From positions 1 to 36,852 of the forward strand of contig CANNCS010000032.1 of NCBI GenBank assembly GCA_947503115.1: a DNA stretch of 36,852 nt, read 5' to 3'. Each line of letters opens with the position of its first letter. Position 1 is the first letter of the stretch. Both the position numbers and the translations under genes were made by a program. The stretch is from an uncultured Marivita sp. GTDB taxonomy: Bacteria; Pseudomonadota; Alphaproteobacteria; Rhodobacterales; Rhodobacteraceae. This document shows, one piece after another, positions 1 through 36,852 of this stretch. Below the pieces are notes generated by a model. The model was not told where the DNA came from, ran no database searches, and saw nothing but the letters and a program-made list of their open reading frames with translations.

Positions 1-74
1 CCATGGAATCAGAGCGCGGGCGAGCTGGGAACCTCAGAAATCCCTAATGAGTCAGAAGCCAGCCCCTTTGGTAT

Positions 75-416
75 AAGATTGCCGCGGCGATCCTCGGCGC
101 GATGGAGGTTTCTGAAAATGGTGACCTCGCCAACTGGATGATCCCCGGCAAGCTGGTCAAAGGCATGGGCGGCGCGATGGACCTCGTGGCTGGCGTAGGT
201 CGCGTGATCGTCGTTATGGATCACACAAACAAGCATGGCGAAAGCAAGGTGCTGAAGGATTGCACGCTGCCACTGACCGGCAAGGGGGTGGTTGACCGGA
301 TCATCACCAACCTTGGTGTGCTAGATGTGACTCAAAACGGTCTGCAGATCGTTGAGTGCGCAGATGGCGTCACTCGTGAGGACATCATCGCCGCCACCGA
401 GGCAACGGTTGTTTAA
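75..416 (+). pseudogene. scoB: 3-oxoacid CoA-transferase subunit B, 3' fragment
   Basis: Subunit B of succinyl-CoA:3-ketoacid (or acetoacetate) CoA-transferase moves CoA between succinyl-CoA and a 3-oxoacid. The fragment holds the family hallmarks [22 protein letters not shown] and [16 protein letters not shown] and a natural C-terminus. Full-length proteins are about 210 residues; here only about 113 remain. Family-like sequence begins near base 75 ([10 protein letters not shown], upstream of the ATG at 102) and stops abruptly before that. An in-frame TGA lies at 48-50, and bases 1-74 show no family similarity in any frame I read. The half carrying the catalytic glutamate is therefore absent. 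The neighbouring benE would fit a beta-ketoadipate CoA-transferase role (PcaJ), but the motifs look more like ScoB/AtoA. A 5' deletion or an assembly break are both possible. Confidence 0.8.
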
Positions 417-1608
417 CTCAACCGGACACCACGGATTGCGTATAAGCGATATATCCGGCTCTGCCATCGGGGCCGGGTTCCTTGCTGTTCTGGTGTCTTA
501 TGCCGGACCCTTGTTGATCTATCTGAGTGCTGCTGATGCCATGGGCGTGTCGACAGCCGCGTTCTCGTCTTGGGTCTTTGCGATTTCTGTCGCCGCTGGT
601 GTGTCGAGCATTGGTCTTAGCCTGTGGTTCCGGGTTCCGGTGGCAATGGCGTGGTCAGCGCCGGGAACGGTTCTTCTCATCGCTTTGGGTACGTCGTTGT
701 CTGCGGCAGAAATGGCGGGTGCCTATATCGCTGTTGCCATGATCCTCATAATTATTGGATTGTCGGGCATTTTTGAACGCCTTGTGACGTTCCTCCCGCC
801 GTCGGTTACCAACGGGATGATGGCCGGCATCTTGTTTGGCTTTGGCCTTAAGGCCGCTGGCGGTTTGGCAACAGACCCTGTTGCGATCTCCATTCTGATT
901 GTCGTCTTCGCAGTCAGCGCCGTCGTGCTTCCACGCTACGCGATGTTGATCCTGCTCGCTTCGGCGCTCGCGGTCAGCGCGGTGTTTTATGATGCTTCGA
1001 TTGGGGTGGTCAGCTTGTCGATGGCAAGCCCACAGGTCACTGTGCCCAGTTTTTCCCCAGGCGCCATGCTAAGCCTTGCTTTGCCTTTGTTGATCACCAC
1101 TCTCAGCGGTCAGTATCTTCCTGGTATGGCCATCCTGCGCGCCAACGGGTTTACCCTGTCTGCAAATCCAATTGTCATTGTCGGCGGCGCTGTTTCCATT
1201 GCGGCAGCTCTGTTCGGGGGCATTACAACCGCCTTGGCGTCGATCACAGCGGCTTTCTGCGCAGGGCCAGACAGTCACGAAATAGCCGATCGACGCTATG
1301 TCGCCGGTGTTGCATGCGGTGTATTCTTCTGCCTCGGTGGCGTCTTTGCAGGAAGCATTGTCGATCTTCTGATCCTGTTACCGTCTTCATTGATCGCTTT
1401 GTTGGCTGGTTTGGCGCTTCTGCAACCGATTCTCAAGTTTACCGGCGCGATGCTGGCTTCTGAGGATGCACAAGCTGGGTTACTTACCTTCATGTTCACG
1501 GCATCCGGTGTGTCCTTGTTCGGTATTGGCGCGGCATTCTGGGGAGTGGTGGTTGGCATTTCCGTGCACTTCTTGACACGGATCGCGAAGCGTTTCGTCG
1601 CGCGGTAA
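409..1608 (+). CDS. benE: BenE-family benzoate/H+ symporter-like transporter
   Basis: This is an inner-membrane transporter of the BenE family, whose known members import benzoate. The protein is almost entirely hydrophobic, with about 11-12 predicted membrane helices. Family-like segments include the [19 protein letters not shown] amino end, the [14 protein letters not shown] loop and [17 protein letters not shown]. An upstream TTG at 352 is also open, but I prefer the TTG at 409. A GAGG at 399-402 lies six bases before it, it overlaps the scoB stop (TTGTTTAA), and it gives 399 residues, close to the usual family length of about 390. The overlap implies translational coupling to the CoA-transferase and, with it, an aromatic-acid (beta-ketoadipate) context. 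Substrate is inferred from family only. Confidence 0.85.
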
Positions 1609-2158
1609 GCGATGTTCCAAGAACTATTGGGTGACTACCGCGCTTTTTTTGACAGATATTGGTTAAAACGTAGCCTGATCAGACGCGGCGGTGTGTCTTC
1701 GCGAACAGGTTCCAGTCCTTGGCTCGGTTTCCGTCTTACTCTCACCACGTCGCGATTTATTTGCTGTGTCTTGGTCGTGCATCAGTGCGATGGCGCCCGG
1801 ATCCATATCCATCCCATCGAAGATACTAGGCGAGGTGATGAACTGGCCCTTTGACCCATCGGGCTTGCTTTATCCAATCGACTTTCCGGTATCAGTCCGC
1901 GATTTTGGTGAATGCTGCTTTGTCCAGTGCTGTGCGCCGCCCATTCGGAAATCGCGTGGTGCAAAAAAGGACAGGTAAGATCGCTTCAGCTCTGAGATCA
2001 ATGACCTAGTCGAAACATATCAAGTGGTAACGTTGGGATGAGCGATGCGAAGGTTGCCTGAATTCCGGGGTGCATTCGACGATTGCTGCGCGGGTTAACC
2101 CGATCGGATTGGTTGAATTTCGATTGCGATTAATACCGACTTGGCTGAAGGTTCATGA
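1609..2158 (+). other. Gene-poor gap, possibly eroded coding DNA
   Basis: No open frame here looks like a normal protein. Forward frames at 1612-1854 and 1691-1978 have unnatural composition. The minus strand gives a more protein-like reading over about 1690-1860 (including SIFDGMDMDPGAIALMHDQD) and another over about 1900-1965, broken by stops and in different frames. This may be a decayed minus-strand gene. I cannot name its family. The last 40 bases hold the ribosome binding site of the next gene (GAAGG at 2147-2151). Confidence 0.4.
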
Positions 2159-2626
2159 ATGACTAGCCCAAACCTGCGGATACGACCTGCCCAAGACCGC
2201 GATCTTGCCGAATTGATCGTTCTCTATGGGGATGATGATCTGGGTATGCTCCGGGAAGCTACCGAACCTGACGAAGCTTATTTGAGCGCTTTCGAGGCGA
2301 TCAAGAACGACCCAAATCATATACTTGTCGTTGGCGAGTATGAGGATCGGCTTGTCGCCACGCTTTTGTTGTCCTTTTTACCCGGGCTGTCTCGCCACGG
2401 TGCGTGGCGCGCGCAGATAGAGGCGATGCGAGTCGCCAGAGATTCGCGGGGGCAGGGACTTGGCCAGATCATGCTTGATTGGTCAATTGATCAGGCACGT
2501 CAGCGCGGCTGCACGTTGGTTCAACTGACTTCTGATCGCCGCCGCCCTGAAGCTCACCGCTTTTATGAACGGGCAGGGTTTGAACCTTCGCATTTCGGCT
2601 ACAAACTGTTTTTGGAGACATCATGA
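2159..2626 (+). CDS. GNAT-family N-acetyltransferase
   Basis: A GCN5-related acetyltransferase of 155 residues, expected to transfer an acetyl group from acetyl-CoA to an amine. It has the acetyl-CoA pyrophosphate-binding signature RGQGLG at residues 97-102 after the beta-strand EAMRVARDS. The closing motif AHRFYERAGFEPS (132-144) is also typical. The start is supported by GAAGG seven bases upstream. Its stop overlaps the dipeptidase start in ATGA (2623-2626), so it is the first gene of the peptide-uptake operon. Acetylation of an imported dipeptide, amino acid or toxic analogue would fit this setting, but the acceptor cannot be read from the sequence. Confidence 0.85.
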   Translation: MTSPNLRIRPAQDRDLAELIVLYGDDDLGMLREATEPDEAYLSAFEAIKNDPNHILVVGEYEDRLVATLLLSFLPGLSRHGAWRAQIEAMRVARDSRGQGLGQIMLDWSIDQARQRGCTLVQLTSDRRRPEAHRFYERAGFEPSHFGYKLFLETS

Positions 2627-3672
2627 GCGATTTCCCCGTGTTCGATGGGCACAATGACCTGATCCTTCGGCTGTTGCGTGGAGACGTCACAGCCGAAGAG
2701 GTCGCCTCTGGTCTGGATGATGGGCACATTGACAAACCACGGGCACAGAGGGGTGGGTTTGGTGGCGGAATGTTCGCGATTTTCGTACCCAGCCCGGACG
2801 ACAAGGCCATGCGTCATGATGAAATGCGCAATCCTCCGTATGACATTGCTCTGCCCTCTGAGGTGTCCGAGGCAGAAGCGACAAAATGGACTTTACGCGG
2901 CTTTGACGCGATGGAAGATCTTGCTGCCGCCGGAGCCATTCGAATCTGCCGCAGCGCGCAAGAGATCGAGGACGCGTTGCCTGCCGAAGAAATGGCTGCA
3001 GTCATCCATATCGAAGGAGCCGAAGCTGTAGATCGAGATTTCGACAAGCTGAACGCGTGGCACGCGCGTGGATTGCGGTCGCTTGGACCGGTCTGGAGCC
3101 GAGATACAATTTGGGGTTACGGCGTACCATTTCGGTACCCGTCGAACCCAGACACCGGGCCGGGTTTGACGGATAGTGGCAAAGCCCTGATCCGTGAATG
3201 CAACCGATTGAAAATAATGGTCGATCTTTCGCATCTTAACGGCAAAGGCTTTGATGATGTTGCTCTGATTACCGACGCCCCACTTGTCGCGACTCATTCA
3301 AATGCGTGGTCTGTCTGCCCGCATTCGCGCAATCTGACGGACCGGCAGCTTGCGATGATCCGCGAAAGTGATGGAATGGTCGGCATTAACTTTGCCAGTG
3401 CCTTTTTACGGCCGGACGGACGAATGGACTCTGAGTTTGGGCTTGACATCGTGCTTAGACACTTTGACCATCTGGTGGATAGCCTTGGTGAGGATCGGAT
3501 CGGGCTTGGATCCGATTTCGACGGGGCGCTCGTCCCAGATCCAATCGGAGACTGTGCGGGCCTCCCCAATTTGCTCACTGCTTTGCGTTCTCATGGTGTG
3601 GACGATGGTCTTATGGCCAAGATAACGCACGGCAATTGGTTACGGGTCCTGCGAAAAACGTGGGGCGAATAA
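2623..3672 (+). CDS. Membrane dipeptidase, peptidase family M19
   Basis: A zinc-dependent dipeptidase of the renal dipeptidase family, which hydrolyses dipeptides and often accepts a D-residue at the C-terminal position. Zinc-site residues are visible in order: H10 and D12 (FDGHND), E131 (HIEGAEAVD), H204 (VDLSHLN) and H225 (ATHSN), with D298 in GLGSDFDGA. Length (349 residues) is normal for bacterial members. No signal peptide is seen, so it is probably cytoplasmic. It overlaps the acetyltransferase by 4 bases and lies 25 bases before the binding protein of a dipeptide-type ABC importer, so it likely cleaves what that importer brings in. Confidence 0.92.
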   Translation: MSDFPVFDGHNDLILRLLRGDVTAEEVASGLDDGHIDKPRAQRGGFGGGMFAIFVPSPDDKAMRHDEMRNPPYDIALPSEVSEAEATKWTLRGFDAMEDLAAAGAIRICRSAQEIEDALPAEEMAAVIHIEGAEAVDRDFDKLNAWHARGLRSLGPVWSRDTIWGYGVPFRYPSNPDTGPGLTDSGKALIRECNRLKIMVDLSHLNGKGFDDVALITDAPLVATHSNAWSVCPHSRNLTDRQLAMIRESDGMVGINFASAFLRPDGRMDSEFGLDIVLRHFDHLVDSLGEDRIGLGSDFDGALVPDPIGDCAGLPNLLTALRSHGVDDGLMAKITHGNWLRVLRKTWGE

Positions 3673-3697
3673 GAAAATTAGAACAGGGACTTACACC

Positions 3698-5293
3698 ATG
3701 AAAACATCGTTTGTAGCAGCCGCGGTCGCGTCGCTATTGGCCGTTGGTATTGCCGCACCAAGCTTTGCGGAAACTCCGCCAAATATGCTGGTCATCGCGA
3801 ACCGGATCGACGACATCAAGACATTTGATCCCGCCGAGAGCTTTGAGTTCGCGGGGGCGGATGTTAGCCGCAACGTTTACGAGAAACTGGTGAATTTCGA
3901 CCCGCTAGATCTGGATGCAGGCTTTCAGCCGCAACTGGCGGAAAGCTGGGAAATCTCTGAAGATGGGATGACCATCACGTTCTCAATGGCCGAGGGCCAT
4001 GTTTTCGCATCGGGCAATCCGGTTACAGCCAAGGATGCCGAGTTCTCTTTGCGCCGTGCAGTAACGCTGAACAAAACGCCGTCGTTTATTCTGACGCAAT
4101 TTGGCTTTACGCCAGAGAACGTTGAACAAACTATCATGGCGCCTGATGACAAAACGCTCGTACTGACATTGGACAAGCCCTACGCGCTGTCCTTCGTGCT
4201 GAACTGTCTCACAGCGACCATTGGCGGGATCGTAGACATGGAATCCGCTATGGCTAATGCCGTCGATGGTGACATGGGCAACGAATGGCTCCGGACCAAT
4301 ACCGCCGGGTCCGGTCCGTACAAAGTTGTCGACTGGAAACCGAGCGAAAGCGTCCTGATGGACCTGAATCCAAACTACGGTGGTGATGCGCCTGCGATGG
4401 AGCGGGTGATCGTCCAGCATATCCAAGAAAGCGCAACACAACGCCTTCAGCTGGAACGCGGCGACATTGATGTGGCCCGCAACCTGTCGCCCGAGGATGT
4501 TGCGGGCCTTGACGGTGTAGATGGCGTAAAGATCATCGACGAACTGCGTGGTCGACTGATGTACTTTGCCGCCAACCAGAAAAAGGCGATGCTGTCTGAT
4601 CCCAAGGTGCTTGAGGCGCTCAAGCTGGCGACAGATTACGCAGGAATGTCAGGCTCGTTCCTCAAGGGACAGTATACTGTGCATCAGGCGTTCCTTCCGC
4701 GAACCTTCCTTGGCGCTTTGGAAGAAACGCCTTTCAGCTTTGACATGGATGCGGCAAAAGCCTCTCTGGCAGCCTCGGGGTTCCCGGATTGCGGCCCGAT
4801 CAAAATCTCGGTCAGGGATGCGCAAGAACGCTTGGATATTGCCCAATCGCTGCAAAACACGTGGGGTCAGCTTGGCTGCGACATTGAATTGATCGTCGGT
4901 ACCGGTGCGCAGACTTTGGATCGATATCGCGCCCGCGAGCATGACATCTATCTTGGTGCATGGGGGCCGGACTATCCGGATCCCAACACAAACGCAGGAA
5001 CGTTTGCGTTCAACCCCGACAATTCAGACGAGGCAGGGGCCACCGGCCTTCTGGCATGGCGCAACGCATGGGGTATTCCCGAAATGAGCGATGATACCCT
5101 TGCCGCAGTGGTCGAAAATGACACCGCTACCCGTGCCGATATGTATCGCGAATTGCAGCGCGAGCATCAGAAGATCAGCCCGTTTGGCGTGATGTTCCAG
5201 CAAATCGAACAGAACGGCATGCGCGCTAACGTTGAGAACTTTGTCGCAGGCGGCGCGACAACTGCGGTTTCTTACTGGGTCATCACCAAGTAA
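3698..5293 (+). CDS. ABC transporter substrate-binding protein, peptide/nickel type (SBP family 5)
   Basis: Periplasmic solute receptor of a Dpp/Opp-type importer. Residues 1-24 form a Sec signal peptide (charged MKTS, hydrophobic core, cleavage after SFA). The mature protein has the family pattern: VYEKLVNFDPL near the start, PQLAESWEISEDGMTITF, then GSGPYKV and the long C-terminal lobe. Length of 531 residues is normal for family 5. It follows the dipeptidase by 25 bases and is directly followed by the first permease, whose ATG abuts its TAA. Ligand is unknown. The dipeptidase and acetyltransferase upstream favour a dipeptide or modified peptide over nickel. Confidence 0.93.
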   Translation: MKTSFVAAAVASLLAVGIAAPSFAETPPNMLVIANRIDDIKTFDPAESFEFAGADVSRNVYEKLVNFDPLDLDAGFQPQLAESWEISEDGMTITFSMAEGHVFASGNPVTAKDAEFSLRRAVTLNKTPSFILTQFGFTPENVEQTIMAPDDKTLVLTLDKPYALSFVLNCLTATIGGIVDMESAMANAVDGDMGNEWLRTNTAGSGPYKVVDWKPSESVLMDLNPNYGGDAPAMERVIVQHIQESATQRLQLERGDIDVARNLSPEDVAGLDGVDGVKIIDELRGRLMYFAANQKKAMLSDPKVLEALKLATDYAGMSGSFLKGQYTVHQAFLPRTFLGALEETPFSFDMDAAKASLAASGFPDCGPIKISVRDAQERLDIAQSLQNTWGQLGCDIELIVGTGAQTLDRYRAREHDIYLGAWGPDYPDPNTNAGTFAFNPDNSDEAGATGLLAWRNAWGIPEMSDDTLAAVVENDTATRADMYRELQREHQKISPFGVMFQQIEQNGMRANVENFVAGGATTAVSYWVITK

Positions 5294-6349
5294 ATGGCAG
5301 ATACAACTCATGGTGAAGGGCGGCTTGGGCCGTCCTTCCCTCCTTGGTTGAAGAAGACGCTGACGACGGCCGCGACTGTTGTCGCGACGATCCTTGGCCT
5401 GCTGTTTGTGACTTTCATGATCGGCCGTGTGATGCCAATCGACCCGGTTCTGGCGGTCATTGGCGAACGTGCAACGCAAGAGCAGTACGACCAGACTTTC
5501 ATAGAGCTTGGTCTGGATCAGCCGCTTTTGGTGCAGTTCTGGATTTATGTGACAGATGTCTTGCAAGGCGATTTCGGGAAATCGATCCGCACTGGACAAG
5601 AGGTCACAACTGACATTGCCCGGGTGTTCCCGGCAACTTTGGAGCTTGCGACACTCGGGACGATTATCGGTGTTGTGTTAGGCGTTCCGCTGGGCGTTAT
5701 CGCTGCCGTACGTCGAGGCAGTTGGATTGATCAAATCGCGCGCTTCGTTGGGCTTATCGGGTATTCCATGCCGATTTTCTGGCTGGGTCTGGTCGGGCTG
5801 TTGGTGTTCTACGGTATCCTAGGTTGGGTCGCTGGGCCCGGTCGATTGGGTATTTTTTATCAAGGCATTGTCGAACCGATCACAGGGATGCTTTTGGTCG
5901 ATAGTGCGCTGCGTGGCGAGTGGACTGTGTTCCGAGATGCATTCTCGCACATCATCCTCCCGGCATCTTTGTTGGGGTATTATAGCCTTGCTTACATCAG
6001 TCGAATGACACGGTCCTTCATGCTGGAACAACTTGGGTCGGAATACGTCACTACGGCGCGGGTCAAAGGGCTAAGCGAATGGCAAGTTGTTTGGGGTCAT
6101 GCCTTTCGCAATATACGGATCCAGTTGGTGACCGTGATTGCACTGGCCTATGCCAATCTGCTTGAAGGGTCGGTTCTGACCGAGATCATCTTCGCGTGGC
6201 CGGGGTTGGGCCAATATATCACAACATCGCTGCTGGCGAATGACATGAATTCTGTGTTGGGTGGAACCATCGTCATCGGCACGATCTTTGTCGGCATCAA
6301 CATCTTTTCCGATCTTCTTTACCGCTTTTTCGATCCGAGGTCCAAATGA
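5294..6349 (+). CDS. ABC transporter permease, DppB/OppB-like
   Basis: First inner-membrane subunit of the peptide-type importer, 351 residues. It shows the OppB/DppB arrangement: an N-terminal membrane helix (about 18-40) followed by a periplasmic domain with the LGLDQPLLVQFW signature. Five further helices follow. The cytoplasmic EAA coupling loop is YVTTARVKGLSEWQVVWGHA, which contacts the ATPases. The start follows the binding-protein stop with no gap, and its end overlaps the next permease by 4 bases (ATGA at 6346), pointing to strict coupling. The N-terminus is about 15 residues longer than in E. coli DppB. Confidence 0.93.
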   Translation: MADTTHGEGRLGPSFPPWLKKTLTTAATVVATILGLLFVTFMIGRVMPIDPVLAVIGERATQEQYDQTFIELGLDQPLLVQFWIYVTDVLQGDFGKSIRTGQEVTTDIARVFPATLELATLGTIIGVVLGVPLGVIAAVRRGSWIDQIARFVGLIGYSMPIFWLGLVGLLVFYGILGWVAGPGRLGIFYQGIVEPITGMLLVDSALRGEWTVFRDAFSHIILPASLLGYYSLAYISRMTRSFMLEQLGSEYVTTARVKGLSEWQVVWGHAFRNIRIQLVTVIALAYANLLEGSVLTEIIFAWPGLGQYITTSLLANDMNSVLGGTIVIGTIFVGINIFSDLLYRFFDPRSK

Positions 6350-7260
6350 GCACATCGCAAGGTTTGCGCGACTGGCTTCTTAGCGAAGAGCCGACTTCGC
6401 GTCGTCAGGCACGGTTCGCGTCTTGGTACAAAGGATGGCTGACGTTGCGGTCGAACAGGCTGACGATGTTCGGCCTTTATGTTCTGGCGTTTCTTATCCT
6501 TTGCGCAATATTCGCTCCGGTTTTGGCTTCGCACGATCCGTTTGCGCAGGACTTGGGGCAGCGCCTTTTGGCTCCGGGCGAGAATGGCCATCTCTTTGGC
6601 ACGGACAGTCTTGGTCGTGATATCTATTCACGGCTGCTCTATGGCGCGCGGATCTCGATTTACATCGTGTTGCTCGTTGTCATGGTAGCACCTTTGGTGG
6701 GCCTGATCGTTGGAACTGTATCGGGCTACGCGGGTGGATGGATTGATGTGCTGTTGATGCGGATCACAGACATTTTTCTGGCATTTCCGCGCCTGATCCT
6801 TGCGCTTGCCTTTGTGGCGGCTCTGGGCGCTGGTATCGAAAACGCGGTTCTCGCAATTTCGCTGACGGCGTGGCCGCCTTATGCGCGTATTGCGCGCGCC
6901 GAAACCCTGACCATTCGTAATTCCGACTACATCCATGCAATCAAGCTGCAAGGGGCGGGCGCGTTCCGCATTGTGACCAAACACATCTGGCCGCTTTGCA
7001 TTTCGTCGCTTGTGATCCGCGTGACCCTCGACATGGCCGGGATCATCCTTACTGCGGCGGGCCTTGGTTTCCTGGGCTTGGGGGCGCAACCGCCCAGCCC
7101 GGAATGGGGTGCGATGATATCCGAGGGGCGGAAATACATTCTGGACTATTGGTGGGTCGCCACAATCCCGGGCATCGCGATCTTTGCCATCAGCCTTGCC
7201 TTTAACCTACTGGGCGACGGGCTGCGTGACGTGCTTGACCCGAAAGAGGATAATTCATGA
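6346..7260 (+). CDS. ABC transporter permease, DppC/OppC-like
   Basis: Second permease of the peptide-type importer, 304 residues. It has the OppC N-terminal segment with one helix (about 42-62), the HLFGTDSLGRDIYSRLLYGA motif that defines DppC/OppC proteins, five further helices, and the EAA loop SDYIHAIKLQGAGAFRIVTK. It overlaps its neighbours on both sides by 4 bases. It should pair with the upstream permease to form the heterodimeric channel. I see nothing unusual in it. Confidence 0.93.
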   Translation: MSTSQGLRDWLLSEEPTSRRQARFASWYKGWLTLRSNRLTMFGLYVLAFLILCAIFAPVLASHDPFAQDLGQRLLAPGENGHLFGTDSLGRDIYSRLLYGARISIYIVLLVVMVAPLVGLIVGTVSGYAGGWIDVLLMRITDIFLAFPRLILALAFVAALGAGIENAVLAISLTAWPPYARIARAETLTIRNSDYIHAIKLQGAGAFRIVTKHIWPLCISSLVIRVTLDMAGIILTAAGLGFLGLGAQPPSPEWGAMISEGRKYILDYWWVATIPGIAIFAISLAFNLLGDGLRDVLDPKEDNS

Positions 7261-8120
7261 CCGATGCTCCGCTTCTGGATGTGGAAAACCTTTGGGTGAA
7301 ATTCCGCACCCGAACGGGTGTGTTTGATGCTGTCCGCGGAATTTCCTTTACCCTTGGCAAGGAACGCCTTGGTATCGTCGGAGAAAGCGGCTCTGGCAAG
7401 TCAATGACGGGCCGTGCCGTTTTGCGACTGATCAGACCTCCGGGGATGATTGAAGCCGACAAGCTTGATGTGCACGGAGAAGACATCCTGTCGTTGCCTG
7501 AGAAGCGGATGCGTCAGTTACGAGGTGGGCGCGTTTCAATGATCATGCAAGACCCGAAATTTTCACTTAACCCGGTGATGACTGTTGGGCAGCAATTGGT
7601 TGAAGCTTTGCGCGCGCATGAGAAGACATCCCGCAGCGATGCCCGGCAGCGCGCGCTGGAGGTGCTTGAAGAAGTAGCGATCCGCGATCCCGAACGGGTT
7701 TACGACCTTTACCCGCACGAAGTATCTGGCGGCATGGGACAACGGATCATGATCGCCATGATGCTTTTGCCCAATCCTGAGATCCTGATCGCCGATGAGC
7801 CGACTTCGGCTCTTGATGTGTCGGTACAGCTTCAGGTGCTCGACATTATTGACAAGCTGGTGCGCGACCGGGGCATGGGTCTGATGTTTATCAGCCACGA
7901 CCTCAACCTCGTGGCCAAGTTTTGTGACCGAATTATCATTATGTATGCGGGTCGTATTGTTGAGACCTGCAAGGCTAGTGAACTTCGCAATGCACGGCAT
8001 CCGTACACGTTGGGTTTGCTCAATTCGGTGCCTGATCTGGAACATCCTCGCGACCATCTGGAAGTGCTCAAGCGCGATCCTGCTTGGCGCGAAGCCCCAT
8101 CTGTGAGTGCGCGCCAATGA
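7257..8120 (+). CDS. ABC transporter ATP-binding protein, DppD/OppD-like
   Basis: One of two cytoplasmic ATPases of the importer. Walker A is GESGSGKS (42-49), the signature is VSGGM (156-160) and Walker B is LIADEP (177-182), followed by SALDVSVQ. The signature is followed by GQRIMIAMML, typical of DppD/OppD. The protein has 287 residues, about 35 fewer than E. coli DppD. It ends soon after RHPYTLGLL, so the C-terminal Cys-rich segment (G-C...P-R-C) that many DppD/OppD proteins carry is missing. It overlaps both neighbours by 4 bases. Confidence 0.92.
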   Translation: MTDAPLLDVENLWVKFRTRTGVFDAVRGISFTLGKERLGIVGESGSGKSMTGRAVLRLIRPPGMIEADKLDVHGEDILSLPEKRMRQLRGGRVSMIMQDPKFSLNPVMTVGQQLVEALRAHEKTSRSDARQRALEVLEEVAIRDPERVYDLYPHEVSGGMGQRIMIAMMLLPNPEILIADEPTSALDVSVQLQVLDIIDKLVRDRGMGLMFISHDLNLVAKFCDRIIIMYAGRIVETCKASELRNARHPYTLGLLNSVPDLEHPRDHLEVLKRDPAWREAPSVSARQ

Positions 8121-8869
8121 GTGCGGTCACGGTCAACGACCTTAATGTCTGGTTCGGCGTAGGGGCCGACCGATCCTATGCTGTGCAGAATGTGACTTTC
8201 GACGTCGATGACGGCGAAAGTTTCGGTCTTGTTGGTGAAAGCGGCTCTGGAAAATCGACCATTCTCCGAGCCATTGCGGGGTTGGTGCCGACGTGGTCCG
8301 GCGAGATGACCGTTGCGGGAGAGACCCTCGGTCCCAAACGCAGCAAGTCGTTCTACAGCAAAGTTCAAATGGTGTTTCAGGATCCCTACGCTTCTTTGCA
8401 CCCGCGACAAACGGTGGATCGCGTCTTGTCCGAAGCGATGGGATTGCATGGGGTTGAGAACATCGACACACGAATTGGGCAATTGCTTGACGATGTTGGT
8501 CTTGGTCCTGGTTTCCGGTTCCGCTATCCACACCAATTGTCCGGTGGTCAACGTCAGCGGGTCGCCATCGCCCGTGCCCTGGCGTGTGATCCTTCAATTC
8601 TATTGCTGGATGAACCGACATCGGCGCTCGACGTTTCGGTTCAGGCAGAAATTCTGAACTTGCTGGTTGATTTGCGCCGCGAGCACAAACTGACATACAT
8701 CATGGTTTCACACGATTTGGGTGTCGTTGGGCACCTCTGCGAGCGCATCGGCGTCATGAAGGATGGTCGTTTCGAAGAGGTTCTGAGTGTTGAAGCAATG
8801 CGGCGTTCGGAAGCCCAATCTCCATATACGAAGCACTTGCTTGAAAGTTCGATCAATTCGATCCGATAG
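8117..8869 (+). CDS. ABC transporter ATP-binding protein, DppF/OppF-like
   Basis: Second ATPase of the importer, 250 residues from the ATG at 8117, which overlaps the previous stop in ATGA. A TTG at 8084 is in frame but has no support. Walker A is GESGSGKST (40-48), followed by MVFQDPYASLHPR (the Q-loop, typical of DppF), the signature LSGGQRQRVAIARAL and Walker B LLLDEPTSALD. Like its partner it lacks the C-terminal Cys-containing tail and ends just after SPYTKHLLESS. It is the last gene of the operon. About 100 bases separate it from the convergent enolase-superfamily gene. Confidence 0.92.
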   Translation: MSAVTVNDLNVWFGVGADRSYAVQNVTFDVDDGESFGLVGESGSGKSTILRAIAGLVPTWSGEMTVAGETLGPKRSKSFYSKVQMVFQDPYASLHPRQTVDRVLSEAMGLHGVENIDTRIGQLLDDVGLGPGFRFRYPHQLSGGQRQRVAIARALACDPSILLLDEPTSALDVSVQAEILNLLVDLRREHKLTYIMVSHDLGVVGHLCERIGVMKDGRFEEVLSVEAMRRSEAQSPYTKHLLESSINSIR

Positions 8870-8971
8870 GGGTGTCCGGTTGTGAAACGGCCTGCAGAAT
8901 AGCGGACAAATCGGATCGCTGGCAGGAAGGGGATAGGTCCAAGCTGGTGTTCCATACAGCGTACGGGATAC

Positions 8972-10078
8972 CTACGAGTGAATGTCGCTGCTCTGGTACT
9001 GCGATCGTGCGAGCCAATTTGGGTCGATCTCCACACCCCAACCTGGGGCATTGGTGACTGTCGCTTGACCCTCAGTGATTTCGTAGGGATCATTCACAAA
9101 CAAACCGTCTTGCCACGGGTAGTAGTCTGAGCCTTCAATAGAAAACTCCAGATATTTTCCGGCATTTGGGATCGCGCGCATAAGGTGCATGGTGAACAGT
9201 GTTACCATTGATTGGTTGGCGGCGTGTGGTGTCACCGGCATGCCAGCGGCCTCGGCCATGCGAACCACGCGCAAGGTGCGCGACAGGCCGCCCAGGTAGC
9301 AGATGTCGGGTTGCAACACATCAACGACGCGGTCGGCGATCATTGTTTCCCAGCGTTCCAACATGCAATCCTGTTCACCGCCGGTGACGTCTATCTCTAG
9401 CGCGTCGGTCACTTCCTTAGTCTGCGAGAATTCCCAATAGGGGCAAGGTTCTTCGTAATGCGAGATCCCGTTGTTTTGCAGCATCCGTCCAATTTCGATG
9501 GCGCGGGCAGGTGTGTAGCAGGAATTGGCGTCAACCAGCAACGCTACTCCATCGTCCATCGCCTGCCGCATGTACGTCACGATTTTTTCGGTTCGGCCGG
9601 GCCATTCGTCTTGGTCGCGACCAACTTCTGCGCCTATCCGAAATTTGAAAGCGTCAAAGCCCTTTTCGTAGCGCAACCGCGATAGTCGGTCGACTTCGTC
9701 AATTGGGGTGATATCGCGCTTCATCGACGACCCGTACGCCCGGATTGTTCCGGGTGTGCCACCGATCAAGGCACAAACTGGCTTGTCTTCGCGTTTGCCG
9801 CGCATGTCCCAAAGCGCAGTGTCGACACCGCCCATCGCCCTGCGCAGGTATGACCCGGGAAACTTATGCTCGCGGTCCCGCACGAGATCAAGCATCGCAT
9901 CAATGTCTTCGCATTCCATGCCAAGTGCATAGGGCGCGACCTGCCGGTGCAGCACTTGTGCTGTAATGTCCGCATAATAAGGGGCGACTTGTCCCCAGCC
10001 TTGTGCGCCGTCTTCGGCAGTCGCGCGAACGAAACAGACATATTCGTTGGTAAAGGTTTCAAGTTTGACTAGTTTCAT
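8972..10078 (-). CDS. Enolase-superfamily enzyme (mandelate racemase/muconate lactonizing family)
   Basis: A 368-residue enzyme of the enolase superfamily, which abstracts a proton alpha to a carboxylate to dehydrate, racemise or epimerise its substrate. Metal ligands are visible as D183 (VDAN), E209 (YEEP) and E235 (GGEQD). A first-strand lysine sits in KFRIG (K145, with R147 two residues later) and a histidine in PHAAN (H285), followed by EFSIEG (311-316). The KxR pair and the histidine fit the mandelate-racemase/sugar-acid dehydratase side rather than the KxK dipeptide epimerases, although the neighbouring peptide importer makes an epimerase tempting. Substrate is unassigned. It is convergent with the importer operon and divergent from the MocR-type regulator, so that regulator may control it. 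Confidence 0.88.
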   Translation of the reverse strand: MKLVKLETFTNEYVCFVRATAEDGAQGWGQVAPYYADITAQVLHRQVAPYALGMECEDIDAMLDLVRDREHKFPGSYLRRAMGGVDTALWDMRGKREDKPVCALIGGTPGTIRAYGSSMKRDITPIDEVDRLSRLRYEKGFDAFKFRIGAEVGRDQDEWPGRTEKIVTYMRQAMDDGVALLVDANSCYTPARAIEIGRMLQNNGISHYEEPCPYWEFSQTKEVTDALEIDVTGGEQDCMLERWETMIADRVVDVLQPDICYLGGLSRTLRVVRMAEAAGMPVTPHAANQSMVTLFTMHLMRAIPNAGKYLEFSIEGSDYYPWQDGLFVNDPYEITEGQATVTNAPGWGVEIDPNWLARSQYQSSDIHS

Positions 10079-10193
10079 GAGGCATCACCGGATGTTTTGA
10101 CCGAGCTGTGCGGTTCTGCCAAAACGCTGGCGAAAAACCGGATTACCAGATATATCCATTTCGATATTTTCACCAGACCAATTGGGGGTGGGT
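10079..10193. promoter_or_regulatory. Divergent promoter region with ACCAGA direct repeats
   Basis: This short stretch separates the divergent enolase-superfamily and MocR-type genes and must hold both promoters. It contains the direct repeat ACCAGA at 10145-10150 and 10172-10177, 27 bases apart. The second copy runs into AGACCAATTGG. MocR-family regulators often bind direct repeats near their own promoters, so these are candidate autoregulatory sites. No clean -35/-10 pair could be fixed. Confidence 0.4.
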
Positions 10194-11678
10194 GTGAAGC
10201 ATGCTGCCGGTGCCTTGTTGTCTTCGATCCAGCTTGACCGGACGCTGAGACGCAGCGTCAGTGTGCAGCTTTACATGGCCCTGCGCGAGATGATCCTTTC
10301 GGGCGCGTTGGGGGCAGGGGATCGCTTGCCGGCGACCCGCACTTTGGCCAAGGAAATCGGCGTTTCGCGTACCACTGTCATTGATGCGATCGACCGGCTT
10401 GTCGCGGAAGGGATGCTTGTGTCCCGCGTTGGAGCTGGAACGTTTGTCAGTGAAACACTCGACAATCAAACCTTGGCTTCAGCGCCGCAACTGGGCGGTG
10501 ACGCAAAAAGCCGCCAACCGCGCCTGTCCTATGTCATCAATCAAGCTGAAACCAGCTATGCCCAAAGGACGTGGTTGCCACATAAGCCACGCGCTTTTGT
10601 GACGGCGTTGCCTGCGCTTGACGCGTTTCCAATGGCCCATTGGGCGCGGCTGTCGGCGCGACATCTCAGGGGGGGGCGCGGCGATGTCATGGGGTACGGC
10701 CAGCCAAAAGGGCTTGCCGCCCTGAGGCGGGCAATTGCCACACATCTTGGGGCGCTCAAAGGCATTAAATGCCACCCGGACCAAGTATTTATCACCGCTG
10801 GCGCGCAACATGCGTTTTCGCTGATCGGCAGGCTGTTGCTAAACCCGGGTGACCGGGTCTGGATTGAGAATCCAGGTGCCTCCGGTGCTCGGAATGCGCT
10901 GTTGTCAGAAGGGGCTGAACTTGTTCCGGTTGATGTTGATGACCAAGGCATGGTGGTTACCGATGGTCTGACCAAAGCACCGCATTTCCGGTTGGCCTTT
11001 GTAACTCCGTCGCATCAGCAGCCTCTCGGGCATGTCATGTCATTGCCGCGCAGGCTTGAGCTTTTGCAGGCGGCCGAACAGGCACAAGCCCTGATCATCG
11101 AAGACGACTACGACGGTGAATTTTACTATGGGAACGCACCTCGTCCGGCGCTGCATAGCATCGACGCTGCAGGGCGAGTGCTTTACGTGGGCACGTTCTC
11201 AAAGTCACTGTTCCCGTCACTGCGATTGGGATTTGTGCTGGTTCCAGATCGTATGGTCAACGCCTTCGATCAGATGTTTGACACTTGGGCCAGCGGTCCA
11301 TCTACGGCGACACAAGCGATCGTGGCCGAATTCATGGATGAAGGCCATTTTGCGACCCATATTCGCCTGATGCGCCAACTTTACAAAGCGCGCTACGACG
11401 CACTGCAAGAAGCCGCAAGCACTTTGCCGGATACCCTTCGACTACAGGAAACAACCAGCGGATTTCACACGCCTGCATTCTTGGATGGGCGTGTGAACGA
11501 AGCTTCAGTTGTCTCTGAAGCCGCAGCTCAAGGCGTGACGCTCGCGTCTCTGGGGCGATATTGTCTGTCTCCGATTTCGCAATCTGGTCTTGTCTTTGGA
11601 TTTGGTTGCGCGACTCCCGAAGACATCACGCGCGGGATCGGCATCCTACGCGATTTACCGACTTTACGATCAGTGTAG
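10194..11678 (+). CDS. MocR-type transcriptional regulator (GntR HTH plus aminotransferase-like domain)
   Basis: A PLP-binding transcription factor of the MocR/PdxR/GabR class. A GntR winged helix lies at the N-terminus (LPATRTLAKEIGVSRTTV) and a fold-type-I aminotransferase-like domain fills the rest, with the DDYDGEF aspartate and the PLP lysine in YVGTFSKSLFPS. The start is uncertain: TTG 10182, GTG 10188 and GTG 10194 are all in frame, and I took GTG 10194 after a G-rich stretch (494 residues). Such regulators usually sense an amine, amino acid or PLP adduct and control neighbouring uptake and catabolic genes. Here those are the enolase-family gene upstream and the amine oxidase/ABC operon downstream. 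Confidence 0.9.
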   Translation: MKHAAGALLSSIQLDRTLRRSVSVQLYMALREMILSGALGAGDRLPATRTLAKEIGVSRTTVIDAIDRLVAEGMLVSRVGAGTFVSETLDNQTLASAPQLGGDAKSRQPRLSYVINQAETSYAQRTWLPHKPRAFVTALPALDAFPMAHWARLSARHLRGGRGDVMGYGQPKGLAALRRAIATHLGALKGIKCHPDQVFITAGAQHAFSLIGRLLLNPGDRVWIENPGASGARNALLSEGAELVPVDVDDQGMVVTDGLTKAPHFRLAFVTPSHQQPLGHVMSLPRRLELLQAAEQAQALIIEDDYDGEFYYGNAPRPALHSIDAAGRVLYVGTFSKSLFPSLRLGFVLVPDRMVNAFDQMFDTWASGPSTATQAIVAEFMDEGHFATHIRLMRQLYKARYDALQEAASTLPDTLRLQETTSGFHTPAFLDGRVNEASVVSEAAAQGVTLASLGRYCLSPISQSGLVFGFGCATPEDITRGIGILRDLPTLRSV

Positions 11679-11693
11679 ACCAAAAATTGGTCT
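11677..11693 (+). promoter_or_regulatory. Perfect palindrome AGACCAA-AAA-TTGGTCT, candidate operator
   Basis: Seven-base perfect arms around a 3-base centre, overlapping the regulator's stop codon and lying about 120 bases before the FAD oxidase start. The left arm matches AGACCAA at 10176-10182, just before the regulator gene itself, which suggests a shared binding site. An AT-rich stretch with TATATT (11706-11711) follows and could be a promoter. A weak hairpin at the transcript end is the alternative. Confidence 0.45.
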
Positions 11694-11809
11694 GAAAGAA
11701 ATTATTATATTGGATATGAAGCACCTGCCAATCATGGCCTAGCGTTCCTGGCGAAACCGACGGTGAGAGTATCTCCCGCCGGTGCCGATGGAGCGACGAG
11801 TTTAACCGC

Positions 11810-13117
11810 ATGCAGCTGTCAGATATCAGGCAAAGCCCGTATTGGCATGATCAGATCGGCCCGCCGCCGACACTGTCAGAGCAGCCCCTGTCCAAGGTTG
11901 ATGTGCTGATCGTGGGGTCGGGCTATACTGGTCTTAGCGCCGCCATCACCACGGCGCGCGGTGGGCGGTCTACACTTGTGCTTGATGCCGAGGATCCGGG
12001 CTATGGGTGCAGCACTCGGAACGGTGGACAGATCAGTACCAGCGTCAAGCCGTCGTTTGACACCTTGGCTGTAAAATTCGGCCCTGAACGTGCGCAGGGT
12101 ATTCGCGCTGAAGGCGCAAATGCGCTGAGGTGGATTGGAGATTTCATCAACGACGAGGCGCTGACCTGTGATTTCCGCCGAGTAGGTCGGTTTCATGCTG
12201 CGCACACGCCACAGCACTACGAAACCCTCGTCCGCGATGCCGAAAAGTTGCGTCAGCAAGAGGGAATCGAGAGCTTTGCCGTACCCCGCAGTGAACAACG
12301 TAGCCAGTTGGGCACGGACAGTTATTTCGGTGGTGTCGTGTTTTCGGCTCATTGCTCCGTCCATCCGGGCAAATTTCACCGCGAATTGTTACGACTTGCA
12401 ATCCAAGCCGGGGTGCAAGTCGTTGGTCAGTGTCGCGTTATGCAGATTGCCCGAACTGCATCGGGTTTTCGGGTGGAGACCGCCAAGGGATTGATTGAAG
12501 CACGCGAAGTGATTGTTGCGACCAATGGGTATACCTCTGGACTGACGCCGTGGTTGCAACGCCGGGTTATCCCCATCGGTAGCTATATTATCGCAACCGA
12601 CGAATTGCCCGAAAGCACAATCGATACTCTGTTTCCGGGGGACCGTATCGCCAGCGACACCTGCAAGGTCGTCTACTACTACCGGGCCTCTCCGGATCGT
12701 CGACGGGTTCTGTTCGGAGGCCGAGTATCGGCCTCTGAAACCACGGCTTTGGCCGGAGCAACCCGCCTCAGGCAGGATATGTGCCGCATCTTTCCTGAAC
12801 TCGAGGACGTTGGTCTGTCGCACGCCTGGAGTGGAACTGTCGCCTATAGTTTTGATGAATTGGCCCACATCGGTGTGCATGACGGCATACATTACGCGAT
12901 GGGCTATTGCGGGTCTGGCGTTTCGATGGCGCCCTATCTGGGAATGCGGGCCGGCCAAAAGGTGCTGGGGCTTGCAGAAGGCAAGACGGCCTTCGACGGT
13001 CTGCCGTTTCCGACACGTCCGCTTTATCGCGGAAAGCCATGGTTCTTGCCAGCCGCCGTGGCCTGGTACCGTTGGAAAGATCAACAACAAATCGGAAAGG
13101 CTCTGCGCATGGGATGA
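11810..13117 (+). CDS. FAD-dependent amine/amino-acid oxidoreductase (DAO superfamily, PuuB-like)
   Basis: A flavoprotein of the D-amino-acid oxidase superfamily, 435 residues. The dinucleotide-binding motif is VGSGYTG (35-41), followed by a GYGCSTRNGGQ segment typical of gamma-glutamylputrescine oxidase (PuuB) and related enzymes. A C-terminal GSGVSMAPYLG closes the FAD site. It probably oxidises an amine or N-substituted amino acid to an aldehyde or imine, releasing ammonia or an amine. It precedes a polyamine-type importer by about 190 bases, the same association as PuuB with Pot genes. It is likely cytoplasmic. The true substrate is not readable. Confidence 0.88.
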   Translation: MQLSDIRQSPYWHDQIGPPPTLSEQPLSKVDVLIVGSGYTGLSAAITTARGGRSTLVLDAEDPGYGCSTRNGGQISTSVKPSFDTLAVKFGPERAQGIRAEGANALRWIGDFINDEALTCDFRRVGRFHAAHTPQHYETLVRDAEKLRQQEGIESFAVPRSEQRSQLGTDSYFGGVVFSAHCSVHPGKFHRELLRLAIQAGVQVVGQCRVMQIARTASGFRVETAKGLIEAREVIVATNGYTSGLTPWLQRRVIPIGSYIIATDELPESTIDTLFPGDRIASDTCKVVYYYRASPDRRRVLFGGRVSASETTALAGATRLRQDMCRIFPELEDVGLSHAWSGTVAYSFDELAHIGVHDGIHYAMGYCGSGVSMAPYLGMRAGQKVLGLAEGKTAFDGLPFPTRPLYRGKPWFLPAAVAWYRWKDQQQIGKALRMG

Positions 13118-13311
13118 CGCGCCGGGCAGGGGCCATGACCCGGTCGTTCCCCGGTATTAACGGATCGAAACCAAGGTTTAGGATTCGAAATTTCATTTGT
13201 TCTGATGGTGCCAGCACAATCGCAACAGATGGAGGACGACACGGAACAGTGCCCCATCGGCCACGCGTCGGCCCGGCACGACCGTTACAATAATCCAAAG
13301 GGAGTAAACAA

Positions 13312-14352
13312 ATGAAAACCAGAACACTTCTGACGATCTCGGCCGCCATTATGGCCACAAGCGCCTTCGCGCAGGACAAAAGTGTGACCATCGCATCCTG
13401 GGGCGGGTCTTATCAGGAGGCGCAAAGTAAGGCGCTTTTTGAACCAGCCGCAGCCAATACTGGTGTCGAGGTCAAACAGGAAACCTATGGAGGGATGTCC
13501 GACGTTCGCCTGCAGGTCTCTTCAGGGCAGGTGACGCTTGATATCGTTGCCAGTGGATCGGGATCGGCAGCACGAGCGGCGGCCGAAGGTTTGCTGGAAA
13601 AGCTGGATTTTGACGTCATCGACGTATCCACGTTTTATCCGAGCCTTTACACCGACTACTGTCTCGGTGGCGATGTGTTCTCGACTGTCTATGCGTGGAA
13701 CACCGAAACCTTTGGCGACAACGGACCGCAAAGTTGGGCTGATTTCTGGGATGTCGAGAAATTTCCCGGCACCCGTGCCTATCGTGGTGCCGTAGCAGGT
13801 GCGCTGGAACCCGCGTTGATGGCTGATGGAGTGGCCCCGGAAGACGTATATTCTGTTCTGGACAGCGAAGATGGGATCGAGCGCGCAATCGACAAGATCC
13901 GCGAACTGAAGTCAGATATTGCTGTATTCTGGACCTCTGGCGCGCAACAGGCGCAGTTGATGAAAGATGGCGAAGTTGACATGACGACCGGCTGGAATGG
14001 GCGCTTCGACAACGCGGCCAAAGATGGTGCGATGGTCAAGTACAGCTTCAATCAAGCTCTTCTGGACTACGATTGTTTTGCTATTCCAAAGGGTGCGCCG
14101 AACCGCGACACGGCGATGGAGTTCCTGAACGAAATTTCCAAGCCCGAGTATCAGGACGACCTGCCGAAATACATCACCTACGGGCCGACGAACAAGGCAG
14201 CTTATGATACAGGCGAGATCACGGCCGCTGTCGCTGCGGGTTTGCCATCGTCGCCGGAAAACGCCGCACTGCAACTGCCGGTGTCGTTGGATTGGTATGC
14301 GAAGTGGGAGACCATCGCAGCCGAGATGTATCAGGAAATGCTGACCGAATAG
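13312..14352 (+). CDS. ABC transporter substrate-binding protein, polyamine-type (PotD/PotF-like)
   Basis: Periplasmic receptor of 346 residues with a Sec signal peptide (residues 1-20, cleavage after AFA). The mature start SVTIASWGGSYQEAQ is typical of spermidine/putrescine- or iron-type receptors of this family. A ribosome binding site GGGAG (13299-13303) precedes the ATG. It opens an importer with the ATPase and two permeases downstream, separated from them by a GC-rich hairpin. Ligand is unknown; the oxidase upstream suggests an amine or betaine-like compound. Confidence 0.9.
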   Translation: MKTRTLLTISAAIMATSAFAQDKSVTIASWGGSYQEAQSKALFEPAAANTGVEVKQETYGGMSDVRLQVSSGQVTLDIVASGSGSAARAAAEGLLEKLDFDVIDVSTFYPSLYTDYCLGGDVFSTVYAWNTETFGDNGPQSWADFWDVEKFPGTRAYRGAVAGALEPALMADGVAPEDVYSVLDSEDGIERAIDKIRELKSDIAVFWTSGAQQAQLMKDGEVDMTTGWNGRFDNAAKDGAMVKYSFNQALLDYDCFAIPKGAPNRDTAMEFLNEISKPEYQDDLPKYITYGPTNKAAYDTGEITAAVAAGLPSSPENAALQLPVSLDWYAKWETIAAEMYQEMLTE

Positions 14353-14377
14353 GGTGACTACTCCTCGATATCCAAAG

Positions 14378-14397
14378 GCGGGCGCTGCGGCGCCCGC
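14378..14397 (+). terminator. GC-rich stem-loop between receptor and ATPase genes
   Basis: GCGGGCGC and GCGCCCGC form a perfect 8-base stem with loop TGCG, 26 bases after the receptor stop. No T-run follows, so full termination is unlikely. Such hairpins commonly stabilise the receptor message or give partial read-through, so that receptor exceeds transporter. Confidence 0.6.
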
Positions 14398-14427
14398 ATG
14401 TTTCCTATTTGAAGACGAGGGTTTGTC

Positions 14428-15519
14428 TTGAGTAACCGCACCATCGATGCATTACCCATTTCGGTTCGCAATGTGACCAAGACTTATGGCCCTGTTCATG
14501 CCCTGAACGATGTGTCACTTGAGGTCCGTAGCGGAGAATTTCTGACGCTTCTGGGGCCATCTGGGTCGGGCAAGACAACGCTGTTGATGGTGCTCGCAGG
14601 CTTTACACGACCCGATTGCGGGAGCCTGAAATTTGGTGACCGTGAGGTGATCCGCACGCCGCCGCACCTGCGCGATGTTGGCATGACATTTCAGAGCTAC
14701 GCCCTGTTTCCGCATATGACGGTTGCGGGCAACGTCGCGTATCCGCTCAAGCTGCGCAAAGTGCCCAAGGCGGAAATTACCGAGCGGGTCGAGGCGGCGC
14801 TTGAAACCGTTCAGCTTGGCGGTTTTGGCGACCGCCGCATCGACCAGTTGTCCGGAGGTCAGCGGCAGCGTGTTGCTGTTGCCCGCGCCATTGTATTCGA
14901 ACCGCGTATCCTGTTGATGGATGAACCGCTATCCGCGCTCGACAAGAAACTGCGAGACCAGATGCAGATCGAGCTGCGACACCTGCATGAAAAGCTGGGT
15001 ATGACAACCGTCTATGTCACCCATGACCAGCGCGAGGCGCTGACCATGTCCGACCGGATCGCAGTAGTGAACCATGGGCGGATCATGCAACTGGCCACGC
15101 CGCGAGATCTGTACGACCGCCCGGCCAATCGGTTTGTCGCTGACTTCATTGGGGAATCCACTTTCTTTCCGGTCTCGCGTAGCGGCAGTGACATTCTTTT
15201 CGACGGAAGCCCCTTGCTTTACGATGTGCCACCGCCGGACACGAAAAATCTGATGCTTATGGTCCGTCCCGAACGCGTCATCCTTTCGCCGGAAGGCCCG
15301 CGCGAGGGAACCAACAATTTCACCGCCAGAGCAACAGATGTCGTATATCAGGGCGACAGTTTTCTATTGCATGCCGCGTTGGCGAGTGGGGCGGGGCAGA
15401 TCGTGTTGCGCGGTGCTATGCGCGGTGCAAACGTCATGACGCTTCCAAATGTCGGGGACGCGCTGACCCTGTCTCTGGCGCCCGAAGACACAGTGTTGAT
15501 CGACGGAAGTGACAAATAG
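14428..15519 (+). CDS. ABC transporter ATP-binding protein, PotA-like
   Basis: ATPase of the polyamine-type importer, 363 residues. It has Walker A GPSGSGKTT, the signature LSGGQRQRVAVARA and Walker B LLMDEPLSALDKKLR, followed by VTHDQREAL. A C-terminal TOBE-type regulatory region follows (LMVRPERVILSPEGP onward), as in PotA. The start is TTG 14428, supported by GAGG at 14417-14420. The stop lies immediately before the next permease start, so translation is probably coupled. Confidence 0.92.
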   Translation: MSNRTIDALPISVRNVTKTYGPVHALNDVSLEVRSGEFLTLLGPSGSGKTTLLMVLAGFTRPDCGSLKFGDREVIRTPPHLRDVGMTFQSYALFPHMTVAGNVAYPLKLRKVPKAEITERVEAALETVQLGGFGDRRIDQLSGGQRQRVAVARAIVFEPRILLMDEPLSALDKKLRDQMQIELRHLHEKLGMTTVYVTHDQREALTMSDRIAVVNHGRIMQLATPRDLYDRPANRFVADFIGESTFFPVSRSGSDILFDGSPLLYDVPPPDTKNLMLMVRPERVILSPEGPREGTNNFTARATDVVYQGDSFLLHAALASGAGQIVLRGAMRGANVMTLPNVGDALTLSLAPEDTVLIDGSDK

Positions 15520-15520
15520 G

Positions 15521-16405
15521 ATGCAGGCGGTACGCATAAACGAAGCCGGGTTGGCGCGGGATGAATGGTTCGAGCGGCTCAAGCTGTTTGGGCTTGGCTC
15601 TCCTGCGATGCTGCTGATCCTGATCATTCTGGTCGTCCCGGTGGGGTGGCTTTTCTATGTGTCGTTCATTGGCGCTGATGGGACTTTCTCGCTTGAAAAC
15701 TACGAGCGGATGCTCAAGCGAAAATCCTACGCCCGGATTTTCCAGACGACATTCGAGGTAAGTTTCCTGACCACCGGTCTGTGCATCCTGATTGGCTATC
15801 CTCTGGCATATTTCATATCGGGCCTGCCAAACCGCATCGCCAACCTTTGTTTAATTACTGTGCTGTTGCCGTTCTGGACCTCGCTGCTGGTGCGCACCTA
15901 TGCGTGGTTGGTGCTGCTGCAAAAGCGCGGGTTGGTCAACGAATGGGCAATGTCTCTGGGCTTGTGGGATGAGCCAATCAAAATAGTCCATAACATGACC
16001 GGAACGCTGATTGGAATGGTTCATATCATGCTGCCGTTCCTGATCCTGCCAGTCTACGGAGCAATGCGGGCTATTGACCGCGATTTGATGAAGGCGGCGT
16101 CCAATCTGGGCGCAAGCCCTCGGCGCGCTTTCTGGACGGTGTTCTTTCCGCTAACTCTTCCGGGGCTTTTTGCCGGGTCGCTGATGGTGTTCATCCTTTG
16201 CCTTGGCTTTTTCGTCACCCCTGCGGTTCTTGGCGGTGGTAAGGTCATCATGGTGTCGATGAAGATTGTCTCGAACATCGAACTCTTTGTGAACTGGGGT
16301 GCGGCAAGCGCACTGGGAGTTGTGCTGCTTGTGGCGACAGTTGCCATCCTCTGGGTCGCTTCACGCTTCCTGAATCTTGAACGCATGACAGGTGGAGGCC
16401 ACTGA
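15521..16405 (+). CDS. ABC transporter permease, PotB-like
   Basis: First permease of the polyamine-type importer. It has about six membrane helices and the coupling loop KAASNLGASPRRAFWTVFFP with the conserved glycine. I prefer ATG 15521 (294 residues), one base after the ATPase stop. GTG 15509 is in frame and would overlap that gene by 11 bases. Its stop overlaps the next start in TGATG (16403-16407). Confidence 0.9.
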   Translation: MQAVRINEAGLARDEWFERLKLFGLGSPAMLLILIILVVPVGWLFYVSFIGADGTFSLENYERMLKRKSYARIFQTTFEVSFLTTGLCILIGYPLAYFISGLPNRIANLCLITVLLPFWTSLLVRTYAWLVLLQKRGLVNEWAMSLGLWDEPIKIVHNMTGTLIGMVHIMLPFLILPVYGAMRAIDRDLMKAASNLGASPRRAFWTVFFPLTLPGLFAGSLMVFILCLGFFVTPAVLGGGKVIMVSMKIVSNIELFVNWGAASALGVVLLVATVAILWVASRFLNLERMTGGGH

Positions 16406-17241
16406 TGTTCCGCTGGTTCCGTGCTCCTGCGACCGAAACCCAGATCACCCACGGTCAACGGCTGTGGCTTTACGTGTTTGCCGTCATAACCATGGTCCTG
16501 CTGGTCACGCCGACGCTGATCGTGGTGCCTATGTCATTCTCCGACAGTCAGTATCTCGAATTTCCGCCGGAAACCTGGTCGACGCGTTGGTATGGCCACT
16601 ACTTTGGATCACCCGAATGGATGCAGGCGACGCGGACGTCGTTCAAAGCTGCGTTTCTGACCATGTTGGTTGCCACCCCGATCGGGGTGTTGGCGGCATA
16701 CGGACTGCACTGTTCCAAGGTTCGCTTCATTCGTGCCGCCTTCGTGTTGATGATCACGCCGATGATGGTTCCTGTGGTGCTGGTCGCGATTGGGGCTTTC
16801 TATGCCTATGTGCAACTCAAGATCCTTTATACGCTAACCGGTCTGGTTCTGGCCCACACGGTTTTGGCCCTGCCGCTGGTCGTGATCGTAACGGGTTCGG
16901 CGCTCAAGAGTTATGACATGAGTCAGGAAGAGGCGGCCCGAAGCCTTGGCGCCCCGCGGTGGAAGGCATTCTTGACCGTGACCCTGCCACAGATCCGGTT
17001 CGCGGTGGTGACCAGTGCGTTACTAGCGTTCCTTACCTCTTTCGACGAGGTGGTGGTTGCGATGTTTGTATCGGGTGGCGACAACCCAACCTTGACGCGC
17101 AACATGTTCAACGCGCTGCGCGATCAGATCGACCCGACCATTGCATCAATCTCGACCATCATGATCCTTGTGACGACGGGAATGATGGTTCTGGCGCAGG
17201 TGTTCGGACAGCAGAAAGAACCCACGAAGCCGAAAGACTGA
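16405..17241 (+). CDS. ABC transporter permease, PotC-like
   Basis: Second permease, 278 residues and about six helices, with an EAA loop QEEAARSLGAPRWKAFLTV. The segment LTSFDEVVVAMFVSG is characteristic of PotC/PotI proteins. It starts within the stop of the previous gene, so the two should be made in equal amounts. It is followed 42 bases later by the cupin gene, which probably belongs to the same transcript. Confidence 0.91.
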   Translation: MFRWFRAPATETQITHGQRLWLYVFAVITMVLLVTPTLIVVPMSFSDSQYLEFPPETWSTRWYGHYFGSPEWMQATRTSFKAAFLTMLVATPIGVLAAYGLHCSKVRFIRAAFVLMITPMMVPVVLVAIGAFYAYVQLKILYTLTGLVLAHTVLALPLVVIVTGSALKSYDMSQEEAARSLGAPRWKAFLTVTLPQIRFAVVTSALLAFLTSFDEVVVAMFVSGGDNPTLTRNMFNALRDQIDPTIASISTIMILVTTGMMVLAQVFGQQKEPTKPKD

Positions 17242-17283
17242 CAGGCGCCCCGCCGCACAGCTTAGCACATCGAAAGCCAAACC

Positions 17284-17649
17284 ATGATCGATCTGAGAAC
17301 TTTTGCCGATCTTGCCTCAGTCCCGTTGGGTGAATTCGCCCCCAAACCAACAAGCTTGACCGAAAGTCAGACTGAGGCATCTGCGTTACTGTGGAGTTCT
17401 GCCGACGACCAGACCAAGATTGGTGTTTGGGAATGCACGCCCGGTAGGTTTACCGCTGACCGGACCGCCGCGGGTGAATACTGTCACATCCTGTCCGGGC
17501 GGGCCACGGTGACCAACTCTGACGGCGGTGGCAGTCGTGACATCGGACCCGGCGATCTTTTAGTTCTGCCGCAAGGCTGGACCGGCGAATGGGTGATCCA
17601 TGACCACATGCGAAAGCTTTTTGTGATCAGTGCCGCGCCAATTGGGTAA
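17284..17649 (+). CDS. Small cupin protein (DUF861/Cupin_3 type)
   Basis: A single-domain cupin of 121 residues. The core reads IGVWECTPGRFT, then EYCHILSGRATVT, and a second motif GPGDLLVLPQGWTGEWVIHD, which matches the (S)-ureidoglycine aminohydrolase-like Cupin_3 group. Metal-binding capacity is uncertain because the usual HxH pair is not evident. Such cupins often sit at the end of amine-oxidase and polyamine-importer operons. The role here is unknown, possibly handling an unstable amino product of the oxidase. Confidence 0.85.
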   Translation: MIDLRTFADLASVPLGEFAPKPTSLTESQTEASALLWSSADDQTKIGVWECTPGRFTADRTAAGEYCHILSGRATVTNSDGGGSRDIGPGDLLVLPQGWTGEWVIHDHMRKLFVISAAPIG

Positions 17650-17714
17650 GTGAACAAGTGTAACGAAACGATAATTTACGTAGTAGCTTGCAGGCATTTT
17701 CTTATAGTCACGCC

Positions 17715-18629
17715 ATGCATCTGAAACTCCGCCATCTTGAAGTCTTCCACGCAGTGATGGAAGAAGGGTCTGTCTCCAAGGCAGCCGATAGGCTGCACTT
17801 GACACAACCCGCCATCAGCATCGCTCTGTCGCGGCTTGAAGACATGCTGGGCTTTCCGCTGTTCCACCGGTCCAAAGGCCATTTTGCCCCACGGCCCGAG
17901 GCCTATCTGCTGCACATGGATGCAGAACTGTCGATCCTAGCCGTCGAACAGTTCTCGAACCGGGCGCGGCAGATCAAGCAAGGCGGCACCGGATTGTTAC
18001 GGGTTGGTGCCATTGGCGCGGCTGCTTTCGGCCTGATGCCAAAGCTGGTATCGCGCTACACGGCAGACAACCCGTTGGTCGAGATCGATCTCCGGGTGCG
18101 CAGTTCGCAACAGATCTCCTATCTTGTGGGCAACGGTCAATATGACATTGGCCTGATCGAAGCACCGGTCGCGGCGCCATCGCTCGAATCCGAGGCGTTT
18201 TCCCTACCTTGCGTCTGTATCTTTCCTTCCGACAGTGGTTTGTCCGAAAAGAAAGTCATCGCCCCACGCGATCTTGCTGAACAGCGGCTAATCGGTATTC
18301 AGGACAGCAATCAAGTAGACCGGCAGGTTCGCGCGATCTGTGCTACCGAAGGAATTGAGCTGCGCGCCTCAGTTCATGGCTTCTTCTTCGCGGTGGCGCG
18401 CCGAATGGTTGCTGAAGGCGCAGGCGTTGCGATTGTGGATGCTTTGAACGGTTGCTTGCCGCTAAATGACGGGGTCAGTTGGCGTCCGTTTGCGCCCGAA
18501 ATTTGCTATGAAACGGCGTTGATTGTCAAAGCAGGTGCCGAGTTGTCTTTACCAGCCCAAGCCTTCATCCAGATGATCCGCGATGCTATGCAAGAGCGTG
18601 CGATCCTGCCCAATCTCGCGGCGGTATAA
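17715..18629 (+). CDS. LysR-family transcriptional regulator
   Basis: A 304-residue LysR regulator. The winged helix-turn-helix occupies about residues 1-60 (LEVFHAVMEEGSVSKAADRL, LTQPAISIALSRLE), and a two-lobed effector domain follows (about 90-295). An in-frame TTG at 17688 would add nine residues, but ATG 17715 matches the usual LysR start. It points the same way as the cupin upstream (65 bases) and the acyl-CoA synthetase downstream (91 bases), so either could be its target. LysR genes are more often divergent from their targets, so the link is weak. Confidence 0.9.
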   Translation: MHLKLRHLEVFHAVMEEGSVSKAADRLHLTQPAISIALSRLEDMLGFPLFHRSKGHFAPRPEAYLLHMDAELSILAVEQFSNRARQIKQGGTGLLRVGAIGAAAFGLMPKLVSRYTADNPLVEIDLRVRSSQQISYLVGNGQYDIGLIEAPVAAPSLESEAFSLPCVCIFPSDSGLSEKKVIAPRDLAEQRLIGIQDSNQVDRQVRAICATEGIELRASVHGFFFAVARRMVAEGAGVAIVDALNGCLPLNDGVSWRPFAPEICYETALIVKAGAELSLPAQAFIQMIRDAMQERAILPNLAAV

Positions 18630-18720
18630 ACCTCGTAAATCGCTTGTTTCCAAAACGGAATTTCAACTGTGCGACGGTTGAGCTCAATATCCATTCTGAT
18701 CCAGTCAGCAGGAGCATGGC

Positions 18721-20796
18721 GTGCAGGACCAGAGTTTTCCGAGATCGGCGATGGACGCGCTTTTGGCACCGAAAAGCATTGCTCTTGTCGGTGTCTCAGA
18801 CCGCCCGAATTCTTATGGCCATGCACTTGATCGCATGGTTTCCCAAGGCGGATTTTCTGGCCAGATCATGCGGGTCAATCCAAGATTGGCCGCCGGATCG
18901 CAGGGCCGTATCGTTCCCAGCCTTGGCGATCTTTCGGATACCCCTGAACATGTCGTCCTGTCAGTCGCGACTGCGCGCGTCGAGGCTTCGGTTGATGATG
19001 CGCTCTCATTGGGGACGCGGGCGCTTACGGTGTTTTCCGAATGCCCGGATGCAACAATGCGGGACCGTATCGGTACAAAAGTCCGTGCAGCAGGCGCAGT
19101 CTTGTGCGGGCCAAACAGCATGGGTTTTCACAACCTTTTGTTAGGTCTTCGCGTTACGCCATTCCCAGTTCCACTCGATCTTAAACCCGGCGGCATCGGG
19201 TTGATTGCGCAGTCTGGATCTATCCTTGGCGCTTTGATGAACAATGACCGGAGGTTGCGGTTTTCCCAAGCCATTAGCACTGGATCAGAAACCGTGACCT
19301 CAGCTGCCGATTATTTGCGGTGGATGGTGAACCGACCGGAAACGCGTTGTATCGGTCTGTTCTTGGAAACGGTTCGTGACCCCAATGCGTTCATCGCTGC
19401 GATGGAAGTGGCCGCGTCCCGTGATCTGCCGGTGGTGATTTTGAAAGTCGGAAGATCTGCTCTTGGAGCGCGTATGGCGATTTCGCACACAGGTGCATTG
19501 GTCGGTGACGACGACGTATTTCGCGCGTTGGTGCGACGGTTGGGCGGGCACATGGCGACTTCCATTGACGAGATGGCCGCGATGCTGGCGCTATTCGAAC
19601 AGGGCCGGCGACCAACGGCATCTGGCATCGCGTCACTCCACGATTCCGGTGGAGAACGCGAACTGATGGCGGACATGGCCGAGGATCATAACCTGACCTA
19701 TGCAGCACTGTCGCCGGACACCAAGGCGGAAATCCGGTCGGTTCTCGAACCCGGCATCTCGGTGGACAATCCACTCGATGCGTGGGGCACGGGGCAGGGC
19801 GCACAGAAGACCTATACCCGTTCGCTTTCTGCGATGATGGCGGACAAAGAAGTTGGCACTGGGCTATATGTCCTGAACTGGCGCGCCAATTATTTCCTTC
19901 ACGACATGCACGCTCGAGCCTTGGTCGACGCCTTTGAAAAAACCGATAAACCCCTGGCCGCTGTGTCGAGCTATTCTCGCAGCAATGACTCTGCGCTGGC
20001 CGAACACTTCGCCGATTTGGGTATTCCGCTCATTAGTGGCATGCAGAACGCCATGGCAGCTGTACGTGCGCTACATGAACATCGTACGGTTTCACCATTT
20101 CGGCCACCTTCTGCTCCGCTTCCCTGCGCGGATCTATGGGAACAAAAGCTGTGCTGTCGTGAATGGATTGGTGAGGCCGAAGGATACGCGCTATTCAATG
20201 AATACGGAATTCTATGCCCTGCACATGATCTGGCCAAATCGAAAGAGGATGCGATAGAGATCGCGCACGGTATCGGTTGCGCCGTCGTATTGAAAACTGC
20301 CCAGCCGGGGGTGTCACACAAGTCCAACAATGGCGGAGTTGTCGTAGATCTTTCAACGACCGAAGCAATTGCCGAAGCCTACGATGATCTGACCGCGCGT
20401 TTCAGTGGTGAGGTCTTGGTGGCAGAGATGGTTTCGTCTGGTTCCGAATGGTCATTGGGCGTGATCAACGATCCTGACTTCGGGCCTGCCGTTCGAATTG
20501 CACCCGGTGGTCTCTTGGTGGATTTGTTGAACGAAAGCGCATTGCTCATGGCACCGTTTTCATCAGATGAGGCGAGGGCAGCCATTAACGCTTTACAGGC
20601 GTCTAAACTTTTGGCTGGCTACCGGGGCCGCACAGTTCTGAACGTACAGTCGCTGGCGCAAACGGCAGCCTGCTTATCCCGTCTCGCGTGGGACATGCGT
20701 GACACGTTGGCCGAAATTGAAATCAATCCAGTTATCGTCGGTACCCAAACCACAATCGCAGTTGATGCGGTCATCCGGGCGCGACAGTCGTCATAA
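18721..20796 (+). CDS. NDP-forming acyl-CoA synthetase, fused alpha-beta type
   Basis: A 691-residue fusion of the two subunits of ADP-forming acyl-CoA synthetases, which interconvert an acid plus CoA and ATP with acyl-CoA, ADP and phosphate. The CoA-binding Rossmann domain comes first (SIALVGVSDRPNSYGHAL, 19-36). Succinyl-CoA-ligase-like domains follow, with a probable phospho-histidine at H256 (AISHTGALVGDDDVF). An ATP-grasp region ends the protein (from about residue 480, closing with AEIEINPVIV). GTG 18721 follows GGAG at 18711-18714; the ATG at 18751 is an alternative. The acid is unknown. The convergent acyl-CoA dehydrogenase suggests an acyl-CoA oxidation route. Confidence 0.88.
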   Translation: MQDQSFPRSAMDALLAPKSIALVGVSDRPNSYGHALDRMVSQGGFSGQIMRVNPRLAAGSQGRIVPSLGDLSDTPEHVVLSVATARVEASVDDALSLGTRALTVFSECPDATMRDRIGTKVRAAGAVLCGPNSMGFHNLLLGLRVTPFPVPLDLKPGGIGLIAQSGSILGALMNNDRRLRFSQAISTGSETVTSAADYLRWMVNRPETRCIGLFLETVRDPNAFIAAMEVAASRDLPVVILKVGRSALGARMAISHTGALVGDDDVFRALVRRLGGHMATSIDEMAAMLALFEQGRRPTASGIASLHDSGGERELMADMAEDHNLTYAALSPDTKAEIRSVLEPGISVDNPLDAWGTGQGAQKTYTRSLSAMMADKEVGTGLYVLNWRANYFLHDMHARALVDAFEKTDKPLAAVSSYSRSNDSALAEHFADLGIPLISGMQNAMAAVRALHEHRTVSPFRPPSAPLPCADLWEQKLCCREWIGEAEGYALFNEYGILCPAHDLAKSKEDAIEIAHGIGCAVVLKTAQPGVSHKSNNGGVVVDLSTTEAIAEAYDDLTARFSGEVLVAEMVSSGSEWSLGVINDPDFGPAVRIAPGGLLVDLLNESALLMAPFSSDEARAAINALQASKLLAGYRGRTVLNVQSLAQTAACLSRLAWDMRDTLAEIEINPVIVGTQTTIAVDAVIRARQSS

Positions 20797-21137
20797 TTTT
20801 GAACAGTGATCTGGGTGCTGTCGCGGTTGCTGGGGGCGATGTGCCTAACTGCAGAACAGCATGAACCAAACCGCGTCAATCACTGACCCGTTGGCGCACC
20901 GGGGCTTCGATTCATTCAATGTTGGAAAACAGACCGATAGGCTCACGAATGATGCCATCAATCTCGATGTCATTTACGGTCGAGATCTTTCCGATCGGAA
21001 CGTCGCTTGCGTTACCCGATAATGCAATCCAGCCGCAGCGTATGTCGAAGAAATGGCGGGCGTCATTCACGCCCGCCTTGAAAGGCTCGGGTGATCAAGA
21101 GGCGAAGGGTAGAGCAGGGCGCTTAGGCCAACTTGCT
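20797..21137. other. Convergent intergenic region
   Basis: No gene is well supported. A minus-strand reading from about 21070 to 20912 (52 residues, containing VPIGKISTVNDIEIDG) looks mildly protein-like and could be a remnant, but it runs through the terminator hairpin. The plus-strand frame at 20919-21164 is its mirror and overlaps the dehydrogenase end. The hairpin at 21055-21077 is the one clear element. Confidence 0.4.
21055..21077 (-). terminator. Hairpin terminator of the acyl-CoA dehydrogenase gene
   Basis: GGCGGGCGT and ACGCCCGCC form a perfect 9-base stem with a 5-base loop. On the minus strand it lies 60 bases past the dehydrogenase stop and is followed by ATTTCTTC. It may also stop read-through from the synthetase on the plus strand. 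Confidence 0.6.
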
Positions 21138-22343
21138 TTATTCCGCTACGATGCGGTCTGCTGAAATATCAGCCTCGCCATATCCCTTGGGCACGTGAAG
21201 ATCGGGCAGGCCAGCGGCGCGTTTTTGCAGCGCGCGCCCGATAACGACGCGGCTTATCTCGGTGGTGCCGTCCACGATACGCAGCATCTGCGCCAGTCGG
21301 GACAACCGGTCCAGACCGTAGGGTTGCAACAATCCCATCCCACCGAGCACTTGCGTACACGTGTTGGCCGCCTTCACAGCGGCGTCGGGCACGAAGCGTT
21401 TGGCATGAGCAGCCATCAGTGGGCCTTCAGGTGTGCCAAGCGCTTCTGCTGCCTTGCGATAGAGCAGCTTGGAGACCTCCAGATCCGTTGCCACCTCGCC
21501 CAGCATCCATTGAATGCCATCCAGATCGAGGTTCTTGCCTCCGAACATTTTGCGGTTCTTCGAATAAGACAACGCCGTATCAAGCGCCGCTTGCATCAAT
21601 CCACAGCAACCCGAAGCAATCGACACGCGGGCGATGTCGATCGCCATCAAGGATCCCTGCAAGCCTTGTCCAATTGGCAGGATGATGTTGTCTTCGCTCA
21701 CCACCACATCATCGAAGTACATTTCTGCGAGGGGCAGAAAGCTATAAGACGGCGTGTCATACTTTTCACCAAAGCTGAGTCCGGGTGTGTCGGCGGGGAT
21801 GGCGATCATTGCCATATCCCTGTGTCCCGGAGCGTCACTGGTTTTTACTACGGTAAAGTAGATGTCTGCCTCACCTGCCAGGCTGACCCACGCTTTTGCG
21901 CCGTTGATTGTCCAGGTGCCGTCGTCATTGATCTTGGCCCGGGTATACATGTTCATGGGATCAGACCCGGACTGCGGTTCGGTCAGGGCGAAATTGGCCA
22001 GTTTGCGTCCTGAAGTCAGATCACGCGCCCATGTCGCCTTGAATGCATCCGTCCCGTAACCGCAGCCAGCAAAGGTGCAGATGTTATGCATCGATAGTGC
22101 GAAAGCGTATGCGCCATCACCAAGTCCAAGCTGTTCGTAAACTTGAATGCCCTCTGACAGGGGGAGGCCCTGACCGCCGAATTCTTCTGGTGCATAAAGG
22201 CCTGTCAGACCAGCCGACCCGGCCATATCAGACGCGTCACGTGGCCATACCCGGGCCGCGTTCCAAGCGTCAACATTCGGGATGATCACGTTAAGCGCGT
22301 GATCTCGGGCTGCGGCGAGAAGCGTGTTTAGCTTTTCCGACAT
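21138..22343 (-). CDS. Acyl-CoA dehydrogenase family protein
   Basis: An FAD-dependent acyl-CoA dehydrogenase of 401 residues that introduces an alpha-beta double bond into an acyl-CoA and passes electrons to electron-transfer flavoprotein. FAD-binding [11 protein letters not shown] lies at 118-128, followed by [12 protein letters not shown] (147-157), [19 protein letters not shown], and [18 protein letters not shown]. The usual catalytic glutamate of the EGT motif is replaced by aspartate (IVDGTTEI, D358). The isovaleryl-type alternative glutamate is also absent near [12 protein letters not shown] ribosome binding site (AAAGGA) precedes the start. Substrate is unknown. Confidence 0.9.
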
Positions 22344-22508
22344 GGTAGGGTCCTTTCGGTGCGCATACTGTCCTATATTGTCATTTATGTTGCGTCAGAA
22401 CACATGACTGCAGTGGCGGATCATTGTTGTTACGGCCCGTTTCTAGTTATTTTCAGCACAGAGTTGCCATATCGCGGAGTGACAGCAGATTATCCAAAAG
22501 TGACAAAA

Positions 22509-23567
22509 TCAATTGCGGTTGACTTGCTGTGCTCTATAGGTGCTTGGGGTCGTTCCCGTCCATCTTCGGAAGGCTTTGTGGAAACTCACTGCGGATGCGA
22601 AACCCACATCCTGTGCAATCGCTTCAATTGACTCCCCGTTTGCCTGAAGTCGCCGGATCGCAATGTCGCGGCGCAGAGCATCCTTAATGGTCTGAAACGA
22701 AGTCCCGTCCGCCTCCAGCCTTCGGATCAAGGTGCGAGATGTCATGTTCATGGCCTCAGCTGCCATTCCGAGATTGGCGTTTTCCCAGCCGGCATGGTTC
22801 AGATAGGCCCGCACGCGTAGTGATTGGGTGTGGTTCTGCGACTGGGTAAAGATCCAATCCCGCGGCGCATTCTCTAGAAATTGGTCCAGATCCGCAGAAC
22901 TTCGCACGTTTACGGGCCCCAAAGCCCGCGCGTCGAAATGAATAGCGGTGGCTGCACATCCAAACTGTACAGGCGAAGGAAAGATCATCGCATAATCTTC
23001 TTCGAAGGCCGGACGCTCGAACGCGAACTCGACGGTTTGGATCGGGACTTCATAGCGAGCCAACCATGACAGAAGCCCATGTGCCAGCTTCAGGATGAGC
23101 ATATGGCCAAACCGTTGAGGTTCGATATCCTCTTGCGGGACCAATCGCAGGGCTAGAGTCGTTCGAGTCTCTTCCAGACTGAACTGGTATTCATCTAGCA
23201 GAAGGTTCCAAAACGTGGAAAACCGATAGAGTGCAGAGGTCAGGGTTGTCGCTTCGCGTACCGATGTTAGCAGATGCTGCAAGGCGCGCGGGCGGATCGG
23301 CCGCGCCCAAAGCCCCATCATTTCATCGCCCGTTTCCACCGCAGCCAGTTGGTAAAGGCAGACAATCTGTTCCAAGGTGACCCGGCCCTTCGGCATGGTC
23401 GGGTTGGTGGGCAGTCCCGACCGCACCAGAAGAGATTGATAATGCTCAGGTGCACACATTGACCGCAGCGCAACCAGCCAATCCGCAATGAAGTGACTTG
23501 AGACAGTTGAAAACAGTGCCGTAGTGTTATGCGTCATCTTAGGACGAGCGGTATCACCGTTTGACAT
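22509..23567 (-). CDS. AraC-family transcriptional regulator
   Basis: A regulator of about 352 residues of the OruR/ArgR-like AraC group. A long N-terminal sensing domain is followed by a double helix-turn-helix at the C-terminus (NLGMAAEAMNMTSRTLIRRL, then SIEAIAQDVGFASAVSFHKA and FRRWTGTTPSTYR). I chose ATG 23567 over a GTG at 23582. It lies on the same strand as the acyl-CoA dehydrogenase, about 165 bases upstream of it, and probably activates that gene. The effector is unknown. Confidence 0.88.
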   Translation of the reverse strand: MSNGDTARPKMTHNTTALFSTVSSHFIADWLVALRSMCAPEHYQSLLVRSGLPTNPTMPKGRVTLEQIVCLYQLAAVETGDEMMGLWARPIRPRALQHLLTSVREATTLTSALYRFSTFWNLLLDEYQFSLEETRTTLALRLVPQEDIEPQRFGHMLILKLAHGLLSWLARYEVPIQTVEFAFERPAFEEDYAMIFPSPVQFGCAATAIHFDARALGPVNVRSSADLDQFLENAPRDWIFTQSQNHTQSLRVRAYLNHAGWENANLGMAAEAMNMTSRTLIRRLEADGTSFQTIKDALRRDIAIRRLQANGESIEAIAQDVGFASAVSFHKAFRRWTGTTPSTYRAQQVNRN

Positions 23568-23594
23568 GCCTAGGCCCCACACTGCGCTGTATTA

Positions 23595-24494
23595 TCACTG
23601 AGTACCGTCTTTTATTCGGCTCAAGCGTTCGCCAATGGTTCGAAAAATGTCGGACTGGGCGCTGCTTTTGCGCCATGCCAGAACGATTTGACGAGGCGCA
23701 GCACCTGCTAGGTGCGACAGATGCAAGTCATGACCGGCAGTTAGGCCTGCATCAATTGCTAGGTTTGGCAGAAGGGTGACGCCGATACCTTCTTCGACCA
23801 TCGAAACCAGTGTCGGCAGACTGGTGGCTGAGAAGGATGTGTCCTCTTCAAGAGCGACGCCCGGAAGGCTAGACAAGGCGTGTTTTTGCAAACAATGACC
23901 GCGTTCCAACAGCAAAAGACGGCGCCCGGCCAAATCGGTGCCTTCTACGCGAGTAAGATTGGCCAGCGGGTGCGCACGGGGTGTCGCAAGACTATAGTCG
24001 TCTTCAAAAAGCAGCATGGTTTCCACCTGAGACGGTAGATCGTGCGGCAGAGCAATCAGGATAAGATCCAAACGGCCCTCGGTTAGACCTGACAAAAGTA
24101 ACTCAGTAAGCTCCTCTCGGAGGTAAATTTGCATGTCGGGCCATATTGCCCGAAGTCCTGGCAATGCACGAGGTAACAGGAACGGACCAACCGTTGGGAT
24201 CACACCCAGCCTGAGTTGCGTCATACCCGCAGCAGTCTCAGCCTGCGCGGTTGCTTCGAAGTCGGCCACTTTTGCAAGGATTTCCCGTGCGCGTTCGGCA
24301 AGAGCTTTCCCAATCGGGGTCATGAGAACGGAGTGGGTGTTGCGTTCGGCGACTGTTACGCCAAGTCGGGCCTCCATTTCCTTGAGAGCTGTTGAAAGGG
24401 TCGATTGCGTGACGTTGCACAACGCAGCGGACCGGGAAAAGTTTTCCGTATCTGCTAGGGCAACAAGAAACCGCATTTGGCGAAGGGTTGTCAT
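23595..24494 (-). CDS. oxyR: OxyR-like LysR-family peroxide regulator lacking the second cysteine
   Basis: A 299-residue LysR regulator of the OxyR type. The N-terminal helix-turn-helix is FSRSAALCNVTQSTLSTALK. The redox loop LLLLERGHCLQKHAL holds the peroxide-sensing cysteine (C201, equivalent to E. coli C199). The residue nine positions later, where E. coli has its disulfide partner C208, is leucine (L210). The segment DTSFSATSLPTLVSMV and GVTLLPNLA also match OxyR. It is divergent from a peroxiredoxin, the classic arrangement. If it still senses peroxide it must do so through a sulfenic acid, a mixed disulfide or a persulfide rather than the usual intramolecular disulfide. Confidence 0.82.
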   Translation of the reverse strand: MTTLRQMRFLVALADTENFSRSAALCNVTQSTLSTALKEMEARLGVTVAERNTHSVLMTPIGKALAERAREILAKVADFEATAQAETAAGMTQLRLGVIPTVGPFLLPRALPGLRAIWPDMQIYLREELTELLLSGLTEGRLDLILIALPHDLPSQVETMLLFEDDYSLATPRAHPLANLTRVEGTDLAGRRLLLLERGHCLQKHALSSLPGVALEEDTSFSATSLPTLVSMVEEGIGVTLLPNLAIDAGLTAGHDLHLSHLAGAAPRQIVLAWRKSSAQSDIFRTIGERLSRIKDGTQ

Positions 24495-24605
24495 AGTATT
24501 CTTTGGTTATTGGAAATATAGATCACCGCGCTCTTTTAATTCAATTTCCAGAATATATCCAGAGTGCCTATCTCCTGTCTAAGATGTTCAGAAGGAGAAA
24601 GACAA
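24495..24605. promoter_or_regulatory. oxyR-like/peroxiredoxin divergent promoter region
   Basis: AT-rich region between the divergent regulator and peroxiredoxin genes. TGGAAAT (24511-24517) and ATTTCCA (24544-24550) form inverted half-sites 26 bases apart, plausible for a LysR-type tetramer. The peroxiredoxin ribosome binding site AGAAGGAG ends at 24597, eight bases before its ATG. Confidence 0.45.
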
Positions 24606-25268
24606 ATGAACGCGGTCACCGATATCACATCCCAAGCTCAGGTTGCGCTGCCCCGCCTTAACGAACCCGCGCCGGCGTTCGATGCGTTGACCACACACGG
24701 TCAGAAAGCTCTGGCAGATTATCAAGGCAAATGGTTGATCCTCTTTTCGCATCCCGCCGACTTCACCCCAGTTTGCACGACGGAATTCATGGCATTCGCC
24801 CGTCGTGCCGATGATTTCGCTGCGCTGAATACGGAGCTGCTTGGCCTGTCCATTGATAGCCATTACGCCCACATCGCATGGGTTCGGTCGATCAAGGAAA
24901 GCTTTGGCGTTGACGTCCGTTTCCCGATCATTGCAGATCTCGACATGAAGGTGGCGCAAGCCTACGGCATGATCCAGCCAGGAGCATCAGACACGCAAGC
25001 CGTGCGTGCGACTTTCATTATCGATCCCGAAGGTACCTTGCGGGCGATGGTGTATTACCCAATGACCAATGGCCGCTCGATTGATGAGTTTTATCGTTTG
25101 ATCCAAGCGCTTCAGGCCGCAGACACCCACAAGATCGCGACGCCCGAGAATTGGATGCCGGGTCAAGACGTGATCGTACCGACCCCGCAAACAACTGACG
25201 CCGCCGAGGCGCGTTTGTCTGAAGGGTATGACACCAAGGATTGGTATTTCTCGACGAAGGCGCTCTGA
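24606..25268 (+). CDS. Peroxiredoxin, 1-Cys (Prx6-like) type
   Basis: A thiol peroxidase of 220 residues that reduces hydrogen peroxide or organic hydroperoxides in the cytoplasm. The active site is SHPADFTPVCTTEF with peroxidatic C57. The Prx6-type C-terminal extension is present (ENWMPGQDVIVPTP, ending KDWYFSTKAL). C57 is the only cysteine in the protein, and the tail positions that often carry cysteines read DTKDWYFS here. It must therefore be regenerated by an external thiol. ATG 24606 with AGAAGGAG is clearly the start; a GTG at 24564 is only an upstream extension. Control by the divergent OxyR-like protein is likely. Confidence 0.92.
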   Translation: MNAVTDITSQAQVALPRLNEPAPAFDALTTHGQKALADYQGKWLILFSHPADFTPVCTTEFMAFARRADDFAALNTELLGLSIDSHYAHIAWVRSIKESFGVDVRFPIIADLDMKVAQAYGMIQPGASDTQAVRATFIIDPEGTLRAMVYYPMTNGRSIDEFYRLIQALQAADTHKIATPENWMPGQDVIVPTPQTTDAAEARLSEGYDTKDWYFSTKAL

Positions 25269-25281
25269 GACTTGGCGGTTT

Positions 25282-25315
25282 GGCCTTTCCCGTTAGACGT
25301 TCGGCGGGAAGGGCC
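25282..25315. terminator. Hairpin between convergent peroxiredoxin and Rrf2 genes
   Basis: GGCCTTTCCCG (25282-25292) pairs with CGGGAAGGGCC (25305-25315) over 11 bases with one G-T pair and a 12-base loop. It lies in the short gap between two convergent genes, so it probably serves both directions. There is no T-run. Confidence 0.6.
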
Positions 25316-25321
25316 GGGGCC

Positions 25322-25798
25322 TCAGCCAGATGACGATTGGACCGAACAGGACCCCGGAAGGTCAGGTCGCATCGCAAGCAGGTCGATCAGCCCGCAATTG
25401 CCGCGTACCAAGTCTTCAAGCGTTACCATGTCCAACTCGTGATAAAATGCCTCAAGCGCTCTGACGACATAGGAGCGCAGACGACATGTCGAGGCTAGTG
25501 GGCAAGTGTTGCGGACTTCGTCGAAGCATTCGGCAAAAGGGATTTCGGTCTCGAAAATTCGAAATACAGCTCCAATCGAGATTCGATTGGCCGGTTTTGC
25601 AAGCCGGATGCCCCCGGTGCGTCCTCTAAGTGTTTCAAGATAACCTTCGGCCTGAAGCTGCTGAACGACACGCGCAACGTGATTGGCAGAGGCATTGCAG
25701 CGATCCGCAATGTCGGAAGTCCGCACCAGTTGTTCGTCGTTGACGGCACAGAACATTAGGGTGCGCGCGGCAAGATTGGTTCGGGTCGTCAGACGCAT
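25322..25798 (-). CDS. Rrf2-family regulator, NsrR-like with three cysteines
   Basis: A 158-residue Rrf2 regulator. The winged helix is at the N-terminus (LVRTSDIADRCNASANHVAR, then LRGRTGGIRLA). A cluster-binding loop contains C91, C99 and C105 (AECFDEVRNTCPLASTCRL), the three-cysteine pattern of NsrR-type nitric-oxide sensors that hold an Fe-S cluster; the CX5C spacing matches. AAGGAAA before the start is a good ribosome binding site. It is divergent from cydDCAB, which encodes a nitric-oxide- and sulfide-tolerant oxidase, so it likely regulates that cluster. A different signal (iron, sulfide, redox) cannot be excluded. Confidence 0.85.
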   Translation of the reverse strand: MRLTTRTNLAARTLMFCAVNDEQLVRTSDIADRCNASANHVARVVQQLQAEGYLETLRGRTGGIRLAKPANRISIGAVFRIFETEIPFAECFDEVRNTCPLASTCRLRSYVVRALEAFYHELDMVTLEDLVRGNCGLIDLLAMRPDLPGSCSVQSSSG

Positions 25799-25850
25799 GG
25801 CGTTTCCTTAAAGCTCCGACAGTTATTTCACATCACAGATACCAGTTTCT

Positions 25851-25864
25851 TTGATCCAGATCAC
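25851..25864 (+). promoter_or_regulatory. FNR/FnrL-like box upstream of cydD
   Basis: TTGAT-CCAG-ATCAC matches the FNR/Anr consensus TTGAT-N4-ATCAA at nine of ten positions. It ends 56 bases before the cydD start, between the divergent Rrf2 gene and cydD, and suggests oxygen-responsive control. Confidence 0.65.
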
Positions 25865-25920
25865 GTCTATTCCCGAGATCATCCCGTAAGAGGCTGTAAG
25901 CCCTGAGAAGAAAGCGGACA

Positions 25921-27552
25921 ATGAACCCTCCTGAAAAGCCAAAGAAACTTGCGCCGCCAACTGCCGGGTTCGGCGCGGTTTTGTCCATTTTCGTAAGCCT
26001 AATGTGGCTTGCACAGGCTTACGTGATTGCGGGCGTTCTTGCGGCCCTGTTGTCTGGTTCGGCTGTTGACGTCTGGGGCGTCTCGCTCACATTCTTGGGC
26101 CTTGGCATTGCGCGGGCTTTATTGAACCAGCGGGCTCAGGCAGCGCTGACTCGGACGGCAGAGTGTCATATCCAAAAGTTGCGCGAAGAAATCATCGCCA
26201 GGGAAGCCACTACAGATGAGGTCTCCAGCTTTGGCGGTGCCGGTTCAATTGCGGCGCTAACAACTGAGAAACTCGACGCAGTTCGTCCCTTTCTGCTGCG
26301 CTATGCCCCTGCTCGATTGCGGGTCATGGTTGTGCCTCTGATCATTCTCACAATTACGGCATGGCACAGTTGGGCCGCGGCGGTTGTCCTTATAGCAGCA
26401 GGGCCGTTGATCCCTGTGTTCATGGCATTGGTCGGTTGGGCCGCGAAAGAAGCCAGCGCGCGACAGATGGTCGAAATCGGGTCTCTCAATGATCTGCTCG
26501 CAGATCGGTTGGCGGCACTCGCTGACCTGACTTTAATCGGGGCTGGTCCCCAAGTCATACAAGGGTTTGAGACGGCGTCGGATACACTTCGGCGAAAAAC
26601 GATGGCAGTCCTGCGAATTGCTTTTCTGTCGTCCACGGTACTCGAGCTTTTCTCGGCACTTGGCGTGGCGATGATTGCCGTTTGGGTCGGATTCGCACTG
26701 TTGGGTGAAATCACCTGGGGGACGTGGGGCGCGCCGTTGACGCCTTTCGCCGGAATTTATCTGCTTTTACTGGCACCAGATTTTTTCCAGCCTTTACGTG
26801 ATTTGGCAGCCGCATGGCACGATAAGTCCGCTGCGGATGCAGTGCAGGAAGAGCTTGTGTCGTGGCGGTCGCATGCCCGAAAGACAATGCTGGGAAAAGG
26901 TGCGAGTGCACCCGCAGTTGCCTTTGACAGCTTGATGCTACGGGGAGTGGAAGTTGAGCACGCGGACCGGACGCTGCGCTATCCGAACCTCAAGATCCAG
27001 TCGGGTGATTGCTTCGCCATTGTCGGTCCGAGCGGTGTTGGTAAAACCACATTGTTGCGGGTGATCGCGGGGTTGGAGCAACCGACGCGCGGGACGGTTA
27101 CGGTGAATGACGCGCGTGTCACGGATGCATCTGTTGATTCTTGGCGCGCTTCCTTGGGCTGGATGCCGCAAACGCCAAGGTTTTTAGGTCGTAGCTTGCG
27201 GCACAATATCGGCTTCGGTGCCGAATTGGATGCTGAGGTTCTTCGGCTCGCGCAGGTTTCCCCGGTTCTATCCACTTTGCCGGCTAAGGAGCTGACACAG
27301 CTGGGGGAAACCGGCGCAGGCCTCTCTGGGGGCGAGGCGCGCCGAGTGATGTTGGCGCGCGCACTGCATCGCGGCCCAGCAGTACTCCTTGTGGATGAGC
27401 CGACAGCCGATCTCGATGCGGACACTGCCAGAGATATCATCGACGCCCTGCTAAGCTATGTTGCCGGCGGAGGGACATTGATCACCACGACACACGATCC
27501 GCGTCTGATGAACCAAATGCAAAAAATCATCCAGCTGGAAGCCGAGGCATGA
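25921..27552 (+). CDS. cydD: CydD, heterodimeric thiol-reductant ABC exporter subunit
   Basis: CydDC pumps cysteine and/or glutathione to the periplasm and is needed for cytochrome bd assembly. This 543-residue protein has an N-terminal membrane domain (about 15-300) closing with the CydD hallmark LAPDFFQPLRDLAAAWHD (284-301), then a nucleotide-binding domain. Walker A is GPSGVGKTT (369-377), the signature is LSGGE (468-472) and Walker B is LLVDEP (489-494). It overlaps cydC by 4 bases (ATGA at 27549). An FNR-like box lies upstream. Confidence 0.95.
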   Translation: MNPPEKPKKLAPPTAGFGAVLSIFVSLMWLAQAYVIAGVLAALLSGSAVDVWGVSLTFLGLGIARALLNQRAQAALTRTAECHIQKLREEIIAREATTDEVSSFGGAGSIAALTTEKLDAVRPFLLRYAPARLRVMVVPLIILTITAWHSWAAAVVLIAAGPLIPVFMALVGWAAKEASARQMVEIGSLNDLLADRLAALADLTLIGAGPQVIQGFETASDTLRRKTMAVLRIAFLSSTVLELFSALGVAMIAVWVGFALLGEITWGTWGAPLTPFAGIYLLLLAPDFFQPLRDLAAAWHDKSAADAVQEELVSWRSHARKTMLGKGASAPAVAFDSLMLRGVEVEHADRTLRYPNLKIQSGDCFAIVGPSGVGKTTLLRVIAGLEQPTRGTVTVNDARVTDASVDSWRASLGWMPQTPRFLGRSLRHNIGFGAELDAEVLRLAQVSPVLSTLPAKELTQLGETGAGLSGGEARRVMLARALHRGPAVLLVDEPTADLDADTARDIIDALLSYVAGGGTLITTTHDPRLMNQMQKIIQLEAEA

Positions 27553-29201
27553 GATCATTGTTTCAGATCATCCGCGTGCTTCTGGCTGGGGAACGCCGCG
27601 CCTATGCCCAAGGTATGGCGTTGTCTGCGATAGTTTTAGTCATGGGGGTCGCTCTTCTGGCGTTGTCGGGGTGGTTTATCACTGCCGCTGCTGCGGCTGG
27701 GATGATCGGATTGGGGACTGTCTTTAATGTGTTTGCCCCGTCGGCAATGGTACGGTTTTTGGCCTTGGGGCGTACGGTTGCTCGGTACGGTGAACGGTTG
27801 ACGACCCACGACGCGACCTTGCGTGCATTGTCGAACCTGAGAGTGCGATTGCTGCGCGGTGTTTTGCGATCTCCTTACCGACAGATCGAACGCTTGCGCG
27901 CCAGTGTCTTTTTGAATCGCGTAACATCGGATGTCGACGCGTTGGATGGTCTGGCCTTGCGGTTGGTTCTTCCAGGGGCAGCGGGCTTGTTGGTGATCGG
28001 CATATCCGCCATTGCGCTTGCCTTGTTGGTTGACCCGTCAATCGCAGCTGTCATTCTAGGGGGCTATGGAATTGGTCCGACGGTGGTATTCTTTTGGGGG
28101 CAGAGCAGGGCGGACGCGCCATCGCGCAAGGCGCAGGCGGGTATGCAGGCGCTCCGAAGCCGGATGATTGACCTGATTGCGACACGGGAAGAGCTGATCG
28201 TTTTTGGGCAGGTGCCGTCGGCGCGAGCGAGTGTTGCAAGCGCGTCAGAATTCCAATCGAAAAACCAGTCCAGCGTTGAGCGGATCGAACGGGCGACGGG
28301 ACTTTGGATCGACCTGATGGGATGGGCTGTTGTCGCCTCTGCGCTTGGGATTGGAGCCTCTTTGGTACAAGCGGGTGAGATCACGGCAGCGCAGGCCGCG
28401 ATTGGTATTTTCGCGACTCTCGCATTGTCGGAAGCGGTCGCGCCGGTGCGCCGCGCGTTGTCGGAGATCGGCCGGATGCGTTCGGCGGCGAAACGGGTCG
28501 TGCCGATGATTGCCAACCCCCGTGCAGAAATCGGTGCTTTGCTAAATCCAGATGCCGCGTTGCTTGTCGCCAAGAAGTTTGCGGCAGCGAACAGCACATC
28601 CAATAGCCCGCTTTTTGAACCGGTTTCCTTTTACTTGGACGCGGGCGAAACCCTTGCGCTTACCGGGCGTAGTGGTTGCGGGAAATCAACGGCGTTGCTA
28701 CAGGCGGCGGGGCGGGGACTAACCTCAATCGGCGTGCTGCAATTGGGCGGCATTGAAGTTGATGCCGAGCTTCGGGCCAAGCTGGTCGCGATGGTACCTC
28801 AGAGGCATGCGCTGGTAGCGGGAACGATTGCGGAAAACCTTATGTTGGCCGCACCCGAAGCCCCGGAAACACAACTCTGGTCGGCGCTTCAAGCCGTTCA
28901 TCTGGATGAAACGATAAGGCAAAAGGGCGGGCTAGAGGCCCGGCTTGGCTTCCGGGGGGCGGGCCTGTCTGGTGGGGAAGGGCGGCGATTGGTTCTGGCC
29001 CGGGCGCTGCTGAGAAAGCCGAGCCTTCTTTTGTTGGATGAACCGACCGAAGGTCTTGATGCGCCCTTGGCGAAACTGGTGCTTGAAGGCATCAGGACAG
29101 CATTGCCCGATGCTGCGATTCTGATGGCAGCGCACCGTCCGGAAGAGATCGCGTTTGCGGATCGGATCGTGCCTCTGAATCCGGCAGTGCTGATCCCGTA
29201 G
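27549..29201 (+). CDS. cydC: CydC, heterodimeric thiol-reductant ABC exporter subunit
   Basis: Partner of CydD, 550 residues. The membrane domain starts with ALLALSGWFITAAAAAG and VFNVFAPSAMVRFLALGRT, typical of CydC, followed by RYGERLTTHDATLRAL. Walker A is GRSGCGKST (373-381), the signature is LSGGE (473-477) and Walker B is LLLLDEP (493-499). Both half-sites look intact. A 120-base gap with an FNR box and repeated operator-like motifs separates it from cydA, so cydAB may have its own promoter. Confidence 0.95.
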   Translation: MRSLFQIIRVLLAGERRAYAQGMALSAIVLVMGVALLALSGWFITAAAAAGMIGLGTVFNVFAPSAMVRFLALGRTVARYGERLTTHDATLRALSNLRVRLLRGVLRSPYRQIERLRASVFLNRVTSDVDALDGLALRLVLPGAAGLLVIGISAIALALLVDPSIAAVILGGYGIGPTVVFFWGQSRADAPSRKAQAGMQALRSRMIDLIATREELIVFGQVPSARASVASASEFQSKNQSSVERIERATGLWIDLMGWAVVASALGIGASLVQAGEITAAQAAIGIFATLALSEAVAPVRRALSEIGRMRSAAKRVVPMIANPRAEIGALLNPDAALLVAKKFAAANSTSNSPLFEPVSFYLDAGETLALTGRSGCGKSTALLQAAGRGLTSIGVLQLGGIEVDAELRAKLVAMVPQRHALVAGTIAENLMLAAPEAPETQLWSALQAVHLDETIRQKGGLEARLGFRGAGLSGGEGRRLVLARALLRKPSLLLLDEPTEGLDAPLAKLVLEGIRTALPDAAILMAAHRPEEIAFADRIVPLNPAVLIP

Positions 29202-29204
29202 TTT

Positions 29205-29292
29205 AATCCGCATCTTTGATGTCAGTTTTTGACTTGGATCAAGTCACACATTTCGGAATCGGCATATGTGAAGATAATCCGCATTACTGATG
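29205..29292 (+). repeat. Two copies of a 17-base motif, AATCCGCAT-N3-TGATG
   Basis: AATCCGCAT-CTT-TGATG (29205-29221) and AATCCGCAT-TAC-TGATG (29276-29292) are 71 bases apart and agree at 14 of 17 positions; they differ only inside the 3-base spacer. They bracket the FNR box at 29229-29242. I do not recognise the motif. It is a candidate operator pair for a cluster regulator such as the adjacent Rrf2 protein. Confidence 0.55.
29229..29242 (+). promoter_or_regulatory. FNR/FnrL-like box upstream of cydA
   Basis: TTGAC-TTGG-ATCAA matches TTGAT-N4-ATCAA at nine of ten positions and lies 79 bases before the cydA ATG. It is well placed for an FNR-type activator controlling cydAB at low oxygen. 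Confidence 0.75.
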
Positions 29293-29300
29293 CGAATTAT
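29274..29300 (+). promoter_or_regulatory. Palindrome ATAATCCGCAT-N5-ATGCGAATTAT
   Basis: Eleven-base arms with one mismatch around a 5-base centre, just before the cydA ribosome binding site (AGGAG, 29311-29315). It extends the second copy of the 17-base repeat and would block transcription if bound by a repressor. Confidence 0.6.
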
Positions 29301-29321
29301 TGTTCATTCAAGGAGTTCACC

Positions 29322-30935
29322 ATGGAGATCGGGTTGGTCGAGCTGTCGCGCATGCAATTTGCGCTTACAGCGATGTATCACTTTCTCTTCGTGCCGCTGA
29401 CGTTGGGTTTGTCGATCCTCGTAGCGATCATGGAGACCGTCTACGTCATGACGAACCGCCCCATCTGGCGGCAGATGACGAAATTCTGGGGCACATTGTT
29501 CGGAATCAACTTTGTGCTGGGCGTCGCCACGGGCATCACGATGGAATTCCAGTTCGGCATGAACTGGAGTTATTACAGCCACTATGTCGGTGACATTTTC
29601 GGTGCGCCGCTTGCCATCGAAGGTTTGATGGCCTTCTTCCTAGAGGCCACATTCGTAGGCCTGTTTTTCTTTGGCTGGGACAAGCTGAGCAAGGTTCAAC
29701 ACATGGTGGTGGCCTGGCTGGTCGCGATCGGGTCGAACTTTTCGGCTTTGTGGATTCTGATCGCCAATGGCTGGATGCAGAATCCGGTCGGGGCTGAATT
29801 CAATCCCGATACCATGCGGATGGAGATGACGTCGTTCTTTGACGTGCTTTTCAACGAAGTGGCGCAGGCGAAGTTCGTGCACACAGTGTCCGCTGGATAT
29901 GTCACGGCATCGGTTTTCGTGCTGGGTGTTTCGGCGCTCTATCTCATTCAGAACAAACACAAGGACTTGGCCCGCCGGTCCATTGCGGTTGCTTCGGCCT
30001 TTGGCCTAGCCGCCGCATTGTCTGTCGTCGTTCTGGGGGATGAGTCCGGCTATTCAGCAAGCCACACGCAGAAAATGAAGCTCGCTGCGATTGAAGCCAT
30101 GTGGGAAACCCACGACGCGCCCGCACCGTTTACGGCAATCGGCTTTCCCGATCAGGAAGCGCGTGAGACCCATTATGCGGTCGAAATCCCTTGGGCGATG
30201 GGTCTGATCGGCACCCGTAGCCTGACCCAGGAGATTCCCGGCATCAACGATCTGGTTGCGGAATCCGAAGACCGCATTCGGGAAGGCCTAATCGCCTACG
30301 ACGCTCTTATGACGATCCGTGAGCAGCGTGAGGCGACACCTCAGGCAGTGCGAGACACATTCGAGATGCATTCCGAGAATCTGGGTTTTGCCCTGCTTCT
30401 CAAGCGTTATGTCGATGATCCGCGTGATGCGACGGAAGAGCAAATCATGATGGCCGCCGATGATACGGTTCCCGGTGTGGCGCCGCTTTTCTGGGCATTC
30501 CGGCTCATGGTGGCGCTTGGTTTCAGCTTTATCGCGGTGATGGCCTATTTCTTCTACCGCGCCTCGTTCCGGAACATGCAATTCCCGCGCTGGTCGCTTT
30601 ACGCCGCCGTCGCCATCATTCCAACACCGTGGATCGCGGCAGAGTTAGGATGGTTCGTGGCCGAGTTTGGTCGCCAGCCCTGGACTGTGGACGGTGTGCT
30701 CCCGACAGCTCTCAGCGCATCGCACCTGAGCATCGCTGATCTGCTGATCACGCTGGCGGGGTTCTTGATATTCTATTCGGTTCTCTTCGTGATCGAGGTC
30801 AGCCTGATGGTGAAATACATCCGCAAGGGCCCGTTCCAGGACGTCGAAGAAACCAATGCCTGGCAGGAACGGCATGAGGCGCGACTGCGCTCCGAGACAC
30901 CCGCTCCGACCCTTGACGCTACACCTGCGGAGTAA
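29322..30935 (+). CDS. cydA: Cytochrome bd ubiquinol oxidase subunit I, long Q-loop type
   Basis: Main subunit of cytochrome bd, which oxidises quinol and reduces oxygen to water in the inner membrane. It has 537 residues from ATG 29322 with AGGAG upstream; an earlier in-frame start at 29229 lies within the promoter. Conserved residues sit one position after their E. coli numbers: H20 (heme b595), E100, E108, H187 (b558) and, in the Q-loop, K253 and E258. M396 is the second b558 ligand and GRQPW lies at 450-454. The long Q-loop (about 240-390) marks the E. coli-like bd-I type rather than the short CIO type. cydB follows after 5 bases. Confidence 0.97.
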   Translation: MEIGLVELSRMQFALTAMYHFLFVPLTLGLSILVAIMETVYVMTNRPIWRQMTKFWGTLFGINFVLGVATGITMEFQFGMNWSYYSHYVGDIFGAPLAIEGLMAFFLEATFVGLFFFGWDKLSKVQHMVVAWLVAIGSNFSALWILIANGWMQNPVGAEFNPDTMRMEMTSFFDVLFNEVAQAKFVHTVSAGYVTASVFVLGVSALYLIQNKHKDLARRSIAVASAFGLAAALSVVVLGDESGYSASHTQKMKLAAIEAMWETHDAPAPFTAIGFPDQEARETHYAVEIPWAMGLIGTRSLTQEIPGINDLVAESEDRIREGLIAYDALMTIREQREATPQAVRDTFEMHSENLGFALLLKRYVDDPRDATEEQIMMAADDTVPGVAPLFWAFRLMVALGFSFIAVMAYFFYRASFRNMQFPRWSLYAAVAIIPTPWIAAELGWFVAEFGRQPWTVDGVLPTALSASHLSIADLLITLAGFLIFYSVLFVIEVSLMVKYIRKGPFQDVEETNAWQERHEARLRSETPAPTLDATPAE

Positions 30936-30940
30936 GACAG

Positions 30941-32101
30941 ATGATCCTTTTTGAATTGATCGAATACGATATCCTTCGCGTGATCTGGTGGGCGCTGCTA
31001 GGCGTGCTACTGATTGGATTTGCCCTGACCGACGGGTTCGACATGGGGGTCGGCGCACTGCTGCCTTTTGTCGCCAAGACCGATGTGGAACGCCGTGTGG
31101 CGATAAACACGGTCGGCCCGGTCTGGGAAGGCAACCAAGTGTGGTTCATCCTTGGTGGCGGCGCGATCTTTGCCGCTTGGCCGCCGCTCTATGCTGTTAG
31201 CTTCTCAGGCTTCTATCTTGCGATGTTCGTGGTTCTGGCCGCTTTCATCGTCCGCCCGGTGGCGTTCAAGTACCGATCCAAGCGGGATGACGCCACATGG
31301 CGCACCCGTTGGGACTGGGCGCTGTTTGCTGGTGGGGCTGTGCCAGCGCTTCTGTTCGGCGTCGCCGTTGGCAACGTGCTTTTGGGTGTTCCATTCTACC
31401 TGACTGAAGACCTGATGCCGATGTATCCAGGCAATTTTGCCATCAAATTCATTGGTCTCTTGCGCCCCTTCGCGCTCCTGGCGGGTGTTGTCTCGCTTTC
31501 GATGCTTTTGATGCATGGAGCGGCTTGGTTGTCCTTGAAGGCCGAAGGCGTAGTTGCAGAACGCGCGCGCTCTATCGGTGTCAAAGCGGGCATCGTTGCT
31601 GCTGCGGGCTATGCGCTGGCGGGTCTGTGGTTGGCCTTTGGAGTTGATGGCTTTGCATTGGGCGAGGTCGTGGCCAATGGCCCGTCAAACCCGCTCTATT
31701 CCGAAGTCACCCGGGGCGGGTCATGGCTGACGGCTTATTCAGACCGTCCGTGGATCGTGGCTGCACCAGCCATGGGGTTTGTCGGGATCGCACTGGCGGT
31801 GATGGGCCTGAAAGCAGGTCGCGAGGTGTCGACATTGCTCTGGTCGAAGTTGGGCATCCTTGGCATCATCTCTTCCGTTGGGTTGACGATGTTCCCGTTC
31901 ATCCTGCCCTCAACCCTTGATCCGAACAGCTCGCTTACCGTGTGGGACTCCTCGTCCTCGCACCAGACGTTGTTCATCATGCTGGTGGTCACCGCGATCT
32001 TTATGCCGCTGATCCTGATGTACACAGCATGGGTCTACAAAGTGCTATGGGGCAAAGTCACCGAAGCGCAAGTCACTGAAAACGCTGACACAGTTTACTG
32101 A
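30941..32101 (+). CDS. cydB: Cytochrome bd ubiquinol oxidase subunit II
   Basis: Structural partner of CydA, 386 residues, about eight membrane helices. Diagnostic motifs are DGFDMGVGALLPFV near residue 31, GPVWEGNQVWFILGGGA, and DSSSSHQTLFIML near the C-terminus. It starts five bases after cydA and its stop TGA (32099-32101) shares a base with an ATG at 32101. That ATG is in frame with the dsrE gene, but the true dsrE start is probably 32113. Confidence 0.96.
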   Translation: MILFELIEYDILRVIWWALLGVLLIGFALTDGFDMGVGALLPFVAKTDVERRVAINTVGPVWEGNQVWFILGGGAIFAAWPPLYAVSFSGFYLAMFVVLAAFIVRPVAFKYRSKRDDATWRTRWDWALFAGGAVPALLFGVAVGNVLLGVPFYLTEDLMPMYPGNFAIKFIGLLRPFALLAGVVSLSMLLMHGAAWLSLKAEGVVAERARSIGVKAGIVAAAGYALAGLWLAFGVDGFALGEVVANGPSNPLYSEVTRGGSWLTAYSDRPWIVAAPAMGFVGIALAVMGLKAGREVSTLLWSKLGILGIISSVGLTMFPFILPSTLDPNSSLTVWDSSSSHQTLFIMLVVTAIFMPLILMYTAWVYKVLWGKVTEAQVTENADTVY

Positions 32102-32112
32102 TGGAGACGACA

Positions 32113-32574
32113 ATGAAACGTATCGCAACAGCGCTGGCCGCAATTGCAATTGCCACCGCCAGTTTGGCTACAACGTCCCCAGCGCTGGCTCAGGATGACG
32201 ACAAGCCCGGTCTATTTGTTAACCTGACGACCGACGACACATGGTCCGCCGCGAAGGCAATCATGTTCGCCCATGAAAAGGCGCTCAAGAACGGGCATGA
32301 ACCGGTCGCAATTTGGCTGAACGTGCGGGCGGTCTATCTCGCTGACAAAAAGCGCCCCAGCCACATTCACGGTCTCATGGCCGAGAACGGCACATCAATC
32401 CAAGATATGCTGACGGCATTCATCGCGGACGGTGGGCAAGTGATCATGTGCAGCGCCTGTTCCAAAGCCGCTGGATTGACCGAAGCCGACTACATCGACG
32501 GCGTGACCATGGGAACATGGCCCGTTGTCGAGGGTCTGCTGTTCGATCCCGATGTCAAAACCCTCGCTTGGTAA
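32113..32574 (+). CDS. Exported DsrE-family sulfur-relay protein
   Basis: A DsrE/F-fold protein; family members carry or transfer sulfane sulfur on cysteine. I chose ATG 32113 (153 residues, GGAG at 32103-32106) over ATG 32101. It begins with a clear Sec signal (MKRIATALAAIAIATA, cleavage after ALA at 26), so the mature protein should be periplasmic. The mature part has LFVNLTTDD, HEPVAIWLNVRAV and the DsrE-type cysteine motif VIMCSACSKAAGL (C113, C116). It sits between cydB and cydX, unusual for a cyd operon, and implies a link between sulfur metabolism and cytochrome bd. Confidence 0.88.
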   Translation: MKRIATALAAIAIATASLATTSPALAQDDDKPGLFVNLTTDDTWSAAKAIMFAHEKALKNGHEPVAIWLNVRAVYLADKKRPSHIHGLMAENGTSIQDMLTAFIADGGQVIMCSACSKAAGLTEADYIDGVTMGTWPVVEGLLFDPDVKTLAW

Positions 32575-32592
32575 CCCGAAAGGATCAACACC

Positions 32593-32730
32593 ATGTGGTA
32601 TTTCGCTTGGCTTCTTGGACTTCCCCTTGCTGCTCTGTTCGCCGTTCTCAATGCGATCTGGCTTGAGATGCGCACAGACGCTTGTTTCTCGGACGAAGGC
32701 GAGTGTCCGATGGGTGAACACACCCACTGA
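32593..32730 (+). CDS. cydX: CydX, small subunit of cytochrome bd, with a Cys/His tail
   Basis: A 45-residue membrane protein starting MWYFAWLLGLPLAALFAVLN, which matches the CydX/YbgT signature (E. coli MWYFAWILG). CydX stabilises the hemes of cytochrome bd-I. GAAAGGA (32578-32584) precedes the ATG by eight bases. A single helix (about 3-25) is followed by a hydrophilic tail, EMRTDACFSDEGECPMGEHTH, that contains C31, C38, H43 and H45. E. coli CydX is about 37 residues and I know of no such tail there. It is separated from cydB by the dsrE gene. The helix match makes the call strong; the function of the tail is unknown. Confidence 0.9.
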   Translation: MWYFAWLLGLPLAALFAVLNAIWLEMRTDACFSDEGECPMGEHTH

Positions 32731-32732
32731 AT

Positions 32733-32764
32733 GACCGGGGGTCTTGTTCCTTCCTCCCCCAGTC
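32733..32764 (+). terminator. Stem-loop after cydX
   Basis: GAC-C-GGGGG pairs with CCCCC-A-GTC around a 14-base loop, three bases past the cydX stop. There is no T-run, so it is more likely a processing or stability hairpin within the cluster than a full terminator. Confidence 0.45.
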
Positions 32765-32842
32765 CGGCGCGGGCCCCGTTATGGCAAGGGGTTCGCGCCT
32801 CAAAACTGCTCAAGTCATCGAACTCTGATTAGGATTTTAGAC

Positions 32843-33280
32843 ATGAAAACGATCATTCTCGCAGCCTGCGCCGCGATAACTCTGACCGGAGCGACCTTTG
32901 CTCAAGAGGCTCCCGATACACTCGTGACAATTTTGACTGCGCCGGAACCGCAGACCCAGTTAATGGCGATGGTTTTGGCTATGCAAGCTGCCCAACAGGG
33001 GGCTGCGCCACATATCCTTTTGTGTGGGCCAGCAGGCGACATCGCACTGAAAGATGCGCCGGAATCGGCCACAGCTCCGCAACCGCCGCGTGACATGAGC
33101 CCGAAAGGTTTGCTTGGCAAGATTGCCGAGATACCCAACGCCAAGGTCGAAGTTTGCGCAATCTATCTGCCGGGCAAGGGCCTCATGGCTGATGTGTTGA
33201 TGGACGGTGTCACTGTTGCACAGCCACCGGCTATGGCTGCGGCCATGATCGCTCCGAACGCGCGGATCGCGAGCTACTGA
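32843..33280 (+). CDS. Second exported DsrE-like protein
   Basis: A 145-residue protein with a Sec signal (MKTIILAACAAITLTGATFA, cleavage after A20) and a DsrE-like mature domain: TLVTILTAPEPQTQLMAMVLAMQAAQQG, then ILLCGPAGDIAL (C61) and KVEVCAIYLPGKGL (C105). It is more divergent from typical DsrE than the first protein and lacks the CxxC motif; its two cysteines are in separate segments. AGGA at 32831-32834 precedes the ATG. It lies in the same cluster between cydX and the SQR-like gene and may work with the first DsrE protein on periplasmic sulfane sulfur. Confidence 0.78.
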   Translation: MKTIILAACAAITLTGATFAQEAPDTLVTILTAPEPQTQLMAMVLAMQAAQQGAAPHILLCGPAGDIALKDAPESATAPQPPRDMSPKGLLGKIAEIPNAKVEVCAIYLPGKGLMADVLMDGVTVAQPPAMAAAMIAPNARIASY

Positions 33281-33287
33281 TCCACTT

Positions 33288-33334
33288 CCGCCCGAAGTGC
33301 GGCGCGCCCTGATCGATCTTCGGGGCGGGCTTTT
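33288..33334 (+). terminator. Hairpin with T-run before the SQR-like gene
   Basis: CCGCCCGAAG (33288-33297) pairs with CTTCGGG-g-CGG (33318-33328, one bulged G), followed by GGCTTTTG. It looks like an intrinsic terminator eight bases past the second dsrE-like stop. The SQR-like gene lies 90 bases further on, so it may have its own promoter or be expressed by read-through. Confidence 0.55.
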
Positions 33335-33419
33335 GTTGATGGGTTTGGCGCATATCAATTCCATCCCCATCAGAATTCCACATGCGAAACCAAGACTGTT
33401 CATTCTTGAGGAGGACACC

Positions 33420-34730
33420 ATGACCAAACTGACGGCAACCCGGCGTCAATTCTTCGCCTATGCCGCGGGTGGCGCTGCTGCGGCAACCCTGTCCACGCCA
33501 GATGACGCCGTGGCCCAAGTAGCCACATCCGCGAAGATTGTAATCATCGGTGCAGGTGCCGGTGGTACGGCGCTGGCGAACCGTTTGGTCAACCGACTGG
33601 ACGGCGCTCAGATCACACTCATCGACCCGCGCGTCGATCACCTTTATCAACCTGGCCTTTCGCTGGTCGCAGCAGGCTTGAAGCCTGCCAATTACGTCGT
33701 TTCAAAAACAACCGACTGGCTACCTGATGACGTGACCCTGATCGCCGAGGCGGCGGCGGCCATTGATCCAGAGGCCAAACTGGTCGCGACAGCCAGCGGT
33801 CAAAAAGTCCCTTATGATTTTCTTGTCGTTGCACCAGGGCTGGTGCTGGATCACGACGCGATCGAAGGCTTCTCGCTCGACATGGTGGGGCAGAACGGCA
33901 TCGGCGCGCTGTATGCTGGGCCGCAATACGCTGCGGCAACTTGGAAAGCTGCACAATCCTACACGGAAACCGGTGGCGTCGGGTTGTTTACCCGCCCGGC
34001 AACCGAAATGAAGTGTGCCGGCGCGCCGCTTAAGCATACGTTCCTGATCGAGGACATAGCCCGCACAGCTGGTACCCGAGGCAAGCTCGACGTGCATTAC
34101 ATGTCCAACAATGACAGCCTGTTTGGTGTGCCGATCGTGTCCGAGAAGGTGCGGATGCTGTTTGGCGACCGCGGCATCTCTGCGGAGTATTCACATGTGC
34201 TTCGTGCCATTGACGCCGGAGCAAAAACCGCGACATTCGACACGCCGTCGGGCCCCGTAACCCGAGAGTTTGACTACATCCATGTCATCCCCCCGCAGCG
34301 CGCACCCGAGGTTATCCGGCAGTCCGGCCTTAGCTGGGCCGACAAGTGGACCGATCAGGGATGGGTCGAATGCGACAAGGCGACATTGCGCCATCTGCGG
34401 TATGACACGATCTGGGCGCTGGGCGATGTGGCTGGGGTGCCCAAGGGCAAGACTGCAGCTTCAGTGAAATGGCAGGTGCCCGTGGTCGAAGACGGTTTGG
34501 TTGCTGCAATCGAAGGTCGAGAGTCCACGGAGGTATATAACGGCTACACATCTTGTCCGATGATCACGCGTGTTGGTCGCGCCATGTTGGTCGAGTTCGA
34601 TTACAACAATAACCTGACCCCGTCCTTCCCGGGTATCATTGCCCCATTGGAAGAGCTTTGGATCAGCTGGTTGATGAAAGAGGTGGCTTTGAAAGCAACC
34701 TATAACGCGATGTTGCGCGGCCGCGCTTAA
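33420..34730 (+). CDS. Tat-signalled sulfide:quinone oxidoreductase-like flavoprotein (SQR/FccB family)
   Basis: A 436-residue FAD protein of the sulfide:quinone oxidoreductase/flavocytochrome-c sulfide dehydrogenase family, which oxidises sulfide to sulfane sulfur. ATG 33420 follows GAGGAGG. The N-terminus has a twin-arginine signal (TRRQFF, 7-12, hydrophobic stretch, then AVAQ), so the folded flavoprotein should be exported. FAD motif IIGAGAGG is at 42-49. Two cysteines match the catalytic pair of SQR: C199 (MKCAGAP) and C379 (TSCPMI). The ALGDVAGVPKGKTAAS segment (333-348) matches the second FAD site. No fccA cytochrome is nearby, and the cytochrome bd neighbours favour quinone as acceptor. 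Electron acceptor is inferred. Confidence 0.86.
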   Translation: MTKLTATRRQFFAYAAGGAAAATLSTPDDAVAQVATSAKIVIIGAGAGGTALANRLVNRLDGAQITLIDPRVDHLYQPGLSLVAAGLKPANYVVSKTTDWLPDDVTLIAEAAAAIDPEAKLVATASGQKVPYDFLVVAPGLVLDHDAIEGFSLDMVGQNGIGALYAGPQYAAATWKAAQSYTETGGVGLFTRPATEMKCAGAPLKHTFLIEDIARTAGTRGKLDVHYMSNNDSLFGVPIVSEKVRMLFGDRGISAEYSHVLRAIDAGAKTATFDTPSGPVTREFDYIHVIPPQRAPEVIRQSGLSWADKWTDQGWVECDKATLRHLRYDTIWALGDVAGVPKGKTAASVKWQVPVVEDGLVAAIEGRESTEVYNGYTSCPMITRVGRAMLVEFDYNNNLTPSFPGIIAPLEELWISWLMKEVALKATYNAMLRGRA

Positions 34731-34741
34731 GGAGCTTTGAC

Positions 34742-35089
34742 ATGAAAGACATGACATTTGGAACCATTTTGGCCGTCTTTGAAGAGATCTTTGGCAGAGG
34801 GCTGTTCTGGACGATGGTGGTGGCTGCGGCTCTTGTCACGGCAGCGTATATCTTTGTTCTAATCCGAGATCACAGCATCTCGTGGCGCAAATTCTTGCTT
34901 GCCCAGCTGTCGATGCCGGTCGGCGCAATTCTTGCGATTTGGTTTGTCTTGGTGATGACCAGCTCACAATTGAGCGATCTTGGTGGACCGGTCGATATCA
35001 TCGTCATCCTTGGGATTGCAGGCGCAGGCGCCATAGGAATCGCTATTCTGGTTTACACGATCCAGTCCTTGATACGTCCTAGGCAGTGA
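34742..35089 (+). CDS. Small membrane protein, possibly DUF5368
   Basis: A 115-residue protein with about three membrane helices (roughly 20-42, 52-75 and 85-110), preceded by AAGGAG, which overlaps the end of the SQR-like gene. It begins MKDMTFGTILAVFEEIFGRG and has a central VGAILAIWFVLVMTSSQLSDLGGP segment. I think it resembles the DUF5368 proteins of Rhodobacterales, but this is from memory and not certain. No cofactor ligands are obvious. Being adjacent to a monotopic or exported flavoprotein, it could anchor it or help pass electrons to quinone. The function is unknown. Confidence 0.7.
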   Translation: MKDMTFGTILAVFEEIFGRGLFWTMVVAAALVTAAYIFVLIRDHSISWRKFLLAQLSMPVGAILAIWFVLVMTSSQLSDLGGPVDIIVILGIAGAGAIGIAILVYTIQSLIRPRQ

Positions 35090-36011
35090 GCGCCTGAGCC
35101 AATCGCACAGGGAAGCAGGGATTATGTGTTACGGCGGGCGTCTTCCGCCGTGGCCGTCCTTGGGGTAGGGCAATCGCACGCACAGCTAAGGCTGCCACCG
35201 TATCAATTCAGTTCATTTTTACACTTCTCATATTGGATTCATCTATTAAATCCAGAACGCTGTCTAAGAAGCGCGCGCAAATCGACACATCCGTCCTACA
35301 TGAATTAAAGCTGGCGGGGTGACAATGCAGCGCTCAACCGCTGTTGTATTGGTCGATAGCCTTTGCGCTGCCGCTTGATGATGGTACCTATGGGGTCACG
35401 ACGTTGGGCTGAAGTTACAACACTGGTTGTAAATTCTAACCGTCAAGGGCGCAAATTACAGAAAAATAGACAAGAGCGGGCTCGAGGGTTGCGTGGTAAA
35501 TGACTGATAAGAATAAAAATTCCACCTATTTCGAAATGCCCCAATTGGCGGTTGCGCCTATGATGGATGGTGACGATTTAGTCGTGGTTTCAGTTATTTG
35601 CGTGGTGCCATGTGCAGCACATGTTCATGTTTCGATCGCGTGATCTCGCACTGCGTCGGACGCATTTCGGCGCGTTGGCAGGTTTTGGTCTCCTCGGGGT
35701 TTTTGGCTGGCCCGGGGGACGAGAAGTCTATGGTGCTAGTTCGCAGGAACTGCATGTCCTTCTGAAAGCAGTCGTTCGAAGTGGGCGGCAGTCAGGTCTG
35801 CTCCGCGGACAAAGCGGACTTGTGCAAGTGCGGCTATTGCTGGCGCAGAAACTTTGTGCAGGCGCGGCATGGCCAATTGCGGTGAGCACTGATTGTCGTC
35901 AAACCAGTCATTGGCAATCCTTTATAGGAGTTGTCACCTATGCAGACTTTTAACGAAAGGTCAGAGGATAGATTGAGAACATACTGGCCAGCGAGGACGA
36001 TCGACCTGCTA
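35090..36011. other. Gene-poor stretch before the insertion elements
   Basis: I see no convincing gene in these roughly 900 bases. Frames at 35126-35308 and 35612-35953 have unnatural composition. The second lacks a ribosome binding site and resembles nothing I know. GC content is lower and more patchy than in the flanking genes, as is common next to insertion elements. The hairpin at 35131-35151 is the only structured element. Confidence 0.45.
35131..35151 (+). terminator. Hairpin after the small membrane protein gene
   Basis: ACGGCGG and CCGCCGT form a perfect 7-base stem with a 7-base loop, 42 bases past the last gene of the cyd-sulfur cluster. It has no T-run, so it is a weak terminator candidate. 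Confidence 0.4.
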
Positions 36012-36705
36012 GTGTTCCCCATCTGACATAGGATTCCCATTGGCGTCGAGGCGTGTCATGTTGGGCCATGAGACGTGATGACATCTGCCTTTATCTGAGC
36101 CCGGGCGACCGTGCTGAACTTCAATCTCTTGCCCTGAATCGCAACACCGCGCGCAAGCTTGTTTGGCGGGCCGAGATCGTGCTGTCGACGGCGGACGGCC
36201 ATGGCACGTTCGAGATCATGCGGCGGGCGCAGACCTTGAAGCCGACTGTCTGGCGTTGGCAGGAGCGCTATCTCGATGAGGGCGTTGCCGGGCTGAAGCG
36301 TGACAAGACCCGTCCGTCGCGGGTGCCTCCGTTGCCGCGCGAGGTGCGTCTAAAGGTGATCGCCAAGACCGTGCAGGAGGCCCCGCCCAATGCCTCCCAT
36401 TGGAGCCGCAGCCTGATGGCCGAGGCGGTGGGCATCTCGCCGTCGAGCGTGGGTCGGATTTGGGCGGAAGCGGGTCTCAAGCCCCACCTGACGAAGAGCT
36501 TCAAGGTCTCGAATGACCCGGCCTTTGAGGAGAAGGTCACTGATATTGTGGGCCTTTACCTCGATCCGCCGGAGCGGGCGGTGGTGCTCTGCATGGACGA
36601 AAAATCCCAAATCCAAGCGCTGGACCGCACACAGCCGGGGCTGCCTCTCAAGAAGGGTCGCGCCGCAACCATGACCCACGATTACAAGCGCCACGGCACC
36701 ACCAC
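36012..36705 (+). mobile_element. IS630-family insertion element, left part
   Basis: The transposase here is of the IS630 type. IS630 elements insert at TA; a TA at 36010-36011 is followed by GTGTTCCCCATC and a second ATTCCC at 36031-36036, which may mark the left end. The right part of the element is cut off at about 36705 by another sequence. The left boundary is inferred. Confidence 0.55.
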
Positions 36706-36727
36706 TGTAGCGCGACAATCTGGATGA
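36068..36727 (+). pseudogene. IS630-family transposase, truncated
   Basis: The N-terminal two thirds of an IS630-type transposase. The helix-turn-helix region (FEIMRRAQTLKPTVWRWQER) and the winged second domain (HWSRSLMAEAVGISPSSVGR) are intact. The first catalytic aspartate is present in CMDEKSQIQALDRTQPG, followed by MTHDYKRHGTTT. The reading then leaves the family and ends after VARQSG, so the second and third acidic residues of the DDE triad are missing. The total is 219 residues, against roughly 340-360 in intact members. I chose ATG 36068; an earlier start at 36053 adds five residues. The truncation coincides with a new sequence beginning TGTAGCG at 36706. Confidence 0.85.
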
Positions 36728-36852
36728 GAAGAGCGCGTCAATCAGGATGAGAATCCTTGGTCGCGACGTTTGAGACGATGCCGCCGTTTTCTGTCGCGAT
36801 CAAGGGGTTTGTGTTTTTGATTGTCGCGGCGCGTCAATCAGCTTTGACGTTG
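36706..36852 (+). mobile_element. Left end of a second element, probably IS21-like
   Basis: The sequence that interrupts the transposase starts with TGTAGCGCGACAATC. It contains a direct repeat, GCGACAATCTGGATGAGAA (36712-36730) and GCGTCAATCAGGATGAGAA (36735-36753), and a partial third copy, GCGTCAATCAG (36831-36841). Short multiple repeats just inside a TG terminus are typical of IS21-family ends. The window stops before any transposase gene, so the family is not certain. Confidence 0.5.

Follow-up and report, generated by a model that had tools for sequence, protein, structure and literature searches.

The question raised by this locus is why a gene resembling sulfide:quinone oxidoreductase (SQR) should lie among the genes of a cytochrome bd oxidase. 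We analysed the whole 36,852-nucleotide stretch of DNA from an uncultured Marivita sp. (the window), for which an earlier note had described a nine-gene cluster, cydD-cydC-cydA-cydB-dsrE-cydX-dsrE-like-SQR-like-small membrane protein. All nine genes are present, on the + strand and with the coordinates claimed, while the overall interpretation of the cluster given there was partly supported.

The three cytochrome bd subunits all scored over their profile cut-offs. CydA (29322..30935, + strand) matched PF01654 (E 2e-172), CydB (30941..32101, +) matched PF02322 (E 6e-101), and CydX (32593..32730, +), which carries a C-terminal tail with two Cys, passed the cut-offs of both TIGR02106 (E 1e-15) and PF08173. 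A start of cydA at TTG 29229, a position that falls within an FNR-type box, was replaced by ATG 29322, which has aaggag 5' of it. The products of cydD (25921..27552, +) and cydC (27549..29201, +) gave profile matches that narrowly missed the NCBI equivalog cut-offs (434.2 vs. 435 bits and 300.9 vs. 329 bits, respectively), and their position 5' of cydAB fits the assignment as CydDC.

The SQR-like gene (33420..34730, +; corrected start ATG 33420) encodes a Tat-type, type II-like SQR, for which we coined the label SqrL. Its comparison with human SQOR gave a match over residues 80-475 (E 7e-60, 206 bits), as compared to 79 bits with flavocytochrome c. The FAD-binding GxGxxG motif (G44, G46 and G49) is invariant in 38 of 38 aligned rows, and both catalytic-type cysteines, contained in a KCAGAP-type motif and in YTSCP, were found in all 129 distinct SqrL sequences. 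In the protein of the window these are Cys199 and Cys379, counted from ATG 33420, and they were mapped onto human Cys201 and Cys379 by counting along the SqrL-SQOR alignment; the Ser378 and Cys379 of human SQOR named in PMC12589024 agree with this mapping. The idea that SqrL lacks the second cysteine, suggested by a human GDC that reads GDV here, proved wrong, as human Cys379 falls in YTSCP, which is kept.

As the earlier note had claimed, SqrL begins with a Tat-type signal. By eye and by pattern, the twin-arginine pair was recognized in 129/129 sequences, together with the SQR cysteine pair, and an AxA-like site in 117/129. SqrL also contains few cysteines other than the catalytic ones, with 2.5 Cys per core as compared to 6.1 in 15 other SQRs. 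These features argue against an ordinary cytoplasm-facing SQR whose Tat-like N-terminus is unused or never crosses the membrane; that SQR is described as acting in the cytoplasm in PMC12345210 speaks for such a protein, which we nevertheless hold to be most improbable here.

It may be asked whether an exported protein of this family oxidizes sulfide at all. SqrL might use thiols, persulfides or comparable donors instead, and be paired with its membrane partner for envelope redox balance, sulfide not being the main substrate. The SqrL rows occupy one side of a single branch of the tree (support 93), which was used for this grouping only, since the tree program warned of long branches meeting; rows L297 and L301 have very long branches and are probably in the wrong frame or strand. 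In genome searches, the next SQRs beyond the clade were at most 42% identical (43% on plasmids), and a partial, unclassified match on a Paracoccus versutus plasmid reached 48%, so that sequences of intermediate identity are not wholly lacking. Residues W306, G339, G343, S348, K350 and W351 are specific to the clade, several of them lying in or adjoining the motif GD..G.PKGKTAAS, and RND pumps and cytochrome c peroxidase occur among the neighbours of sqrL. The drop in identity outside the clade, the clade-specific residues and these neighbours would suit a different substrate. On the other hand, the SQOR cysteine pair is never missing, the C-terminal region, where type II SQRs carry membrane-attaching helices, is conserved among SqrL rows and aligns with SQOR to its end, and sulfide genes adjoin sqrL at some loci: 12 of the 129 sqrL stretches contained one or more of persulfide dioxygenase, SulP, YeeE and DUF6691. 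Less favourable to sulfide oxidation, none of the sulfide genes sought at 60% identity appeared in the other 117. We consider a substrate other than sulfide unlikely and retain sulfide as the probable one.

The gene that closes the cluster (34742..35089, +) codes for a DUF5368 protein (PF17336, 160.6 bits vs. a cut-off of 25; E 2e-47) with three predicted transmembrane helices, a dedicated partner of sqrL. Matches over the cut-off were obtained in 13 of 385 genomes of the class and in 9 of 388 genomes of the phylum, two samples that overlap, and each time the gene was directly 3' of sqrL. Conversely, 3 of the 16 class genomes and 1 of the 10 phylum genomes containing sqrL had no DUF5368 over the cut-off. 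Among named loci, 78 of 80 have the gene, and the remaining two end at the cut-off edge of sqrL. A sub-threshold match (20.8 bits) was observed in one genome without sqrL (G072). The sqrL-DUF5368 pair was found across many alphaproteobacteria, on chromosomes as well as on plasmids, and these last two genes, rather than the complete layout, are the conserved unit. Loop 1 of DUF5368 contains 3.9 Lys plus Arg residues and loop 2 contains 0.4; the N-terminus and the second loop, which hold most of the invariant residues, are predicted to face the periplasm. The constant company of DUF5368 and sqrL had not been remarked upon in the earlier note.

The link between the SQR-like gene and cytochrome bd, which that note had drawn from this locus, recurs. 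Genes of the cyd operon lie upstream of sqrL in 46 of the 117 loci that could be assessed, mostly from close relatives, and are absent upstream in the other 71. The link was seen in 36/68 named, 9/26 family, 0/10 plasmid and 1/13 class loci; the only linked class locus belongs to the same family, and outside the family the class and plasmid samples lack the link. Within the named loci it was also found in Hyphomicrobiales, for example in Hoeflea sp. YIM 152468 and in two Rhizobium sp. Cytochrome bd oxidase tolerates sulfide.

Between cydB and sqrL lie two genes that had been described as coding for exported DsrE-type proteins. Export signals were recognized in both, by eye and by pattern, whereas the family assignment held for the first only. 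DsrE-a (32101..32574, +), with a Sec-type signal and a CSAC motif, passed the Pfam cut-off for PF02635 (27.4 vs. 22.7 bits). DsrE-b (32843..33280, +; corrected start ATG 32843) was not matched by any Pfam or NCBIfam profile, remaining below the Pfam gathering score, and is weakly DsrE-like: when its profile was compared to that of DsrE-a with the signal peptides retained, the probability was 90.5 at 22% identity. Two cysteines are kept in 22 of 22 aligned DsrE-b rows, and one of them aligns with the first Cys of the CSAC motif.

These proteins have a central role in the most complete interpretation of the cluster, a single integrated system in which CydDC exports thiols, SqrL loads sulfane sulfur onto them, the two DsrE proteins relay it as persulfide and cytochrome bd takes the quinol. 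The exact layout does recur in Marivita cryptomonadis, Pacificoceanicola onchidii and Mameliella sp. CS4; the complete layout is not the conserved system, since dsrEa was found in the operon at 5 of the 129 loci and dsrEb near sqrL at 38, and therefore the DsrE relay is accessory. In other genomes both genes are also found at places other than the sqrL locus. In ten dsrEa neighbourhoods, family F0 was common to seven, and in ten dsrEb neighbourhoods several genes were common only to L182, L190 and partly L181, with one gene shared by L183 and L187. More favourable to an integrated system is the higher frequency of dsrEb at cyd-linked loci (28/46 vs. 8/71 unlinked); the plain counts do differ, but the association was not firmly supported by independent cyd/dsrEb pairs in the phylogeny (median p of 0.125, range 0.012-1). 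As for the first step, CydDC is required for the assembly of cytochrome bd and its substrate is disputed, the NCBI models naming it a thiol and heme exporter. Taken as a whole, the integrated system appears quite unlikely, and the two-gene core sqrL-DUF5368 remains the preferred basis for what follows.

Two FNR-type boxes were detected at the locus, which the earlier note did not report: TTGATCCAGATCAC (25851..25864), 5' of cydD, agrees at 9 of 10 positions, and TTGACTTGGATCAA (29229..29242), in the gap between cydC and cydA, at 10 of 10. A perfect box precedes 37 of 67 stand-alone sqrL units as compared to 10 of 619 control genes, while 18 of the 67 units have no box better than 7/10 and the unit of P. 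denitrificans scores 6. The same sites could also be recognized by Dnr or a different regulator of the CRP type, and the presence of a site is not evidence of activation.

Divergent from cydD lies an Rrf2-family regulator gene (25322..25798, - strand), RirA- or NsrR-like with scores below the equivalog cut-offs, whose product has the three-Cys motif CFDEVRNTCPLASTC; this motif is present in all 32 Rrf2 homologues listed, at least 48% identical (L112 and L207 being one record). Together with the FNR-type boxes, this gene could mark a respiratory operon responsive to low oxygen or nitric oxide, or to iron, in which SqrL is a passenger quinone reductase. In agreement with this, Rrf2 genes were found near 31 of the 129 loci and are commoner with cyd (23/46 vs. 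7/71), and a candidate Rrf2 operator, CGCAT-N5-ATGCG, a word picked after viewing the regions, matched at 8 or more of 10 positions in 11 of 31 regions vs. 6% of shuffles. However, the word was missing in the other 20 regions and in the whole window gave 3 matches against a chance mean of 3.28, no Rrf2 gene was detected in the vicinity of 98 of the 129 loci, and no product name related to NO reduction appeared in the annotated neighbourhoods read, whose gene tables are incomplete. We regard such an operon as very unlikely to account for sqrL.

Overall, the sequence data make it rather probable that the locus encodes a low-oxygen-induced, periplasm-facing SQR with its own membrane partner, wired to cytochrome bd in some lineages. 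SqrL would fold with FAD in the cytoplasm, be exported by the Tat system, as its signal suggests, and be located at the periplasmic side of the inner membrane. There the Cys199/Cys379 pair, of the SQOR type, would oxidize sulfide, two electrons passing through FAD to quinone, and the three-helix DUF5368 protein may dock SqrL and help to build the quinone site. An FNR-family regulator would turn many sqrL units on at low oxygen. In some lineages, including the present one, the sqrL unit is found within the cydDCABX operon, so that sulfide-derived quinol could be used by the sulfide-resistant, high-affinity bd oxidase. The exported DsrE proteins would be optional carriers of sulfane sulfur. The net effect would be that sulfide is cleared outside the cytoplasm and respiration goes on. 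To the more specific proposal we give an even chance: that SqrL and DUF5368 form a two-subunit SQR, Tat-exported and low-oxygen induced, which needs the membrane subunit to reach quinone of the outer leaflet, is carried by chromosomes and plasmids, and has been joined to cytochrome bd more than once, sulfide thus feeding sulfide-resistant respiration.

Among known systems, SqrL shares with type II SQRs (human SQOR and the bacterial SQR adjoining PDO/BLH) the full-length match, the FAD motif, the cysteine pair and the C-terminal region, but differs in its Tat-type start, its few other cysteines, its DUF5368 partner and its separate branch. Flavocytochrome c sulfide dehydrogenase (FCSD), presented in PMC12345210 as a periplasmic sulfide-oxidizing flavoprotein, belongs to the same superfamily, yet SqrL is far closer to SQOR. 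No cytochrome c gene, as a partner of the FCSD type, adjoins sqrL in the window or in 9 annotated regions with incomplete gene tables; in P. denitrificans one lies 5.6 kb 3' of sqrL. All parts of the cydDCAB-X operon are present here, the difference being the addition of sqrL-DUF5368 and the exported DsrE-like genes, and a text search of PMC6431628, on alphaproteobacterial oxygen reductases, returned no cydX, DsrE or flavoprotein. Compared with DsrE/DsrF-like carriers, which DsrE-a resembles by family and DsrE-b by its aligned cysteine, the two proteins are distinguished by their export signals and by their presence at only part of the loci. Neither an SQR exported by Tat nor DUF5368 was the subject of any paper found in our literature search. 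If the proposal is true, a Tat-exported SQR with a membrane partner would represent an added periplasmic, quinone-linked route, DUF5368 would be assigned a function, and sulfide oxidation would be tied to cytochrome bd in marine Rhodobacterales.

The cluster at 25921..35089 of the window lies on the + strand and consists of nine genes in the order cydD-cydC-cydA-cydB-dsrEa-cydX-dsrEb-sqrL-DUF5368, in which dsrEa and dsrEb encode the putatively exported DsrE-type proteins DsrE-a and DsrE-b, and sqrL a Tat-type, type II-like sulfide:quinone oxidoreductase (SQR), here called SqrL. The profile search gave matches for CydA, CydB, CydX, one DsrE-family protein and DUF5368, while CydD and CydC narrowly missed the NCBI equivalog cut-offs. 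Three starts were corrected, to ATG 29322 for cydA (preceded by aaggag), ATG 32843 for dsrEb and ATG 33420 for sqrL. CydX (32593-32730) carries a C-terminal tail with two cysteines and a terminal HTH (ACFSDEGECPMGEHTH), a possible metal or redox site; cysteines beyond residue 27 were present in 16 of the 53 CydX found. By eye, a peroxiredoxin-like gene lies upstream (24564-25268), with homologues at 60% identity or more in 19 of 129 sqrL stretches, and a transposase-like ORF occupies the contig end (36053-36727); no clear gene was seen 3' of DUF5368 at 35090-36050. A further cydA-type gene lies elsewhere in the window's genome, on a different contig (G000:C105:265-1560).

The earlier note had proposed that the cyd genes work together with a periplasmic sulfide/persulfide module of DsrE and SQR-like proteins. 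The complete nine-gene layout is real and recurrent, being seen again beyond the window; as a conserved system it gives way to a smaller unit, its constant part being the last two genes only, sqrL and DUF5368. A cyd-DsrE-SQR layout was not found in the available portions of PMC9995734 or PMC6431628.

SqrL matches at E 1e-20 or better were obtained in 81 of 385 genomes of the class, with a step in identity between 16 genomes at 49% or more and the next match at 42%. The SqrL clade was found in 30 of 149 family genomes (one further match at 42% was left uncounted) and in 10 of 388 genomes of the phylum, where the next match was again at 42%. Plasmids gave matches at 43%, plus one partial match at 48% that was left unclassified. 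The named loci comprise the best 80 of at least 588 and are biased to close relatives. Class, family, plasmid and named loci together supplied 129 distinct SqrL rows.

Cytochrome bd is resistant to sulfide. A same-strand cydA was located upstream of sqrL in 46 of 117 assessable loci, the other 12 of the 129 having too little upstream sequence for a call. By source, the link was present in 9 of 26 family loci including the window (4 of 30 were not assessable), 36 of 68 named loci (from the best 80 of at least 588), 1 of 13 class loci (G252, of the same family) and 0 of 10 plasmid loci; it is also carried by named Hoeflea and Rhizobium strains. These counts indicate that the cyd link belongs to the family and some relatives, not to the whole SqrL range. 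The tree of the 129 rows requires 23 changes of state for it, so gains or losses of the link have been frequent. In Paradonghicola geojensis (L224) the cyd genes lie downstream of sqrL, on the opposite strand. Neighbours were called with tblastn, using one fixed query set of proteins, and only those neighbours are named: dsrEb was present in 28 of 46 cyd-linked vs. 8 of 71 unlinked loci, an Rrf2 gene in 23 vs. 7, and a SLAC1-type channel in 18 vs. 9.

Perfect FNR-type boxes (TTGAY-N4-RTCAA), searched from 300 bases upstream to 40 downstream of the start, were present at 37 of 67 stand-alone sqrL units; among 619 control genes in these stretches the number was 10. In 21 of the 37 the box is centred 54 to 78 bases upstream of the start. 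A slightly different selection of units gave 39 of 72, and 18 of the 67 had no box above 7 of 10. Scores of 9 or 10 of 10 were found for 27 of 42 cyd-headed operons and 31 of the 619 controls. In the window, a 9-of-10 box precedes cydD (25851-25864) and a perfect one precedes cydA (29229-29242). The candidate site fits the Fnr/Dnr sequence in the available part of PMC5398030, in the text of which "cyd" does not appear. Between the perfect box at 29229-29242 and cydA there is a perfect palindrome, CGCATTACTGATGCG (29280-29294); similar words occur, inconsistently, close to an Rrf2 gene in some relatives.

DsrE-b gave no match in Pfam and NCBIfam scans. Its alignment (22 rows) matched that of DsrE-a (15 rows) with a probability of 90.5 and 22% identity, and its second kept cysteine aligns with the first cysteine of the DsrE-a CSAC motif; this match is supportive of a relationship and not proof, because signal peptides were included in the alignment. 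In two family genomes (G388 and G488) one gene each was matched by both queries. dsrEa lies within the operon in 5 of 129 loci: the window, Marivita cryptomonadis, Pacificoceanicola onchidii, Mameliella sp. CS4 and an uncultured Sulfitobacter, the last having dsrEb after DUF5368. Both genes occur away from sqrL in other genomes. A conserved gene (family F0), by eye resembling a glutamate-cysteine ligase-type protein, lies near dsrEa in 7 of 10 genomes examined (L192, L195-L200). A further case in which sulfide genes and a bd-type oxidase are joined is locus L184 (G487), where SulP, SQR, BLH, PDO, DUF6691, YeeE, Crp-like, Rrf2 and Prx genes form a sulfide cluster that adjoins dsrEb as well as the oxidase, which is distantly related (28-29% to CydA/CydB).

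Of 129 sqrL stretches, 12 contain one or more of four genes, for persulfide dioxygenase, SulP, YeeE and DUF6691, at 60% identity or more, a count that includes Paracoccus aminophilus, the source of the queries; the other 117 gave none of the four at that threshold. A second, ordinary SQR was present in 4 stretches. On P. aminophilus and P. denitrificans plasmids the sqrL unit lies about 10 kb or less from genes of this kind, and in the window's genome a separate contig (C47) bears an SQR-BLH-PDO-SulP cluster.

Among solved structures, human SQOR is closest to SqrL (206 bits, E 7e-60, over residues 80-475), with flavocytochrome c at 79 bits. Counting along the SQOR alignment pairs Cys199 of the window's SqrL with human Cys201, and its Cys379 with human Cys379; the available part of PMC12589024 names Ser378, Cys379 and a Cys201-S-S-S-Cys379 bridge in the human enzyme. 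Both cysteines and an N-terminal-region twin-arginine pair were kept in all 129 rows, an AxA-like site following the pair in 117. Cores averaged 2.5 cysteines, vs. 6.1 in 15 other SQRs, and in the tree a branch with support 93 sets the SqrL rows apart from the others. From these sequence features, SqrL is taken as a putatively exported branch of type II-like SQR. R. capsulatus SQR is reportedly assigned to the periplasmic face, without a signal. An exported SQR was not described in the literature found on SQR with twin-arginine or periplasm, as far as the available text goes. What would be new is where SqrL is located, since PMC12345210, in its available part, treats SQR as a cytoplasmic and FCSD as a periplasmic enzyme.

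The constant companion of sqrL is DUF5368. Two overlapping samples, of 385 genomes from the class and 388 from the phylum, gave 13 and 9 genomes respectively in which PF17336 scored above its cut-off; every one of these has SqrL, and the DUF5368 gene lies directly 3' of sqrL. Such a match was not found in 3 of 16 class SqrL genomes (G159, G135, G236) and 1 of 10 phylum SqrL genomes (G159); one genome without sqrL (G072) gave a sub-cut-off match. Among the named loci (best 80 of at least 588), 78 of 80 have DUF5368; the remaining two, L228 and L242, are on contigs that stop at the sqrL end or within about 50 bases of it. Plain tblastn recovered it in 119 of 126 assessable rows of 129. At three of the seven missed loci (L043, L045, L046) the source genomes match above the Pfam cut-off at that place, at L066 it was located in another search, and at L044, L047 and L048 a small hydrophobic ORF, similar by eye, lies just after sqrL. 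It follows sqrL in 9 of 9 annotated plasmid regions, a tenth being without annotation; the Cereibacter plasmid copy, annotated as a hypothetical protein, was recovered by tblastn. DUF5368 was mentioned in no paper searched, which is weak evidence of novelty since the search was thin on subscription journals. Hydropathy suggests three helices, and the N-terminus and loop 2 are predicted to be outside, because mean K+R is much higher in loop 1 (3.9) than in loop 2 (0.4). Seven residues are invariant: E15, G18, T73, G82 and D85 fall in the N-terminus and loop 2, and M1 and G99 outside these. DUF5368 may have a docking or quinone-site role on the side of the membrane where exported SqrL would be.
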